Below, in pieces: positions 1 through 64,000 of a DNA stretch of 64,000 nt (its first letter is position 1; the number at the start of each line of letters is the position of its first letter). Below the pieces are notes generated by a model. It saw only the letters and a program-made list of their open reading frames with translations. It did not search any database and was not told where the DNA came from. Origin of the DNA: Paenimyroides aestuarii (GTDB lineage Bacteria; Bacteroidota; Bacteroidia; Flavobacteriales; Flavobacteriaceae); contig NZ_CP102382.1 of the NCBI RefSeq assembly GCF_024628805.1, forward strand, positions 2,418,001 through 2,482,000, in the 5' to 3' direction. Position numbers and translations under genes: made by a program.

Positions 1-1
1 A

Positions 2-250
2 ACTGAAGATACTAATAGGTTTGCTTTTGTCTTAATAGAAATATTAGAAAAACCAACTGCGGTTTTACCCAACTTAAACCTTTCGAAACACAAACAAATT
101 GATCTAAAAACATTTGATGAAATTTTTCATGATGCCATGAATTTAAAAGATCTTAAAAATTCAAGAGGTTATGTTATTGAAGGCGAACCTTTTAAAAGGC
201 AAGGCATCGAACTCCTCTACGAATGGGAAGAACAACCTAAAAAACAATAG
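2..250 (+). CDS. GLPGLI family protein, C-terminal fragment (5' end outside window)
   Basis: The reading frame is open from the first bases of the window to a TAG at 248-250, so this is the last 82 codons of a gene that begins to the left. It ends in LLYEWEEQPKKQ, nearly the same tail as the complete GLPGLI gene at 679-1482 and similar to the one at 1890-2687. The GLPGLI motif itself would lie upstream and is not visible. Assignment rests on the shared tail and on the near-identical downstream DNA. GLPGLI proteins are secreted Bacteroidota proteins of unknown function, often beside outer-membrane barrels. Confidence 0.75.
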   Translation, partial: TEDTNRFAFVLIEILEKPTAVLPNLNLSKHKQIDLKTFDEIFHDAMNLKDLKNSRGYVIEGEPFKRQGIELLYEWEEQPKKQ

Positions 251-377
251 CATATTTATAGTATTTTAACATAATTTTTTGTATTTTGATTTTGTAATTT
301 GTAATTTCAATTTTTAAGCGCATTAGCTTGCGTAGCTTTTGCTGGAAGCAGTTTTGCTTCGAATGAAGTTGTTAATG
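209..377 (+). repeat. Direct repeat, copy A (GLPGLI tail + spacer + signal-peptide region)
   Basis: Positions 209-360 match 1441-1592 with only four mismatches (offset 1232 bp), and weaker similarity runs to about 377. The repeat covers the last 42 bases of the GLPGLI gene, the whole spacer and the signal-peptide part of the small ORF. Similarity drops sharply in the mature part of the small protein and upstream in the GLPGLI body. Confidence 0.9.
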
Positions 378-628
378 TAGTATCTAAAGTTGAGACTAGT
401 ATAGACTCTAATTATTTTCAAGACGATAATGGTTTTACTTACTGTACAATAACAATTACTGTATCAGACCAAGATGGAAACGTTGTAGATCAAAGAACTT
501 TTTTTAGAATAGTTTCTGGTACTGGTTATGCTGGGGCAATTAATTGTGCTGCAACAGGTGCTGAATTAGCAGCACAAATAAGTAAGAACATTACCCCTGA
601 TGGTCACATACCTCTTATGTTTCAATAA
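305..628 (+). CDS. Small secreted-protein reading frame without a start codon (copy A)
   Basis: An open frame of 107 codons follows the GLPGLI fragment. It opens with a clear signal-peptide core (FLSALACVAFAGSSFA, then SNE) and a mature part of about 88 residues with two cysteines, in YCTITITVSDQDG and GAINCAATG. The in-frame codon before it is TAA (302-304) and there is no ATG, GTG or TTG before the signal core, so no normal start exists. One extra T in the 5-T run at 311-315 would join it to an upstream frame starting at TTG 279. Copy B at 1537-1836 has the same arrangement. It may be a start-lost pseudogene, a silent cassette, or a gene with unusual initiation. Function unknown. Confidence 0.5.
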   Translation, partial: FQFLSALACVAFAGSSFASNEVVNVVSKVETSIDSNYFQDDNGFTYCTITITVSDQDGNVVDQRTFFRIVSGTGYAGAINCAATGAELAAQISKNITPDGHIPLMFQ

Positions 629-635
629 TTATCAT

Positions 636-660
636 GTGCTAGCAATTAAATTGCTAGCAC
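636..660. terminator. Perfect 25-nt palindrome after small ORF copy A
   Basis: Twelve bases (636-647) pair perfectly with 649-660 around a single central A, eight bases after the stop codon of copy A. No T-run follows (tatgtaag), so it is not a classical intrinsic terminator. It could be an mRNA 3'-end hairpin or a protein-binding palindrome. The equivalent place after copy B has an unrelated hairpin. Confidence 0.45.
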
Positions 661-678
661 TATGTAAGATTTAACTAT

Positions 679-1482
679 ATGAAAAGAATTTTAACGTTAC
701 TAGTTTGCTTATTATTTTCAACATTTTTGAGAGGTCAATACTCTTTACAAATAGAGTACAATCAAATTTTCAATACAGATTTTCCTTTAATAAGAACCGG
801 ATTGCTTCAAGTGAATAGTAATCAATCTATTTTTGTAGATTTAATGAAAAGTAAAAGACCTATAAAGGAAAATAGTGATACGAATATTTCATACTTAGAT
901 AACCTTTCCGACCATGAAAGATATACAGAAATAAAAGAAGGAGAAAAAATTAATTTACAGGTTGGTGGTAATTATGATCAGTATTACATGTATGACCAAA
1001 GTAAAAAGACTTTTCTGTTTACAGGTGAACTTGGCAAAGAGCAATTTCTTATTTCGGATAACTTTAATTTGCAATGGGAAATAACGAATGAAACAAAAAC
1101 GATCTCTAATTATAAGGTTTATAAAGCCTCTACAAATTTTAGAGGGCGAAATTGGGATGCATGGTTTGCTCCTGAATTGGCTTATAATTTTGGACCATGG
1201 AAACTGCATGGTTTACCAGGGTTAATTTTAGAAGCTTATGATGACAGTCATCGATATCATTTTGTAGCTATAAAAATTAAGAATGATAAAAATTTACCAA
1301 TGGAACCAAATACTCATTTTTTAAAGAAGATTGATTTTAAAAATTTTATATTGGGTAATTTTGAAATAATTGAAAATAGTGTAAACATAATTGAAAGAGA
1401 CTATGAGGTTATTAGGCATAATGTAAAGCGTAACAGTAAAGAACTCATCTACGAATGGGAAGAACAACCTAAAAAACAATAG
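679..1482 (+). CDS. GLPGLI family protein
   Basis: 267 residues with an N-terminal Sec signal peptide (MKRILTLLVCLLFSTFLRGQ). The family signature GPWKLHGLPGLILEAYD lies at about residues 172-188, preceded by WDAWFAPELAYNFGPW, and the protein ends ELIYEWEEQPKKQ. This is the full-length pattern of the Bacteroidota GLPGLI family, exported proteins of unknown function. It is followed by a direct-repeat copy and a start-less small ORF, as is the partial GLPGLI gene to its left, which suggests tandem duplication of a two-gene unit. Base composition is lower in GC than most of the window. Confidence 0.9.
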   Translation: MKRILTLLVCLLFSTFLRGQYSLQIEYNQIFNTDFPLIRTGLLQVNSNQSIFVDLMKSKRPIKENSDTNISYLDNLSDHERYTEIKEGEKINLQVGGNYDQYYMYDQSKKTFLFTGELGKEQFLISDNFNLQWEITNETKTISNYKVYKASTNFRGRNWDAWFAPELAYNFGPWKLHGLPGLILEAYDDSHRYHFVAIKIKNDKNLPMEPNTHFLKKIDFKNFILGNFEIIENSVNIIERDYEVIRHNVKRNSKELIYEWEEQPKKQ

Positions 1483-1609
1483 CATATTTATAGTATTTTA
1501 ACATAATTAATTGTATTTTGATTTTGTAATTTGTAATTTCAATTTTTAAGTGCATTAGCTTGCGTAGCTTTTGCTGGAAGCAGTTTTGCTTCTAATGAGA
1601 TTGTTAAAG
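1441..1609 (+). repeat. Direct repeat, copy B (GLPGLI tail + spacer + signal-peptide region)
   Basis: Second copy of the 209-377 block: four mismatches in the first 152 bases. The differences are one base in the GLPGLI tail, TT/AA at 1509-1510, and a C/T just after the 5-T run. Both copies share the missing start codon, so that defect or feature predates the duplication. Confidence 0.9.
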
Positions 1610-1836
1610 AAGTAGAAGCAAACAAAAGTTCAAATGTGAATTTAGATTTTGATGCTGCTCCTTGTAGATTTAGTATTTGTGTTTACCATCCTGAAACGGG
1701 AGAAGCTATCTACGGTTTCGATTATGTTGGAACAGCAGGAAGTGCTGACGATTGTTTTGAAAAAGGCTTAAGAAAACAAGAGGAACTTAGTATTGAGTAT
1801 CCCGGAATGAACATAAGTATGGATATAATAAATTAA
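1537..1836 (+). CDS. Small secreted-protein reading frame without a normal start codon (copy B)
   Basis: An open frame of 99 codons starts right after an in-frame TAA (1534-1536). It has the same signal-peptide core as copy A (FLSALACVAFAGSSFA) but a different mature part with three cysteines (APCRFSIC and SADDCFEKG). The general plan, a strand with Cys, a D/E-G turn, a Gly-rich segment and a Cys before a helix, resembles copy A. The only usual start codon near the front is GTG at 1636, which would remove the signal peptide, so I do not believe it is the natural start. A hairpin terminator follows. Function unknown. Confidence 0.5.
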   Translation, partial: FQFLSALACVAFAGSSFASNEIVKEVEANKSSNVNLDFDAAPCRFSICVYHPETGEAIYGFDYVGTAGSADDCFEKGLRKQEELSIEYPGMNISMDIIN

Positions 1837-1844
1837 CAAAAAAA

Positions 1845-1873
1845 GAGAGGGAAGTTTAATTCCCTCTTGTTTT
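1845..1873 (+). terminator. Hairpin terminator after small ORF copy B
   Basis: GAGGGAA at 1847-1853 pairs with TTCCCTC at 1860-1866, flanked by A-rich DNA and followed by TTGTTTT. It ends the upstream unit before the next GLPGLI gene. Confidence 0.7.
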
Positions 1874-1889
1874 AATAAATAAATTAATA

Positions 1890-2687
1890 ATGAAAAAAAT
1901 TTTTATATACAGTTTATTTTTTTTAGTCATAAAAACTTGGGGGCAAAATAATAAATTAGTTGTTAAATATGATATTCTATATCAGACAACTAAAACGTTA
2001 CAAAGAACAGGTTGTTTGTGGGCTGATAATGAAAAATCTATTTTTGAGGTAGATATTCTTTCTGCTTTAACTAAAGATGAAAAAGATGACAAACCTGAAA
2101 TAAAAAATACTACACTACACGTAATTAAAGCTGATATTACACGTAATTATTATTATCTAACTTTTTTAAAAGATAATGATTTTCTTTTTTTAGATGATTT
2201 ACAAAAAGGTAAATTAATATTAATTTCAGACAAAGCAGGTCAAAACTGGAAGCTAACCAACGAAACCAAACAAATTAATAACATTACATGCCAAAAAGCA
2301 ATATGCATTTTTAGAGGTGTAGAATGGGAAGCATGGTTTGCTCCTTCTATCCCTTATCCTTATGGACCTTGGAAATTAAGAGGATTACCAGGCTTAATTA
2401 TTGAAGCGTATGATGTAAATAAAAAATACAATTATAGCGCAAGAAGTATAGAATACACAAAAGCTTTAGGTTTGTTAGATAAAGATTTAGAAGATTTGAC
2501 TACTGAAAAAATTTATGCTAAAATGACGATGAAAGAGTTTATAACCCAAAAAGATGAGGCTTTAGAAGCTATTTTAGCAAATATAAAAAGAGGTGGTGAA
2601 GTAAAAGTAAGAAACGCTTCCGAAAATGGAGGTAAAGTTAGATACGGAAGAGAACTTATCTACGAATGGGAAGAACAAAAAAAGTAA
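1890..2687 (+). CDS. GLPGLI family protein (TonB-receptor-linked)
   Basis: 265 residues with a signal peptide (MKKIFIYSLFFLVIKTWGQ) and the motif GPWKLRGLPGLIIEAYD at about residues 161-177, preceded by WEAWFAPSIPYPYGPW. It ends ELIYEWEEQKK. It is diverged from the 679-1482 paralogue in the first 100 residues and in the segment after the motif, but the core and tail are conserved. Eight bases separate its stop from the start of the outer-membrane barrel gene at 2696, so the two are surely one transcript. Unlike the other GLPGLI genes it has no small ORF behind it. Confidence 0.9.
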   Translation: MKKIFIYSLFFLVIKTWGQNNKLVVKYDILYQTTKTLQRTGCLWADNEKSIFEVDILSALTKDEKDDKPEIKNTTLHVIKADITRNYYYLTFLKDNDFLFLDDLQKGKLILISDKAGQNWKLTNETKQINNITCQKAICIFRGVEWEAWFAPSIPYPYGPWKLRGLPGLIIEAYDVNKKYNYSARSIEYTKALGLLDKDLEDLTTEKIYAKMTMKEFITQKDEALEAILANIKRGGEVKVRNASENGGKVRYGRELIYEWEEQKK

Positions 2688-2695
2688 ACATATAG

Positions 2696-5359
2696 ATGCC
2701 AAAAATACTAATAACCTTATTTTTGCTATTCACAACCGTTTACTTGCACGCACAAACTGTTTGCAAAGGAACGGTTGTTTCTGTGGCTAAAGTGCCCATT
2801 TCAAATGCATCGGTTTTAATAAAAAATACCGAAGATCATATTTTGCAGTTTGGTTTTACCAACGCACAAGGAAATTTTAGCATTCAAACCGAAAACGAAG
2901 GCAGTTTTGTGGTAGAGGTAAACAAAATGGGTTTTGAAAAGCAACAACAACCCATAACCATTACCAAAGACAAAAAAGAATACAACCTATTGTTTACGTT
3001 AGAAGAAAGCAATGAAGTGTTAGAGGATTTGGTCATAGAAATAGATAATCCCATACAATTGCGGGGCGACACGCTTAGCTACGATGCCAAAGCGTTCAGC
3101 ACCGGCCGTGAAGTGGTAGTAGAAGATTTGCTGAAAAATATTCCGGGCATTACTGTTGAAAAAGACGGTAAAATAAAGTTTGAAGACACCGAAATTGAAA
3201 AAGTAATGGTAGATGGCGACGATTTTTTTAATCGGGGATACAATATTCTTACCAAAAATATGCCCAACAAGCCGGTTGATAAAGTACAAGTTTTGCGCCG
3301 TTACAGCAACAATAAATTATTAAAAGGGGTAGAAGAAAGTAATAAAGTGGCGCTAAACCTAACCATTGATGAAGAATACAAAGACTTGTGGTTTGGCGAT
3401 ATAAGTGCTGGTTATGGTTTGGCTACAGAAAACCGCTATGAAGTTTCGGGTAACTTGATGAACTTCAGTAAAAAATATAAAAACTTTTTAACCTACGGTT
3501 TAAACAATGTGGGCCAAGACCGTGTGGGATCGTTAGAAAGTATGTTTTACAACAATTACGAAGTAGAATCTATTGGTAATGGCGGACAGTTGCATCAGCT
3601 AATGGGGCTTTACGGTGCAAGAGCCAGTCGGTTAAAAGACCATCGTACACGGATAAACAATGCCGAACATGTTTCGCTGAGTTCTATTGTACCCATAACC
3701 GAAAAGTTAAAAATAAAAGCAGTTGGTTTTCTCGGGTTCGATGAAAACTACGCTTTTAACAACAATTACAGCATTACCAATGTAGGTGCAACCTATTTTG
3801 AAAACATCGAAAACAACCAGTTTAAAAGTCATTTAAAAAGCGGTTATGTGAATATTTTAGCAACCTATGATGTTTCTAAAACCCAAATGCTGCAAGTGAG
3901 TTCGGTTTATAATCAAGGAAACACCAACAATACCAACGATTTAACATTTAATGGAAAAAACACTTTAGAGAATCTGCAAACTAACAACACCTTTTTCGAT
4001 CAAAAAATCACCTACACCCATAAATGGAACGATAAAAATGTGGTATTGCTAAAAACCAGGTATTTCACCAACAAATTGCCGCAATTTTACAGCATCAACG
4101 ATTATTTAATGGGCGATTTGTTTGCGTTTGATGCAGCCGCAATGAACAACGACATCACCAACAATAAAACATTTGCAGGCATTGAAGCCGATTTTAAACT
4201 GAAACAAAAAAACAACGATTTAATTGAATTTCAAGTAGGATATGAGCATCACAACCAATCCATGAATACTGTTTTTCAATTGTTTAATGATGCGGAAATT
4301 GTTCGTCCAGAAGGATTTCAAACCGATAGTTCGTTTACCTTGGGCGATTTTTATGCAAAAAGCGGATACACTTGGAAATGGAACACTTTTAAAGTTTCGG
4401 GTAGGGCAGAAGCACATCAATTGTTCAATAGTTTTTCAACCATTCAATCAAGCAAAAAGCAGCATCCTTTTTATGTGAATCCTTCCGTAAATTTCATGTG
4501 GGATGTAACGCCTACGCATTATTTCAACGGATCTTATATGGTGTTTTTCAACAATACTTCGTTTGTTGATGTAAACGATACGTATTTGTTAACATCCTCA
4601 CGAAGCTTTTCAAAAGGTTTGGGGCAATTCCGCCTTACCGATTCGCAAATGGCAAATATCGGATACAGCATTCGCCACTATTTAAACCGCTATCGTTTTT
4701 CGTTAAATTTCAATTACAGCAAACAAAGCAATGTGCTTACCAATCGCAGTTTTATTGAACAAAACAGCTCGCTAAGTGAGAGTGTTTTCATAAAAGGAGG
4801 CGATACTTTTGGAGTAAATTTTGCAAGTAATTTTTATTTTAGAAAGATAAAAAGCAACTTAAAACTTGAAAGTAATTACACCTATTCCACATCGTTTAAC
4901 GAAGTAAACAATTCCGGACTACGCAAAAACAATTTTGCCAATCAGCGTTACAATATGGAATGGCGCACCAGTTTTAAAAGTCCCTTCAATTTTCATATCG
5001 GCAGCGAATGGAATCGTTCCAAAGTAAAATCGCCCGATTTTGAAAACAGCTTTACAAACGTTTTCAACTTTTTAGATGTGTATTATAAAATTGGGGAATT
5101 ATTAGATATTAAAGCAGTAACAGAACATTATTATTTTGGCAATTTAGCGGCTAACCAACGCAACCATGTTTTTCTAGATTTCGAAGCCACTTATAAATTT
5201 AAAGGAGATAAATACACCTTGGGTTTGCGAGGAAATAATTTGTTTAACAAGCAAAATTTCACAACTTTCAATGTAAGCGATATTGGTTACAGCAGTACCA
5301 GCTATCGTTTAATGCCTCGTTTTTTACTGCTAACTGCAAAATACAGGTTCAGTTTATAA
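2696..5359 (+). CDS. TonB-dependent-receptor-like outer-membrane beta-barrel protein with carboxypeptidase-like domain
   Basis: 887 residues: signal peptide 1-19 (ending YLHAQ), a carboxypeptidase-regulatory-like beta domain at about 20-110 (GTVVSVAKVPISNASVLIKN), a plug-like region about 120-225 (DLLKNIPGITVEKDGKIKFE), then a long beta-barrel ending in RFSL. This is the architecture of the Bacteroidota outer membrane beta-barrel family that accompanies GLPGLI proteins. Typical SusC signatures are not evident and there is no SusD partner. It is co-transcribed with the GLPGLI gene ending 8 bases upstream. Substrate unknown; the pairing suggests the GLPGLI protein works with this barrel at the outer membrane (inference). 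Confidence 0.88.
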   Translation: MPKILITLFLLFTTVYLHAQTVCKGTVVSVAKVPISNASVLIKNTEDHILQFGFTNAQGNFSIQTENEGSFVVEVNKMGFEKQQQPITITKDKKEYNLLFTLEESNEVLEDLVIEIDNPIQLRGDTLSYDAKAFSTGREVVVEDLLKNIPGITVEKDGKIKFEDTEIEKVMVDGDDFFNRGYNILTKNMPNKPVDKVQVLRRYSNNKLLKGVEESNKVALNLTIDEEYKDLWFGDISAGYGLATENRYEVSGNLMNFSKKYKNFLTYGLNNVGQDRVGSLESMFYNNYEVESIGNGGQLHQLMGLYGARASRLKDHRTRINNAEHVSLSSIVPITEKLKIKAVGFLGFDENYAFNNNYSITNVGATYFENIENNQFKSHLKSGYVNILATYDVSKTQMLQVSSVYNQGNTNNTNDLTFNGKNTLENLQTNNTFFDQKITYTHKWNDKNVVLLKTRYFTNKLPQFYSINDYLMGDLFAFDAAAMNNDITNNKTFAGIEADFKLKQKNNDLIEFQVGYEHHNQSMNTVFQLFNDAEIVRPEGFQTDSSFTLGDFYAKSGYTWKWNTFKVSGRAEAHQLFNSFSTIQSSKKQHPFYVNPSVNFMWDVTPTHYFNGSYMVFFNNTSFVDVNDTYLLTSSRSFSKGLGQFRLTDSQMANIGYSIRHYLNRYRFSLNFNYSKQSNVLTNRSFIEQNSSLSESVFIKGGDTFGVNFASNFYFRKIKSNLKLESNYTYSTSFNEVNNSGLRKNNFANQRYNMEWRTSFKSPFNFHIGSEWNRSKVKSPDFENSFTNVFNFLDVYYKIGELLDIKAVTEHYYFGNLAANQRNHVFLDFEATYKFKGDKYTLGLRGNNLFNKQNFTTFNVSDIGYSSTSYRLMPRFLLLTAKYRFSL

Positions 5360-5361
5360 AA

Positions 5362-5385
5362 AAAAGCAGCCCAAAAGCTGCTTTT
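5362..5385. terminator. Bidirectional terminator between the barrel gene and rlmD
   Basis: AAAAGCAGC at 5362-5370 pairs with GCTGCTTTT at 5377-5385. Read on the minus strand the stem is followed by nine T, so it is strong for rlmD. On the plus strand the run is short (TTTTC). Confidence 0.85.
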
Positions 5386-5387
5386 CA

Positions 5388-6803
5388 CTATGATCGTTTT
5401 TCTAATAAAACCACATTTTCCACGTGATGCGTTTGCGGAAACATATCCACAGGTCGCACACGAACCACTTTATACATTTCGTCCATCAAAGCTAAATCTC
5501 TGGCTTGCGTTGCCGAATTGCAACTCACATAAACCACGCGTTCCGGAGCAATTTTTAAAATTTGAGCCACCACATCTTTGTGCATACCATCGCGCGGCGG
5601 ATCAGTAATAATCACATCAGGATGCCCGTGTTGCTTGATAAATGCATCGTTAAAGACATTTTTCATATCGCCCACAAAAAAATCACAATTGGTAATATTA
5701 TTGCGTTCGGCATTCACTTTTGCATCGGCAATTGCTTCAGGAACTGCTTCCACACCAATTACTTTTTTAGCTTTTTTCGATACAAATTGTGCAATAGTTC
5801 CTGTTCCGGTATATAAATCATACACCAATTCGTTGCCTGTTAATCCTGCAAAATCGCGTGTAATTTTATACAATTCGTATGCTTGATCAGAATTGGTTTG
5901 ATAGAACGATTTAGCGTTAATGCTGAATTTCAGTCCTTCCATTTCTTCCAAAATATAATCGCGACCATGGTAACAAATTACATTTTGATCGTAAATGGTA
6001 TCGTTCAATTTACCGTTGATCACATATTGAAGCGAAGTAATCTCCGGAAAACGATTTTTTAAGAAATCAAGCAACAATTCACGTTTCTTTTTATCTTCTT
6101 TAAAAAATTGAATCAAAACCATGATTTCTCCAGTCGATGCCGTTCTGATCCTCAATGTGCGCAACAAACCGGTATTTTCGCGCGGATTGAAAAATTTCAA
6201 CCCGTTTTCATTAGCAAAATCCCGAATTTCATTGCGAATAGCATTCGAAGGATCTTGCTGCAAATAACATTTTTTAATGTCTAGAATTTTATCCCACATT
6301 TTTGGAATATGAAAACCTAGAGCATTTTCCTTACCCAATTCTTCGCCCGATTTAATTTCATCATCGGTTAACCAACGCGCATTAGAAAAAGAAAATTCCA
6401 TTTTATTGCGGTAGAAAAATTGCTCTTTCGAACCTAAAATTGGTTCAAATTGCGGAAGTTCAATCTTTCCGATTCTTTTTAAATTATTTTCTACTTCTTG
6501 GTGTTTGTAGCCCAACTGAAATTCGTAGCCCATGTTTTGCCATTTGCAACCACCACATGCTCCAAAATGTTGACAAACAGGTTCAACACGCTGTGAAGAT
6601 AATTTGTGAAAAGCCACTGCTTTACCTTCGTAATAAGCTTTTCGCTTTTTAAAAGTTTGAACATCCACCACATCGCCCGGAACAACATTCGGAATAAAAA
6701 TGATTTTACCATCGGCAGCTTTGCCCACGGAAACGCCTTTTGCACCTGCATCAAGGACTTCTACGTTTTCAAATACGATTTTATCTGTTTTTTTTCGTGC
6801 CAT
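5388..6803 (-). CDS. rlmD: 23S rRNA (uracil-5-)-methyltransferase RlmD/RumA type
   Basis: 471 residues. A TRAM domain occupies the first ~65 residues (GAKGVSVGKAADGKIIFIPNVVPGD style). A [4Fe-4S] cluster set is visible at C77, C83, C86 (CQHFGACGGCKW) and C179. The SAM-binding motif is DLYTGTGTIAQF, followed by DPPRDGMHKDV and the catalytic-cysteine motif YVSCNSATQARD near the C-terminus. This makes m5U in 23S rRNA (U1939 in E. coli); the exact target in this organism is inferred, since related RlmCD/TrmA-like enzymes differ. A -7 box sits only five bases before the ATG, suggesting a leaderless or nearly leaderless transcript. Confidence 0.92.
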   Translation of the reverse strand: MARKKTDKIVFENVEVLDAGAKGVSVGKAADGKIIFIPNVVPGDVVDVQTFKKRKAYYEGKAVAFHKLSSQRVEPVCQHFGACGGCKWQNMGYEFQLGYKHQEVENNLKRIGKIELPQFEPILGSKEQFFYRNKMEFSFSNARWLTDDEIKSGEELGKENALGFHIPKMWDKILDIKKCYLQQDPSNAIRNEIRDFANENGLKFFNPRENTGLLRTLRIRTASTGEIMVLIQFFKEDKKKRELLLDFLKNRFPEITSLQYVINGKLNDTIYDQNVICYHGRDYILEEMEGLKFSINAKSFYQTNSDQAYELYKITRDFAGLTGNELVYDLYTGTGTIAQFVSKKAKKVIGVEAVPEAIADAKVNAERNNITNCDFFVGDMKNVFNDAFIKQHGHPDVIITDPPRDGMHKDVVAQILKIAPERVVYVSCNSATQARDLALMDEMYKVVRVRPVDMFPQTHHVENVVLLEKRS

Positions 6804-6807
6804 GCTG

Positions 6808-6815
6808 CAAAAATA
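6808..6815 (-). promoter_or_regulatory. Possible Bacteroidota -7 box of rlmD
   Basis: On the minus strand this reads TATTTTTG, a full match to TAnnTTTG. It lies immediately upstream of the rlmD ATG (6801-6803). No TTG -33 element is seen at the usual 17-23 bp spacing. Confidence 0.45.
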
Positions 6816-6968
6816 CTAATTGTTTGCATACATTGTGAAAAGTAGTGTTATTTATATTGTTTATAAAATTAAGTGCTAAAATTTTTAGAAAGATTTTGTT
6901 TTTCATCTTATATTTACAGTCACAAAAAAATTAGATGATTTAAAAAAGATAACATATTATAAATATTA

Positions 6969-7134
6969 GCGTTTCGCTTTAAAATTTCCCATACCAGAAA
7001 TACGACCAATTTTTCAATGTAGAACGGGAAGGTAGAAGTTGGAAACGCCTGCGGTAAAGCGTGGGCGTTCCTTTTTGCTTTGTTCTACGCCTTTGGTCGG
7101 GCTTCTGGTAAAAGTAAAGGGAATTAGCCTACGC
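6969..7134. repeat. Long imperfect inverted repeat ahead of the type III R-M genes
   Basis: The left arm (about 6969-7026) and right arm (about 7081-7134) are complementary in blocks. TACCAGAA/TTCTGGTA, CGACCAA/TTGGTCG and GTAGAAC/GTTCTAC are exact, and TTTCCC/GGGAAT plus GCGT../..ACGC extend the outer ends. The centre holds a second small stem (ACGCC...GGCGT at about 7045-7068). No ORF is visible. It could be a MITE/REP-like element or a structured RNA leader for mod. It fills most of the 348-base gap between rlmD and mod; the rest (6816-6968) is AT-rich with nothing recognisable. Confidence 0.75.
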
Positions 7135-7151
7135 TGTTTTTTACCACTGCA

Positions 7152-9059
7152 ATGAAACTATACCAAACACTTGAAGCCCAACTTAAAAAAGAAAACAACT
7201 ACGTTACCGATAATGGTGAATTAAAAAAATGGGTAGTTCTGAACAAAGCACAGAATTTTGATGAAGAATTGATTGGTCTATTACTCGATAATGCAGACCT
7301 TAAAGAGCAATTTTTTGTAAACGTAAAAGGCACTCTAGTTTTTAACCAAAACCTATTTACTCAATTTTTAGAACAAAAAAACTATCTGAACGACAGTTAC
7401 ACCCAATACAAAAACAAAGTAGGTTTAACTATTGATGGAAAATATTTAAAGCAACGCAATGAAGTAGCTTTGGTTTGGCCGTTTAAAGACTGCGTTTTAG
7501 AGGGTGGACAAAGCCGTGAAGAAGACAAGCGCGAAGAAATTTTCTTTAATGAAATTTTAGCACAAGATGAAATCACCCAACTTTTAGAACCAAAAGTTCT
7601 AACCAATGCCAAACGCATTGACAAAGAAGGAGAACACCCTCTTTGTCATTCTGAACGAAGTGAAGAATCTCTTTTTAACCGAAACGAAAACGGCACCATA
7701 ACCGACAACCTTATTATTAAAGGCAACAACCTTTTAGCCTTGCACACGCTGAAAGAACAATTTGCCGGAAAAGTAAAACTGATTTATATTGATCCGCCTT
7801 ATAATACAGGTAATGATGGATTTAAATATAATGATAGTTTTAATCATTCTACTTGGTTGACATTTGTTTACAATAGACTAAAAATTGCTCGTGAATTATT
7901 GAGTAATGATGGAAGTATTTTTATTTCTATTGATGATAGAGAATTTGCACACTTAAAAGTATTAGCCGATGAAATTTTCGGAAGTGACAATTTTCTTAAT
8001 GATGTAATTTGGAATTCTACAAAATCAGTTACCAATACAGCACTTATTTCAGTTTCTCACAATCATACTTTAATTTATTTTAAAAACAAAAAGTATTTTA
8101 TTGAAAATAGAACAGAATTTCGTTTGAAAGAAGATGGAGAAGGTTTTGAGAATCCAGACAATGATCCAAGAGGTCTTTGGAAGGCTGATCCTTTTCAGGT
8201 GGGTGGTTGGCGACCAAATCAACAATACGATATAATTAATCCAAATACTGGAGTTGTTTATAAACCAAATGTAGGATGTTCTTGGAAAAATGATTTTACG
8301 AAATTTCAAGAATTATTTCGAGAAAATAGAATTATTTTTGGTGTATCAGGTGAAGCTGGTCCTCAAAGAAAACGATTTTTAAGTGAAGCTCTTGAAAGAG
8401 GAAAAGTTGCCAAAACAATTTGGGATGATATTGGCACAACTACTAATGGAACACAACATTTAAAAGCGCTTTTTAAGAATACCGTATTTCAAAATCCTAA
8501 ACCAGAATCACTAATCGAAAGAATAATTCAGTTAGCTAGTAAAGAAAAAGACATTGTTCTAGACTTTCATCTTGGTTCTGGTACAACAGCAGCCGTAGCG
8601 CATAAAATGAATCGTCAGTACATTGGTGTAGAACAAATGGATTATATAGAAACCGTTGCTGTTGAAAGATTAAAAAAAGTTATAGCTGGTAAACAAGGCG
8701 GCATTTCAAAATCTGTCAACTGGCAAGGAGGTGGCTCATTCGTTTACCTCGAACTCAAAAAATACAATCAAACATTTATTGAGCAAATAGCTTCGGCAAG
8801 CTCAGCTACCCAGCTTTTAGAAATTTGGGAACAAATGAAAGCCAAAAGTTTCCTCAATTACAATGTGGACATTAAAAAACAAGACGAACATTTAGAAGAT
8901 TTTAAAGCCCTAAGCCTTGCTGAGCAGAAACAGCATCTTTGCGAATTGTTGGATAAAAACCAATTGTATGTAAACCAATCTTCGCTTTATGATGCAGACT
9001 TTGCTTGCACCGAAGAAGAAAAGAAAATAACCCAAGATTTTTATCAATTAAAAAAATAA
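7152..9059 (+). CDS. mod: Type III restriction-modification system DNA methyltransferase (Mod)
   Basis: 635 residues. The amino-MTase motif IV DPPYNTGNDGF (D214-Y217) comes before the SAM motif I LDFHLGSGTT (about 470-479), followed by NRQYIGVEQMDY. That order is the beta class of N6-adenine methyltransferases found in type III Mod subunits. Between them lies the variable target-recognition region. Residues 165-174 (CHSERSEESL) are encoded by an interspersed repeat that has inserted in frame in the N-terminal linker. Mod both methylates and gives sequence specificity to the Mod-Res complex. Its stop is 4 bases before res. Confidence 0.95.
   Translation: MKLYQTLEAQLKKENNYVTDNGELKKWVVLNKAQNFDEELIGLLLDNADLKEQFFVNVKGTLVFNQNLFTQFLEQKNYLNDSYTQYKNKVGLTIDGKYLKQRNEVALVWPFKDCVLEGGQSREEDKREEIFFNEILAQDEITQLLEPKVLTNAKRIDKEGEHPLCHSERSEESLFNRNENGTITDNLIIKGNNLLALHTLKEQFAGKVKLIYIDPPYNTGNDGFKYNDSFNHSTWLTFVYNRLKIARELLSNDGSIFISIDDREFAHLKVLADEIFGSDNFLNDVIWNSTKSVTNTALISVSHNHTLIYFKNKKYFIENRTEFRLKEDGEGFENPDNDPRGLWKADPFQVGGWRPNQQYDIINPNTGVVYKPNVGCSWKNDFTKFQELFRENRIIFGVSGEAGPQRKRFLSEALERGKVAKTIWDDIGTTTNGTQHLKALFKNTVFQNPKPESLIERIIQLASKEKDIVLDFHLGSGTTAAVAHKMNRQYIGVEQMDYIETVAVERLKKVIAGKQGGISKSVNWQGGGSFVYLELKKYNQTFIEQIASASSATQLLEIWEQMKAKSFLNYNVDIKKQDEHLEDFKALSLAEQKQHLCELLDKNQLYVNQSSLYDADFACTEEEKKITQDFYQLKK
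7644..7670. repeat. Interspersed HSERSEES-type repeat inside mod
   Basis: The DNA encoding CHSERSEES (tgtcattctgaacgaagtga plus agaatct) is a short repeat I know as common in intergenic DNA of Bacteroidota and other genomes. Here it sits in frame in mod with a few flanking residues (HPL before, FN after). Confidence 0.75.
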
Positions 9060-9063
9060 GCAA

Positions 9064-11598
9064 ATGGCGTTTCTTCACGAAATATTCAATAATCCTTTTG
9101 CAAAAAAAGCCTTAGCACAAGTACAGCTACCAAATTGGATTTCTGATAACTTGAAATTTGAGCAAAGACCTTATCAGGTAGAAGCTTTCAAAAGATATAT
9201 ATATTTAGACCAAGAAGATTTAGAGGAAAAACCAAAAAGACCTTACCATTTGCTTTACAATATGGCAACGGGAAGCGGAAAAACCTTGATAATGGCGGGT
9301 TTAATGTTGCATCTTTACCAAAAAGGCTATCGCAATTTTTTGTTTTTTGTAAACAGCAACAATATCATTCAGAAAACCAAAGATAATTTTTTGAATCCTC
9401 AGGCTTCAAAATATTTGTTCAATAACAAAATTGTGATTGACGGAAAAGAAGTACTTATCAAAGAGATTGATAATTTTGATGAAGCAGACGACAGAAACAT
9501 CAATATAAAGTTTGTTTCTATTCAAATGCTTACGTCGGGCTTACTTTTAAATGTTCGAGAAAACGGTTTAAGTTTCGAAGATTTTGAAAATCGAAAGTTA
9601 GTATTGATTGGCGACGAAGCACACCATAATAATGCTAGTGTTTGGGGCGATTTAGTTGAAAAAATACACAGAATGAGTTTTGAAAACATTCTCTTGGAAT
9701 TTACAGCAACAATGGACTATGAAAGTAAATCAATCGTTGAAAAATATCAAGACAAAGTAATTTTTAAATACGACCTTGCCGAGTTTCGTAACGACAAATA
9801 TTCTAAAGAAATAAACCTTATACGTTCTTTGTATGACGAGCAATACCGAATCATTCAGGCATTGATTTTGAACTTGTATCGTCAGGAATTGGCAACTTCA
9901 AACAATATCAATCTAAAGCCAGTAATTCTTTTTAAAGCCAAACGAACCATTAAAGAATCGGAACAAAATAAAGAAAACTTTCACAAGCTTATTGATGATT
10001 TTTCAGTTGCAATGGTTGAGAAAATTCAAAAGACTTCTACCGTTCCAATTGTTCAAAAGGCTTTTCATTTCTTTGAAGCTAAAGGTATTTCAGCCAATGA
10101 AATTGTTAAGCGTATTCAAACTAATTTCAGATTTGAGAATTGCTTAAGTGCCAACAATGATGCAGAAGCCGAGAAAAACCAACTTTTATTGAATACTTTA
10201 GAAGATGAAAACAATCCAATTCGTGCTGTTTTTGCTGTTCAAAAACTGAATGAAGGTTGGGATGTTTTGAATTTATTTGACATTGTTCGGCTCTATGAAG
10301 AGCGCGATGGAAAAAACGGAAAGCCAGGAAAAACCACACTTTCAGAAGCTCAGTTAATTGGGCGTGGTGCAAGATATTATCCGTTTGCCTTGGAACAAGG
10401 TCAAGAAAAATTCACCCGAAAATTTGATGATGATATTTCCAACGAACTAAAAACATTGGAAGAATTGTATTACCACACTAAAGAAGATAGCCGTTACATT
10501 TCGGAATTGAAGAAAGCCCTTGTGGATTCGGGTATTTATGAAGATGATGCAAATTTGGTTCAACTAAGTTTGTTCTTAAAACCAGAATTTAAGAAAACAG
10601 ATTTTTATAGAGATGGACACGTTTTCTTCAATAAGAAAGTGCCAAAGAGTTTTGACAACATAAAATCGTTTGCCGATTTAGGAGCTACGAAAACCAACTT
10701 TCGACACACATTATCTTCGGGAGTTGGCAGAATGTCAAGTGCTTTTTTTGAGCTGGAGCCTACACAATCCAATGATGAAGTAATTAAAACTAAAGATGTA
10801 AAGCTGACTGAAATTCCGAAAAACACAATCCGTTTTGCATTAAGTAAAAACCCGTTTTTCTATTTTGATAGTTTATTGCATTACTTTCCAAATGTTGGTT
10901 CACTTTCCAATTTCATTGAAAGCACAGACTTTTTAGCAGGGTTAGAAATAACATTTAGCGGAACAGCTAACCGACTCAAAGAAATTAGCCATTTCGACTA
11001 TTTACAAGCCTTAAACGGACTTTTACAAAACATTGAAGCAGACATAAAGAGCAACTCGACAGTATACGAAGGTTCAGATTATATCAAAGAACCAATTTAT
11101 AAAGTTTTCAAAGACAAAGAAATTAAGGTTTACAGAGATAGCGAACGAGCAGATGGACAAGAAACATTGGTAGCCAACGAGCCTTGGTATGTTTACAATG
11201 CCAACTACGGCACAAGTGAAGAAAAGAGATTTGTAGAACTGTTTTCAAGGCGATTTGAAGGACTTAATCAGAAGTTTGAGAACATTTACCTAATTCGTAA
11301 CGAAAGAGAAATTAAAATCTTCGACAAACTCGGACGAGCATTTGAACCAGACTTTTTATTGTTCTGCAAACAACGTGACGGAGAACAAATGACTTTTCAG
11401 GTTTTCATAGAACCGAAAGGAGAGCATTTAAAAGGACACGACAAATGGAAAGAAGATTTTTTAAAAGCAATTAGAGCAAAAGAAAAACAGATTACCATTC
11501 ACACAGATACTTATTTAATAACAGCTGTTCCGTTTTACAATTACAACAACGAAAACGAGTTTAACACGTCTTTGGAAAGTACACTTTTTGAAGTGTAA
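9064..11598 (+). CDS. res: Type III restriction enzyme, helicase/endonuclease subunit (Res)
   Basis: 844 residues. Superfamily 2 helicase motifs: Walker A MATGSGKT (67-74), DEAH box GDEAHH (about 184-188), a SAT-like EFTATMDY, and a later helicase motif LIGRGARYYPF (VI-like). A C-terminal PD-(D/E)xK nuclease is visible as FEPDFLLF (about 759) and IEPKGE (about 782). ATP-driven DNA translocation and cleavage require the Mod partner encoded 4 bases upstream. Both genes look intact, so the system is probably active. Recognition sequence unknown. Confidence 0.95.
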   Translation: MAFLHEIFNNPFAKKALAQVQLPNWISDNLKFEQRPYQVEAFKRYIYLDQEDLEEKPKRPYHLLYNMATGSGKTLIMAGLMLHLYQKGYRNFLFFVNSNNIIQKTKDNFLNPQASKYLFNNKIVIDGKEVLIKEIDNFDEADDRNINIKFVSIQMLTSGLLLNVRENGLSFEDFENRKLVLIGDEAHHNNASVWGDLVEKIHRMSFENILLEFTATMDYESKSIVEKYQDKVIFKYDLAEFRNDKYSKEINLIRSLYDEQYRIIQALILNLYRQELATSNNINLKPVILFKAKRTIKESEQNKENFHKLIDDFSVAMVEKIQKTSTVPIVQKAFHFFEAKGISANEIVKRIQTNFRFENCLSANNDAEAEKNQLLLNTLEDENNPIRAVFAVQKLNEGWDVLNLFDIVRLYEERDGKNGKPGKTTLSEAQLIGRGARYYPFALEQGQEKFTRKFDDDISNELKTLEELYYHTKEDSRYISELKKALVDSGIYEDDANLVQLSLFLKPEFKKTDFYRDGHVFFNKKVPKSFDNIKSFADLGATKTNFRHTLSSGVGRMSSAFFELEPTQSNDEVIKTKDVKLTEIPKNTIRFALSKNPFFYFDSLLHYFPNVGSLSNFIESTDFLAGLEITFSGTANRLKEISHFDYLQALNGLLQNIEADIKSNSTVYEGSDYIKEPIYKVFKDKEIKVYRDSERADGQETLVANEPWYVYNANYGTSEEKRFVELFSRRFEGLNQKFENIYLIRNEREIKIFDKLGRAFEPDFLLFCKQRDGEQMTFQVFIEPKGEHLKGHDKWKEDFLKAIRAKEKQITIHTDTYLITAVPFYNYNNENEFNTSLESTLFEV

Positions 11599-11717
11599 AT
11601 GTTATATCTTGGGGATCTAATTATGTTTTTTCAGCCATTTTCACTAACTTGCACCTTTGGATGATTTCTCTCCATTAAGAAGGAATGGCTTATTTTAAAA
11701 TTTATAAACTAATAATA

Positions 11718-12953
11718 ATGAGTAGTTTATTAACAAGTAACGATGCAATTGCATTAGAAGAAAAATACGGAGCGCACAATTACCATCCGCTTCCGGTAGT
11801 ACTTACAAAAGGTGAAGGTGTTTATGTTTGGGATGTAGAAGGAAAAAAATACTACGATTTTTTGTCGGCCTATTCGGCAGTAAACCAAGGGCACTGCCAT
11901 CCAAAATTGGTGGAAGCAATTAACAAACAAGCACAACAACTTACACTTACTTCACGTGCTTTTTACAACGATAAATTAGGCGTTTACGAAGAAAAAATCA
12001 CCAAATTATTTGGTTTTGATAAAGTATTGCCAATGAATTCGGGTGCTGAGGCTGTGGAAACAGCAATTAAGTTGACCCGCAAATGGGCTTACGAAGTAAA
12101 AAATATACAAGAAGAAGAAGCGGTGATTATTGTATGTGAAAATAATTTTCACGGACGAACAACTACTATTATTTCTTTTTCAAACGATCACAACGCACGT
12201 AAAAACTATGGCCCTTATACCGAAGGTTTTGTGCGTATTCCATATAATGATATCAATGCGTTAAAAGCAGTAATCACCAATAAAAACGTAGCAGGATTTT
12301 TAGTAGAGCCTATTCAAGGCGAAGCAGGTGTTTTTGTTCCTGATAGTGGTTATTTATCGGCTGCATTTGAATTGTGTAAACAAAACAATGTGCTGTTTAT
12401 TGCCGATGAAGTGCAAACAGGAATTGCGCGTACAGGAAAAATGTTAGCAGTTGACCATGAAAACATTAAGCCCGATGTGTTGATTTTAGGAAAAGCATTG
12501 TCTGGCGGAATGTATCCGGTTTCGGCGGTTTTGGCTGATGATGCAGTTATGAACGTGATTAAACCAGGTCAGCATGGATCTACCTTCGGCGGAAACCCAA
12601 TGGCAGCAGCTGTTGCAATGGCAGCTTTGGATATTGTGAAAGAAGAAAAGTTAGCAGAAAATGCAGAAGCGTTAGGGAATTTATTCCGTGAAAAATTGAA
12701 CGATTATATTCAAACATCAAACATTTGTTCATTGGTTCGTGGAAAAGGTTTGCTGAACGCTATTTTAATTAACGACAGTGAAGACAGCGACACCGCTTGG
12801 AATATTTGCTTGCGACTACGCGACAACGGATTGCTTGCAAAACCAACTCATGGAAACATTATCCGTTTTGCACCACCATTGGTTATGAACGAAGAACAAT
12901 TGCTTGATTGCGTTAGAATTATCACAGAAACTTTGAAAGAGTTTGAAAAATAA
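11718..12953 (+). CDS. rocD: Ornithine aminotransferase
   Basis: 411 residues from the ATG at 11718 ([20 protein letters not shown]). An upstream in-frame ATG at 11685 would add 11 residues without family similarity, so I prefer the shorter form. Class III PLP aminotransferase motifs are present: [17 protein letters not shown], the metal/PLP aspartate in [12 protein letters not shown] and the Schiff-base lysine in [14 protein letters not shown]. It converts ornithine and 2-oxoglutarate to glutamate semialdehyde and glutamate (arginine/ornithine catabolism, proline supply). Single gene with its own terminator. Confidence 0.95.
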
Positions 12954-12980
12954 AAGAGGCATGTTGCCTCTTTTTTTTTA
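12954..12980. terminator. Terminator between rocD and the convergent GNAT-like gene
   Basis: GAGGCA (12956-12961) pairs with TGCCTC (12965-12970) around a 3-base loop, followed by a run of nine T on the plus strand. A-rich DNA before the stem lets it work for the minus-strand gene too. Confidence 0.85.
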
Positions 12981-14144
12981 TCTCAAAACTTTATGTTTTT
13001 CTACCGGTTTAGACGGATCAAAATGATAGCGATAGGTTCGTAATTTTCTGCTTAAATTGGCTCCTAAGCTTTTGGCTACATTAATCATTTTTGGGTTAAA
13101 ATCACCAATCCATTGCATTTCATAATCGGTGTAACCTCTTTGTTGTCTGATTACTTTCTGACCTTCGATAATCATGAAGTTATCAACGCCTTTTCCTTGC
13201 CATTCGGGTACAACTCCAAAAGCAATTCCAATAACACGCTTGCTTTTTTGAAAGGTTTTATACCATAAAAATTTAATTTTTTCTAGCAAACCAAACTTAC
13301 CGTTTAAATGTTTAAAATATTGATTAAGGTCTGGTAAGTTCAGCCAAAAAGCTACAGGTTGCTCTTTATAATACACAAACCACACAATTTTTGGATCAAT
13401 TACGGGTTTCATGGTTTTAAAAATGAGTTTGCCTTGGGAAAGCGGCATATCTTTTCCTCCGCCATGACTTGCCCATGCTTTGTTGTAAATTGTTACAAAG
13501 TCGGCTACATATTTATCTAAATTGTTTAGCTTTAAATGTTCGGCTTTAAAAGCAGAATCTTTTGCAATATTGGCATGTCGATCATACAATTTAGACTGCA
13601 ATTGCTGATTAAAGGGTAGGGAATAACACTCTTGGTTAAAATAGGTTTTAAAACCATAGTTTTCGAATAATTCCACATAATATGGAAAATTGTAATTCAT
13701 ATTATAAAGAGGCTCATGAAAACCTTCTACTAATAATCCCCACCATTGATCGCGTTCCCCAAAATTTATAGGACCGTCCATGGTTTCCATACCGTTTTCT
13801 TCCAACCATTTTTTGGCCTGATTAAACAAATGATTGGCTGCTTTTTGATCATTGATACATTCAAAAAAACCAAAACCGCCCACCGGATTTTTTCCTTCAT
13901 ATTTTGGGTTTATGAAAGCGGCTATTCGTCCTATTATTTCATCGTTTCCATTGAAAAGCACCCAGCGAATGGCTTTTCCACCACGCTTAAATAATTTATT
14001 TTTTTCGGTATCAAAAACTTTTTCGATATCTTGGTCTAGCGGGTGAATCCAATTTTTGTCGTGGGCATAAAGCTTTGCCGGAAAGTTTAAAAACTGTCGG
14101 CGTGTTTTGCTATTTTTTACTTCAACTGTGTACATGGGCATCAA
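12978..14144 (-). CDS. GNAT-fold acyltransferase-like conserved protein (YghO-like)
   Basis: 388 residues, no signal peptide or membrane segment. Visible blocks include FPAKLYAHDKNWIHPLDQDIE near the start, an RIAAFINPKY strand, GFFECINDQKAANHLFNQAKKWL, and a second half with GIAFGVVPEWQGKGVDNFMI, a GNAT-type acetyl-CoA loop (Q-G-K-G). It resembles the YghO-like group of double-GNAT proteins of unknown substrate. Two extra ATGs lie within the first four codons, so the start is uncertain by up to three residues. It is convergent with rocD and 33 bp downstream of the RluA-family gene on the same strand. Confidence 0.7.
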   Translation of the reverse strand: MMPMYTVEVKNSKTRRQFLNFPAKLYAHDKNWIHPLDQDIEKVFDTEKNKLFKRGGKAIRWVLFNGNDEIIGRIAAFINPKYEGKNPVGGFGFFECINDQKAANHLFNQAKKWLEENGMETMDGPINFGERDQWWGLLVEGFHEPLYNMNYNFPYYVELFENYGFKTYFNQECYSLPFNQQLQSKLYDRHANIAKDSAFKAEHLKLNNLDKYVADFVTIYNKAWASHGGGKDMPLSQGKLIFKTMKPVIDPKIVWFVYYKEQPVAFWLNLPDLNQYFKHLNGKFGLLEKIKFLWYKTFQKSKRVIGIAFGVVPEWQGKGVDNFMIIEGQKVIRQQRGYTDYEMQWIGDFNPKMINVAKSLGANLSRKLRTYRYHFDPSKPVEKHKVLR

Positions 14145-14177
14145 TAAGAAAACAAATGTAATAAAAGTTTGTTAGGG

Positions 14178-15872
14178 TTAAAAATCGGGTGGCAACTCAA
14201 AACACATTTTTTCATTTCGTACGGGATGATGAAATTCTAACATATTGGCATGCAAATACAATCGATCGGCTTTTGTTCCATACAAATCATCGCCTTTGAT
14301 GGGTGCATTTAAACCTAAATTATGTGCTGAATGAACACGTAATTGGTGTGTGCGACCTGTTATGGGAACATATTGAATGCGTGTGGTTTTCTCATTTTGT
14401 TCTAATACTTTAAATGTTGTAACTCCCATTTTTCCATAATCGAAACAAACAACTTGTCGCGGGCGATCATCTAAATCAACACGTAAAGGCAATTCAATCG
14501 TTCCCGACTTGTTTTGCACCACTCCGTCTAGCAAAGCAATATAGCTTTTTTTAACACGGCGTTTTATGAATTGTTTTTGTAAATTTTCGTGTATTTCTTT
14601 GTTTTTTGCCAGCACCATTAAACCCGATGTGGACATATCTAATCGATGCACAATTAAAGGTCCGGTAGCTTGTGGATATCTTTTTTTAATGCGTTCATAA
14701 ACTGAATCGCTGATGTTGATGCCCGGAACCGATAAAAATTCTGCGGGTTTATTCACAATTACCAAATAAGCATCATCATAAACGATTTCTAACTCTTTTC
14801 CTGCAGCGGGATTTTGCAAAAAAGGATTTTCTTCAACCTTTAAACCTTGCATCATGTGAGCCAAAATGGGTTCGCACTTACCCCAACACGATGGATAAAA
14901 TTGTTTGTGTTTCCGCACTTCGGATTTAGGCGGTACTCCCCACCAAAATTCGGCCAATGCAATAGGCTTTAATTGATGTTGAAAAGCATATTGAAACAAT
15001 TTGGGCGCACAACATTCACCAGCACCGGCAGGAGGTTGGGAGTGAAGTGCTGTTTTAAAAATAGCTACTAATGATTTTTCTTTGTTATGGGCATTTAAAA
15101 AAGTGTAATTGTTAAAAAGCCAATGCTGTAAGGCGTTTGATTGGGCTTTTCGCTGCTCTTTCAAATGATTTATTTTATCTTGAAAACCAGCTATTTGATT
15201 GCTTATTTCATTTTCCTTAGATTGATAGTTTGCTGTTAACACTCTTAGCAAGTGTTTTTCATGCAAACTTTGTTTGATTAAATCGGCTTCAATTAACTGA
15301 AACTCTTCCGCAGTTGCAGTTTCTTTATAAGCAATTCGCTTTTGCTTGCGTTGCTCTTTATGAAGTTTCATTTGTTTTTTATATGCTTCTATTTCAGTTT
15401 GCGCTGCATTTTTTATAGCAACTAATTGTTTTTTAAGAAGTTGTAATTCTTCATTATTCTCAAAAGCATCAATTTGACGGTTGAGTGCATTCAATTTTTC
15501 TTCTTCTTTTAAAAAATATCCATCGTTTTTAAGCATATCAAAAACCGGAGGTACGAAAAATGCAACCGAATTGCTGTTTGCCAGCTTTCCTGAATAAGCG
15601 GCCAAAAAACCAATTTCATCATCTTTTTGAACCACTAAAACACCAAACATTTTTCCAATTGGCGCTAGTTCAGAATGATTATTTAAACCAAAATTATGAT
15701 TCAAATTTTCATTTTTCTCTAAAAAAAGCTGTACCTGCTTTGCAGCTATCTCGCACAACGGATGCACATTGTAATAAAACGGAAAGTTTAGTTTTTCAGG
15801 AAGAGGTATATGCGAAACATCTTCGGTAAACGAAATAAAACAACTTGTATTTTGTTTTTTTGCTGTTGTCAT
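14178..15872 (-). CDS. RluA-family pseudouridine synthase with N-terminal coiled-coil extension
   Basis: 564 residues from the ATG at 15872 (MTTAKKQNTSCFISF). An in-frame start at 15902 would add ten residues without support. The C-terminal third is a RluA catalytic domain: IVHRLDMSTSGLMVLAKN with the catalytic Asp (about residue 410), later GRTHQLRVHSAH. The first ~350 residues are an extension holding a charged coiled coil (KKQMKLHKEQRKQKRIAYKE) and a segment with EFWWGVPPKSEVRKHKQFYP, as in large RluA homologues acting on 23S rRNA/tRNA. Exact uridine target not predictable from sequence alone. Confidence 0.88.
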   Translation of the reverse strand: MTTAKKQNTSCFISFTEDVSHIPLPEKLNFPFYYNVHPLCEIAAKQVQLFLEKNENLNHNFGLNNHSELAPIGKMFGVLVVQKDDEIGFLAAYSGKLANSNSVAFFVPPVFDMLKNDGYFLKEEEKLNALNRQIDAFENNEELQLLKKQLVAIKNAAQTEIEAYKKQMKLHKEQRKQKRIAYKETATAEEFQLIEADLIKQSLHEKHLLRVLTANYQSKENEISNQIAGFQDKINHLKEQRKAQSNALQHWLFNNYTFLNAHNKEKSLVAIFKTALHSQPPAGAGECCAPKLFQYAFQHQLKPIALAEFWWGVPPKSEVRKHKQFYPSCWGKCEPILAHMMQGLKVEENPFLQNPAAGKELEIVYDDAYLVIVNKPAEFLSVPGINISDSVYERIKKRYPQATGPLIVHRLDMSTSGLMVLAKNKEIHENLQKQFIKRRVKKSYIALLDGVVQNKSGTIELPLRVDLDDRPRQVVCFDYGKMGVTTFKVLEQNEKTTRIQYVPITGRTHQLRVHSAHNLGLNAPIKGDDLYGTKADRLYLHANMLEFHHPVRNEKMCFELPPDF

Positions 15873-15945
15873 ATACAAAGTATTAATGTCTGAAAAGTAC
15901 AACTTTTTGCGTTTATTATTAAATCACTGCAAAGGCAATTAGCTG

Positions 15946-15953
15946 TATATTTG
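15946..15953 (+). promoter_or_regulatory. -7 box of the DUF983 gene
   Basis: TATATTTG, a full match to the Bacteroidota TAnnTTTG element, 20 bases before the ATG at 15973. No clear -33 TTG at the usual distance. Confidence 0.5.
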
Positions 15954-15972
15954 CATACAAAATTAATAAGAA

Positions 15973-16332
15973 ATGTCTTACGTTAATAAAGTTTTAAAGG
16001 GAACTTGTCCAAAATGCGGGCAAACCAAAGTGTTTAAAAAGAAAGGAAATCCGTTTTTGTTTTCAATGCCCGTTATGAACGAGCGTTGTGCAAATTGTAA
16101 CTATTCGTTTCACCGTGAACCTGGTTTTTATTTTGGCGGTATGTATATGAGCTATGCGTTGACTGTTGCAGAAATGGTAGCCGTTTTTGTGTTGGGTTTA
16201 TTATTTAAACTAAACTTTTTCAGCATTTTTATTGCCGTTGTGGTTGTAATTATTTTGCTATCTACTTTTAATTACCGCATGTCGCGTTTAATGTGGTTGA
16301 ATTTATTTTACAAAAACGATCAAGAAGAATAG
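15973..16332 (+). CDS. DUF983 family zinc-ribbon membrane protein
   Basis: 119 residues. Two cysteine pairs (TCPKCGQ at about 11-17 and RCANCNY at about 39-45) form a likely zinc ribbon, followed by the DUF983 signature HREPGFYFGGMYMSY. Two hydrophobic helices follow (about 60-78 and 80-99). Function unknown. It stands alone between divergent and convergent neighbours. Confidence 0.9.
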   Translation: MSYVNKVLKGTCPKCGQTKVFKKKGNPFLFSMPVMNERCANCNYSFHREPGFYFGGMYMSYALTVAEMVAVFVLGLLFKLNFFSIFIAVVVVIILLSTFNYRMSRLMWLNLFYKNDQEE

Positions 16333-16359
16333 TTAATCTTTGCCTTGTTGAAAAGGTAA

Positions 16360-17244
16360 TTAACGGTCTAGTTGATATTGCTTTTTAAAATCGGATGCCT
16401 TGATTCCCGTGTTTTTTTTAAACAAACGCGAAAAATAGGTATAATCGTTAAAACCGAGTTTTAAAGCAATTTCGTTTAAGGTTAAATCGGTATAAAGCAA
16501 CTGTCTTTTTGCTTCTAAAATTACACGTTCGGTGATAATTTGCGTAGTGGTTTTTTGAGTAACAGATTGCACAATACGGTTTAAATGTTTTTGAGTAATA
16601 TTCAATAAATCAGCATATTGTGATGCCGATTTGTTTTCTTTAAAATGCAAATCTACCAATTTTTCAAAGTTTGAAAACAAAGTTTGATAATGTTTTAAAT
16701 GGGTTAGGTTTATGGGGTTTTGTTTTTCGTGAAACCGGTTCAAATGAATATACATTTGGGTAAGATAAGCCACCATCAACTGTTTGTTTTTCAATTGTTG
16801 ATTGGTGGTTTCGTTAATAATTTGCTCGAACAAAGTCTGAATATGCTTGCTTTGATATTCGTTTAAGTAAATACATTTTTCAGAGAAGTTCGATTCAAAA
16901 AACGGAAAATCTTTAATGGAATCATTCAAATAAATCATTTCGTAAAAATCTTCTGAATGAAAGAAAATAAATCCATCGGCATCATCAGACAATTCCCATG
17001 AATGCGTTTGTCCGGGATAAAGAAAAAAAACCGAACCTGCCTTTACATCATATCTATTAAAATCAATCTCGTGTGTGCCGGTGCCTTTGGTGAATAAAAA
17101 AACGGCATAAAAATTATGCCTATGTGGTTTTTCAATCCGCGAATGATGCAACTGCAAGTGGTTTGCAATGGTATTGGTGTAAAATGAATTGGGACTATTT
17201 GTTGTTTTAAAATCGTTAATTTTTAACAGTGTAATTTCAGACAT
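16360..17244 (-). CDS. AraC family transcriptional regulator
   Basis: 294 residues. An N-terminal cupin-like sensor domain (HRHNFYAVFLFTKGTGTHEIDF, then PGQTHSW) is joined to a C-terminal AraC double helix-turn-helix (ASQYADLLNITQKHLNRIVQ, then LNEIALKLGFNDYTYFSRLFKKNTG). Such proteins bind DNA as dimers and respond to small molecules. Neither the ligand nor target is evident. The divergent AsmA-like gene at 17479 is a possible target because they share the intergenic region. Confidence 0.92.
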   Translation of the reverse strand: MSEITLLKINDFKTTNSPNSFYTNTIANHLQLHHSRIEKPHRHNFYAVFLFTKGTGTHEIDFNRYDVKAGSVFFLYPGQTHSWELSDDADGFIFFHSEDFYEMIYLNDSIKDFPFFESNFSEKCIYLNEYQSKHIQTLFEQIINETTNQQLKNKQLMVAYLTQMYIHLNRFHEKQNPINLTHLKHYQTLFSNFEKLVDLHFKENKSASQYADLLNITQKHLNRIVQSVTQKTTTQIITERVILEAKRQLLYTDLTLNEIALKLGFNDYTYFSRLFKKNTGIKASDFKKQYQLDR

Positions 17245-17329
17245 GTTAAATATTTTGTGTAATTAATTATAAATCAATAACTTTGAATCATTACAAAACA
17301 GAACTTTGTATTTCATATTTATTTTTTTA

Positions 17330-17362
17330 AGATTGCTTAGACCTACTGGGCAATCTTTTTTT
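17330..17362 (+). terminator. Terminator-like hairpin in the araC / AsmA-like intergenic region
   Basis: AGATTGC (17330-17336) pairs with GCAATCT (17350-17356), with an inner CC/GG pair, and is followed by eight T. It is oriented toward the plus-strand gene at 17479 but lies 117 bases before it. It could stop antisense or read-through transcription, or act as an attenuator. Confidence 0.55.
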
Positions 17363-17478
17363 GGCGATGAATCCAAATAGATAGGTATAAATATACTTAT
17401 TTTTTCTTTAAGAATACTTATACCGCTTCATAGCATATTTATGTAATTTTCACTACATTTATTGCAAATTGCTACGAC

Positions 17479-19764
17479 ATGAAACTTTCTAAACCAATAA
17501 AAACAATAGGAATTGTTGCTATAAGCCTTCTCTTGCTTGCCCTTATTGCAAACATCGTCATAAATTTACTTATAAAAAACCAGCTTCCTGCGATTATCAA
17601 TAAGCAAAACGATACAGCTTATGATTTAACTTACGAAGACCTAAGTTTTTCGATTTTTAATAACAGTATTTCGATTGAAAATGCAGCAATAACACCTAAA
17701 AAGCAGCGCAATATTAAGAAAGATATTGATTTCTATGGAAAAATTGAACGAATCAGCGTGACCGGTGTCAATTTTTTTGAATTGATAAAAGATAAAAATT
17801 TAAAAGCTTATACCATTTCGGTGATTGGTCCGGATTTAACAGTTATAAAACCACAAGAACGTGACACTTTAAAAAGCACCTCCAAACTTACTTCGGTTAT
17901 TGATATTGATAAAATTAGCGTAGAAAAAGCTCATTTGCGTATGGTAGATGCTGCAAACGATACGCTTTTTCACGAAGTTTTTAATTTTAATGCAGAAATA
18001 AACGGAATTCATATGGGCGAATATACGGCGCAAAAAGACATTCCGTTTACTTATACCGATTACACCTTTAAAATCGATTCGCTTTACAGCAGGGTCAACG
18101 ATTTGCAGATGGTGAAATCTGAAGAAATTGCAATTGATAAAGACCAAATTTCGGTTACAAATTTTAGAATGCTTCCTTTTAAATCTTCCAAAGAATTCAA
18201 GCAAAACGACTTGCAATCAAGCACCCGACTTTTAGTGGAAGTTCCCAAGTTGCATTTAAAAAATACCGATTGGGGATATGAAGGTTTTGACTTGTTTGTA
18301 AATGTTCACACTATTGAAATCGATGCTATAAAGGTGCATATCTTAGATCAAAAAGACCAAAAAACGGTTCAAAATGAATTGCCAGATAATTCAAAAAGCA
18401 ATCAATCGCTTATTCCTTTTAAGCTGGATATTAACGAAATACACATCAATAAATCGGTTTTTAATTCTTTGGAATCATTTATGGTGAACAACGTAAATAT
18501 CAAAATAAAAAAACTTTCAAACCGAGTAAACCAGCAACTTTCTATTGATGAATTTCAGTTGAATAATCCCAAATTTGTACATATTCCTAAGAAAAATCCT
18601 TCAAAAAAGTCAAACAATAACAATGAATTGAACGATTTGGTTTTTATTAAAAAAGTAACCGTAAACAATGCCCACTACACATTAAAAGAGCCTTCAGGCG
18701 CTGCCGATAAATTAAGTGTTGAAAAATTTAATTTATCATTAAATAATATTCGGGTGGATGATGAAACACTGGCACAAAAAGTTCCGTTTACCTATGAAAA
18801 TCCTTTGCTAACCACAGGAAAAATTGATTTTGATACCAATGGAATCTACAAAATACAGGCGCAATCTACCAAAATTCAACAAAAAAATGCATCGGTTACT
18901 CATTTTAAATTGATACCTAAGATTTCAAAAGCGCAGCATAAAGCCCAACTAAAATACGCCCAAGATTATTACAATGTTTCGGTTAACAACTTGTTGCTCC
19001 ATAATTTTACGTGGGGATTTGATGCCCAAGAAGCATTTTTTATTAAATTTAACGAAGTGGTGCTCAACAATATGGATGCTACAATTTATCGCGATGTTTC
19101 CGTTCCGCTCAACCCAGAGGAAAATCACTTGTACAGTTACAGATTGCGAAATGTAGAATTTCCGTTTGAAGTAGCCACTTTAAAAATTAAAAATTCTAAG
19201 CTTTCTTATTCAGAAGACACCCAAAACACAACCAGTCCGGGCAAGCTCAGTTTTAGTGATTTTAACCTTACTGCTAAAAATCTTTATAGTGGTTACAAGC
19301 GTTCATCAGGACCCAAAACACAAATAAACGTGCGTACAAAATTCATGCAACAAGGAGATTTGGTGGCAAGTTGGCAATTTGACATCATGGATCGATCAGA
19401 ACGATTCAATATCAATGGCGATTTAAAGAATTTTCCTGCCACAGCTATGAATCCGTTCTTGAAACCTTATTTAAATGTGCAGGCCAACGGAACAATTGAC
19501 CACATGGCTTTTAACTTCAGCGGAAACAACAATACCGCAAACGGACATTATGCTATGGATTTCAACAATCTGAAAATGAAGCTGTTTAATAAAGAAAACA
19601 AAGAACGGAAACTGTTAACGGCAGCTGCCAATTTGGTGGTGCGAACTGATACCGATGGATTTAAAAAAGTAGCAATAAAACCTGTGGACCGCATCAAAGA
19701 AAAATCGTTCTTTAATTATTTGTGGCAATGTATTATGCAAGGGCTAAAGCAAACGGTTATTTAA
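17479..19764 (+). CDS. AsmA/DUF748-like envelope protein
   Basis: 761 residues. One N-terminal transmembrane helix (about 10-32: IGIVAISLLLLALIANIVINLL), then a long beta-rich periplasmic region with repeated strands typical of AsmA-like/DUF748 proteins (SFSIFNNSISIENAAITP, INVRTKFMQQGDLVASWQF). The related TamB gene is 10 kb away. AsmA-like proteins are thought to bridge inner and outer membranes for lipid transport; for this one the role is inference. It ends 36 bp before the SDR gene on the same strand. Confidence 0.75.
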   Translation: MKLSKPIKTIGIVAISLLLLALIANIVINLLIKNQLPAIINKQNDTAYDLTYEDLSFSIFNNSISIENAAITPKKQRNIKKDIDFYGKIERISVTGVNFFELIKDKNLKAYTISVIGPDLTVIKPQERDTLKSTSKLTSVIDIDKISVEKAHLRMVDAANDTLFHEVFNFNAEINGIHMGEYTAQKDIPFTYTDYTFKIDSLYSRVNDLQMVKSEEIAIDKDQISVTNFRMLPFKSSKEFKQNDLQSSTRLLVEVPKLHLKNTDWGYEGFDLFVNVHTIEIDAIKVHILDQKDQKTVQNELPDNSKSNQSLIPFKLDINEIHINKSVFNSLESFMVNNVNIKIKKLSNRVNQQLSIDEFQLNNPKFVHIPKKNPSKKSNNNNELNDLVFIKKVTVNNAHYTLKEPSGAADKLSVEKFNLSLNNIRVDDETLAQKVPFTYENPLLTTGKIDFDTNGIYKIQAQSTKIQQKNASVTHFKLIPKISKAQHKAQLKYAQDYYNVSVNNLLLHNFTWGFDAQEAFFIKFNEVVLNNMDATIYRDVSVPLNPEENHLYSYRLRNVEFPFEVATLKIKNSKLSYSEDTQNTTSPGKLSFSDFNLTAKNLYSGYKRSSGPKTQINVRTKFMQQGDLVASWQFDIMDRSERFNINGDLKNFPATAMNPFLKPYLNVQANGTIDHMAFNFSGNNNTANGHYAMDFNNLKMKLFNKENKERKLLTAAANLVVRTDTDGFKKVAIKPVDRIKEKSFFNYLWQCIMQGLKQTVI

Positions 19765-19800
19765 AAATGTGTTTTATCTTTACAAAAAATCCTGATTAAA

Positions 19801-20553
19801 ATGAAAACAATACTAATTACGGGCGCTAGTTCAGGAATTGGCTATGCGACTGCCAAAAAATTAGCTGCAGGCAACCGATTGATACTTTGTGGAAGACGAG
19901 TGGAACGTTTGCAAAAACTACAAACCGAGCTTGCCGATACACCTACTTTAATACTAACATTTGATGTGTCCCAAAAAGAAGAAGTTTTTAATGCTTTTGA
20001 TACAATTCCTGTTGAATGGCAAAACATCGATGTATTGATTAACAATGCCGGAAATGCACATGGTTTGGCAAGTTTTCAAGATGCCGATTTAGATGACTTA
20101 GACGCTATGATAAACAGCAACGTTAAAGGATTGATTTATGTAACCAAAGCATGTTTGCCTTTTATTAAAAATTCTAGTGAAGCACATATTGTCAACATTT
20201 CATCGATTGCCGGCAAGCAAGTATATGCAAACGGCGGAACATATTGTGCATCAAAATGGGCGGTTGAAGCCCTTACAAAAGGTATGCGATTAGATTTTCT
20301 TCCTTTGGGAATAAAAGTCACCGGAATTGCACCCGGAGCCGTTGAAACAGAATTTTCTTTGGTTCGATTTAAAGGAAATGAAGCTATTGCAAATAAAGTC
20401 TATCAAGGCTACCAACCACTAAAAGCTGAAGATATAGCGGAAACCATTGCTTTTGCAGTAAATCAACCGAAACATGTTCAAGTTGCCGATATAACCATTT
20501 TACCCCAAACACAAGCCGATGCCACAACGATTTTGAAGCAGGTTGATGAATAA
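19801..20553 (+). CDS. SDR family NAD(P)-dependent oxidoreductase (YdfG-like)
   Basis: 250 residues, classical short-chain dehydrogenase. Cofactor loop TGASSGIG (7-14), CGRR after the second strand (suggesting NADP preference), NNAGNAHG, catalytic Ser in NISSIAG and YCASK carrying the catalytic Tyr and Lys. Overall resembles YdfG-type 3-hydroxy acid / serine dehydrogenases. The real substrate cannot be read from sequence. Confidence 0.9.
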   Translation: MKTILITGASSGIGYATAKKLAAGNRLILCGRRVERLQKLQTELADTPTLILTFDVSQKEEVFNAFDTIPVEWQNIDVLINNAGNAHGLASFQDADLDDLDAMINSNVKGLIYVTKACLPFIKNSSEAHIVNISSIAGKQVYANGGTYCASKWAVEALTKGMRLDFLPLGIKVTGIAPGAVETEFSLVRFKGNEAIANKVYQGYQPLKAEDIAETIAFAVNQPKHVQVADITILPQTQADATTILKQVDE

Positions 20554-20652
20554 TCTAATTAAAAATAATTTATAATGATTTTATTTTCAAGTTGTTAAAA
20601 AATTCTTTCACTATTAGTTCTTTTTGTGTTATTTTTATTAATTCTAAATTAA

Positions 20653-20660
20653 TATATTTG
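20653..20660 (+). promoter_or_regulatory. -7 box of the FecA-like receptor gene
   Basis: TATATTTG (TAnnTTTG consensus) lies 19 bases before the ATG at 20679, supporting that start over the longer in-frame TTG at 20592. No Fur box that I can recognise. Confidence 0.5.
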
Positions 20661-20678
20661 CGCCAAATTTTAATAGTC

Positions 20679-22901
20679 ATGAAAAGAGGCGTATTACTTA
20701 CTTTTACAACGTTTAGTTTTTATTTAACAACAGCTCAGGAAGTTACACAACCAATTGATTCTGTTCAATTAGAAGAAATGGTCATCATTACAGATGCAGA
20801 AATTGGAAGCAAATTTAAATCGAAAAATCAAACGGGTTCTAATTACTTTATTTCACCCGAAGAATTAAGTCGATTTAATTATAGTGATGTAAATAGAATA
20901 TTACAAAGTGTGCCAGGTGTTGCTATCGTTGATGAAGAAGGTTTTGGGCATCGTCCCAGCATTGGTATTCGTGGAACAGCACCTACAAGAACTTCTAAAA
21001 TCACATTGATGGAAGATGGTGTGCTTATTTCCCCGGCGCCTTATATTGCCCCGGCAGCTTATTATTTTCCTACAACAAACCGTATTCATGCTTTTGAAAT
21101 TTTAAAAGGAAGCAGTCAAATACAGTATGGTCCATTTACCACAGGTGGTGCAGTAAATTTGATTTCTACGCAAATACCAAAATATTTTAAAGGAAAAGCT
21201 CTGTTGAATTATGGCAGTTTTAACACCCGAAATGCCTATTTTAACTTTGGTGATTCTAATGAAAATTTTGGGTATGTGGTTGAATACAATAATCGTTCGT
21301 CTGACGGTTTTAAAAAGATTGATTACAGCAATACCAACACCGGATTTTCTGGAAATGATTATTTAGCAAAATTTAGAGTAAATACTAATAAGAATGCTGC
21401 GGTATATCAATCATTAACATTCAAATTGCAATATTCTAAAGAAGGTGCCAATGAAACCTATTTAGGGCTAACCGATCAAGATTTTAAAGCAAATCCTAAC
21501 AGAAGGTATTTGGCATCAGAAAACGATCATATTGCCACAGAGCATTTTCAATTAATGGCTACGCACCTTATCAAACCATCTAAAAATATTAATATAACTA
21601 CAAAAGCTTATAGAAATAACTTTAAGCGTAATTGGTACAAATTGCAAGATGTTTTTTTAAATAATGAAAGTTTTTCTCTAGCAAATATTTTAAAAAGTCC
21701 AACTGAATATCAAGATGCGTATGATGTATTGACAGCCAATACAAATGGCGGAGAAAATTCATTAAGATACCGTGCCAATAACAGATCTTATACCACAACA
21801 GGTATTCAAACGGTTGCGAATTTTAATTTTAATGGAAGCCAAATAAAGCACGATTTGGATTTAGGGATTAGATACCATGAAGAAAGTGAAGATCGTTTTC
21901 ATTGGACAGATGGCTACCAAATTCAAGATGAAAAATTATTGAAAACATCTGCCGGAGTTCCGGGGACGCAAACCAATTTATTGACTACCGGTTATGCTTT
22001 TTCAACCTTTGCACTTTATAATGTTACATTAAATAATCTAAAGTTAACTCCTGGTATTCGCTACGAAAGTATGAAATTTACAAGTAGAAATTTTGGTACA
22101 AACAATACCGAAAGAATACCAAATGAAAATATTGTAGTAAATCAAAACACCGCAAATGTCTTTATTCCTGGAATAAGTGCTTTGTACAATTTCAATGAAA
22201 AATTAGCTGCTTTTACAAGTATTCATAAAGGATTTGCACCTCCAGGGGTTAAAGAAGGTCAAAAACCTGAAGAAAGTGTAAATTTTGAATTAGGTACGCG
22301 ATTTAATAAAAATAATTTTTCATCGGAAGTGGTTTTCTTTAATAATTCCTACACAAATATGCTTGGTGCAGATACAAATGCAGCGGGTGGTACAGGAGAA
22401 GGTAATTTATTCAATGCCGGAAAAGCAACAGTTGCTGGTTTAGAAGTTTTATTAAGCTATGTAATCACCAATAGCAACCAAGTAAATATTCCTTTAACAT
22501 TTAATTACACCTATACCAAAACGCAATTAAAAAGCAACTTTAACAGCAGCGTTGAAGCTTGGGGAAATGTATCAATAGGCGATGAAATACCTTATATCCC
22601 TAAACATGCATTATCGGCAAGTGCGGGAGTAGAGTACAAAAAAATGAAAGCCTATCTTAATGCACGTTACAATGGCGACATCAGAACACAAGCAGGTCAG
22701 GGAACTATTGCACCAGAAAATAAAATTGATGGGTTTCTTGTGTTCGATTTTTCTGCAAGCTATGAAATAAACAAATACTTAACACTAAAATCACAAATAT
22801 TAAATGTGTTGAATAACCAATATGCGGTTGCAAGAGTGCCTTCTGGATTAAGACCGGGAATGCCTTTTGCAATCAATGCAGGTGTGTTATTTAATTTTTA
22901 A
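20679..22901 (+). CDS. TonB-dependent receptor, FecA-like
   Basis: 740 residues from ATG 20679 (MKRGVLLTFTTFSFYLTTAQ, signal peptide). A longer frame beginning at TTG 20592 would place about 29 residues before the signal peptide and is rejected. The plug domain (about 55-165) has RILQSVPGVAIVDEEGFGHRP, the DGV motif in TLMEDGVLISPAPYIAP and GSSQIQYGPFTTGGAVNLIS. These match FecA-like ferric-dicitrate/siderophore receptors more than SusC. The C-terminal strand ends in VLFNF. No FecIR-type regulators or ABC transporter genes are beside it. Substrate probably a ferric chelate (inference). Confidence 0.88.
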   Translation: MKRGVLLTFTTFSFYLTTAQEVTQPIDSVQLEEMVIITDAEIGSKFKSKNQTGSNYFISPEELSRFNYSDVNRILQSVPGVAIVDEEGFGHRPSIGIRGTAPTRTSKITLMEDGVLISPAPYIAPAAYYFPTTNRIHAFEILKGSSQIQYGPFTTGGAVNLISTQIPKYFKGKALLNYGSFNTRNAYFNFGDSNENFGYVVEYNNRSSDGFKKIDYSNTNTGFSGNDYLAKFRVNTNKNAAVYQSLTFKLQYSKEGANETYLGLTDQDFKANPNRRYLASENDHIATEHFQLMATHLIKPSKNINITTKAYRNNFKRNWYKLQDVFLNNESFSLANILKSPTEYQDAYDVLTANTNGGENSLRYRANNRSYTTTGIQTVANFNFNGSQIKHDLDLGIRYHEESEDRFHWTDGYQIQDEKLLKTSAGVPGTQTNLLTTGYAFSTFALYNVTLNNLKLTPGIRYESMKFTSRNFGTNNTERIPNENIVVNQNTANVFIPGISALYNFNEKLAAFTSIHKGFAPPGVKEGQKPEESVNFELGTRFNKNNFSSEVVFFNNSYTNMLGADTNAAGGTGEGNLFNAGKATVAGLEVLLSYVITNSNQVNIPLTFNYTYTKTQLKSNFNSSVEAWGNVSIGDEIPYIPKHALSASAGVEYKKMKAYLNARYNGDIRTQAGQGTIAPENKIDGFLVFDFSASYEINKYLTLKSQILNVLNNQYAVARVPSGLRPGMPFAINAGVLFNF

Positions 22902-22925
22902 AAGCCAGTAATTAATCATTTATTT

Positions 22926-22960
22926 TAAGGTTTCGGATCTATTCGAAACCTTTTATTTTT
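22926..22960 (+). terminator. Terminator of the FecA-like gene
   Basis: AAGGTTTCG at 22927 on pairs with CGAAACCTT ending at 22952, followed by TTATTTTT. Confidence 0.85.
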
Positions 22961-22979
22961 ATAAAAATAAAATAATCTT

Positions 22980-23009
22980 TTGGGAACATTTTTTTTAAAT
23001 GTAAATTTG
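22980..23009 (+). promoter_or_regulatory. Bacteroidota promoter of purM
   Basis: TTG at 22980-22982, a 19-base spacer, then TAAATTTG at 23002-23009. This is the best complete match in the window to TTG-N17-23-TAnnTTTG, and ends 19 bases before the ATG. Confidence 0.75.
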
Positions 23010-23028
23010 CAAAACAACACACAAAAAT

Positions 23029-24213
23029 ATGAATTCAGATAATAGCACCAATCGTTATGCACAGCGCGGGGTATCTGCCCAAAAAGAAGATGTGCACAAC
23101 GCTATAAAAAACATTGATAAAGGATTATTTCCCAAGGCATTTTGCAAAATTGTTCCCGATTATTTAACCAATGACGAGGAATATTGCTTAATCATGCATG
23201 CCGATGGCGCTGGAACAAAATCGTCTTTGGCTTATTTGTATTGGAAAGAAACCGGCGATTTATCTGTTTGGAAAGGCATTGCACAAGATGCTTTAATTAT
23301 GAATATCGATGATTTGTTGTGTGTAGGTGCCACAGACAATATCATGTTATCTTCAACAATTGGTAGAAACAAAAACTTGGTTCCTGGCGAAGTTATCTCG
23401 GCTATCATCAACGGAACGGAAGAACTAATCGAAGATTTAAAAAAATTCGGGGTTACCATTCATTCAACTGGTGGCGAAACGGCAGATGTGGGCGATGTGG
23501 TTCGAACAATTATTGTAGATTCCACTGTTACAGCTCGAATGAAACGCAGCCATGTAATTGATAATGCCCATATTCAACCAGGAGATGTGATTGTTGGGTT
23601 GGAATCATTTGGGCAAGCAACCTACGAAAAAGAATACAACGGTGGAATGGGTAGTAATGGATTAACATCTGCTCGTCATGATGTTTTTGCACACTATCTG
23701 GCAGAAAATTATCCGGAAAGTTTTGATCCGTCTGTTCCAAAAGATTTGATTTATTCGGGTGCTAAAAAATTAACCGATGAAGTGGAAGGAGCTCCCGTAA
23801 ATGCAGGAAAATTAGTCCTTTCACCTACGCGAACCTACGCACCCATTATCAAAGAAATTTTAGCAAAATACACCGCACAAGATATTCATGGAATGGTGCA
23901 TTGTTCAGGTGGTGCACAAACAAAAATTTTACATTTTGTTGATAAAGTGCACGTTATTAAAGATAATTTGTTCGATGTTCCCCCTTTGTTTAAGTTGATA
24001 CAAGAGCAATCGCAAACCGGTTGGAAAGAAATGTATCAAGTTTTTAACTGTGGCCATAGAATGGAATTGTATGTGAACCCAGAAATTGCCGAAGAAATCA
24101 TTGCCATTTCAAAGTCGTTTAATGTAAATGCACAAATTGTAGGTAGGGTAGAAGCATCTGAAAACAAAAAATTAACCATACAATCTAATTTCGGAACGTT
24201 TGAATACGAATAA
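23029..24213 (+). CDS. purM: Phosphoribosylformylglycinamidine cyclo-ligase (AIR synthase), Bacteroidota form
   Basis: 394 residues. PurM/AIR-synthase features: RYAQRGVSAQKEDVHNAI, the ATP-loop region MHADGAGTKSSLAYLY, DDLLCVGAT, GGETADVGDVV and the C-terminal HCSGGAQTKI. It is longer than the ~345-residue E. coli enzyme, as is usual for the Bacteroidota type. It closes FGAM to AIR in purine synthesis. It has a good promoter and overlaps the start of yqgF by 14 bases. Confidence 0.9.
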   Translation: MNSDNSTNRYAQRGVSAQKEDVHNAIKNIDKGLFPKAFCKIVPDYLTNDEEYCLIMHADGAGTKSSLAYLYWKETGDLSVWKGIAQDALIMNIDDLLCVGATDNIMLSSTIGRNKNLVPGEVISAIINGTEELIEDLKKFGVTIHSTGGETADVGDVVRTIIVDSTVTARMKRSHVIDNAHIQPGDVIVGLESFGQATYEKEYNGGMGSNGLTSARHDVFAHYLAENYPESFDPSVPKDLIYSGAKKLTDEVEGAPVNAGKLVLSPTRTYAPIIKEILAKYTAQDIHGMVHCSGGAQTKILHFVDKVHVIKDNLFDVPPLFKLIQEQSQTGWKEMYQVFNCGHRMELYVNPEIAEEIIAISKSFNVNAQIVGRVEASENKKLTIQSNFGTFEYE

Positions 24214-24625
24214 TTTCAAGCTAATGGCAATTGATTACGGCGGAAAACGAACCGGAATTGCCGTAACCGATGAAATGCAAATCATTGCATCGGGTTTAAC
24301 AACTGTTGAAACAAAAAATATTTTTCCGTTTTTGGAAAACTATTTTAAAACCGAAAAAGTTGCAAAAATAATAGTTGGCGAACCAAAACGCATGAACAAT
24401 GAGGCGTCAAGTATCGGAGCTGAAATTAATCAATTTGTAGAAAAATTAGCTAACTTGTATCCGCAAATTGAAATCATTAGAATGGATGAGCGTTTTACAT
24501 CCAAAATTGCATTTCAAACAATGATTGACAGCGGATTAAAGAAAAAGCAACGCCAAAATAAAGCATTGGTTGACGAAATTGCAGCGACCATTTTGTTGCA
24601 AGATTATATGAACAGCAACCGCTAA
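24200..24625 (+). CDS. yqgF: Holliday junction resolvase-like / pre-16S rRNA nuclease YqgF
   Basis: 141 residues. RNase H-like fold with the first catalytic Asp in AIDYGGKRTG, VGEPKRMNNEAS, RMDERFTS and DEIAATILLQ. It is implicated in 16S rRNA 5'-end processing. Start is uncertain: TTG at 24200 (overlapping purM by 14 bases) gives the first beta strand a full N-terminus, whereas ATG at 24224 begins directly at MAIDYGG. The overlap implies translational coupling to purM. Confidence 0.9.
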   Translation: MNTNNFKLMAIDYGGKRTGIAVTDEMQIIASGLTTVETKNIFPFLENYFKTEKVAKIIVGEPKRMNNEASSIGAEINQFVEKLANLYPQIEIIRMDERFTSKIAFQTMIDSGLKKKQRQNKALVDEIAATILLQDYMNSNR

Positions 24626-24667
24626 TAGAACACACAACAAAAGTTTAAAATAATAGATCATTTTAAA

Positions 24668-26158
24668 ATGTCAACAAACAAAGGTACAGAAAGCGACATC
24701 GTATTAATTGGTGCTGGAATCATGAGTGCTACGCTTGGATTATTGTTAAAAGAATTAAATCCCGATGCCACCATCGAGATTTTTGAGCGTTTAGACAGTG
24801 CTGCTCAAGAAAGTTCTGATGCCATGAACAATGCCGGAACCGGTCATGCAGCTTTTTGTGAATTGAACTATACACCCGAAAAAAATGGAGTGATTGATAC
24901 AACAAAAGCTTTGAATATTTGCGAACAGTTTGAAGAATCGCGTCAGTTTTGGTCGTATCTTGTTCGAAAAAACATTATTCAATCACCTAAAACGTTTGTG
25001 AATTCGGTGCCGCACATGAGTTTTGTTTGGGGCGATGCAAATGTAAACTTCCTTCAAAAAAGATACCAAGCTTTAAAGAAAGAACCTCTTTTTGAAGCAA
25101 TGGAATACAGCGAAGAAAAAGCAACCATTAAAGAATGGGCACCGCTTATCATGCAAAATCGCAGTGAAAACGACAAAGTTGCCGCAACGTATATGAATTT
25201 GGGAACCGATGTGAATTTTGGTGAATTAACCCGCAGAATGATTAAGCATCAGGTAAACCAAAACGGTGTAAGTGTTACTTTTAATACCGAGGTTTATGAT
25301 TTAAAACGCACAAAAGATGGTAAATGGAACATCTTTGTTAAAGATATAAAAACTGGAAAACAACGTACCATAACAGCAAAATTTGTATTTATTGGTGCAG
25401 GTGGTGCTTCTATTTTATTATTAAAAAAATCGGGAATTCCCGAAGGAAAACACTACGGCGGATTTCCAGTTTCTGGTCAATGGTTGGTTTGCGAAGACGA
25501 GCAATTGGCAGAACAGCATTTTGCAAAAGTTTACGGATTGGCATCTGTTGGTGCACCACCCATGTCGGTTCCACACTTAGATACACGTTTTGTAAACGGT
25601 AAAAAATCATTACTTTTTGGGCCATATGCAGGTTTTTCAACCAAATTTTTAAAAACCGGATCGTATTGGGATTTGTTCAAATCTATTTCAACTGGGAACA
25701 TCGGAACGATGGTTGGTGCTGGCTTAGACAATATGGCGTTAACTAAATATTTGATTTCTGAAGTTTTGGCTTCACCTGAAAAAAAGCTGGCATCATTAAA
25801 ACAATATTTTCCTAATGCAAAACAAGAAAATTGGCGATTAGAAATTGCAGGACAGCGTGTGCAAACCATGAAGCGCGATAAAAACGGTAAAGCAGAATTG
25901 GCTTTTGGAACTGAAGTGGTGAATGCTGCAGATGGTAGTTTGGCGGTTTTATTGGGTGCTTCACCAGGAGCTTCTACAACTGTAACTATTATGCTGCAAT
26001 TGATTGAAAAATGTTTCCCGAATGAATTCAAATCTCCAGAGTGGCAGGCAAAATTCAAAGAAATGATTCCTTCGTTTGGATTAAAACTAAACGATCATCC
26101 TGAATTATTAAAAGAGTTAAGAGCAGAAACTTCTAAAACGTTAGAATTGAAGTATTAA
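24668..26158 (+). CDS. mqo: Malate:quinone oxidoreductase
   Basis: 496 residues, full length. N-terminal FAD-binding Rossmann motif IVLIGAGIMSATLGLLLKEL, then ERLDSAAQESSDAMNNAGTGHAAFCELNYTP, the Mqo hallmark, and C-terminal VVNAADGSLAVLLGASPGAS. It oxidises malate to oxaloacetate at the membrane and passes electrons to quinone. It lies 42 bases behind yqgF and may be read from the same transcript. Confidence 0.96.
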   Translation: MSTNKGTESDIVLIGAGIMSATLGLLLKELNPDATIEIFERLDSAAQESSDAMNNAGTGHAAFCELNYTPEKNGVIDTTKALNICEQFEESRQFWSYLVRKNIIQSPKTFVNSVPHMSFVWGDANVNFLQKRYQALKKEPLFEAMEYSEEKATIKEWAPLIMQNRSENDKVAATYMNLGTDVNFGELTRRMIKHQVNQNGVSVTFNTEVYDLKRTKDGKWNIFVKDIKTGKQRTITAKFVFIGAGGASILLLKKSGIPEGKHYGGFPVSGQWLVCEDEQLAEQHFAKVYGLASVGAPPMSVPHLDTRFVNGKKSLLFGPYAGFSTKFLKTGSYWDLFKSISTGNIGTMVGAGLDNMALTKYLISEVLASPEKKLASLKQYFPNAKQENWRLEIAGQRVQTMKRDKNGKAELAFGTEVVNAADGSLAVLLGASPGASTTVTIMLQLIEKCFPNEFKSPEWQAKFKEMIPSFGLKLNDHPELLKELRAETSKTLELKY

Positions 26159-26249
26159 TAGATTTATCTAATATATAATTTACAGCATTTTTGTCATTCC
26201 ATAGGAATCTAAAAGATGATTTCAGGATGATATATAAATTAAAAATAAT

Positions 26250-26285
26250 AATAACGACCGACTAATTATTGGTCGTTATTTTTTT
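26250..26285. terminator. Bidirectional terminator between mqo and the THUMP-like methyltransferase
   Basis: ATAACGACC at 26251-26259 pairs with GGTCGTTAT at 26271-26279, followed by seven T. The right arm lies inside the last codons of the minus-strand gene, whose stop is in the loop. Confidence 0.85.
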
Positions 26286-27440
26286 ACAAATGACCACTAT
26301 TTTATCATTATTTAAATCAGTCGTAAAAAAAGCGTATAAATCGCCACCGTCTTTAATTTTATGCTTTTTGCGGATTTCTTCTACTTTTAAAGGGAAATTT
26401 CGAGTGGTAATATTACACTTTGTATTTTCTAAAAACTTAATGTCTTTTTTATTGTAAGGAACAATTTGTTCAATTTTAAAAGATCTTCCCGGAAAATCGA
26501 TCAATTCATTTGAAGTATATAAATGTGAATGTTTATGCAACTTTTGCACCTTAAATTTTGCGGCAATACTATTGTAAGATCCCAATTTAAGATAACTGCT
26601 GAACGGTTCATACAGATAGTTTAACGGAAGCGACAACTGCGAATTGGAATCGTCATTTAAAGAAAAAACATCTTGATGAATTCTTCCATCGTTTGAGATG
26701 TTAACTGCGATCAAATCAGGTTCTTCTGTAAAATCTCTCTGCAGAACAATTAAAAGCTCTTTCACTTCGTTTTGTAAACCAATCGCATAAATTGCTTTCA
26801 CATTGCTTAATTCGTTTAATATAGACGAAATGTCAAGTAACGGAGCGACTTTAATTAAAATATGCTCTGATTTTTCAAAAAGAAATTCCTGCAATTCAAC
26901 TACATTAGGTGTGCAATCTTTCAGAAGAAAAACTTTGGTTTTCTTGTCGTCTCTTCGAGCAGGATCGATATAAATCCAATCGAAATTTTCTGTAGATTGT
27001 TCAAGATGAGAAATACTATCGCCAGAAATAGTTTCGATATTTTCCACATTCAAGACCCTAAAATTATGTTGAACAATTGCTGATAAATCTTCTTGAAATT
27101 CACAATGAACGACCTTTTTAAATCGCTTTGCAAAATAAAAAGCATCCACACCAAAACCACCAGTTAAGTCGATTAGTTTTTCTCCTGAAACTAATTCGCT
27201 TTTAAACTTTGCCAAGGCTTCCGATGAAGTTTGTTCGATAGATAATGTGTTGGGAAAAACAATATCATTATTTGCAAACCAAGTGGGTAATTTCTTTTCG
27301 GCTTTCTGTTTTGCTTGTATTTGATTTAAAACCCACGACCATTCATAAGCAACAAACGGATTTTTTTTTAAAGCTAAAGTATTAATGTTTTGCTTTAAAT
27401 TATCGTTTATAAATTGTTTTAAATCAGTTGGTAATATCAT
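26262..27440 (-). CDS. Class I SAM-dependent methyltransferase with THUMP-like C-terminal domain
   Basis: 392 residues. SAM-binding motif LIDLTGGFGVDAFYFAKRF at about 88-107, then CEFQEDLSAIVQHNFRVL and the catalytic-type motif WIYIDPARRD (about 145-154). The C-terminal part (FKVQKLHKHSHLYTSNELI, IRKKHKIKDGGDLYAFFTT) matches the THUMP-like domain that accompanies these proteins. RNA is the probable substrate; target unknown. Last gene of the tsaD - small protein - rsmE operon, 9 bases after rsmE. Confidence 0.85.
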   Translation of the reverse strand: MILPTDLKQFINDNLKQNINTLALKKNPFVAYEWSWVLNQIQAKQKAEKKLPTWFANNDIVFPNTLSIEQTSSEALAKFKSELVSGEKLIDLTGGFGVDAFYFAKRFKKVVHCEFQEDLSAIVQHNFRVLNVENIETISGDSISHLEQSTENFDWIYIDPARRDDKKTKVFLLKDCTPNVVELQEFLFEKSEHILIKVAPLLDISSILNELSNVKAIYAIGLQNEVKELLIVLQRDFTEEPDLIAVNISNDGRIHQDVFSLNDDSNSQLSLPLNYLYEPFSSYLKLGSYNSIAAKFKVQKLHKHSHLYTSNELIDFPGRSFKIEQIVPYNKKDIKFLENTKCNITTRNFPLKVEEIRKKHKIKDGGDLYAFFTTDLNNDKIVVICKKITTNN

Positions 27441-27449
27441 AAAATAAAA

Positions 27450-28154
27450 CTAATTATTTGCTAAAACAAATGTATGGCAACCAACAATTGCAGCGGTTTC
27501 GGTACGCAAACGGGTGTTTCCTAAAGCAACGGGTAAATAACCATTTGCTAGTGCTTTATTAATTTCGTTGGTAGAAAAATCGCCTTCGGGACCAATTAAC
27601 AACGTGTAATGCTGCTGTTTTTCAATGCGGTCTTTTAATTCCACTTTATCGGTTTCTTCACAATGTGCAATAAATTTTTGTCCGCTGATTTCTTTCGATA
27701 AAAAGTCAGTTAGTTTTACAGGCTCGTTTAAAACAGGCAGATACATTTGGTTTGATTGTTTCATGGCACTGACCAAAATTTTATCAAAACGTTCGGTTTT
27801 AATAATTTTTCTTTCGGAGTGATCGCAAATAATCGGTGTGATTTCATCCACACCAATCTCGGTAGCTTTCTCTAAAAACCATTCGTATCGATCGTTCATT
27901 TTAGTGGGTGCAACCACCATGTGAATTCGAAAATTTTTTGCTTCTGTAAATTGCGATTCCTTTATTGTAACCACACATTTTTTTTCTGATGCTAAAATAA
28001 TTTCACAAACAAATAAAAAACCTTTTCCGTTGGTAATGTGTAAAATAGAACCTTCTGATTTACGTAAAACTTTAACAATATGTTTACTTTCTTCTTTATC
28101 AAAAGTGAACTCATTTGTTTCATTGTCTATGTGCGGAGCGTAAAATAACTGCAT
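27450..28154 (-). CDS. rsmE: 16S rRNA (uracil(1498)-N(3))-methyltransferase
   Basis: 234 residues from ATG 28154 (MQLFYAPHIDNETNEF). A TTG at 28166 would add four residues and overlap the previous gene, so ATG is preferred. SPOUT methyltransferase: N-terminal PUA-like part (HIVKVLRKSEGSILHITNG), MVVAPTKMNDRYEWFLEKATEIGVDEITP, the knot sequence LLIGPEGDFSTNEI and ALGNTRLRTETAAI. It methylates U1498 of 16S rRNA in the decoding centre. Operon with neighbours on both sides (gaps of 8 and 9 bases). Confidence 0.94.
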   Translation of the reverse strand: MQLFYAPHIDNETNEFTFDKEESKHIVKVLRKSEGSILHITNGKGFLFVCEIILASEKKCVVTIKESQFTEAKNFRIHMVVAPTKMNDRYEWFLEKATEIGVDEITPIICDHSERKIIKTERFDKILVSAMKQSNQMYLPVLNEPVKLTDFLSKEISGQKFIAHCEETDKVELKDRIEKQQHYTLLIGPEGDFSTNEINKALANGYLPVALGNTRLRTETAAIVGCHTFVLANN

Positions 28155-28162
28155 TTTAATGA

Positions 28163-28699
28163 TCAAATATTATTTTTAAAAGCTTTTAACTTTTCTCGTT
28201 GAATTCTTTTAAGTTGTTTTTTAGATTTATCTGTAAAAAGATGTCTTGACTTCACATATTCTTCACTTTTAATCCAAAGTAAATATCTTTCTTTAAAATC
28301 AGATAAACTTGTTTCATGTATATAAGGCAAATAATATTCAATTATGTTAGCATTTCCTTGACAAAATTCCATAAGGCAATTCTGAAGTAAAGTCAATCTG
28401 TAATAATTCATTCCATCTATTCTATCTGCAATAATGATTGCGATTTCGCCAATAGTCAAATATCTTTCCAAACAATCAGAATACACTTTAGTTTTATTAG
28501 AGTCCAAGAAATATTCTGATAATATCTCTGCAGCTTTCCAATCATAACTTAATAAAATTTTACCCGCGTTTGTGTTTACTATCTCTCGTGAATGTTTAAC
28601 TAAAGATATTTCTTTCAGTAATGAATATACTTCAACATTAGTTTGTGAAAAACTATTTAATTTCAAAAACAAAAAAAGTAATATAAAAATGTTCTTCAT
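28163..28699 (-). CDS. Small secreted protein of unknown function in the tsaD operon
   Basis: 178 residues with a signal peptide (MKNIFILLFLFLKLNSFSQ). The mature part is alpha-helical and charged, with two cysteines (SDCLERYL, NCLMEFCQG gives three in total), and ends in a very basic stretch (KSKKQLKRIQREKLKAFK). I recognise no family. It sits between tsaD (31 bases upstream) and rsmE (8 bases downstream), so it is co-transcribed with two RNA-modification genes although it should be exported; this may be an accidental passenger. Confidence 0.75.
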   Translation of the reverse strand: MKNIFILLFLFLKLNSFSQTNVEVYSLLKEISLVKHSREIVNTNAGKILLSYDWKAAEILSEYFLDSNKTKVYSDCLERYLTIGEIAIIIADRIDGMNYYRLTLLQNCLMEFCQGNANIIEYYLPYIHETSLSDFKERYLLWIKSEEYVKSRHLFTDKSKKQLKRIQREKLKAFKNNI

Positions 28700-28730
28700 A
28701 ATTTACATGTAAGATTTGAAGATTAGCTTT

Positions 28731-29750
28731 TTAAAACTCTAATCTTGCTTTAGAAACCACTTCGTCATCACTCAAAATTCCTAAACGATATTTGTGATAA
28801 CCCACAATGCCAATCATTGCGGCATTATCAGTGGTATATTCAAATTTTGGTATAAAAGTTTTCCAGCCGTATTTGGTTTCGGTTTCTTTTAAGGCTTTGC
28901 GAATCCCCGAATTTGCTGAGACACCACCGCCAATTGCAATCTGTGTAATTCCAGTTTGTTCCACAGCCATTTTAATTTTATCCATTAAAATTTTAATGAT
29001 GATGTGTTGTACAGATGCACAAATATCATCGATGTTTTCTTTGATAAAGTTCGGATTTTTCTGAACTTCTTTCTGTATAAAATATAAAATCTGTGTTTTT
29101 AAACCCGAGAAACTAAAATTTAATCCGTCAACTTTTGGTTTGGTAAATCTGTATGCTTTTGGATTTCCGTTTTGGGCATGTTTGTCAATCAAAGGACCAC
29201 CAGGATAAGGAAAACCTAATATTTTAGCGGTTTTGTCATACGCTTCGCCAACAGCATCATCAGTTGTTTCGCCTAAAATTTCCATATCAACAAACGAATT
29301 CACTTTTACAATCTGTGTATGTCCGCCGCTAATGGTCATTGCCAAAAAGGGAAAGGTAGGCTTGTCATAGCCTTCCTCATCAATAAAATGAGCCAAAATA
29401 TGCGCGTGCATGTGGTTTACGGCTATTAACGGAATGTTCAAAGCCATGCTCAACGATTTTGCAAACGAACCACCTACTAACAAAGAGCCCATTAAACCTG
29501 GACCTTGTGTAAAAGCAATCGCGCTTAAATCGGTTTTTTGTATGCCTGCTTTTTTCAAAGCAATAGCAACCACTGGAACAATATTTTGTTGGTGTGCACG
29601 CGATGCCAATTCTGGAATTACACCACCATACAACTCATGAATTTCCTGCTTTGCCACCACATTGCTCAACACACTCTCATTGCACAATACAGCCGCCCCA
29701 GTGTCATCGCACGAACTTTCTATCGCTAATATGTAGTTTTTGTTTTTCAT
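28731..29750 (-). CDS. tsaD: tRNA N6-adenosine threonylcarbamoyltransferase
   Basis: 339 residues. Kae1/TsaD features: AIESSCDDTGAAVL at the start, GGVIPELASRAHQ, metal-binding His in NHMHAH (H113, H117), SGGHTQIV, GFPYPGGPLID and GGVSANSGIRKAL. It transfers threonylcarbamoyl from TC-AMP to A37 of ANN-decoding tRNAs. The TC-AMP synthase partner is the Sua5-type gene at 49220. First gene of a four-gene minus-strand operon, divergent from tamB. Confidence 0.97.
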   Translation of the reverse strand: MKNKNYILAIESSCDDTGAAVLCNESVLSNVVAKQEIHELYGGVIPELASRAHQQNIVPVVAIALKKAGIQKTDLSAIAFTQGPGLMGSLLVGGSFAKSLSMALNIPLIAVNHMHAHILAHFIDEEGYDKPTFPFLAMTISGGHTQIVKVNSFVDMEILGETTDDAVGEAYDKTAKILGFPYPGGPLIDKHAQNGNPKAYRFTKPKVDGLNFSFSGLKTQILYFIQKEVQKNPNFIKENIDDICASVQHIIIKILMDKIKMAVEQTGITQIAIGGGVSANSGIRKALKETETKYGWKTFIPKFEYTTDNAAMIGIVGYHKYRLGILSDDEVVSKARLEF

Positions 29751-29818
29751 TTTAAAAAAAATGGTACAGTTTATGCGTAAAAGAGTATAAATTGCACATA
29801 AACTTTATATAAATTAAT

Positions 29819-29826
29819 TATTTTTG
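29819..29826 (+). promoter_or_regulatory. Possible -7 box of tamB
   Basis: TATTTTTG matches TAnnTTTG. A TTG at 29792-29794 lies 24 bases upstream, slightly beyond the usual spacing. If real, transcription starts near 29832, which limits where translation can begin. Confidence 0.45.
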
Positions 29827-29864
29827 TTTCAATTTTAATAAGCAAATTTAAAACAAATACAGCT

Positions 29865-32800
29865 ATCAAAAAACTTTTTAAAATACTGTTTGCATTGTTG
29901 TTGGGTGTGGCACTGGTTTTTATATTGGTGGCAGTTATCATTACCACCCCAATTGTTCAAACAGAACTGGCGCATTACGCCACCAAGCGCATCAACGAAC
30001 AGTTCAACATCCGAACATCTATCGGGCAAGTTGCTGTGCAGTTAGATGGAAATGTACTTTTAAAGCAGATACACGTTCTAGATGACCGAAATAACGATTT
30101 AGCTTACATTGACCGACTTTATACGAATATTACTGATTTCAAGCAACTTACAGAAGGTAAATTGTTGTTTGGAAGTACCGAACTGCAAGATGTAAAATTT
30201 TATATCCACAAATACAAAGGCGATTCGCTTACCAATTTAGATAAATTTATTGCCGTTTTTGATGACGGAAAGCCTGGAAAAGGTACTTTTTTGATGAAAA
30301 TTGATCATTTAGACCTAACAAATGGTCATTTTAAAATTACCGATGATCATACCGGCAACACTCCAATTGATTTCAAAGAAATGAACGGTTCTTTAAATAA
30401 TTTACTTATTAAAGGGCCAAATATTACAGCAGATATCACCAACTTGGCTTTAAAAGACAAAAGAGGTATTTATATTAAAGATTTGGTTACCACTTTTTCA
30501 ATGACCAAAACTTCGATGGATCTAAAACCTTTTGCAATTGAAACCGAAGAATCTTACATTAAAGGGAATATTGCGATGCGCTATGCCGAAGGTGATTTAA
30601 AATATTTCACTGAAAAGGTAAATTTGGCCATTGATCTGAATAAATCTAAAATTGCTACTAACGATTTAAAGTATTTTTATAAAGAATTCGGAACTGATAA
30701 TACACTGTATATCAACACAAAAGCAACCGGTACTTTAAATAATATTAAGTTGGCAAACACCCAGTTGTCTGATAAATTAGGTTCAGAAATTATTGGCAAT
30801 TTTGCCTTAAAAAACCTTTTTGTAAAGAAAAATCCGTTTCGGGTGGAAGCAAATTTGAATCGCATGAATATTATGCGTTCAAATGCTGTGGCACTGCTTC
30901 CAAATATTTTAGGAAAATCGTTGCCAGTAGAATTAGAAAAGTTGGGATTGCTGAATATGCAAGGCTTTGTGGCGTATGAAAATTTTTATGTGGATGCAGA
31001 TGTCGAAGCCATTACAAATCTCGGTTTTGCCAAAGCCGATGTGGAATTGTGGAACGTTAACCAAAAGCAAAACGCTACCTATAAAGGCACTATTTCGCTT
31101 GATAACTTTGATATTGGAGGATTAATTGCAAACGAAAAAATGGGAACGGCAACGCTTACAGCAAGTGTTGATGGTAAAAGTTTCGATCCGGAATCTTTCA
31201 ACACAATCATCAAAAGCCAGGTGCAGCAGTTTACCTTCAACAATTATGTTTATAAAGATATTACAATCGACGGAAGTCTGAAACTACCCGCATATACTGG
31301 AACTTTGGTTAGTAACGATCCAAATGCGTTGTTGAATTTTAATGGCACTTTAGATTTATCAAAAGATAAAACGGCGGTTGATTTTAAAGCTGATGTGCAA
31401 CATTTGAATATGAATGCTTTGCATATTGTTAAAGATTCTTTGGGTGTTTTTAACGGACATTTTGAACTAGCAGGAACGGGCGAAAACTTGGATACTTTTG
31501 AAGGAACCATTCTTGCCGAGAACGCCACTTACACCAACGCAAACGCTACCTATATCTTTGATCACATTTTGGTGAAATCATCCTTTGAACCTAATAATAT
31601 CCGCCAAATTGATATAGAATCCTCCGATATTGTAAACGGATTTATTCGCGGAAATTTTAAATTCAACCAGTTAAAAGGAATTGTAGAAAATTCGCTAGGA
31701 AGCTTGTACCAAAACTATTCTCCTAATCCCATTGCAACAAATTCATATATTGAATACGACTTGCAATTTCAAAACAAAATTATCGATTTATTAGTTCCGA
31801 AGCTCGAAATTGCAAATGAAACGTCTTTTTCTGGTAAAATTACTGCAGATACCGGTGAATTTATCTTAAACATGAATGCGCCGTTTGTAAAATACGACAA
31901 CAATAAATTCAGTAATATTCAAATCGATATTAACAGTTTGCGCGAAAATCAGAATGCATTTATCGCTATTGATACTATTGATTTAAAGTTTTACAAAGCA
32001 TACGATTTTGTGCTGAACAATGCCAAGAAAAACGATACGCTTTATGCCGATACAAAATTTAAAGGAGGAACAGAAGCGGCTGATAACTACTACCTAAATT
32101 TTTACCACACCATAAACGAAGAAAATAAATCGGTTGTGGGCATCCAAAAATCTGAAATTCAGTTTAAAGAATCTGTTTGGTTTTTAAATGAATTCAACAA
32201 TAATAAAAACCGTATTATTTTTAATAAAGAAATCAATGATTTTGAAATAGAAGATATTGAACTTTCTCATAAAGATCAAACGGTTTTATTAAATGGAAGC
32301 ATGCATGGCAAGAATTATAAAGATTTAGAGCTGGATTTTAAAAATGTGGAATTAGATAAAATCACCCCCGATCTAAATAATTTAACTTTTGCAGGTTTGA
32401 TTAATGGAACTGTTTCTTTTGTGCAAGAGGATCAAATTTTTAAGCCAAAATCAAAAATAACTGTTGAAGATTTAGAAATAAACGAAGTGTTGCTGGGATT
32501 GTTCAATTTTGAGGTGGTGGGCGATGAATCACTCCAAAATTTTAATGTAAGATCGAATATAGTAAACGATTTCACCGAGAATTTTTATATGAACGGAGCC
32601 ATTTCTGTTACAAAAGGCAAAAGCCGTTTAAACCTTGACGCAGGTTTTAATAAATTCAATCTAAAAGCAATCGCACCGTTTTTATCTTCGATCATGAGTG
32701 ATGTTCGTGGCGATGCTTCTGGGCGGGCAACCATTCAAGGCACACACACAAATCCTGATATCGAAGGAAAATTATATCTATCAAATGCCGGAATGCGTCC

Positions 32801-34361
32801 TGTTTTTACTGGTGTTGATTATGTTTTTGATGAAAATGCGCCGTTAGATGTAACCGAAAGCCAATTCATCCTTCGAAACGTAAACATCACCGATTCTAAA
32901 CATAAAACAAAAGGTTTGCTGAATGGAACCATTTCACACAACAAATTAAAAAATTGGAACATTGATGCACGTTTGTCTTCCAATAATCTTTTGGCTTTAG
33001 ATAGTGATTACAAGGAAGGAACTCCGTATTATGGAACTGCATTTATCGATGGTATCGCCTCTATATTAGGTCCTGTAGAAAATTTAGTAGTGACAATTGA
33101 AGCAAAATCAAACAAGGGCACCAATATTAAAATTCCTTTAGACGATGCAGGTGGTTTGGGCGATAACAACTTTGTACATTTTTTATCTCCTCAGGAAAAA
33201 GCAGACCGTTTAAAAGGCATCAACACATCGCTTACCAATACGCGTTTTGGAGGAGTGCAGCTTAATTTTGAATTTTATATAACGCCCGATGCCGAAATTG
33301 AAATTTTATTAGACCGCGATTCAGGTCATGGAATGAAAGGCAACGGTGCTGGTTTTATAACAATGGAAATCAATACTTTGGGGCGATTTAATATGTGGGG
33401 CGATTTTCAGGTGTACAACGGAGAATACAATTTTAAATACGGCGGAATTATTGATAAAAAGCTCGATGTGGTGAAATACGGAACCATTCGTTGGGACGGC
33501 GAACCATTAAATGCCATTTTAGATTTGCAAGCTGTATATAGAACCCAAGCAAACCCAGGAATTATTGTAGAAAGTTCAGAAATCAACCGCAAAATTGATA
33601 CAAAGGTAACCATTGCCCTACAAGGAAATCTAAGCACTCCGGAAATCGATTTCTTGATTGATTTTCCGAATGTAAGTTCCAGTATAAAATCGGAAATTGA
33701 ATACCGCTTGGCAGATAAAGACACGCGCGAAACCCAAGCAATGGCATTGCTTGCTACGGGCGGGTTTATTGCAGCAGGTACAGGCGGAAGCGCTGTTTAC
33801 GGAAGTTTATTTGAACGTGCAAGTAGTTTGTTCGATGATTTATTTTCAGACGATGAAGGCAAGTTTCGGGTGGGGTTAAATTATTCCCAAACCGAAGTGA
33901 ATCCAAACCGAGATGTAGATAATCTATCTGCGCGAGTTGGTGTTACTTTTTCTACCCAAATTAGCGATCGCATTTTGGTAAATAGTAAGTTAGGTGTACC
34001 TGTTGGTGGTCGTGAAGAAAACGTGATTGTGGGCGATGTGGAAGTGCAACTTTTGCTAAACGATGACGGTTCTCTAAGAGCAAGAGTTTTTAATCGCGAA
34101 AACGAGATCAACTATATTGGGGAAGGAATTGGCTACAAGCAAGGTGTTGGGTTAACATACGAAGTAGATTTTAATACATTTAAAGAATTAATCAAAAAAA
34201 TCTTAGTAAATGCCAATAAAAAGAGTCAAAACAAGAAAAAGAAAACAGACAATGAAAACTTTCCGGAAGATGATGATTACGGTATTGAATTTTTAAAATT
34301 TCAGGAAAAAAGAAGAGAAGATACCACCGAAGAAAATAATAAAAAGCCAGAACCAAATTGA
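29865..34361 (+). CDS. tamB: TamB-like translocation and assembly module protein (start codon non-canonical)
   Basis: About 1,499 residues. An N-terminal transmembrane anchor, a very long beta-helical periplasmic region, and the C-terminal TamB domain (about the last 400 residues, including DLQAVYRTQANP and ATGGFIAAGTGGSAVYGSLFE). TamB/AsmA-type proteins bridge inner and outer membranes. Start problem: the first usual start codon, TTG 29895, falls inside the hydrophobic anchor and loses its basic N-terminus. The open frame reaches back to 29802 without ATG, GTG or other TTG. I place the start at ATC 29865, because reading it as Met gives MKKLFKILFALLLGVAL, a normal anchor; ATA 29838 is another option. 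Divergent from tsaD. Confidence 0.85.
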   Translation: MKKLFKILFALLLGVALVFILVAVIITTPIVQTELAHYATKRINEQFNIRTSIGQVAVQLDGNVLLKQIHVLDDRNNDLAYIDRLYTNITDFKQLTEGKLLFGSTELQDVKFYIHKYKGDSLTNLDKFIAVFDDGKPGKGTFLMKIDHLDLTNGHFKITDDHTGNTPIDFKEMNGSLNNLLIKGPNITADITNLALKDKRGIYIKDLVTTFSMTKTSMDLKPFAIETEESYIKGNIAMRYAEGDLKYFTEKVNLAIDLNKSKIATNDLKYFYKEFGTDNTLYINTKATGTLNNIKLANTQLSDKLGSEIIGNFALKNLFVKKNPFRVEANLNRMNIMRSNAVALLPNILGKSLPVELEKLGLLNMQGFVAYENFYVDADVEAITNLGFAKADVELWNVNQKQNATYKGTISLDNFDIGGLIANEKMGTATLTASVDGKSFDPESFNTIIKSQVQQFTFNNYVYKDITIDGSLKLPAYTGTLVSNDPNALLNFNGTLDLSKDKTAVDFKADVQHLNMNALHIVKDSLGVFNGHFELAGTGENLDTFEGTILAENATYTNANATYIFDHILVKSSFEPNNIRQIDIESSDIVNGFIRGNFKFNQLKGIVENSLGSLYQNYSPNPIATNSYIEYDLQFQNKIIDLLVPKLEIANETSFSGKITADTGEFILNMNAPFVKYDNNKFSNIQIDINSLRENQNAFIAIDTIDLKFYKAYDFVLNNAKKNDTLYADTKFKGGTEAADNYYLNFYHTINEENKSVVGIQKSEIQFKESVWFLNEFNNNKNRIIFNKEINDFEIEDIELSHKDQTVLLNGSMHGKNYKDLELDFKNVELDKITPDLNNLTFAGLINGTVSFVQEDQIFKPKSKITVEDLEINEVLLGLFNFEVVGDESLQNFNVRSNIVNDFTENFYMNGAISVTKGKSRLNLDAGFNKFNLKAIAPFLSSIMSDVRGDASGRATIQGTHTNPDIEGKLYLSNAGMRPVFTGVDYVFDENAPLDVTESQFILRNVNITDSKHKTKGLLNGTISHNKLKNWNIDARLSSNNLLALDSDYKEGTPYYGTAFIDGIASILGPVENLVVTIEAKSNKGTNIKIPLDDAGGLGDNNFVHFLSPQEKADRLKGINTSLTNTRFGGVQLNFEFYITPDAEIEILLDRDSGHGMKGNGAGFITMEINTLGRFNMWGDFQVYNGEYNFKYGGIIDKKLDVVKYGTIRWDGEPLNAILDLQAVYRTQANPGIIVESSEINRKIDTKVTIALQGNLSTPEIDFLIDFPNVSSSIKSEIEYRLADKDTRETQAMALLATGGFIAAGTGGSAVYGSLFERASSLFDDLFSDDEGKFRVGLNYSQTEVNPNRDVDNLSARVGVTFSTQISDRILVNSKLGVPVGGREENVIVGDVEVQLLLNDDGSLRARVFNRENEINYIGEGIGYKQGVGLTYEVDFNTFKELIKKILVNANKKSQNKKKKTDNENFPEDDDYGIEFLKFQEKRREDTTEENNKKPEPN

Positions 34362-34373
34362 TTCTGGCTTTTT
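34342..34373 (+). terminator. Terminator overlapping the end of tamB
   Basis: AAAAGCCAGAA at 34342-34352 pairs with TTCTGGCTTTT at 34362 on. The left arm encodes the last residues of TamB. Confidence 0.85.
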
Positions 34374-34410
34374 CAATTTTTTTTGTATCTTTAGTTGAAT
34401 AAGCAGGTTT

Positions 34411-35400
34411 ATGAAATCAAATAAAATAAAAAGAATCGGCGTGTTAACATCAGGTGGTGATGCACCCGGAATGAATGCTGCAATTAGGGCAGTAGTAAGG
34501 GCTTGTACTTTTTACGAAGTAGCTTGTTTTGGTATTTTTCGTGGCTTTCAAGGATTAATAGAAGGCGACTTAAAAGAAATGGGACCTCGCGATGTGAAAT
34601 ATATTGTATCTAAAGGCGGAACCATATTAAAATCGGCTCGTTCTAAAGAATTTATGACCGTTGAAGGCCGACAAAAAGCCATTGAAACGCTTAAAAAAAA
34701 TCAATTGGATGCATTGATTATTATTGGCGGTGATGGAAGTTTTACCGGTGGAATGCAACTTTCTAAAGAATTTGACATTCCCATTATTGGCATTCCCGGC
34801 ACGATTGATAACGATATTTATGGCACATCGCACACTTTGGGTTATGATACCGCTTTGAATACGGTGATCGATGCGGTTGATAAAATTCGAGATACAGCCA
34901 CCTCGCACAAGCGTATTTTCTTTGTAGAAGTCATGGGGCGCGATGCAGGTTTTATCGCTTTGAATTCCGGAATAGGAGCAGGAGCAGAGGAAATTTTAAT
35001 TCCTGAAGAAAATATCGGTTTACCGAAATTGTTAGAAAAACTGAAACGAAGCAAAGCTTCCGGAAAATCGAGTTGCATTGTTATAGTTGCCGAAGGTGAA
35101 AAATCGGGTAAAAATGTTTATGAGTTAAGTGATTATGTTGAAGAACATTTACCAGAATATGATGTGCGGGTGTCGGTAATTGGACATATTCAACGGGGCG
35201 GTTCGCCCAGCTGTTTTGATCGTGTTTTGGCAAGTAGATCCGGGGTGGCAGCAGTTGAAGCTTTATTAAAAGGAAAAAAGAATGTAATGATTGGATTGCA
35301 AAACGATTTAATGGCATACACACCGCTTGAAAAAGCAGTGAAAGGCGAAGCCAAAATCGATGAAGAATTAATAAGAATATCAGATATATTATCTATTTAA
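34411..35400 (+). CDS. pfkA: ATP-dependent 6-phosphofructokinase
   Basis: 329 residues. GVLTSGGDAPGMNAAIRAVVR at the N-terminus, GGDGSFTGG, the catalytic loop GIPGTIDND, EVMGRDAGFIAL and GHIQRGGSPSCFDR. These are the standard PfkA motifs; Gly after GGDG favours ATP rather than pyrophosphate. It makes fructose 1,6-bisphosphate. Its stop is 3 bases before the start of gap, so the two glycolysis genes form an operon. Confidence 0.97.
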   Translation: MKSNKIKRIGVLTSGGDAPGMNAAIRAVVRACTFYEVACFGIFRGFQGLIEGDLKEMGPRDVKYIVSKGGTILKSARSKEFMTVEGRQKAIETLKKNQLDALIIIGGDGSFTGGMQLSKEFDIPIIGIPGTIDNDIYGTSHTLGYDTALNTVIDAVDKIRDTATSHKRIFFVEVMGRDAGFIALNSGIGAGAEEILIPEENIGLPKLLEKLKRSKASGKSSCIVIVAEGEKSGKNVYELSDYVEEHLPEYDVRVSVIGHIQRGGSPSCFDRVLASRSGVAAVEALLKGKKNVMIGLQNDLMAYTPLEKAVKGEAKIDEELIRISDILSI

Positions 35401-35403
35401 GTT

Positions 35404-36405
35404 ATGAAAAAAGTAAAAATTGGAATAAACGGTTTCGGAAGAATCGGAAGATTGGTTTTGCGGGAATCATTTGAGCGAAACGATGTGGAAATTGTAGCAA
35501 TAAACGATTTAATGGAAATTGATTTATTGGCATATCTTTTAAAATATGATTCAGTTCATGGAACATTCAATAAAGAAGTTGCAATCGATGGAACTAATTT
35601 AGTAATCGATGGAAAGAAAATCAGAGTTACATCTGAAAAAGATCCTTCTTTATTAAAATGGAATGATGTGGGCGTAGAAGTAGTTGCAGATTGTTCAGGA
35701 GTTTTTAAAACAATGGATAAAGCAAGTTTACATTTACAGGCAGGTGCAAAAAAAGTAGTAATATCATCGCCATCAGATGATATTCCAATGTTTGTCATGG
35801 GCGTAAATCACGAAAAAATCACTGCAAATGATGTTGTTCTTTCAAATGCTTCCTGCACCACAAACTGTTTAGCACCCATTGCTAAGATATTAAACGATGA
35901 ATTTGGAATTCTGGAAGGATTAATGACTACTGTTCATGCAGCCACGGCATCTCAATTGGTTGTAGATGGCGCTTCAAAGAAAGATTTTCGCGGTGGTAGA
36001 TCTGCTTTAAACAACATTATTCCTGCAAGTACAGGAGCAGCAAAAGCAGTTGCTAAAGTTATTCCGGAATTAGATGGTAAATTAACAGGAATGGCTTTTC
36101 GCATACCCACACCCAATGTTTCGGTGGTAGATTTAACCGTGAAATTGGCAAAACCAACTACATATGAAAACCTTATGGAGGTGTTTAAAAAAGCATCTGA
36201 AACCCATTATAAAGGAATTTTAGGTTTTACAAACGAACCGGTTGTTTCTCAAGATTTTCTTTCGAATACCCGAACATCCATCATTGATGCCGATGCTGGA
36301 ATTGCCTTAAATGATACTTTTTTTAAAATTGTATCATGGTATGATAATGAATACGGTTATTCTGCCAAACTTTTAGACCTGATTGTATATACAAATGGTT
36401 TATAG
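35404..36405 (+). CDS. gap: Glyceraldehyde-3-phosphate dehydrogenase, type I
   Basis: 333 residues. NAD-binding [37 protein letters not shown], catalytic Cys151 in [21 protein letters not shown] and [15 protein letters not shown]. Position 32-36 (AINDL) has the Asp typical of NAD-specific enzymes. Downstream of pfkA in the same operon with a strong terminator behind it. Confidence 0.97.
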
Positions 36406-36425
36406 AAAAATTGAAAGTATTTCAC

Positions 36426-36466
36426 AAACTGTGTCAAAGATTAGAACTTAGACACAGTTTTTTTTT
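36426..36466 (+). terminator. Terminator of the pfkA-gap operon
   Basis: AAACTGTGTC (36426-36435) pairs with GACACAGTTT (36451-36460), followed by a T-run to 36466. Confidence 0.9.
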
Positions 36467-36508
36467 CATATGTCCTTACGAAATGTAAGACACTAAAGAG
36501 AAACGGTT

Positions 36509-36733
36509 CAATATCAACACCAATATCAAAATACAATATCAACATACAATATCAACATACAATATCAAAATACAATATCAATATCAACATCAATATCAAG
36601 ATCAATATCAACATCAATATCAACATCAATATCAACAAACAATATCAAAATACAATATCAAAATACAATATCAATATCAAAATACAATATCAATATCAAA
36701 ATACAATATCAATATCAAAATATAATATCAACA
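36509..36733. repeat. Iteron-like tandem array of ATATCAA heptamers
   Basis: About 225 bases consist of some twenty ATATCAA heptamers. They are joined by short linkers (ACA, AATAC, CATC, CATAC), giving periods of about 12, 13 and 6 (CAATATCAATATCAA) bases. The composition is strongly strand-biased: almost no G on the plus strand. No frame codes for anything convincing. Together with the terminator it fills the gap between gap and the kinase gene. Confidence 0.92.
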
Positions 36734-36812
36734 TAATTTTTTCTACCATCTCTTTAGGTATTATTGTATAAAATAACGTATTTTGTGCTTGAATTTAATT
36801 CAGACATTTTTT

Positions 36813-37658
36813 ATGAAATTCGTAGTTGATAGTGGTTCTACCAAAGCAGATTGGTTATTGTTTAACAATAAACAACATTTGGGCGTGTACAACACGTTGG
36901 GGTTAAACCCTGAAGTTTTAAATACAAATGTGTTGGTAGAACGTATTTTGGCAAACGAAGAAATTGCCAATTTGCGCACATCTCTAAAAGAAATATATTT
37001 TTACGGATCGGGTTGTAGTACCGTTCATTCTAAAAAGGTAATGCAAGATGCTTTGGTGCACGTTTTTGAGAATGCTGAATTTTTTGAAATTTTAGAAGAT
37101 ACATATGCCGCAGTTTATGCAACCTGCCATGATTTGCAACCGGGAATTGTTTGCATTAACGGTACGGGTTCAAATTGCAGTTTTTTTAATGGTAAAGAAG
37201 TAGAGCAGGCAGTAAATTCGTTGGGATATTTAGCTATGGATGATTGCTCTGGGGTAGATTTTGGCCGCCGTTTAATTCGTGCCTATTATTTCAATGTCAT
37301 GCCCGCAGATTTAAAGCACGAATTTGAAATTTCTTACAATCTTGATGCCGATTATATAAAGAAAAATTTTTATAAAGAACCTAATCCCAATGCTTATTTG
37401 GCTTCATTTCTTCCATTTTTAATTGCGCATAAAAATCATTCTTTTTTGCAAAAGATGATTACTGAAAGTTTTCAATTTTTTATAGATTATTACATTAAAC
37501 AATATGCAAATCACGCAGATGTTCCGATACATTTCATTGGATCCACAGCATTTCTTTTGCAAGAAGAATTTGAATCGATACTAAGCAAAAATCATTTGAA
37601 AGCAGGTGTTTTTTATCAAAAACCATTAGAAGGATTAATAGAATTGCATCAAAAATAA
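36813..37658 (+). CDS. BadF/BadG-type ATPase, probable N-acetylglucosamine (amino sugar) kinase
   Basis: 281 residues from ATG 36813 (MKFVVDSGSTKADWLLF); an in-frame start at 36783 would add ten residues ahead of the first strand and is rejected. ASKHA fold: phosphate-1 loop DSGSTKADW, then INGTGSNCSFF and SLGYLAMDDCSGVDFGRR, similar to GlcNAc-kinase-like BadF/BadG proteins common in Bacteroidota. Likely function is phosphorylating an amino sugar from cell-wall or host glycans (family inference). The ATATCAA array lies directly upstream. Confidence 0.85.
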   Translation: MKFVVDSGSTKADWLLFNNKQHLGVYNTLGLNPEVLNTNVLVERILANEEIANLRTSLKEIYFYGSGCSTVHSKKVMQDALVHVFENAEFFEILEDTYAAVYATCHDLQPGIVCINGTGSNCSFFNGKEVEQAVNSLGYLAMDDCSGVDFGRRLIRAYYFNVMPADLKHEFEISYNLDADYIKKNFYKEPNPNAYLASFLPFLIAHKNHSFLQKMITESFQFFIDYYIKQYANHADVPIHFIGSTAFLLQEEFESILSKNHLKAGVFYQKPLEGLIELHQK

Positions 37659-37686
37659 AGGAGTCTAAATTAATAGACTCCTTTTT
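37656..37686. terminator. Bidirectional terminator between the kinase and the small barrel gene
   Basis: AAAGGAGTCT pairs with AGACTCCTTT around a short AT loop, followed by T on both strands. Confidence 0.85.
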
Positions 37687-37699
37687 AAATAATTTGCAA

Positions 37700-38185
37700 T
37701 TAGAATTTATAACGAACGCCTAAAGCGATATCAGGACCAAAATTGTCGTGATAATCGTTTCCATTTAGATAAAGCTCTGGTCTAAAATCAAGCGAAACTT
37801 GCAACGGTATATCGAAATTATATTCAATACCAATTTGCCCAGCAGCAAAAATAAATAAATCGCTTTCGTTGTAGTTTGGTAAACTGTATGACCATGAACC
37901 TAGTCCACCACCAACACCAGCATACCAGTTAAAACCACCGTCAATATTCCATAACCATTGGTAAATACCCGTAGCCTTGATAGCATCGTAGTTTTTAGAT
38001 GATCTCCAGCCTAAATCAATTTCTAAACGGTTATTTTCAGAAAGTAAACGTTGGTACGAAACTTCAGCACCAAAACCATCGCTGTCACCAAAGCGTAAAC
38101 CAAGTGCGTTTTTAGAAACGTTTTCTTGTGCTTGTGAAGCAAGCCCTGTAAGAGCTAAAAAGCTCACTAAAAAAATTCTTTTCAT
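37700..38185 (-). CDS. Small outer-membrane beta-barrel protein
   Basis: 161 residues. Signal peptide MKRIFLVSFLALTGLASQAQ, then alternating amphipathic strands (ALGLRFGDSDGFGAEVSYQR, RLEIDLGWRS, GGFNWYAGVGGGLGSW, QIGIEYNFDIPLQVSLDFRPELYL) and a terminal GVRYKF with C-terminal Phe. This is the pattern of an eight-strand OmpX/OmpA-like barrel. Function unknown. Confidence 0.82.
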   Translation of the reverse strand: MKRIFLVSFLALTGLASQAQENVSKNALGLRFGDSDGFGAEVSYQRLLSENNRLEIDLGWRSSKNYDAIKATGIYQWLWNIDGGFNWYAGVGGGLGSWSYSLPNYNESDLFIFAAGQIGIEYNFDIPLQVSLDFRPELYLNGNDYHDNFGPDIALGVRYKF

Positions 38186-38523
38186 AATATTATATTCTTT
38201 TTAAGTAAAAATAATATAATTAGACATACATTCCAAAAAATGGCGGTAATTTATACTCATTCTGTGTGTTTTTAAAGCTCTTTCAATGCTAAAAAATCTT
38301 ATAAAACTTTACATTATCTTAATATTACAGTAATATTTAGTTCATTTTAAAGGTTCAATTTTGTGCCAACATTCAATAGGTAAACACAACAAGTAAAATT
38401 TTAATGATTAAAGTATATCAATACAGTATATAATCATTCTATAAATAAAAATAAAGTAAACGAAATATAAGGTTATTTTGGTTAGTTAATTTTTAAATTC
38501 ATTTTTTCGCAAAAGTGTGTTTA
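38186..38523. other. Intergenic region without recognised gene
   Basis: AT-rich spacer of about 340 bases upstream of the small barrel gene. I see no ORF, tRNA or repeat in it, and no full TAnnTTTG match on the minus strand. It presumably holds the promoter of the gene at 37700-38185. Confidence 0.6.
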
Positions 38524-38557
38524 AAAGAAGGAGTTTACTTTTCGGGGTAAACTCCTT
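38524..38557 (-). terminator. Terminator of the glycosyltransferase/YfhO genes
   Basis: AAGGAGTTTAC (38528-38538) pairs with GTAAACTCCTT (38547-38557). On the minus strand it is followed by CTTTT. Confidence 0.8.
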
Positions 38558-38563
38558 TGATTT

Positions 38564-39847
38564 TTAGAGGTTGTTAATAACCTCTGCCAATTTTTCGGTA
38601 AGTTTTTTTCGGCTGAAATATTGCAAGCCAATACCGTTTATTTTTAGTTGGTTTTGTTGGTACTTATAATAACAATCTGAAATATATTTTTTAACACTTT
38701 CTAAGTCGCTGTAACTAAAATAATTACCTGTATTTGTGTCTTTTATAATTTTTTCCACATCACTTTTTTCCGGACCAATAGCCAAGATGGGTCTTTCGGC
38801 AGCCATATATTCAAATAATTTTCCCGGAATGATGCCTATTGTTTCATAAGAATCAATTTCAATCAATAGCAAAACCTGTGCACTTCGTTGGTATTTTAAT
38901 GCTTCTGAATGTGGAATATATCCTATTGTTTTTGTATGATTTTGTAAATTAAATTCTTTTAGACTATCTAAAATTTCAGGACTCACTTTACCAATCAATT
39001 TCAGTTGGAAGTCGGATTTGAATTGCTCATTTTCCTTTAAAATTTCGTTCAATGCCTGCCATAAAATCTTGGGGTTTCGTTTGGAAAGCAACGAACCGAT
39101 ATGACTTACTGTAAACTTGGTATCTAAAGCTGGTTTTTCAACCGTCTCTACATCGTATCCATTGGTAATTACATGAATTGGTTTTGATGTTATTTCTGCA
39201 AATTCCTTCTTAGTTGTGTAACTTGTAGTAATAACAATATCGGCTTTTGTTAAAACTTCCTTTTCTAAATCTTTATGTTTTTGAGCCGATTTAGCACTTA
39301 GTTTTAATTCTTTATGATAGCCGATATTTGTCCATGGATCCCGAAAATCAGCAATCCATCTTACGGACAATTGTTTCTGTAATTCCAAACCAATCAAATG
39401 CATGCTGTGTGGCGGTCCTGTCGTAATAATGGTATCAATAGCATTCTTTTTTATATAGTTCGACAAGTAATTCACAGAGGGTTTTACCCAGCCAACTCGC
39501 GCATCTGGAATGAAAAAATTACCGCGAATATAAAGCAACAATTTTTCTACAAATGTTTGTTTTTTCTTTGCTTTAATAATTCCAGAACTGATTGTTTTGG
39601 TATTTTTTTTTGATAGAAACGATGCTATTTTATAAGGCTCATTAATTGGTTGTTTTAAAACAATTGTGCGGTTTTGAACATCGCTTTTTAAATCATTATC
39701 AATAATGGGATAGGACGCATTTTCAGGCACATAGACAATAGGTTCTATATTGAATTCGGGTAGATATTTCACGAATTTTAACCAACGCTGCACACCTGGA
39801 CCACCTGCTGGCGGCCAATAATAAGCAATAATGAGCACTTTTTTCAT
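38564..39847 (-). CDS. Glycosyltransferase (GT4-like)
   Basis: 427 residues. N-terminal IIAYYWPPAGGPGVQRWLKFVKYL is the usual acceptor-side start of GT4 enzymes. DFRDPWTNIGYH lies mid-protein, then the donor-binding half: HIGSLLSKRNPK, YIPHSEALKYQRSAQVLLL and the E-x7-E-like GIIPGKLFEYMAAERPILAI. Probably adds a sugar to a surface polysaccharide or lipid. It lies 48 bp behind the YfhO gene on the same strand, as often in Bacteroidota. Confidence 0.88.
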   Translation of the reverse strand: MKKVLIIAYYWPPAGGPGVQRWLKFVKYLPEFNIEPIVYVPENASYPIIDNDLKSDVQNRTIVLKQPINEPYKIASFLSKKNTKTISSGIIKAKKKQTFVEKLLLYIRGNFFIPDARVGWVKPSVNYLSNYIKKNAIDTIITTGPPHSMHLIGLELQKQLSVRWIADFRDPWTNIGYHKELKLSAKSAQKHKDLEKEVLTKADIVITTSYTTKKEFAEITSKPIHVITNGYDVETVEKPALDTKFTVSHIGSLLSKRNPKILWQALNEILKENEQFKSDFQLKLIGKVSPEILDSLKEFNLQNHTKTIGYIPHSEALKYQRSAQVLLLIEIDSYETIGIIPGKLFEYMAAERPILAIGPEKSDVEKIIKDTNTGNYFSYSDLESVKKYISDCYYKYQQNQLKINGIGLQYFSRKKLTEKLAEVINNL

Positions 39848-39895
39848 AGCTTTGAAAGTAGTTTATTGGTTAAAACAGATTTATTTCCTGTTGAT

Positions 39896-42340
39896 TTAAT
39901 TCGGGTTTTCTTCTTTTTTCGGAGCAGATTTCCATATGTAAAAAACACCAGCAATTACAATTAATAATGCTATGATCGAGGTTATTAATGATACAATTCC
40001 TCCTTTTTGCACCACTTCTGGTTCAAAAGCAAATGTAATTTCATGATTTCCAGCAGGAACATATAATCCGCGTAAGGTGTAATTCACTTCCAGCATTTCC
40101 GTAGGTTTTCCATCGATTGAAATATTCCATCCTTTTGGATAGTAAACTTCAGAGAATACCGCAAAACCATCTGCTTTGTTCTGCGATTTATATACTAATT
40201 TATTAGGTTGATAACGCACTAATTGTATTTGTGCCAAACTATCTACCTCAAAATTTGTTTTCGATACTTGCACTGCATCATACACCAACGCTGTTTCTTT
40301 TGATTGAAACGATTTCATTGCTGTCATCATTTCATCTGCATTTGCTACTTTTTGAATGTTTTTAACAAACCAAGCATTTCCGTTTGCATCCGGATTTTCT
40401 AAGGCAATATCAGCTCCTTCTTCGTTTTTATTAATCACATATTTTACATTCAACATGTTTAAAACTTGAATGTTTTGCTGTGCAATTTGATAGTCAAACA
40501 AATCTTGAATTTTCTTAGGTTTTGCCGCATGGTATCCACCTAAAGAATGATGAAAATAGGAGCTTCGCGCGCTACTAAAACCGCCTTGTTGTTCAAAAAC
40601 CCTAAAATGTGTAGTATCTTTTAAAATATGCTGATCTGCTGGTGTTTGCTGAAAAGGCTTTTCTACCATGTATTTTGCTACAAAGTTATCTTTGTTTACA
40701 TAGTTGGTATCAATGGAAATTAAATCAATCACACCTAAAAAACCAACGATAATTACGGTAACTTTTGCAGTTAACTTTTCTTTATTGAATGCTAATAATG
40801 CTCCGAAAGCCAAAGCTATAAAGATAAAAGTTCGCAATAAATCTTTTGAATACATTGCCTTGCGGTCATTGATTAAAGCAGCCAGAAAATCAGACCCGGC
40901 TTGTTGAAAAACTTGCGCATAATACGAATCGTTTGTCCCTTCAAAGCCTAAAGTTCCTTTTAAAACAAATAGTACAACAAGAAGTGCTGCAAAAACAATT
41001 CCCGACATTTTTAGGGCTTTAAACTGTTTTTCTTTAGATGCTTTAAAAAATGCCTGTAAACCTAAAATTGCCAACACCGGAAAACATAATTCAGCGATTA
41101 CTTGAATGGATGTTATGGCACGGAATTTATTGTAAAGCGGCAACGTATCAATCAAAAAATCGGTTAAAAAGAAGTTGTGTCCCCAAGATAAAGCAATGGA
41201 AACAGCAGCCCCCGTACCCAAGTAATATTTTGCTTTTCTATCATCTACAAAAAAACACAAGAGCGCTAAAAACAACACCACAGCTCCAATATATGCTGGT
41301 GCAGCTACAATTGGCTGTTCGCCCCAATAGGTAGGTGCTTGGTCGGCAAATTGTTGTGCCGGAGCTGGATCGTATCCTTGCGATTGTAAAAAATTAAATA
41401 CAAATTGATAGGTTTCTGATTGTGTACCAATTTTTTCGCCATTACCACCGCCCATAATTCGGGGAACGAGTAAATTAAAGGTTTCAAAATTACCGTAACT
41501 ATACTCTGTGATGTACTCATGGGTCATTGCGTTGGTTGATGCTTTCGGTGAACCATCTGGAGCTATTGTTAATTCGCTATCGCTTCTGGTACTGAATTTT
41601 GCATATTCTGATGTAGCCATTAAATTGGTTGCATTCAAACCAATTGCTAAAATTCCAGCAACAGCAAATATTCCAAACATTTTTAGTAGAGAAGAAACTT
41701 CTTTCTGTTTGATATAATATACGGAATAATAAATGGATACAATCACTAAAAATAGCAATAGATAATATGTCATTTGGAAGTGATTAGCCGAAATTTCCAG
41801 CGCAGCAGCAATCATTGTAAGAATTCCTCCCAAAAGATATTTTTTCCTAAAAACCAGATGCACACCAGCTAAAACCAACGGCATATAAGCAATTGCGTGA
41901 GCTTTGGCATTGTGTCCGGCTCCTAAAATCACAATTAAATAGGTGGAAAAACCAAACAATAATGCGCCAATAAAAGCCTTTAAAGGTTTTACTTTGTAGG
42001 TTAAAAGCAGTATATAAAATCCTATGAAATATAAGAAAACGTAATCGGCAGGACGCGGAAGAAAACGAATCACATAATCTAATTCTTTTATGTAATTATG
42101 TGGATATTTTGCGCCTAATTGATAAGTGGGCATACCGCCAAAAGCATTGTTTACCCAATAAGTTTCTTCGTTATTTGTTTGTCGAAAATCGTTTAATTCT
42201 TTAGCCATTCCGGTGTATTGCACAATATCGGATTGCATGATTTGCTTGCCCGAAAGTACCGGATAAAAGTATGCCAAAGCCACAACTACAAAACCCAATA
42301 TTGCTAAAATATGAGGTACATAGTTTTTAAAATTTTTCAT
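39896..42340 (-). CDS. YfhO family membrane protein
   Basis: 814 residues with about 12-14 transmembrane segments, the first at 10-28, and a C-terminal extracytoplasmic domain (YYPKGWNISIDGKPTEMLEVNYTLRGLYVPAGNHEITFAF) before a last helix. That ending is diagnostic for YfhO-like (GT-C fold-related) proteins, implicated in glycosylation of cell-wall polymers or lipids. Likely co-transcribed with the GT4 gene. Confidence 0.88.
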   Translation of the reverse strand: MKNFKNYVPHILAILGFVVVALAYFYPVLSGKQIMQSDIVQYTGMAKELNDFRQTNNEETYWVNNAFGGMPTYQLGAKYPHNYIKELDYVIRFLPRPADYVFLYFIGFYILLLTYKVKPLKAFIGALLFGFSTYLIVILGAGHNAKAHAIAYMPLVLAGVHLVFRKKYLLGGILTMIAAALEISANHFQMTYYLLLFLVIVSIYYSVYYIKQKEVSSLLKMFGIFAVAGILAIGLNATNLMATSEYAKFSTRSDSELTIAPDGSPKASTNAMTHEYITEYSYGNFETFNLLVPRIMGGGNGEKIGTQSETYQFVFNFLQSQGYDPAPAQQFADQAPTYWGEQPIVAAPAYIGAVVLFLALLCFFVDDRKAKYYLGTGAAVSIALSWGHNFFLTDFLIDTLPLYNKFRAITSIQVIAELCFPVLAILGLQAFFKASKEKQFKALKMSGIVFAALLVVLFVLKGTLGFEGTNDSYYAQVFQQAGSDFLAALINDRKAMYSKDLLRTFIFIALAFGALLAFNKEKLTAKVTVIIVGFLGVIDLISIDTNYVNKDNFVAKYMVEKPFQQTPADQHILKDTTHFRVFEQQGGFSSARSSYFHHSLGGYHAAKPKKIQDLFDYQIAQQNIQVLNMLNVKYVINKNEEGADIALENPDANGNAWFVKNIQKVANADEMMTAMKSFQSKETALVYDAVQVSKTNFEVDSLAQIQLVRYQPNKLVYKSQNKADGFAVFSEVYYPKGWNISIDGKPTEMLEVNYTLRGLYVPAGNHEITFAFEPEVVQKGGIVSLITSIIALLIVIAGVFYIWKSAPKKEENPN

Positions 42341-42382
42341 AGTACATAAATTTGATGCTAAATGTACTTATTATTTAGGAAT

Positions 42383-42414
42383 TGAAGAAAAAAAAGTCTT
42401 GCAATGCAAGACTT
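42383..42414 (-). terminator. Terminator of the DUF4834 gene
   Basis: AAGTCTTGCA and TGCAAGACTT form a near-perfect hairpin (42394-42414). On the minus strand it is followed by a run of T (the A-run at 42387-42395). Confidence 0.85.
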
Positions 42415-42419
42415 AAATA

Positions 42420-42698
42420 TTATTCTACTTCTTCAAAGTCGATATATTCACCAACTTTCTTTTTTTCTTTCGGAATTTTATTCTGTTTTAATTCACTTTC
42501 AAAATCAGGTTTTTGTGTTTGTTGATTATGTTGATTTTGATAGGCTTGCTGTTGTTTTTGAAAGTTTTCAGAAACTTTATTAACCGCTTTGTTCAATAAA
42601 TAGGGTGCTAGCAACTTAAAGGTAAACTTAAACAGATAGTAAACCAATACAATAATTAAAACGGTTTTTATGAAACTTTGAAAAGACGCTTGGTCCAT
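42420..42698 (-). CDS. DUF4834 family small membrane protein
   Basis: 92 residues. One N-terminal transmembrane helix (SFIKTVLIIVLVYYLFKFTFKLLAPYLL), a Gln/Asn-rich middle (QKQQQAYQNQHNQQTQ) and a conserved acidic end KKKVGEYIDFEEVE. This is the usual shape of DUF4834 in flavobacteria. Function unknown. Confidence 0.82.
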   Translation of the reverse strand: MDQASFQSFIKTVLIIVLVYYLFKFTFKLLAPYLLNKAVNKVSENFQKQQQAYQNQHNQQTQKPDFESELKQNKIPKEKKKVGEYIDFEEVE

Positions 42699-42725
42699 TT
42701 TTATTTATTTTTTTAGATATAATTT

Positions 42726-42733
42726 CAAATATA
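42726..42733 (-). promoter_or_regulatory. -7 box of the DUF4834 gene
   Basis: Minus strand reads TATATTTG, consensus TAnnTTTG, 27 bases before the ATG. Confidence 0.5.
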
Positions 42734-42774
42734 GCACCTTTTCCCGTGATAAATTCTTATAGAAATCTTAAAAA

Positions 42775-43143
42775 TTATTTTTCAGAACGATCTTCCGCAC
42801 GCTTTTTCCAATGCTCGTAACCACCATTCAACTGTGAAACTTTCTCAAAACCAAACGATTTTAATAGTTCATAAGCTTCAGCACTTCTTTCTCCAGACTG
42901 GCAAAAAACAATTAGCTCTCTATCTTTCGGAAAATGACGTACGGTTCTTGTAAATTCTTCTTCATGAATATTCAAATTCATTGCGCCGGGTATTGTACCT
43001 TCTTTGTATTCTTCAGTGGATCTCACATCAATTAAAATTGGCGCTTTTTCTGTGAGTTTCATTAATTGATCCATTTCGATATTTTGTGCATGAACCGATA
43101 ATCCACTTAAAAGAATGCTTAAAACTAAAATGACTTTTTTCAT
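42775..43143 (-). CDS. Exported rhodanese-like protein
   Basis: 122 residues. Signal peptide MKKVILVLSILLSGLSVHAQ, then one rhodanese domain: PILIDVRSTEEYKEGTIPGAMNLNI and the active-site loop VFCQSGERSAEAYELL with catalytic Cys. It should act in the periplasm in sulfur transfer or thiol redox chemistry; partner unknown. Divergent from hemN with a short shared upstream region. Confidence 0.9.
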   Translation of the reverse strand: MKKVILVLSILLSGLSVHAQNIEMDQLMKLTEKAPILIDVRSTEEYKEGTIPGAMNLNIHEEEFTRTVRHFPKDRELIVFCQSGERSAEAYELLKSFGFEKVSQLNGGYEHWKKRAEDRSEK

Positions 43144-43197
43144 AGTACGAATTGTTTATTTATGACAAATATCAGAATTTATTTTTTTGCCTCTTAT

Positions 43198-43205
43198 TAT
43201 TTTTG
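43198..43205 (+). promoter_or_regulatory. -7 box of hemN
   Basis: TATTTTTG, consensus TAnnTTTG, 15 bases before the ATG at 43221. It lies downstream of the alternative in-frame start at 43152 and so argues against that start. Confidence 0.5.
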
Positions 43206-43220
43206 TTTAAAAGTTTTGGA

Positions 43221-44579
43221 ATGAATAGCTTAATTAACAAATATAATGTTCCCGGCCCCCGATACACAAGTTATCCAACTGTTCCTTTTTGGAATCAAGA
43301 TTATTTTTCAAGTAATAAATGGATCGATCGTTTGCAACAAAATTTTGATTTAACAAACAATATTGAAGGCATATCGTTATATATTCATCTACCATATTGT
43401 GAAAGTTTGTGCACTTTTTGTGGGTGTCATAAACACATTACAAAGCAACACAAAGTAGAGCAACCATATATCGATGCTGTTTTAAAAGAATGGAATTTGT
43501 ATTTGAATCTGTTTGGAAGTAAGCCTATTATTAAAAAGTTGCATTTGGGTGGCGGTACGCCTACCTTTTTTAGTAGTACGGAATTAAAAAGATTGGTTGA
43601 TGGAATTTTTCAAAAATCTGTAAAACATAAGCATTTAGAAATGAGTTTTGAAGGACATCCTAATAATACTTCAGAAACACATTTGCAGGTTTTGTTTGAT
43701 TTAGGTTTTAAGCGAGTGAGTTTTGGTGTACAAGATTATGATGAAAAAGTGCAAAAAGCAATTAACAGAAACCAGGCTTTTAACCAAGTGAGTGCCGTTT
43801 CTTTGAAAGCCAGAGAAATCGGCTATCAATCTATAACTCATGATATTATTTATGGATTGCCGTTTCAAACAATTGAAAGCATAAAAGACACTATTTATAA
43901 AACAGCACAGATAATGCCCGATAGAATTTCCTTTTATTCCTATGCACACGTGCCATGGATGAAAGGAAATGGGCAACGGGGTTTTAAAGACCATGATCTT
44001 CCAAAAAACGAATATAAACGACAGCTCTATGAAGAGGGAAGAGCGTTATTGCAGCAATTTGGTTATTACGAAATAGGGATGGATCATTTTGCAAAAGCAA
44101 CAGACGATTTGTATAAATCATCTAAGAATAAGCAATTGCACAGAAATTTTATGGGATACACACCTTCTAAAACAACAGTTTTGATTGGTTTGGGAGCATC
44201 GGCAATCAGCGATTGTGGAAATGCTTTTGCACAAAACGAAAAACAAATTCCTTTGTATTTAGCATCTATCGATAGAAATGAAATTCCTGTTTTTAAAGGG
44301 CATGTTTTATCAAATGATGATTTAGTTTTGCGCCATTGTATCACAGATATCATTTGCCGATACAGTACCGATTTAACGGCTGTTTATGCAATAATTCCTA
44401 AAGAGGAATTGCAAAATCGTTTGAATGAATTTTTAAACGATGAATTGATTACAATTGAAAACAATCAATTAACAGTTACTCATTTGGGTAAAACTTTTGT
44501 GCGCAATATTTGTATGGCTTTTGATGAATATTTAATTCAAAGCACACCTTCAACCCAATTGTTTTCAATGACTATTTAA
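43221..44579 (+). CDS. hemN: Oxygen-independent coproporphyrinogen III oxidase
   Basis: 452 residues from ATG 43221 (MNSLINKYNVPGPRYTSYPT, the typical HemN start). An upstream frame start at 43152 lies before the -7 box and is rejected. Radical-SAM cluster cysteines C60, C64, C67 in YCESLCTFCGC, with C69 also conserved in HemN. GGGTPTFFS and the PSKTTVLIGLGASAIS region follow. It makes protoporphyrinogen IX from coproporphyrinogen III without oxygen. Confidence 0.95.
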   Translation: MNSLINKYNVPGPRYTSYPTVPFWNQDYFSSNKWIDRLQQNFDLTNNIEGISLYIHLPYCESLCTFCGCHKHITKQHKVEQPYIDAVLKEWNLYLNLFGSKPIIKKLHLGGGTPTFFSSTELKRLVDGIFQKSVKHKHLEMSFEGHPNNTSETHLQVLFDLGFKRVSFGVQDYDEKVQKAINRNQAFNQVSAVSLKAREIGYQSITHDIIYGLPFQTIESIKDTIYKTAQIMPDRISFYSYAHVPWMKGNGQRGFKDHDLPKNEYKRQLYEEGRALLQQFGYYEIGMDHFAKATDDLYKSSKNKQLHRNFMGYTPSKTTVLIGLGASAISDCGNAFAQNEKQIPLYLASIDRNEIPVFKGHVLSNDDLVLRHCITDIICRYSTDLTAVYAIIPKEELQNRLNEFLNDELITIENNQLTVTHLGKTFVRNICMAFDEYLIQSTPSTQLFSMTI

Positions 44580-44582
44580 GCA

Positions 44583-44613
44583 AAACATCCTGAGCAAAAA
44601 ACTCAGGATGTTT
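44583..44613. terminator. Bidirectional terminator between hemN and the saccharopine-dehydrogenase-like gene
   Basis: AAACATCCTGAG (44583-44594) pairs with CTCAGGATGTTT (44602-44613). Confidence 0.85.
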
Positions 44614-44621
44614 GTGTATAA

Positions 44622-45818
44622 TTATTGTACAAAATCAGTCAGATAAGAAAATCGTTCGGTTAATTTTCCATTTTCGCAAATAGTGGCTCTTTCCAATATA
44701 CCCTCCTTGTCGTTATCAAAAAAAGCAGGAATGATTTCTTTTAAAAAGATTTCTCCAAAGCCTTCGCTTGCATCTTTTGGCAACTCGCACGGTAAATTAT
44801 CAACTGCCATTACTACCACAGCCGCAGGATGATCAATTGCTACTTCTTTGTTTTCTCGCGGATAATATCCGTAAATTGGATCGGCAATTGTTGAAGCTCG
44901 CAAAGTGCAATCAATTGGTCCGTTGATATCGCAAGAAATATCTGCAACTACTTTTATGGCATTATTTGCATGGTTCAGCATTTCTTTTGTTAATATTTTT
45001 GGCGACCCATCTTTATAAAAATGTCCGGCAATAAAAATATCGGCTACTTTCGAAAATTTTTCAAAATCGCTGGTGTAATCCAAAGGATTTTTCTTGAAAT
45101 CTTCAAATGAACCAGTTGTTCCATCGATTTTTTTATAGTAATCTTCCACATCGATATGTACATAAACAGGCTCATCAAACTCTTTAGTCAAGAATTTTTC
45201 AACCGAAACCTCTTTCATCTTCATTCCGTCTAAAATTTCTTTCGCACCAAAGCCTACTTTGCCTTTTCCTGTTAAAACCACTTTGATAGGAGGAAGAAGC
45301 ACTTTGTTTAAACGATCAATTAAATCTTTTTGAGTCTTTAATTCTTCGGCTTTTTTTAGGTTAAACAAATCAAATTTTATTCCGAAAGCTCTAAAAGCAT
45401 TGTAAGCACCAACAATTCCGGCATATCTACCAAAACCAATTAAACGTGCTCCTTTATTATCTACCAATGTTTCATGGTCAATTAAACGAATGTTTTTTTC
45501 TAAACAAGCTTTAAGCAACTTTTGATTGTATATTTGTTTTTTTATGGTATGCGAGAAAAAGAAATACGTTTTGTTAGAAATTAATTTTTCGATAGGCACT
45601 TCTTTAACGCCAAAAAGCACATCGCAATCTGCCATGTCTTCTGTTATTTCAAAACCTAATTGCTCGTATTCTTCATCTTTGAAAACTCTGATTGGTGAAG
45701 ATTCTACTTTAAAAGTTGCAGTAGGATAGGTATTTTTAAAAGTTAATAATTCTTGCGGCGAAAAAACTACCCTTTTATCAGGTGGTGTTTTTCCTTCGCG
45801 TATTATTCCAAATTTCAT
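44622..45818 (-). CDS. Saccharopine dehydrogenase (L-lysine-forming)-like / AlaDH-PNT family oxidoreductase
   Basis: 398 residues. N-terminal FGIIREGKTPPDKRVVFSPQEL is the AlaDH/PNT-type substrate domain with the active-site R and K. The Rossmann segment has VVLTGKGKVGFGAKEIL (GxGxxG variant), and later VVADISCDINGPIDCTLRAST. That set fits the LYS1-like saccharopine dehydrogenase group rather than alanine dehydrogenase. In Bacteroidota its metabolic role (lysine breakdown or other) is not settled from sequence. Confidence 0.8.
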   Translation of the reverse strand: MKFGIIREGKTPPDKRVVFSPQELLTFKNTYPTATFKVESSPIRVFKDEEYEQLGFEITEDMADCDVLFGVKEVPIEKLISNKTYFFFSHTIKKQIYNQKLLKACLEKNIRLIDHETLVDNKGARLIGFGRYAGIVGAYNAFRAFGIKFDLFNLKKAEELKTQKDLIDRLNKVLLPPIKVVLTGKGKVGFGAKEILDGMKMKEVSVEKFLTKEFDEPVYVHIDVEDYYKKIDGTTGSFEDFKKNPLDYTSDFEKFSKVADIFIAGHFYKDGSPKILTKEMLNHANNAIKVVADISCDINGPIDCTLRASTIADPIYGYYPRENKEVAIDHPAAVVVMAVDNLPCELPKDASEGFGEIFLKEIIPAFFDNDKEGILERATICENGKLTERFSYLTDFVQ

Positions 45819-45886
45819 ATACTATGTTTTATTTTAGCGAATATATGAAAATTAAATGAACAGCCCAAACAGGCTGTTCATAAGGA

Positions 45887-46087
45887 TTAATCGCAACTTA
45901 CGTTTTGATATATTTTGTCTTCTTCTTTAATTTTATCGTCACAATTTCCGTCTAAACTGCCAATGTATCTTAACTGCGGCTGTTCTTCGGTGCCTATATT
46001 TTCATACACTTCGCAATGACAAGTGTCCGAAGATTCACAACTTGCTAAAAAAGCAATTCCTAAAAGGGTTAAAAACTTTTTCATCAT
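45887..46087 (-). CDS. Small cysteine-rich lipoprotein
   Basis: 66 residues from ATG 46087 (MMKKFLTLLGIAFLASC); the longer in-frame start at 46123 adds residues without a signal-peptide role. Lipobox FLASC with cleavage before Cys16-17, followed by DTCHCEVYENIG and ending QNVSCD: four further cysteines in a ~50-residue mature domain. No family recognised. It lies 39 bases behind the membrane-protein gene on the same strand. Confidence 0.72.
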   Translation of the reverse strand: MMKKFLTLLGIAFLASCESSDTCHCEVYENIGTEEQPQLRYIGSLDGNCDDKIKEEDKIYQNVSCD

Positions 46088-46126
46088 TCTTATTTTTAAT
46101 ATTTTATGACTAATTATTATCAAAAA

Positions 46127-46684
46127 TTAAACCAAATCTTTAAATTCTTGCTTTAATCGGTTTTTTGCCAAGTCGGTAACCGAATTCGATTCCCTTACTT
46201 GCATTAATTTCTGTTGTAATGTTTGGGCATCTTGCACCTCTTCTTTTAAACTTGTTTTTAAAATTTGTTGAATAATGGTTTGTTTCGCGGTAGCAATCAA
46301 TGCCCATGCTTCTTCGGAAACATACAATTGTTGCGAGATATTAAAATCATATTCTTGTTCAATATTTTGAATTAGAAATGAGGCATAATCTTGCTTCAAC
46401 TCTGAAATAGGTGCCACTCGAACCACTAATTTTTGTAAATCTATACGTTCCATCAAAATAATTAATCGCTCATAAGCCTGCACAATTTGTGGCGTAGCTT
46501 TTCGGGCTGGTTCTTGCGGTGCAACGGCATTTCCTTGTTGCTGAAGACGTTCGCGTAAAAAGGCTTCGGTTTGTTTTTCGCGCGCAATTGCCTTTCTGTT
46601 AAACAAATAAAACAACAGAACAATTACAACTAAACCTAGTAAAATAAGTAATGATTCTTTCCAATCTACTTTTAAATCGATCAT
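46127..46684 (-). CDS. Single-pass membrane protein with helical cytoplasmic domain, flavobacterial conserved type
   Basis: 185 residues. One transmembrane helix (about 11-28: LLILLGLVVIVLLFYLF), then a basic stretch, a Q/P-rich linker and a helical domain (YERLIILMERIDLQKLVVRV, EYDFNISQQLYVSEEAW). I recall similar uncharacterised proteins in other flavobacteria but cannot name a function. Divergent from the uvrD-like helicase gene. Confidence 0.78.
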   Translation of the reverse strand: MIDLKVDWKESLLILLGLVVIVLLFYLFNRKAIAREKQTEAFLRERLQQQGNAVAPQEPARKATPQIVQAYERLIILMERIDLQKLVVRVAPISELKQDYASFLIQNIEQEYDFNISQQLYVSEEAWALIATAKQTIIQQILKTSLKEEVQDAQTLQQKLMQVRESNSVTDLAKNRLKQEFKDLV

Positions 46685-46703
46685 TTTAATGCATTTTAAA
46701 AAA

Positions 46704-46711
46704 CAAATATA
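46704..46711 (-). promoter_or_regulatory. -7 box of the 46127-46684 membrane-protein gene
   Basis: Minus strand reads TATATTTG, consensus TAnnTTTG, 19 bases before the ATG. Confidence 0.5.
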
Positions 46712-46729
46712 AACCTAAAATAATATTAT

Positions 46730-46760
46730 TTGCTACTTATTTTTAGTAGTAGTAACTTTG
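46730..46760 (+). promoter_or_regulatory. Bacteroidota promoter of the UvrD/PcrA helicase gene
   Basis: TTG at 46730-46732, a 20-base spacer, then TAACTTTG at 46753-46760. Full match to TTG-N17-23-TAnnTTTG. The ATG at 46781 follows 20 bases later. Confidence 0.7.
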
Positions 46761-46780
46761 TTTTTTCTGAAAATAAATCT

Positions 46781-49117
46781 ATGCAACAATATATCGATCA
46801 GTTAAACGAAGCACAGCGTGCTCCCGTACTGCAAAAAAATGGACCTATGATCATCATTGCGGGTGCAGGTTCGGGTAAAACACGTGTGTTAACGCTGCGA
46901 ATTGCTTATTTAATGCACTTAGGTGTTGATGCTTTTAATATTTTGGCCCTTACTTTTACCAACAAGGCTGCCAAAGAAATGAAAGAGCGTATTTCTAAGA
47001 TTGTGGGTTCGGCAGAAGCCAAAAATTTGTGGATGGGAACTTTTCACTCTGTTTTTGCCCGAATTTTGCGAGCCGAAGCAGACAAACTGGGACATCCTTC
47101 TAATTTCACCATCTATGATTCGCAAGATTCTCAGCGGTTAATTGGACAAATCATCAAAGAAATGCAGTTAGATAAGGATATTTACAAGCCCAATCAGGTG
47201 CTTAGCCGTATATCCAACTACAAAAACAATATGATTACAGTTAAGGCTTATTTCAACAATCCCGAACTGATGGAGGCCGATGCAATGGCAAAAAAACCAC
47301 GAATTGGGGATATTTATCAAGCCTATGTGGAAAGATGTTTTAAAGCAGGTGCGATGGATTTTGACGATTTGTTGTTGAAAACCAATGAATTATTGATTCG
47401 TTTTCCAGAAGTGTTGTTAAAATATCAAGATCGCTTCAGGTATATTTTGGTTGATGAGTATCAGGATACCAATAACTCGCAATATTTAATCGTGAAAGCC
47501 CTGGCAGATCGTTTTCAAAATATTTGTGTGGTGGGCGATGATGCACAGTCTATATACGCATTTCGAGGGGCAAATATCAATAATATCTTCAATTTTCAGA
47601 AAGATTTTGATAACGTGCAAACCTATCGATTGGAACAAAATTATCGCTCCTCAAAAAATATTGTGGAAGCTGCAAACACCGTTATCGACAAAAATAAAAC
47701 CAAATTAGATAAATTGGTATGGACCGAAAATCCCGATGGTTCCAAAATTAAAATTCATCGATCAATTACCGATGCAGAAGAAGGACGCTTTGTGGCATCA
47801 ACCATTTTTGAAGAAAAAATGACCCATCAAATGCAGAATGGCGATTTTGCAATTTTGTATCGAACCAATGCCCAGTCGCGTGCAATGGAAGATGCGTTGC
47901 GAAAAAAAGATATTCCTTATAGAATTTACGGCGGTTTATCGTTTTATCAACGCAAAGAAATTAAAGATGTTTTAGGATATTTACGACTGATTGTAAATCC
48001 AAAAGACGAAGAAGCACTCGTGCGCGTGATAAATTATCCAACCCGCGGAATTGGAAACACTACGGTGGAAAAACTGAATATTGCTGCCAACCATTACAAA
48101 AGAAGTATTTTTGAAGTGATGGAGCATATCGATAAAATCGATTTAAAACTGAACGCCGGCACAAAAAGTAAAATAAGCGATTTTGTTACCATGATTAAGA
48201 ACTTTCAAATCATTAATCAAAATAACGATGCGTATTATTTAACAGATTATGTGGTAAAAAAAACAGGATTGATCCAAGAATTGAAAAAAGACGGCACTCC
48301 TGAAGGTATTACCCGTTTAGACAATATTGAAGAACTTTTAAACGGTATTAAAGATTTCACTGAAGGACAAAAAGAAGTAGATGGTGCACGAGGAAGTTTG
48401 GCTGAATTTTTAGAAGATGTAGCCCTTGCAAGCGATTTGGATAATGACAAAGGCGATGACGACCGTGTGGCATTAATGACCATTCACTTGGCAAAAGGAT
48501 TGGAATTTCCCACCGTTTTTGTAGTTGGTATGGAAGAAGATTTGTTCCCAAGTGCCATGAGCGTGAATTCTCGTGCCGAATTAGAAGAAGAACGCCGCTT
48601 GTTTTATGTGGCCTTAACACGTGCCGAGCACAAAGCATATTTAACGTATGCACAATCGCGTTACCGATGGGGAAAATTAGTAGATTGTGATCCGTCGCGC
48701 TTCATTCAAGAAATAGATCCGCAGTATATAGAATTTCTTTCTGCACCTGAAACCAACTACCGATACAAATCAAGTATCAATGAAGATATTTTTGGAGATG
48801 TAGATAAATCTAAATTGCGCTTAAACAAACCCGTGGCAGGCATTCCACCAAAATGGGTGAAAGAAAACGAAGACCCAAAACCCAATCATGACATCAGAAG
48901 ATTGAAAGATATGAGTAAGATTTCAACTTCAAATGCTTCATCAAACGAAAATTCGTCGTTACAAGAAGGACAAATTATCATGCACGAACGTTTTGGTAAA
49001 GGAAAAATTCTTAACTTAGAAGGAGCCGGAGCAGACAAAAAAGCTGAAATTCATTTTGAAGTAGGCGGAATTAAAAAATTGCTGCTGCGTTTTGCAAAAT
49101 TGAAACCAATAGGGTAG
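46781..49117 (+). CDS. ATP-dependent DNA helicase, UvrD/PcrA type
   Basis: 778 residues from ATG 46781 (MQQYIDQLNEAQRAPVLQ); the frame start at 46730 (TTG) coincides with the promoter -33 element and is not real. Superfamily 1 motifs: IIAGAGSGKTRVL (Walker A), NILALTFTNKAAKEMKERI, LVDEYQDTN (motif II), VVGDDAQSIYAFRGA, LEQNYRSSKNI, LMTIHLAKGLEFPTVFV and RRLFYVALTRA. A C-terminal tudor-like tail, HERFGKGKILNLEG, fits UvrD/PcrA. Roles: nucleotide excision and mismatch repair, clearing RecA or RNA polymerase. Confidence 0.95.
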   Translation: MQQYIDQLNEAQRAPVLQKNGPMIIIAGAGSGKTRVLTLRIAYLMHLGVDAFNILALTFTNKAAKEMKERISKIVGSAEAKNLWMGTFHSVFARILRAEADKLGHPSNFTIYDSQDSQRLIGQIIKEMQLDKDIYKPNQVLSRISNYKNNMITVKAYFNNPELMEADAMAKKPRIGDIYQAYVERCFKAGAMDFDDLLLKTNELLIRFPEVLLKYQDRFRYILVDEYQDTNNSQYLIVKALADRFQNICVVGDDAQSIYAFRGANINNIFNFQKDFDNVQTYRLEQNYRSSKNIVEAANTVIDKNKTKLDKLVWTENPDGSKIKIHRSITDAEEGRFVASTIFEEKMTHQMQNGDFAILYRTNAQSRAMEDALRKKDIPYRIYGGLSFYQRKEIKDVLGYLRLIVNPKDEEALVRVINYPTRGIGNTTVEKLNIAANHYKRSIFEVMEHIDKIDLKLNAGTKSKISDFVTMIKNFQIINQNNDAYYLTDYVVKKTGLIQELKKDGTPEGITRLDNIEELLNGIKDFTEGQKEVDGARGSLAEFLEDVALASDLDNDKGDDDRVALMTIHLAKGLEFPTVFVVGMEEDLFPSAMSVNSRAELEEERRLFYVALTRAEHKAYLTYAQSRYRWGKLVDCDPSRFIQEIDPQYIEFLSAPETNYRYKSSINEDIFGDVDKSKLRLNKPVAGIPPKWVKENEDPKPNHDIRRLKDMSKISTSNASSNENSSLQEGQIIMHERFGKGKILNLEGAGADKKAEIHFEVGGIKKLLLRFAKLKPIG

Positions 49118-49128
49118 GTTCGTTTAAA

Positions 49129-49153
49129 GTTTAAAGTTCAAAGTTTAAAGTTT
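49129..49153. repeat. Short tandem GTTTAAA / GTTCAAA repeat
   Basis: About 25 bases of a 7-8 bp periodic repeat (gtttaaagtttaaagttcaa, then agtttaaagtt) lie in the gap between the helicase and the Sua5-type gene. Such repeats are frequent in flavobacterial intergenic DNA. Confidence 0.75.
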
Positions 49154-49219
49154 TTTGAAAGCTTTCATTCGGAACAATTTGCTAAACAATTCATTTTCAA
49201 ATTATCTAATTGTATAAAA

Positions 49220-49840
49220 ATGGCAAAATTTATAAAAATATATCCTGATAATCCTAACGAAAAGGAAATTCAGAAAGTTGTAAAAATATTAAAAGAAGGC
49301 GGTTTGGTAATTTATCCGACCGACACTGTTTATGGTTTGGGTTGCGACATTACCAACAGTAAAGCGCTGGAGCGTATTGCAAAAATCAAAGGAATTAAAC
49401 TAGAAAAGGCAAATTTTTCTTTTGTTTGTAATGATTTGAGCAATATTTCTGAATATGTAAAAAATTTAGATACATCATCTTTCAAAATTCTCAAAAAAGC
49501 ATTGCCAGGGCCCTACACTTTTATTTTAGAGGGAAACAACAATCTACCAAAAGAGTTCAAAAAGAAGAAAACAGTTGGTATCCGTGTACCCGATAACTCT
49601 ATTGCATTAGAATTGGTAAAACAATTGGGAAATCCTATTATTTCAACATCTATTTATGATGAAGACGAGGTGCTTGAATATACAACAGACCCAGAATTGA
49701 TTTTTGAAAAATGGCAAAACAAAGTTGATGCAGTAATAGACGGTGGCTATGGAGATAACATCGCATCAACTATTATTGATTTAACTGGCCCTGAACCAGA
49801 AGTTATTCGTGAAGGTAAAGGTGCTATTGATATGCTTTAA
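49220..49840 (+). CDS. L-threonylcarbamoyladenylate synthase, Sua5/YciO/YrdC family
   Basis: 206 residues, single YrdC domain without the Sua5 C-terminal extension. [32 protein letters not shown] is the nucleotide/bicarbonate-binding start; GPYTFIL and [26 protein letters not shown] follow. It probably makes TC-AMP for t6A synthesis with TsaD, also in this window. A YciO-type paralogue with another role is possible, because the KxR-SxN motifs are only partly matched (KGIK...KANFSFVC). Confidence 0.85.
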
Positions 49841-49846
49841 TATTCC

Positions 49847-49881
49847 AATCCGAATGTATTATTAAACATTCGGATTTTTTT
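49847..49881. terminator. Terminator after the Sua5-type gene
   Basis: AATCCGAATGT (49847-49857) pairs with ACATTCGGATT (49866-49876), followed by seven T. Minus-strand gene ends just beyond. Confidence 0.88.
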
Positions 49882-50800
49882 ATTGTTCTGGTGAAAAGGA
49901 GCCTATTGTTTTATTGCTCACCACAAATGAATTGTCATCTTTTATAAATCGGGCTTGAATAATTTGAATAGTATGCTGATAACCGGTTACTTGTCCGTTT
50001 GCGTTTGTTTGAACACTCGAATCAATTTGAACGGTTCCGTTTGTTGCCAGCCAATCTTCATTAATGATTTGTGAAGGAAATTCACAAAAACCTAAATCGC
50101 CCGGAATGTTTCTACCAAAAACAACATATCTTAAAAAATTGGTGTTGCTTAAAGTAATCGTTTGTGTTTGATTACTAGTTGGAAAAACAAAACCTTCTGG
50201 CAACTGTAATTGCACAATTTCATTTAAATTTCTTCCCGTTAAAACATTGTCACAATTTCCAAAATTTGTAGTAAAATTAAAGCCCATGCGGTTTACACGA
50301 TACACATACGTTCCGTAAGGTAATGTGGTGTATTTAATTTCAGAACTGCCATTTGTTAGGGTAATATTTTCGAAATTTATGGTATATGCATAACTTATGT
50401 TTACCGATGTTTCTGTTACCACTGGAACCATTGTGCGGGTATAATGAATGCTTCCGCCTGGAAGTGAGGTGTATTCCGAAGTTACCTTAGGATTTGCAGG
50501 TGGCAGCAATGCACAAATGGCATTTGAGTTAATTGCACTGTCATATGTTCGGTAGTAAATTTGTGAATTGGAAGTATTCAATGTTCTGCGCACATTAAAA
50601 TCAGACAAGGTGTCTAAATCTGTTCCATTAGAAAAATCAATCAGTAGCAATTCGCTATTATTTGTTTTAAAATAAAGCTCTTTATCAGCACACTTTTGAA
50701 TTTCTTTGCCATCAAAATTCAAGTTTTCAAAAACCAAATCGCCGTCATTACAAGCAGTTACGCTTAAAGCAAGCACCAATAAACCCACTATTTTTTTCAT
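49880..50800 (-). CDS. Lipoprotein of unknown function
   Basis: 306 residues from ATG 50800 (MKKIVGLLVLALSVTACNDGD); the in-frame start at 50809 adds three residues. Lipobox SVTAC, so the protein is lipid-anchored. The mature part is beta-rich with repeated TITLSN/YTINFENITLTNG strands and cysteines at KCADKEL, CALLPP, NCDNVL and FCEFPS. No family recognised; similar lipoproteins are scattered in flavobacteria. It has its own divergent promoter region shared with the sugar transporter. Confidence 0.78.
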   Translation of the reverse strand: MKKIVGLLVLALSVTACNDGDLVFENLNFDGKEIQKCADKELYFKTNNSELLLIDFSNGTDLDTLSDFNVRRTLNTSNSQIYYRTYDSAINSNAICALLPPANPKVTSEYTSLPGGSIHYTRTMVPVVTETSVNISYAYTINFENITLTNGSSEIKYTTLPYGTYVYRVNRMGFNFTTNFGNCDNVLTGRNLNEIVQLQLPEGFVFPTSNQTQTITLSNTNFLRYVVFGRNIPGDLGFCEFPSQIINEDWLATNGTVQIDSSVQTNANGQVTGYQHTIQIIQARFIKDDNSFVVSNKTIGSFSPEQ

Positions 50801-50818
50801 AGAATACAAAGTTTGCTA

Positions 50819-50826
50819 CAAAAATA
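50819..50826 (-). promoter_or_regulatory. -7 box of the 49880-50800 lipoprotein gene
   Basis: Minus strand reads TATTTTTG, consensus TAnnTTTG, 18 bases before ATG 50800. Confidence 0.5.
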
Positions 50827-50866
50827 ACTTTTTTAGCAGCAAAACAGCTGTTATCCATTAAATTTT

Positions 50867-50874
50867 TATATTTG
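50867..50874 (+). promoter_or_regulatory. -7 box of the FHS-type transporter gene
   Basis: TATATTTG, consensus TAnnTTTG, 18 bases before ATG 50893. It overlaps the alternative in-frame start at 50872 and argues for the later ATG. Confidence 0.55.
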
Positions 50875-50892
50875 ATTTTTATTCTAAACAAT

Positions 50893-52629
50893 ATGAATCA
50901 ATCTGTAAAAACAAACTATCCGGCGCTTTACACCCTTATTGTGGTTTTTTTCTTTTGGGGATTTATTGCAGCGGGCAACAATATCTTTATTCCTTTTTGT
51001 AAAGATTATTTTCATTTAGATCAATTTCAATCACAGCTAATTGATTTTGCTTTTTACACAGCATATTATGTGGGAGCATTGATTTTGTTTGCTTTAAGCA
51101 ACGTAAAAGGTAAAGATTTAGTTACGCATTGGGGCTATAAACGCAGTATTGTGTTTGGTTTGCTTTTTTCTACCATTGGCGCAGTTGCAATGATTTTGGC
51201 TGTTGAGGCGAATGTTTATTACGGTATGCTGATTGGTTTATTTGTTGTTGCATTGGGTTTTTCGTTGCAACAAACAGCCGCAAATCCGTTTGCTATTTTG
51301 TTGGGCGATGAAAAAACAGGAGCAAGCCGAGTAAATCTGGGCGGTGGAATCAATTCATTAGGTACTACCATTGGACCATTGGTGGTGGCATTTGCACTTT
51401 TTGGAACAACGGCTGCCGTAAGTGAAGAACAAATCAAAGCATTGAGTTTAGATAAAGTTATTCTTTTATATATCTGTGTGGGGTTATTGTTTGTGGGCGC
51501 AGCCGCACTTTTTTATTTTTCTAAAAAACTTCCTGAAGGAAAAAGTAGTGAATCTATTGAAAAAGCTCCAAAAGCATTAAACATTTTGTTGCTGATGACA
51601 GTTTTGTTAGGTTTGGCTTTTGCACCCATATTTAATAGTTACAGAAGCGAAGCTGCTCTGAAAATAGAACAACTTGAAAAACAAAAATTAAGCGAAAAGC
51701 AAGTAAAGCAACTTTCAAAAACGGAGTTAGTTACCTATAAAACTAAAATAGAAGCTGTTGAAACCGAAATAAAAACCTTGAAGAAGCCTTTGGATAACAA
51801 TCGTTTTAAATGGCTAAGTGTAGCGTTTATTGTTGTTTTATCAGGAATCTTTTTTGCCTATTTTTCAGCAAAAAAATCACCAAAAGGTTGGGGAGCAATG
51901 AAATACCCGCAGTTGGTCTTGGGAATGTTGGCCATTTTTATGTACGTTGGAGTAGAAGTAGCTATTGGTAGCAATTTAGGGGAATTATTAAAATCAAACG
52001 AATTTGGTGCACTTTCTTCCTCAGAAGTAGCTCCCTATATTTCACTTTATTGGGGCAGTATGATGATTGGTCGCTGGGCGGGTGCAGTGAGCGCATTTAA
52101 TCTTTCAAAAAATAAACAGTTACTATTAACCATTGTCTTGCCCATAATAGCTTTTGGAATCATACTCACCGCAAACACATTGGCAGCATACAATATGCAG
52201 CATTTCTATCTGTTTATCGTGTGTGTACTGCTACAAATTGCGCTGATTATTCTTACAAAGAACAGTCCATCAAAAACATTGTTTGCATTTAGTTTATTTG
52301 GCATCGCAGCAATGTTGGTAGGTTTAAATACCACAGGAACCGTTGCGATTTATGCATTTTTGTGCGGTGGCTTGGCGTGTAGCATTATGTGGCCAGCCAT
52401 TTATAATTTAAGTTTAATGGGCTTAGGAAAATATACCGCACAGGGCTCTGCTTTTTTAGTAATGATGATTTTGGGCGGCGGTATAATTCCACCCATTCAA
52501 GGAAAAGTAGCCGATATTATTGGTGTGCATTCCTCATACATTGTGTCATTAGTTTGCTTTATATATCTATTGATTTTTGCATTTGTTGTAGTTCGGATTT
52601 TAAGGAAGCAAAACATTACTATTGATTAA
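50893..52629 (+). CDS. FHS-family sugar:H+ symporter (FucP/GluP-like MFS) with central insert
   Basis: 578 residues from ATG 50893 (MNQSVKTNYPALYTLIVVFFFWGF). MFS protein with FFFWGFIAAGNNIFIPFCKDYF and GFSLQQTAANPFAILLGDE typical of fucose/glucose-galactose permeases. Family members usually have about 410-440 residues. Here about 130 extra residues sit between the halves: a hydrophobic helix (about 232-250), a charged coiled-coil-like stretch (about 254-299: KIEQLEKQKLSEKQVKQLSK) and another helix (about 305-327). Likely takes up a neutral hexose. Confidence 0.88.
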   Translation: MNQSVKTNYPALYTLIVVFFFWGFIAAGNNIFIPFCKDYFHLDQFQSQLIDFAFYTAYYVGALILFALSNVKGKDLVTHWGYKRSIVFGLLFSTIGAVAMILAVEANVYYGMLIGLFVVALGFSLQQTAANPFAILLGDEKTGASRVNLGGGINSLGTTIGPLVVAFALFGTTAAVSEEQIKALSLDKVILLYICVGLLFVGAAALFYFSKKLPEGKSSESIEKAPKALNILLLMTVLLGLAFAPIFNSYRSEAALKIEQLEKQKLSEKQVKQLSKTELVTYKTKIEAVETEIKTLKKPLDNNRFKWLSVAFIVVLSGIFFAYFSAKKSPKGWGAMKYPQLVLGMLAIFMYVGVEVAIGSNLGELLKSNEFGALSSSEVAPYISLYWGSMMIGRWAGAVSAFNLSKNKQLLLTIVLPIIAFGIILTANTLAAYNMQHFYLFIVCVLLQIALIILTKNSPSKTLFAFSLFGIAAMLVGLNTTGTVAIYAFLCGGLACSIMWPAIYNLSLMGLGKYTAQGSAFLVMMILGGGIIPPIQGKVADIIGVHSSYIVSLVCFIYLLIFAFVVVRILRKQNITID

Positions 52630-52687
52630 CCACAAAACAGTTTTGTTAAATAAGTGAAATATCCCCCACATATCAAAAAAACTAACC

Positions 52688-52695
52688 TAAATTTG
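52688..52695 (+). promoter_or_regulatory. -7 box of the EamA permease / cysteine desulfurase genes
   Basis: TAAATTTG, consensus TAnnTTTG, 17 bases before ATG 52712. Confidence 0.55.
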
Positions 52696-52711
52696 CTTTT
52701 TTATTTGTGCA

Positions 52712-53611
52712 ATGCAAAACTTAAAGTATTACATGATTGCCTTATTGGCTTTTATGTTGTGGGGTTTTTTCAGTTTGGCCTTAAAACCAATATCATACGT
52801 TCCGGCTTTTGATATTTTATTCTACCGACTAGTATGTTCGTTTGTAATCATTGTTTTGTTTACTCTTCTTTTTAGAAGAAAAATTTTTATGGGCGATATC
52901 AATCATTTTAAAAATCTTGATAAAGCAGATAAAAGAAAAGCATTGTCCTTAACACTAACTGGAGGGCTTTTATTAGGTTTAAACTGGTTTTTGTTTATTT
53001 ATGTAGTGAATCAAGTAAATGTGCAATCGGCTTCGTTTGCATACCTTATTTGCCCCATTATCACCACTTTTTTAGCCCATTTTATTTTAAAAGAAAAATT
53101 GCTCAAAATGCAATGGCTTTCAATTGGCATTAGTTTAATTGGTTGTATAATTTGCTTTTTAAGCAATGCAAATAATCTGTTGTTTTCTATCGTGGTGGCT
53201 TTGACGTATTCCTTTTATTTAATTTCGCAGCGTAGAAATAACTATTTTGATAAGTTCAATAATTTGGTTTTCCAAATCATTATCATCTTAATTTGTTCCT
53301 TACCATATTATTTCATTAATGGTTTTAGTGTACCAGCAGCGCCCTCTTTTTACGGATATATATTAATCATTGCGGTACTTTTTACACTTTTACCTTTATA
53401 TATGAATTTATATGCATTAAAAGGTGCGCCTGCTTCCAATGTTGGGATCATGTTGTATATAAATCCGTTAATTGCCTTCACTTTGGCAATCTTTTATTAT
53501 AAAGAACATATAAACACTTTACAAATTGTTTCATATTTCTTAATTTTGCTATCGGTTTTTATTTTTAACTACCATATTTTAACTAATCTAACAAAGAAAC
53601 GAATAAAATAA
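52712..53611 (+). CDS. EamA/RarD-type permease (DMT superfamily)
   Basis: 299 residues with ten predicted transmembrane helices in two EamA repeats. The N-terminal MIALLAFMLWGFFSLALKPISYVPAFDILFYRLVCSF is characteristic of RarD-like members. The second repeat has GAPASNVGIMLYINPLIAFTLAIFYYKEHI. Substrate not predictable. It abuts the cysteine desulfurase gene (no gap), so the two are co-transcribed. Confidence 0.9.
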   Translation: MQNLKYYMIALLAFMLWGFFSLALKPISYVPAFDILFYRLVCSFVIIVLFTLLFRRKIFMGDINHFKNLDKADKRKALSLTLTGGLLLGLNWFLFIYVVNQVNVQSASFAYLICPIITTFLAHFILKEKLLKMQWLSIGISLIGCIICFLSNANNLLFSIVVALTYSFYLISQRRNNYFDKFNNLVFQIIIILICSLPYYFINGFSVPAAPSFYGYILIIAVLFTLLPLYMNLYALKGAPASNVGIMLYINPLIAFTLAIFYYKEHINTLQIVSYFLILLSVFIFNYHILTNLTKKRIK

Positions 53612-54736
53612 ATGAGCCAGATATATTTTGATAATGCAGCAACCACGTCTGTACGACCAGAAGTTGTAGAAGAAATGGTGAAAATTCTTACCAATGATTT
53701 TGGAAACCCATCATCAACTTATGCAATAGGCAGGCATACAAAAGCATTGATCGAAGCATCTCGAAAATCTATCGCAAAACAATTTAATGTAACGGCAAGT
53801 GAAATAATTTTCACATCGTGTGGAACGGAAGGAAACAACTGGATTATTCGCTCGTGTGTTCGCGATTTAGGTATTAAAAGAATCATTACTACCAAAATGG
53901 AACATCATTGCACCCTATACGCTGTAAAGGAAATGCAGAAAGAATACAACACTAAAATAGACTATGTAAACGTGTTGCCGAATAGTGAAATAGACTACAA
54001 TCATTTAGAAACATTATTAAAAGATGAAACACCTACTTTATTAAGTTTAATGCATGTTAACAATGAAGTAGGAACTGTGTTAGATTTAAAAAAAGTGGCC
54101 GATTTATGCCAAAATCATAATGCTTTGTTTCATTCAGATACAGTGCAATCCGTGGGAAAAGTAGAAATTCCTTTGGATGAAATTCCAATTGATTTCATCG
54201 TAGCTTCGGCACACAAATTTCATGGTCCAAAAGGGGCAGGTTTTGTATTTATTCGAAAAAAGAATGTTTTAAAACCATTAATTGTGGGCGGCGAACAAGA
54301 GAAAGGTATGCGTGCAGGAACCGAAGCTCCTCATCAAGTGGTTGGTATGGCAAAAGCTTTAGAACTATCGTATCAAGAACTAAATAAAGACCGTGAAAAA
54401 ATCACCAAACTTCGCGATTATTGTAAAGCGAAATTGCAGGAAACTTTTGCAGATGTGCAATTTAATGGAAACGGATCTACTTTTTACAACGTGTTAAATA
54501 TTCGTTTGCCTTTTTCACCAGAAAAAGCTGCAATGATGCTTTTTCAATTAGATATGAAAGGAATAGCAGTTTCAAGAGGAAGTGCATGCCAATCAGGCAG
54601 CCAAAAACCATCGCATGTTTTAGCAGAATTTTTAGACGATGTGGAAATTAAAAAACCAAGTTTGCGTTTATCATTCGGCCACGAAAACAAAGAAGAAGAA
54701 ATAGATTATTTAATTGATGTTTTAAAAGCGATTTAA
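53612..54736 (+). CDS. Cysteine desulfurase, NifS/IscS family
   Basis: 374 residues, fold type I PLP enzyme. YFDNAATTSVRPEVVEEM at the start, FTSCGTEGNNW, MHVNNEVGTVLDL, HSDTVQSVGK, PLP lysine in SAHKFHGPKGAGF and the mobile-loop catalytic Cys in SRGSACQSGS. It supplies sulfur from cysteine for Fe-S clusters or tRNA thiolation. No iscU or sufE lies next to it; which pathway it serves is unclear. Start is immediately after the stop of the permease gene. Confidence 0.94.
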   Translation: MSQIYFDNAATTSVRPEVVEEMVKILTNDFGNPSSTYAIGRHTKALIEASRKSIAKQFNVTASEIIFTSCGTEGNNWIIRSCVRDLGIKRIITTKMEHHCTLYAVKEMQKEYNTKIDYVNVLPNSEIDYNHLETLLKDETPTLLSLMHVNNEVGTVLDLKKVADLCQNHNALFHSDTVQSVGKVEIPLDEIPIDFIVASAHKFHGPKGAGFVFIRKKNVLKPLIVGGEQEKGMRAGTEAPHQVVGMAKALELSYQELNKDREKITKLRDYCKAKLQETFADVQFNGNGSTFYNVLNIRLPFSPEKAAMMLFQLDMKGIAVSRGSACQSGSQKPSHVLAEFLDDVEIKKPSLRLSFGHENKEEEIDYLIDVLKAI

Positions 54737-54752
54737 TATCCTTACATAAAAT

Positions 54753-54790
54753 AAATGAAGCCTTGCATACTTGCAAGGCTTCATTTTTAT
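54753..54790. terminator. Bidirectional terminator between cysteine desulfurase and TPR gene
   Basis: AAATGAAGCCTTGC (54753-54766) pairs with GCAAGGCTTCATTT (54773-54786), followed by T. Confidence 0.9.
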
Positions 54791-54801
54791 ATGCAAAAAT
54801 T

Positions 54802-56046
54802 TTAATTATTCGTATTTAAAAAGTCTTGAATTTGTTTAATCAATTCGTTTAAACTTTCATCTTTGGGGTTCACTGCTTGCGCCTTTTTGTAGAAGGCTAG
54901 AGTGTTTGTATAAACTTGTTTTTTTTCGTTCATTAATTCTTCCCTTTTTTTGTTGGAAGAAGCAGTATTGGGTAAGGCATTGATTTTATTGGTAACCTCT
55001 GCATCTTTCTGAAGCTCAATATTTCCTAAGGTTTTCAATGCTTCAAAATGATTTTTGTTTAGTTTCAAAATTCTATTCAAAAAGTCAACAGCCTTTTCGG
55101 TTTCGCCGTCTTTTAACTTGATAACTGCTAGATTAAAAAGCAGATTTTCGTTTTCGGGAAATCGCTCTAAACCTTTTAAAGCATATTCTTCATATTTATA
55201 AATGCGGTTTGTGTTATAAAAAACATATAAAACATTCAGCAAATTATTTATATTGTCTTTGTCTAGCTCATACGCTTTTAAAGCATAACTTTCTCCTTCT
55301 GAATAGTTTTCTTTATTCAACAAAATTTGCGCCAAGTTATTATAAATACTTGCTTTTGCGCTTTTGTTTACGATAGTTTCGGGCTTAGAATGCGAACCAT
55401 TTCTCACAGCCATATCGCGTGCTTTTTCATCGGTTCCAAACGATTCTACTTTGCCGTTTACTTGCGAAGTGGCCACAAAAGTTTTAGATGCACCATTGAA
55501 ATCCAACTTAATCAATTCTTTTAATTTGGTTTCGGCATAATCAAAATCTTTTGCGTTTACTGCATCGTTTGCAGCATTGTATAAATAAATGGTATCCGTT
55601 GTATTCAAATGGTATGCTTGTTCAAATAATCTGCTTGATTTTTTATAATTCTTATTGCGATTATTTTCTACTGCTTCGTTCACTAAATCTGCCAATAATG
55701 CATTCTTTATAGGCATTATTTCTAAAGTGTACTTTTTGCTTTTGGTTTCGTTTTCAAACTTGATTAATTGATTGATTGATTCAATTGCTTTGCTGCGATT
55801 TTCATTAAAATCAACACCACTTTTTGCCAAATTTAATTCATTTTGTGCTTTGAAATAATAATAAGCTGCCTTTTGATCTTCTGTGGCATTGGGCAATAAT
55901 TTTTCAACAGTAGCAAGTAAAGCTGTCGTTTCGGTAGTGTTATTTTTTTTGATTAGTTTTTCCAGTTCTTTTAACTCATTTTTTTGAGCAAAAGAAGAAG
56001 AGCATGCTAATAAAAACATGCTCATTATCATTAATTTATTCTTCAT
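54802..56046 (-). CDS. Exported tetratricopeptide-repeat protein
   Basis: 414 residues. Signal peptide [21 protein letters not shown], then several TPR units, for example [60 protein letters not shown] and [14 protein letters not shown]. Such periplasmic TPR proteins mediate protein contacts. The start codon overlaps the end of gyrA by 11 bases, so translation is probably coupled to gyrA, a pairing also seen elsewhere in flavobacteria to my recollection. Confidence 0.88.
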
Positions 56047-58624
56047 TTGTATCTTCTTCGTCTTCTACATTATCGTCATCTTCTTCTTCTTCAACCTCAT
56101 CAACCACATCTTCTAAAATGTCGTTTTCATCAACCGCTAAAAGATCTTTTTTCAATTCATCATCCATTTCATCTTCTTCGTCTTCATCGCGCATTACTTT
56201 TGCAACCGCTGCAATTGAATCGTTCCCTTTAATGTTGATTAAACGTACACCTTGTGTATTACGACCCATAACGCGTAAATCAGAAACACGCAGGCGAATG
56301 GTTAATCCGGATTTGTTGATAATCATTAAATCATCGTTATCTGTAACCGAATTAATGGAAATCAATGCACCAGTTTTATCAGTAATGTTCATTGCTTTCA
56401 CACCTTTACCACCACGGTTTGTTTCGCGGTATGCATCTAAAGACGAACGTTTACCGTAACCGTTTTCTGAAACAACCAAAATTTCTGATTCTAAATCGGA
56501 TACCGTTACCAAACCAATTACCTCATCTTGTTCATCGGCCAATTTAATACCACGTACACCAGATGCTGTTCTACCCATTGGGCGGGTTTTTGATTCATCA
56601 AAACGAACCATTTTACCATTTTTGGCAGCAACCAATACTTTAGAATTTCCATCGGTTAATTTTGCTTCTAACAATTCGTCGCCCTCTTTAATTGTAATGG
56701 CATTGATACCATTTTGGCGTGGACGAGAATATTGCTCAAGTGATGTTTTCTTAACCTGACCTTGTTTTGTACACATTACAATATAGTGATTGCTTGTGTA
56801 TTCTTCGTCACGCAGATCTTGGGTACAAATAAAAGCTTTTACTTTATCGTCGTTTTCAATATTGATTAAGTTTTGAATTGCACGACCTTTTGCTTGTTTG
56901 CTTCCCTCAGGAATTTCGTAAACGCGCAGCCAGAAACATTTTCCTTTTTGGGTAAAGAACAACATATATTGGTGGTTTGTTGCCACATACATGTGTTCTA
57001 AGAAATCTTGATCGCGGGTTCCTGCTGATTTTTGACCAACACCACCACGGTTTTGTGTTTTATATTCGCTTAAAGGTGTACGTTTGATATAACCTGCATG
57101 CGAAATAGTGATTACCACTTGCTCATCGGCAATTAAATCTTCAATATTCATTTCGCCACCGGCATATTCGATATGTGATCTGCGGGCATCGCCGTATTTA
57201 TCTCGAATTTCGGTTAACTCTTCTTTAATCAAGTTCATTCGCAATTCTTTGCTTGCCAATAATTCTTGTAAATGAGCAATTAACTTCATTATTTCATCAA
57301 ACTCTGCACGAAGTTTTTCTTGCTCAAGACCTGTTAATTGGCGTAAACGCATTTCTACAATGGCACGAGCTTGAATTTCCGATAAAGAGAAACGCTCAAT
57401 TAAACGTTCACGTGCTTCATCGGCATTTTTAGAACTACGGATAATTTGTATCACTTCATCAATATTATCCGAAGCAATAATTAATCCTTCTAAAATATGT
57501 GCGCGTTCTTGCGCTTTTCTTAATTCGTATTCCGCACGGCGTGTAACTACATCGTGACGGTGCTCAACAAAGTAATGAATTAATTCTTTTAGATTTAATA
57601 GTTGCGGACGACCATTAACCAAAGCAATGTTATTGATACTGAACGATGATTGTAATTGTGTATATTTATACAACATGTTCATTACAATGTTTGGAACAGC
57701 TTCGCGCTTCAACACATACACAATGCGCATACCTTTACGGTCTGATTCATCGCGAATGGTAGATATTCCTTCGATTTTTTTATCGTTAACAAGTTCTGCC
57801 GTTTTTTTAATCATTTCGGCTTTGTTCACTTGATAAGGAATCTCAGAAACCACGATGCACTCTCTACCGTCTATTTCTTCAAAATTAGCTTTCGCACGCA
57901 TCACCACACGTCCACGTCCGGTTTTATAAGCTTCTTTTACACCTTCGTATCCGTAAATGATACCACCGGTTGGAAAATCGGGCGCTTTTACATGCTGCAG
58001 TAATTCGTCAATTTCAATTTCGTTGTTTTCAATATATGCTAATGTACCATTGATAACTTCTGTAAGGTTATGTGGTGCCATATTTGTAGCCATACCTACT
58101 GCAATTCCCGATGCTCCGTTTATTAACAAGGTAGGGATTTTGGTAGGCATTACTTTAGGTTCTTCTAAAGTATCATCGAAATTCAACTGAAAATCAACCG
58201 TTTCTTTGTCGATATCGGCTAAAATTTCTTCTGAAATTTTTTTCATTCGGGCTTCGGTATAACGCATCGCTGCAGGGCTGTCGCCATCTACCGATCCAAA
58301 GTTTCCTTGTCCATCAACCAATAAATAACGCATGCTCCATTCTTGCGCCATACGTACCATGGCATCGTAAACCGATGAATCGCCATGTGGGTGGTATTTA
58401 CCCAAAACTTCTCCAACAATACGGGCAGATTTTTTATGGGCTTTGGTTGCAGTAACACCTAATTCGTACATTCCAAAAAGTACACGGCGGTGAACCGGCT
58501 TTAATCCATCACGAACATCTGGTAATGCCCTTGAAACAATAACCGACATTGAATAATCAATGTATGCCGATTTCATTTCTTCCTCGATGTTAATAGGAAT
58601 TAACTTTTCTCCTTCAGAGATCAT
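56036..58624 (-). CDS. gyrA: DNA gyrase subunit A
   Basis: 862 residues. Catalytic Tyr122 in AMRYTEARM. The quinolone-resistance region [17 protein letters not shown] has Ser83 and Asp87 (E. coli numbering matches), i.e. the sensitive residues. A GyrA-box-like QNRGGVG is at the start of the C-terminal pinwheel, and a second NRGGKG lies later. The tail after about residue 810 is extremely acidic (runs of D/E to the end), longer than in many homologues. Its stop codon lies inside the start of the TPR gene. Confidence 0.97.
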
Positions 58625-58641
58625 ATTTCGTATTTTTAGTT

Positions 58642-58649
58642 CAAAATTA
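58642..58649 (-). promoter_or_regulatory. -7 box of gyrA
   Basis: Minus strand reads TAATTTTG, consensus TAnnTTTG, 17 bases before the ATG. Confidence 0.5.
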
Positions 58650-58814
58650 ACGTGCTAATATACTATTTTTTTATGGGATATCCTAATGTATGTTTTAAAT
58701 AGAATACTTAATATTTGTTATTTATTGATATTTAAAAGGTTATCGTTTTAAAAGATTTTGTGAAATACAAAATTGATAATTGCAATATGTGATTTATTAA
58801 TTAGATAATTTGAT

Positions 58815-58822
58815 TAATTTTG
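58815..58822 (+). promoter_or_regulatory. -7 box of the dihydroorotase-like operon
   Basis: TAATTTTG, consensus TAnnTTTG, 31 bases before ATG 58854. Confidence 0.5.
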
Positions 58823-58853
58823 TACAATTTTAAACAACACAACCATTCACACA

Positions 58854-60104
58854 ATGAATATCGTTATAAAAAATGCTACAATTGTAGATTCTTCAAGTGC
58901 ATTTAATCACCAAAAAGTTGATATAAAAATCGAAAACGGTGTGATTACCGAAATAGCATCAAACATTACTGCTGATCAATACGAAATGATTTCTTTAGAA
59001 AATCTGCATGTTTCGAGTGGCTGGATGGATGCTTCGGTTTCATTTGGAGAACCTGGTTTTGAAGACCGCGAAACCATCGCAAACGGCTTAAATGTAGCAG
59101 CAAAAAGTGGGTTCACTCAAATTGCATATCAGCCAAACACTTTTCCTGTGATTGATAGTCAATCTATCGTAAGCTTTGTAAAGACCAAAGCCGCATCTTC
59201 GGCTACCACTTTGCACCCCATCGGCGCATTAACCAAAGGTGAAGAAGGGACCGACTTAGCTGAAATGTTTGATATGCAAAATGCCGGTGCAATTGCTTTT
59301 GGAGATTATAAGAAAAGTATTGCAAATGCTAATTTATTAAAAATTGGTTTGCAATATACACAAGATTTCGGCGCCACGGTGATTGCTTTTTGTAACGATG
59401 CATCGATTAAAGGAAAAGGAGTGGTGCACGAAGGTGTTCAATCTACACTTTTAGGTTTAAAGGGAATTCCGCCATTGGCAGAAGAAATTGTTTTAGCAAG
59501 AAATTTATTTTTGTTGGAATATACTGGCGGTAAAATGCACGTTCCTACTATTTCTACAGCAAAATCTGTTGCAATGATTAAAGAAGCCAAAGCAAAAGGT
59601 TTACAAGTTACTTGCAGTGTTGCGGTGCATAATTTGGTTTTAACCGATGCTGTTTTATCTGATTTTGATACACGTTTTAAAGTAAATCCGCCTGTTCGTG
59701 ATTCCATACACCAGCAAGCGCTGATAAATGGAGTGTTAGACGGAACAATTGATGTGATTACTTCAGACCATTGTACGATAGATATAGAGCATAAAAAAAT
59801 GGAGTTTGATATGGCAAAAGACGGAACTATTGGGCTGGAATCGGCTTTTGGTGCACTATTAGAAATACTTCCGTTAGATGTTGTTATTGAAAAACTTCAA
59901 GCAGCAAAATCGATTTTCTTGAATGATTCAATAACGATTAAAGTAGGGGAGAAAGCAGATTTAACCTTATTTGATCCTTCAAAAGAATGGACGTTCACTA
60001 AAAATGATATCATGTCAAAATCTAAAAACTCGGCCTTTTTAAACCATAAAATGAAAGGCTATGTGTACGGAATTTGTCATAACAACCAATTAATAATTAA
60101 GTAA
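58854..60104 (+). CDS. Dihydroorotase-like protein (PyrC family, metal-binding HxH absent)
   Basis: 416 residues, amidohydrolase fold of the dihydroorotase type: IVIKNATIVDSSS at the start, SGWMDASVSFGEPGFEDRETIANG where active enzymes have a D-x-H-x-H-x-R-E-P-G pattern, then VTCSVAVHNL, FKVNPPVRD, TSDHCTIDIEHK. Both His of the first metal motif are replaced (A-S-V-S), while the later His and Asp sites partly remain. It may be a structural or regulatory homologue (as in PyrC-prime proteins) or use another metal set. Same form occurs in other flavobacteria, I believe. Overlaps the next gene by one base. Confidence 0.85.
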   Translation: MNIVIKNATIVDSSSAFNHQKVDIKIENGVITEIASNITADQYEMISLENLHVSSGWMDASVSFGEPGFEDRETIANGLNVAAKSGFTQIAYQPNTFPVIDSQSIVSFVKTKAASSATTLHPIGALTKGEEGTDLAEMFDMQNAGAIAFGDYKKSIANANLLKIGLQYTQDFGATVIAFCNDASIKGKGVVHEGVQSTLLGLKGIPPLAEEIVLARNLFLLEYTGGKMHVPTISTAKSVAMIKEAKAKGLQVTCSVAVHNLVLTDAVLSDFDTRFKVNPPVRDSIHQQALINGVLDGTIDVITSDHCTIDIEHKKMEFDMAKDGTIGLESAFGALLEILPLDVVIEKLQAAKSIFLNDSITIKVGEKADLTLFDPSKEWTFTKNDIMSKSKNSAFLNHKMKGYVYGICHNNQLIIK

Positions 60105-60436
60105 TGCAAGCAAATAATATTTCAAAAGACGGCAAATTGGCTGCAATTATTGCGCACTTTTTTATTCTAGGACCAGTGATTGCTTTTTTTATCAACCAAG
60201 AAGAAAAAGATCCGTACGGAAAATTTTATATCAAACAAAACATTGGATTAACATGTGTTTTTCTGTTGTTGGGTAGTTTGGTTGGAGCCATTCCAAACGC
60301 TTATGCCGCTTATGGTTTTTATGCCTTTATTATTATTTTGTGGGTTTACAGTTTTTCAGGCGCTGTTGCAAACGAATACAAATTGCTACCTATTATTGGA
60401 GGTTTTATTCAAAAAATATTTTCATCTAAAAAGTAA
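60104..60436 (+). CDS. DUF4870-like small membrane protein
   Basis: 110 residues with three hydrophobic helices (about 12-28, 46-66, 70-90). The sequence KLAAIIAHFFILGPVIAFFINQEEKDPYGKFYIKQ(N) has the layout of DUF4870/Tic20-like proteins, sometimes annotated as import components. Its ATG overlaps the stop of the dihydroorotase-like gene (TAATG), and the esterase gene begins 2 bases after it, so all three form one operon. Confidence 0.8.
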   Translation: MQANNISKDGKLAAIIAHFFILGPVIAFFINQEEKDPYGKFYIKQNIGLTCVFLLLGSLVGAIPNAYAAYGFYAFIIILWVYSFSGAVANEYKLLPIIGGFIQKIFSSKK

Positions 60437-60438
60437 TT

Positions 60439-61086
60439 ATGCAAACAGGAATTTTAAATTATTTGATAAAAGAGCCAAAGATTGTTCAAGCACAAAATCC
60501 TCTTATCGTTTTAATGCACGGCTACGGCAGCAACGAAGAAGATTTGTTCACATTTGCCACTGAATTACCTGATGACTACTATGTGGTTTCGGTTCAAGCG
60601 CCTTACCAACTGCCTCCTTATGGATTTGCTTGGTATGCGATTAGTTTTGATGCAGATATGAATAAATTCAGCGATGATAATCAAGCAATAGCTTCAAGAG
60701 ATCTTTTGGTGGAATTTATAGATGAAATAGTAGCAAAATATCCTATTGACACTAAAAACATCAACTTAGTAGGTTTTAGCCAAGGAGCTATTTTAAGTTA
60801 TGCCATTGCGATTACTTATCCGGAAAAAATAAATAAAGTTGTAGCACTTAGTGGTTATTTTAACCCCGAAATAATGACGCCAAAAACAGCTTTTTCTGCA
60901 TACAATCATTTAAAAATATTTGGTTCACACGGAACGGTAGATCAAGTAATACCGGTGGAATGGGCAAGAAAAACCACCGATTTTCTTAAACCATTTAACA
61001 TATCTTTTGAATATAAAGAATACCCAGTGGGTCATGGTGTGTCACCTCAAAATTTTTATGATTTTAAGGATTTTTTGATGAAATAG
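60439..61086 (+). CDS. Alpha/beta-hydrolase, carboxylesterase/phospholipase family
   Basis: 215 residues. MHGYGSNEEDLFTFATELP (oxyanion region), nucleophile Ser in GFSQGAILSYA, catalytic Asp in GSHGTVDQVIPVEWA and His in YPVGHGVSP. These fit the small-esterase family including YpfH and acyl-protein thioesterases. Cytoplasmic (no signal peptide). Third gene of the operon starting at 58854. Natural substrate unknown. Confidence 0.9.
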   Translation: MQTGILNYLIKEPKIVQAQNPLIVLMHGYGSNEEDLFTFATELPDDYYVVSVQAPYQLPPYGFAWYAISFDADMNKFSDDNQAIASRDLLVEFIDEIVAKYPIDTKNINLVGFSQGAILSYAIAITYPEKINKVVALSGYFNPEIMTPKTAFSAYNHLKIFGSHGTVDQVIPVEWARKTTDFLKPFNISFEYKEYPVGHGVSPQNFYDFKDFLMK

Positions 61087-61092
61087 ATTGGA

Positions 61093-62817
61093 TTATTTTT
61101 TTATAAATTTAATAGTTTCATAGCTTGTATTTGATTCTATCTGTAACAAATAAACTCCAGAATTTAAACTAGACACATTTATTTGGTTGTGATTGTCAGC
61201 ATGGGCATTTTGTTGTAGGATTCTTTTTCCTGATAAGTCGTAAATAGTTAATACAGTTTCTTTAGTTAACATATCTTCGGTTTCCACATTTAAAAGCGTT
61301 GTGGCAGGGTTAGGATAAACTCGGGCTTTTAATGCTTCATGATTTTCATTTTGTAAAGGCTTTGTTGTGAAGTATCCCATAAAAAAACCACGATATCCAA
61401 TTGCATTAGAACCATAAAATAAACCGCCGTTAGAATCGAACAAAGTAGTTGCCTTTGAATTGTTTAAAGAGTTACCGAGAACATAAAAACCATTTTTAGT
61501 AGGCACGCAGATACCTTCATCATTACCATCACCACCGTAATAGGTTCCATATTTTAAACTGGCACCATTATTAGAAATAATGAAGCAATGCATATCGAAT
61601 TTACCTCCATGCTGTCCTTGATAAGCATTTTGTGTAACTATATTATTTTTTGAACCAATATATATCTCATCAATTTTACCACCTATCAATAAGTCATTTG
61701 TACTTGTTTTAAACAATGACTGACCTGAATGTAAATAAGAAGTAAATACCCGACCACCACTACTATTAAACTTTGTAAGTGCTACATTTTTAGACACTGA
61801 TGTTTGCTGTTTTAAGTAAGCATTGCTAGTTGACATATTTGTTGCTGGAGTATATATATTGTTTAGATTTGTCAAAATATATGCATCGTCACCAATTACC
61901 GCCAAACCGTAAGGATTAGCAATATTGTTCAAAGGACATTTTGAGATTTGGTCTCCAAAATAAGTACTCCATATCCTTGTGCCGTTAAAATTAAACTTTG
62001 TTAGAAATACGGTAGAAATATCTCCATTTGAAGATAAACCTGAAGAGTATTCTTGAAAACTGCCTTTAGTTCCAAAAAAATTGCTCGAACCCACTCCTCC
62101 AAAATGATCACCATAAACATATAGACCATTATCACCAGCAATCATATTTCTAATTTTAGAATCATCTTTGAAATAAAATGTACTCCATAAGTGATTACCA
62201 GTATTATCTAATTTACTAATAACATCTTGATATTTTATAATGGAAGACTGATCTCCAGTACTTTGAAAACTATTAGTAGGTAAAACATCATTTTTATCCC
62301 TTCTAGTAAGTACATAAATGTTGTCATTTTTATCTAAGGTTAAACCAGCGGTGTTCTGAGCTAAATCGTGAAAATATGTAAACCATAGCAGTTGACCAGT
62401 ACGACCTATCTTTGCGATAAAAGAATGTCCTGTATAAGCTGTTCCAGGTAAAGGTACTTGACTGTATGTTCCAGGAGTTCCTAAGTTTTTATTATGAGTT
62501 CTTCCATATACAATTAAATTTTCTTTACTATCAAATTTCATATTTTCAATTCTAACAGCATATGAAGGGGAAGGGTTACTTGGATGTGGGAAGCTATAAA
62601 AAAAAGAAGTAGTAGCATTTTTAATGTTATATTTTTTTATCTCTCCGTAGTATCCATAGTCTATAAAAAGCTCTTCAGTACTAAGTTTTACTTCCAAAAC
62701 TCTTGCGGTTAAATTAACAGCACCCCAATCTCGTACATATAACGGTTGGGCATAAAATTGATTTAAAGAGAAGAGAAAACATATTGATAGTAAAAATTTT
62801 TTTATAAGATTTAGCAT
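61093..62817 (-). CDS. T9SS-secreted protein with type A sorting domain
   Basis: 574 residues. Signal peptide MLNLIKKFLLSICFLFSLNQFYAQ. The body has repeated beta-propeller-like segments of SBBP type (ITKFNFNGTRIWSTYFGD, LKYGTYYGGDGNDEG, LDKNDNIYVLTRRDKND). The last ~75 residues are a type IX secretion sorting domain: VYPNPATTLLNVETED, LTIYDLSGKRILQQ and LNSGVYLLQIES. The protein should be exported by T9SS and attached to or released from the surface. Function of the propeller unknown. Confidence 0.92.
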   Translation of the reverse strand: MLNLIKKFLLSICFLFSLNQFYAQPLYVRDWGAVNLTARVLEVKLSTEELFIDYGYYGEIKKYNIKNATTSFFYSFPHPSNPSPSYAVRIENMKFDSKENLIVYGRTHNKNLGTPGTYSQVPLPGTAYTGHSFIAKIGRTGQLLWFTYFHDLAQNTAGLTLDKNDNIYVLTRRDKNDVLPTNSFQSTGDQSSIIKYQDVISKLDNTGNHLWSTFYFKDDSKIRNMIAGDNGLYVYGDHFGGVGSSNFFGTKGSFQEYSSGLSSNGDISTVFLTKFNFNGTRIWSTYFGDQISKCPLNNIANPYGLAVIGDDAYILTNLNNIYTPATNMSTSNAYLKQQTSVSKNVALTKFNSSGGRVFTSYLHSGQSLFKTSTNDLLIGGKIDEIYIGSKNNIVTQNAYQGQHGGKFDMHCFIISNNGASLKYGTYYGGDGNDEGICVPTKNGFYVLGNSLNNSKATTLFDSNGGLFYGSNAIGYRGFFMGYFTTKPLQNENHEALKARVYPNPATTLLNVETEDMLTKETVLTIYDLSGKRILQQNAHADNHNQINVSSLNSGVYLLQIESNTSYETIKFIKK

Positions 62818-62871
62818 TTAAGGGTATGTTTAAATGCTAAAATTAACAAAAAATATTAAAAAGAAAAAAAA

Positions 62872-63696
62872 TTAAACAAAAAATCCAAAAGCAATCCCTA
62901 TAAGTATTGCTAAAAGCTTTGCTAAATTAAACTTATGTCCTTCGCTGCTTTCAAATATTATGGTTGATGATATATGGAAAAGAATACCAATTACAAAAGC
63001 AGATATAGGAACATAATATGCCGTTAAAACAGATAAGTTGGCAGAGAGATAAGTTCCCAATGGTGTCATTAACGCAAAAACAGTCATGAACAGAAAAACA
63101 AATTTTTTGTTTAATTCTGCTTGTAAAAAGAATAATGTTAAAATAATGGCTATTGGAAAATGGTGTATGGCAATTGCCCAAGCCAAATGCGTGTGCTGAC
63201 TTACGGGCATTCCTTCAAACAAGGCATGCAAACACAAACTGGCAAATAATAACCACGGCATCGAAGTCATCTTTTCATGTACGTGTACGTGTCCATGTTC
63301 TGCACCTTTTGAGAAATATTCCAAAATTATTTGAAAAATAATTCCCAACATTATAAACAAACCGATTTCTTTCATGGCTCCATGATCGTGATTATGTGCT
63401 ACTGATGGAGTAGCGTTTGAATGATGCTGATGGTCTGTATGGACGTCATCATGAGTGTGATCATTTAAATAGTGATCCATTGAAGACTTTATTGGCTCAG
63501 CAACCACCTCTGAATGATTTCCTTCAATAACATACGCATATACTTCTGGCAACAAGTGCGAAACGGTCATGGTCAATAAAAAAGAACCGCTAAATGCTAA
63601 CAACAATTTAATGGTTTTCTTTTTGGCTGGCTTTACAATAATTGCCAAAAAATAGCCAAGAATTACTGCCAAAAAGGGTAATAAATAGGTATCCAT
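62872..63696 (-). CDS. ZIP family metal transporter
   Basis: 274 residues with about eight transmembrane helices. The His-rich loop (about 88-125, DHTHDDVHTDHQHH and HNHDHG) is a metal-sensing or binding feature of ZIPs. LHALFEGMPVSQ and AIAIHHFPIAIIL carry the transport-site H/E residues (HxxxE-like) of helices 4 and 5. Probably takes up zinc or iron. The ATG overlaps the stop of the methyltransferase gene by one base. Confidence 0.9.
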   Translation of the reverse strand: MDTYLLPFLAVILGYFLAIIVKPAKKKTIKLLLAFSGSFLLTMTVSHLLPEVYAYVIEGNHSEVVAEPIKSSMDHYLNDHTHDDVHTDHQHHSNATPSVAHNHDHGAMKEIGLFIMLGIIFQIILEYFSKGAEHGHVHVHEKMTSMPWLLFASLCLHALFEGMPVSQHTHLAWAIAIHHFPIAIILTLFFLQAELNKKFVFLFMTVFALMTPLGTYLSANLSVLTAYYVPISAFVIGILFHISSTIIFESSEGHKFNLAKLLAILIGIAFGFFV

Positions 63697-64000
63697 TATT
63701 TAAAAATCATGATTAAACGGTCCGATTCGTTTTTGTGAAATTTATTCAATTTATAATCGCCAAAAATATCCAATAAGAATATTTCTGCTTGATGCATCAA
63801 GGTTTCAAAATCTTCCAAAGTAAATGCTTTTACTTTTTCAGTAAAATCGTACGATTCATTATCGTGCTCGAAAGCAATGTTTTTGAAAATATAGCCGTTT
63901 TCTGCCCAGCGTTTGATGTTGAAAGTAATCTCATTAACCACTTTAGTCTCCTTTTCCACTAAATTATCAATCACTTTATGCACGTTCATAAAATCAATGA
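63696..64000 (-). CDS. SAM-dependent methyltransferase, C-terminal fragment (5' end outside window)
   Basis: The frame continues past the Met at 63989 (reading ..IDFMNVHKVIDNLV) to the end of the window, so this is the last ~101 codons of a larger gene. The pattern FMNVHKVIDNLVEKETKVV, ENGYIFKNIAFEHD, DFTEKVKAFTLEDFETLM, FLLDIFGDYKLNKFHKNESDRLIMIF is the end of a class I SAM methyltransferase common in flavobacteria. The SAM-binding half is beyond the window. Confidence 0.82.
   Translation of the reverse strand, partial: IDFMNVHKVIDNLVEKETKVVNEITFNIKRWAENGYIFKNIAFEHDNESYDFTEKVKAFTLEDFETLMHQAEIFLLDIFGDYKLNKFHKNESDRLIMIFK

Follow-up and report, generated by a model that had tools for sequence, protein, structure and literature searches.

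Tandem GLPGLI cassettes with recently homogenised boundaries and start-less small ORFs in Paenimyroides aestuarii

Known systems and layout of the array

GLPGLI proteins are widespread in Bacteroidota and, to our knowledge, no function has been assigned to them. The descriptions of the corresponding models (TIGR01200, PF09697 and PF22252) mention no small partner, no tandem arrays with constant ends and no terminal barrel gene. The search terms Porph_ging, TIGR01200 and PF09697 led to no paper in the literature searched, and the retrieved passages in which GLPGLI genes are named merely list them and describe no such partner, which itself has no searchable name. No system of the kind considered here was found in the retrieved passages on repeat phase variation in Flavobacterium and on silent cassettes in Bacteroidetes.

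As is generally said of conotoxins and bacteriocin precursors, the small proteins described below have a leader that is more conserved than the mature part, both across paralogs and across species. Silent-cassette systems such as pilS/pilE and vls/vlsE are said to consist of tandem copies lacking a 5' end which share their flanks with complete copies, and an arrangement of this kind is present in a sister species (genome G173). Unlike in those systems, no matching expression site was found in the genome under study (G000); in G173, ATG-bearing copies are located in the same array as start-less ones. Moreover, the variable bodies are at a background DNA identity of about 0.52, and the cassettes hold a second gene. 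The vlhA genes of Mycoplasma synoviae reportedly include a reservoir of pseudogenes. In M. gallisepticum, GAA repeats are located 5' of the vlhA genes (excerpts of PMC6258824). The gene family described here resembles vlhA, as portrayed in these excerpts, in a trinucleotide repeat of variable length at a fixed 5' place, in paralogous secreted-type genes with conserved flanks and in copies without a working 5' end. It differs in the proteins and the phylum, in the repeat unit ((ATT)n versus (GAA)n), in the lack of a tract at the copies of the present array and in being known from sequence alone.

The window, the 64-kb stretch analysed (G000:C1:2418001-2482000), belongs to a one-contig genome of 2.96 Mb. 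It contains the end of an array of eight GLPGLI genes (g1 to g8) oriented in one direction (locus L017, 4578-12687; window position = L017 minus 10000), with a long ORF of the outer-membrane barrel type after g8 as the terminal gene (Table 1). The first-pass annotation, made from the window, had the array running off the left edge, where further GLPGLI genes and a third copy of the boundary block are indeed located. All eight large genes of the array score above the curated NCBIfam cut-off of TIGR01200 (50 bits) and are thus members of the GLPGLI family. The Pfam cut-offs are passed by g7 for PF09697 (Porph_ging) and PF22252 (PNGase_F-II_N) and by g8 for PF09697 only. At the C-termini (window 1441-1482 and 2644-2687), residues E255, E259, W260 and E261 (g7 numbering) never vary among 22 array members and reach a conservation of at least 90% across 70 sequences; they might represent a sorting or binding signal.

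Table 1. Features of the array inside and next to the window (window positions unless stated otherwise)
Feature	Position	Strand	Remarks
Boundary block copy A	L017 9040-9213 = genome 2417040-2417213		Left of the window
3' part of GLPGLI gene g6	1..250	+	Gene start left of the window, L017 9516
Boundary block copy B	209..382	+	GLPGLI tail (ELLYEWEEQPKKQ stop), 54-nt spacer and constant small-ORF leader; L017 10209-10382
Small ORF B	305..628	+	107 codons; lacks a start codon up to the end of the leader; variable body with two family cysteines
GLPGLI gene g7	679..1482	+	TIGR01200, 145.1 bits (cut-off 50)
Boundary block copy C	1441..1614	+	L017 11441-11614
Small ORF C	1537..1836	+	99 codons; lacks a start codon up to the end of the leader; body relatives P0009 and P0023 located elsewhere behind an ATG leader
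GLPGLI gene g8, final array slot	1890..2687	+	TIGR01200, 132.6 bits
Partial extra occurrence of the GLPGLI-tail part of the block	2644..2678	+	35 nt, 89%
Long ORF with CarboxypepD_reg-like domain and sub-threshold outer-membrane beta-barrel match	2696..5359	+	Closes this and related arrays

Recently homogenised boundaries and turnover of contents

Positions 209-360 and 1441-1592 differ at 4 of 152 nucleotides (215, 277, 278 and 319), as claimed in the first-pass annotation, and the divergence stated there for the GLPGLI bodies and for the mature small-ORF parts was likewise confirmed. The similarity reaches to about position 382/1614 (174 nt, 9 mismatches) and ends abruptly. Identity in ungapped 20-nt windows was 0.85-1.0 within the block and 0.25-0.6 beyond it; the last window, lying across the block end, had 0.65. 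A block occurring only twice had been named as an outcome speaking against a shuffled array; the genome contains three copies. Over 174 nt, copies A and B differ at 19, A and C at 10 and B and C at 9 positions, and A and C share a 128-nt core with no mismatches. Both the g1-g2 and the g2-g3 junction carry a copy of a second, unrelated block of about 180 nt, which spans the GLPGLI tail, the spacer and the next signal peptide, with no small ORF in between.

For six GLPGLI pairs within the array, dS values of 1.4-2.8 (near saturation) were obtained, and for three ortholog pairs with the sister species G173 (g1-h1, g4-h4 and g5-h5) values of 0.13-0.22. Since the bodies are near-saturated while the core of copies A and C has no mismatches, the boundaries have been homogenised recently. 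In the GLPGLI tail plus 30 nt downstream (66 sites), the paralogs h1 and h5 differ at 5 sites and the orthologs g1 and h1 at 20; similarly, g5 and g7 differ at 2 sites and the orthologs g5 and h5 at 9. Paralog tails are closer than ortholog tails in the pairs tested, and the boundaries therefore evolve jointly within a genome. The simple explanation given at first, recent recombination or gene conversion through the block, is supported by the near-identical boundaries next to saturated bodies, by the closeness of the paralog tails and by the second homogenised boundary.

The locus is best read, with a probability of about 0.7, as a tandem cassette array which recombines at its boundaries, with swapped contents and three start-less small ORFs that are probably silent. 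In a full cassette, a GLPGLI gene would come after a gene for a small secreted-type protein that has a constant signal peptide and a variable body with two cysteines; the block, consisting of GLPGLI tail, spacer and small-protein leader, would be the cassette boundary, and the outer-membrane barrel gene would close the array. Ordinary homologous recombination (gene conversion, unequal crossover or exchange with DNA of related strains) might work through the boundaries, so that these would stay alike within a genome and whole bodies could be replaced. A boundary variant without the usual 5' module and ATG would have spread to three cassettes of G000; since this variant has no ATG module, the three small ORFs are probably not expressed.

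The contents of the arrays were compared between species, with one genome per species. Among the eight GLPGLI genes of G000 and the six of G173, three pairs show 90% amino acid sequence identity, the other 45 comparisons 28-38%. In the last slots of these two arrays, tail and spacer agree at 43 of 46 aligned bases and the start of the barrel gene at 558 of 597, with the GLPGLI proteins in between agreeing at 93 of 239 residues. The block copies are located after different GLPGLI genes in the two species. The first slots of G261 and G205 have the same 5' region, leader and barrel gene (90% identical over the first 1500 nt) and a different small protein and GLPGLI gene. There, the last 150 nt before the leader and the leader itself show 0.92-1.0 identity per 50-nt window, followed by 0.54-0.74 (aligned bases); further upstream (-450 to -200) the values are 0.64-0.78 with many gaps. 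The same slot with the same 5' region, leader and barrel gene and another body supports cassette exchange between species, and the comparisons make this exchange and recombination at the cassette boundaries appear well supported. In G173, one GLPGLI gene (GLPGLI-X) is present in two copies (dS 0.08), one of which is joined to the block via an internal deletion of the small ORF that has left only the end of the latter. Furthermore, start-less and ATG-bearing small-ORF copies in the G173 array have both flanks in common.

These comparisons bear on a bolder proposal of the first-pass annotation, according to which variable cassettes are shuffled behind a constant leader. It finds support across the family and between species, where one slot has the same leader with another body; secretion from the window copies lacks such support, as they have no start codon before the leader. 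An identical order across strains, which was to speak against it, could be checked between species only, and there the contents differ. Decay of the small ORFs in relatives, named for the same purpose, is partly seen: in G173, one copy is frameshifted, one is truncated and another is reduced to a deletion remnant.

Matches to the block at E up to 1e-3 were obtained in 137 of 398 genomes of the genus, most of them short and over the AT-rich spacer; those in G173, G261, G205, G083, G306 and G336 were followed. The 5' modules are conserved between species (0.81-0.87 upstream in G306 and G422, also in G261 and G205), so that selection also holds these regions and recombination is not the sole force. 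A 64.6-kb contig of G173 (L149, G173:C2) carries small-protein matches (E 6e-8 and 9e-8) together with GLPGLI genes; this contig is perhaps a plasmid, which would offer a transfer route.

The small-protein family and its 5' regions

The small ORFs of the array have the traits of a family characterised by a constant leader of the SALACVAFAGS type, two conserved cysteines and a gene position directly before a GLPGLI gene. A profile search yielded 169 proteins at E up to 1e-3, and 91 of the 120 listed (the best 120 of 169) contain exactly two cysteines after residue 24. This search leans on the leader, so that leader conservation among the matches partly reflects which proteins are found. Identities were averaged over 22 copies, three of the 25 having been dropped (two for their short bodies, one for lying too close to the start of its locus). 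The 16 pairs within loci gave means of 0.80 upstream, 0.90 for the leader and 0.52 for the body, and the 215 pairs between loci 0.57, 0.79 and 0.52, respectively. Bodies of the same locus are therefore no more alike than bodies of different loci.

None of seven small proteins scanned had a Pfam or NCBIfam match above the cut-off, and matches to DUF4352, DUF3244, DUF6520 and other Pfam models were rejected, all being below it; judged by these scans, the small proteins are an undescribed family. In an AlphaFold2 model of P0001 (mean pLDDT 72.9), the 10-residue blocks from residue 51 onwards average 90-96 and the earlier part has low confidence; the predicted core is beta-beta-alpha-beta. Searches for solved structural relatives with g7 and with the small-protein profile gave chance-level matches only. 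A role in anti-phage defence was likewise discarded, as six proteins gave no PADLOC match.

A search for small proteins next to GLPGLI genes in other genomes had been suggested with the first-pass annotation. In nine genomes chosen for holding the block or leader, a non-random sample, 29 of the 31 small ORFs detected at E up to 1e-3 have a GLPGLI gene directly downstream, at a distance of at most 600 nt; at E up to 0.1 the figure is 32 of 38. Conversely, 31 of the 63 GLPGLI matches listed have such a small ORF in front. A wider draw of 60 relatives gave a match at E up to 0.01 in 13 genomes only; the family is therefore patchy. The distances of small bodies correlate with those of the downstream GLPGLI proteins (Mantel r 0.50, p 0.0002, n 20) and also with those of the upstream ones (r 0.37, p 0.02, n 10), two of 25 copies with bodies under 60 codons having been dropped and, for the downstream test, three more whose GLPGLI gene was missed by the regular expression. 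For the seven copies with both neighbours, the values were 0.28 (p 0.10) downstream versus 0.20 (p 0.15) upstream. Nearest neighbours were concordant between small body and downstream GLPGLI protein for 8 of 20 copies, namely the eight with a small-body distance below 0.8. Since the upstream GLPGLI also correlates, a matched pair of small protein and downstream GLPGLI protein is no more than suggested; the same correlation would result if neighbouring genes had descended together.

AT-only trinucleotide tracts of at least 15 nt were found 12 times in 20 loci (188,991 nt), which were likewise picked for holding the block or leader, all 5' of genes of the small-protein family; the 64-kb window contains none of this length. 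Ten of them fall within 200 nt before the leader, at 10 of 25 copies (regions totalling 4,894 nt). The other two (L151 3623-3637 and L154 4431-4448) precede weaker family members (E 0.013 with an internal stop and E 5e-4, respectively) which have the sequence after the tract in common. When the threshold was relaxed, tracts of 13-54 nt were seen at 12 copies, their ends lying 48-51 or 73-76 nt upstream of the Ser codon; the three copies of the window array have no repeat tract upstream. The promoter boxes with -33/-7 spacing (consensus from excerpts of PMC6847099) fit the position of the tracts unclearly. G000 has a second such locus (L026, G000:C1:292001-308000). Its two small ORFs, on the minus strand with starts at 9682 and 5674, have an ATG and encode the leader SALAIVAF; each precedes a GLPGLI gene and a barrel gene, and their TAT tracts, 18 and 54 nt long, occupy the same position. 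A trinucleotide repeat at a fixed upstream site, differing in length between paralogs as in vlhA, is thus present in relatives and at L026.

The conserved 5' modules seen in G306, G422, G205, G261, G173, G336, G421 and L068 are of several kinds, and some of them contain inverted repeats, e.g. TTTTAGAA...TTCTAAAA. A known RNA element was rejected as an explanation: in eight loci scanned, no Rfam match lies inside the arrays including the 5' modules, and the sole match, a Flavo-1 RNA (RF01705, 51 bits; L152 7136-7240), is located outside, 258 nt past the end of the barrel gene of the G422 array.

The features of the array point to a variable secreted system in Bacteroidota, and small partner, terminal barrel and upstream repeat tract provide a testable context for the GLPGLI family. 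A tentative and rather doubtful extension is a phase-variable, recombination-shuffled flavobacterial system in which swappable small proteins with a constant leader, each with its own GLPGLI partner and all with a shared barrel, would be switched by (ATT)n tracts and supplied by start-less donors. Such a system, if real, might serve recognition or antagonism between strains.

Start-less small ORFs and alternative readings

The three small ORFs of the window array (A with 106 codons, B and C as in Table 1) open right after a TAA with FQFLSALACVAFAGSSF / FQFLSALACVAF, and no in-frame ATG, GTG or TTG is found before or inside the leader of any of them. The signal peptide at the gene start assumed in the first-pass annotation is thus present as a leader sequence, without a start codon in all three copies. 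All first in-frame candidates come after the leader (A, codon 29; B, codon 105 of 107; C, codon 34); a product started there would therefore lack the leader and, for B, would hardly be a protein. Among the leader-pattern copies of nine genomes and one MAG contig, 21 of 25 have an in-frame ATG (two of these with a broken or truncated body, L058 12148 and L150 1958); the four others are the three in G000 and a G173 copy for which a TTG could serve as start. At the level of the start, the three copies correspond to the partial copies of silent-cassette systems, and they are probably silent, judging from their 5' ends.

Plain decay, in which pseudogenes produced by a leader deletion were multiplied through duplication and conversion and no longer serve any role, is given slightly less than an even chance; it is compatible with the boundary-recombining array and is its least eventful form for the small ORFs of the window. 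In addition to the missing start codons, copy A has Asp instead of Ala in the expected cleavage motif (SSFDS versus SSFAS), and the degraded copies of G173 point in the same direction. At a third locus of G000 (L027 6007-6348, minus strand), a small ORF before a GLPGLI and a barrel gene is frameshifted in an A-run just after its start, with a related intact protein in G083. Against decay, bodies A, B and C are all open (95-103 codons from the leader Ser on) with both conserved cysteines. Close relatives with an intact ATG leader are P0003 for body A (86%) and P0023 (82%) and P0009 (78%) for body C; for body B the best relative listed has 34%, and B was left out of the comparison of changes. 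Relative to outgroups, tallied by hand from alignment rows with ambiguous sites omitted, 4 changes were counted in A and 4 in P0003, 5 in C and 5 in P0009, and 6 in C and 4 in P0023; the excess on the start-less side sits in the leader. With little or no excess in the bodies, silence is not visible as decay. Yet the recent homogenisation may have left little time for it, and intact bodies therefore do not separate a silent reservoir from recent loss.

Programmed variation, with the start-less copies as silent donors (as pilS or vls) recombining via the block into an expression site with an intact leader, is unlikely. Their open bodies with little or no excess of changes look donor-like, and the G173 array mixes start-less and ATG copies with the same flanks and has duplicated and deleted cassettes. 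In G000, however, a search for the pattern coding for ALACVAFAG, with up to 2 mismatches allowed, returned the three start-less copies alone, so that no matching expression site was found, and the two ATG genes of L026 carry another leader.

A similarly low probability is assigned to the view that the block is a regulatory element, acting as DNA or RNA, and is maintained by selection instead of recombination. The 5' modules are islands of conservation between species (G261 and G205) and the repeat tracts lie at a fixed distance from the leader, as expected of such an element; the boundaries themselves differ between the orthologs g1 and h1 (20 of 66) and are alike between paralogs, the block copies follow different GLPGLI genes in the two species, and the arrays of the eight loci scanned gave no Rfam match. 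Translation of the start-less ORFs by an unusual route (initiation at a codon other than ATG, or frameshifting out of a frame further upstream) is very improbable: the equivalent ORF of G173 is open up to a TTG at which the public protein P0007 begins, but this form has no basic residue before the hydrophobic stretch, where most copies start with MKK or MRK, the G000 copies lack even such a codon, and ATG is the rule in leader-bearing copies.

The boundary-recombining array is the preferred reading. Elsewhere in the window, an ORF resembling DNA methyltransferases (7152-9059, motif DPPYNTG) contains a CHSERSEESLF stretch inside its coding sequence, which resembles an inserted dispersed repeat element.
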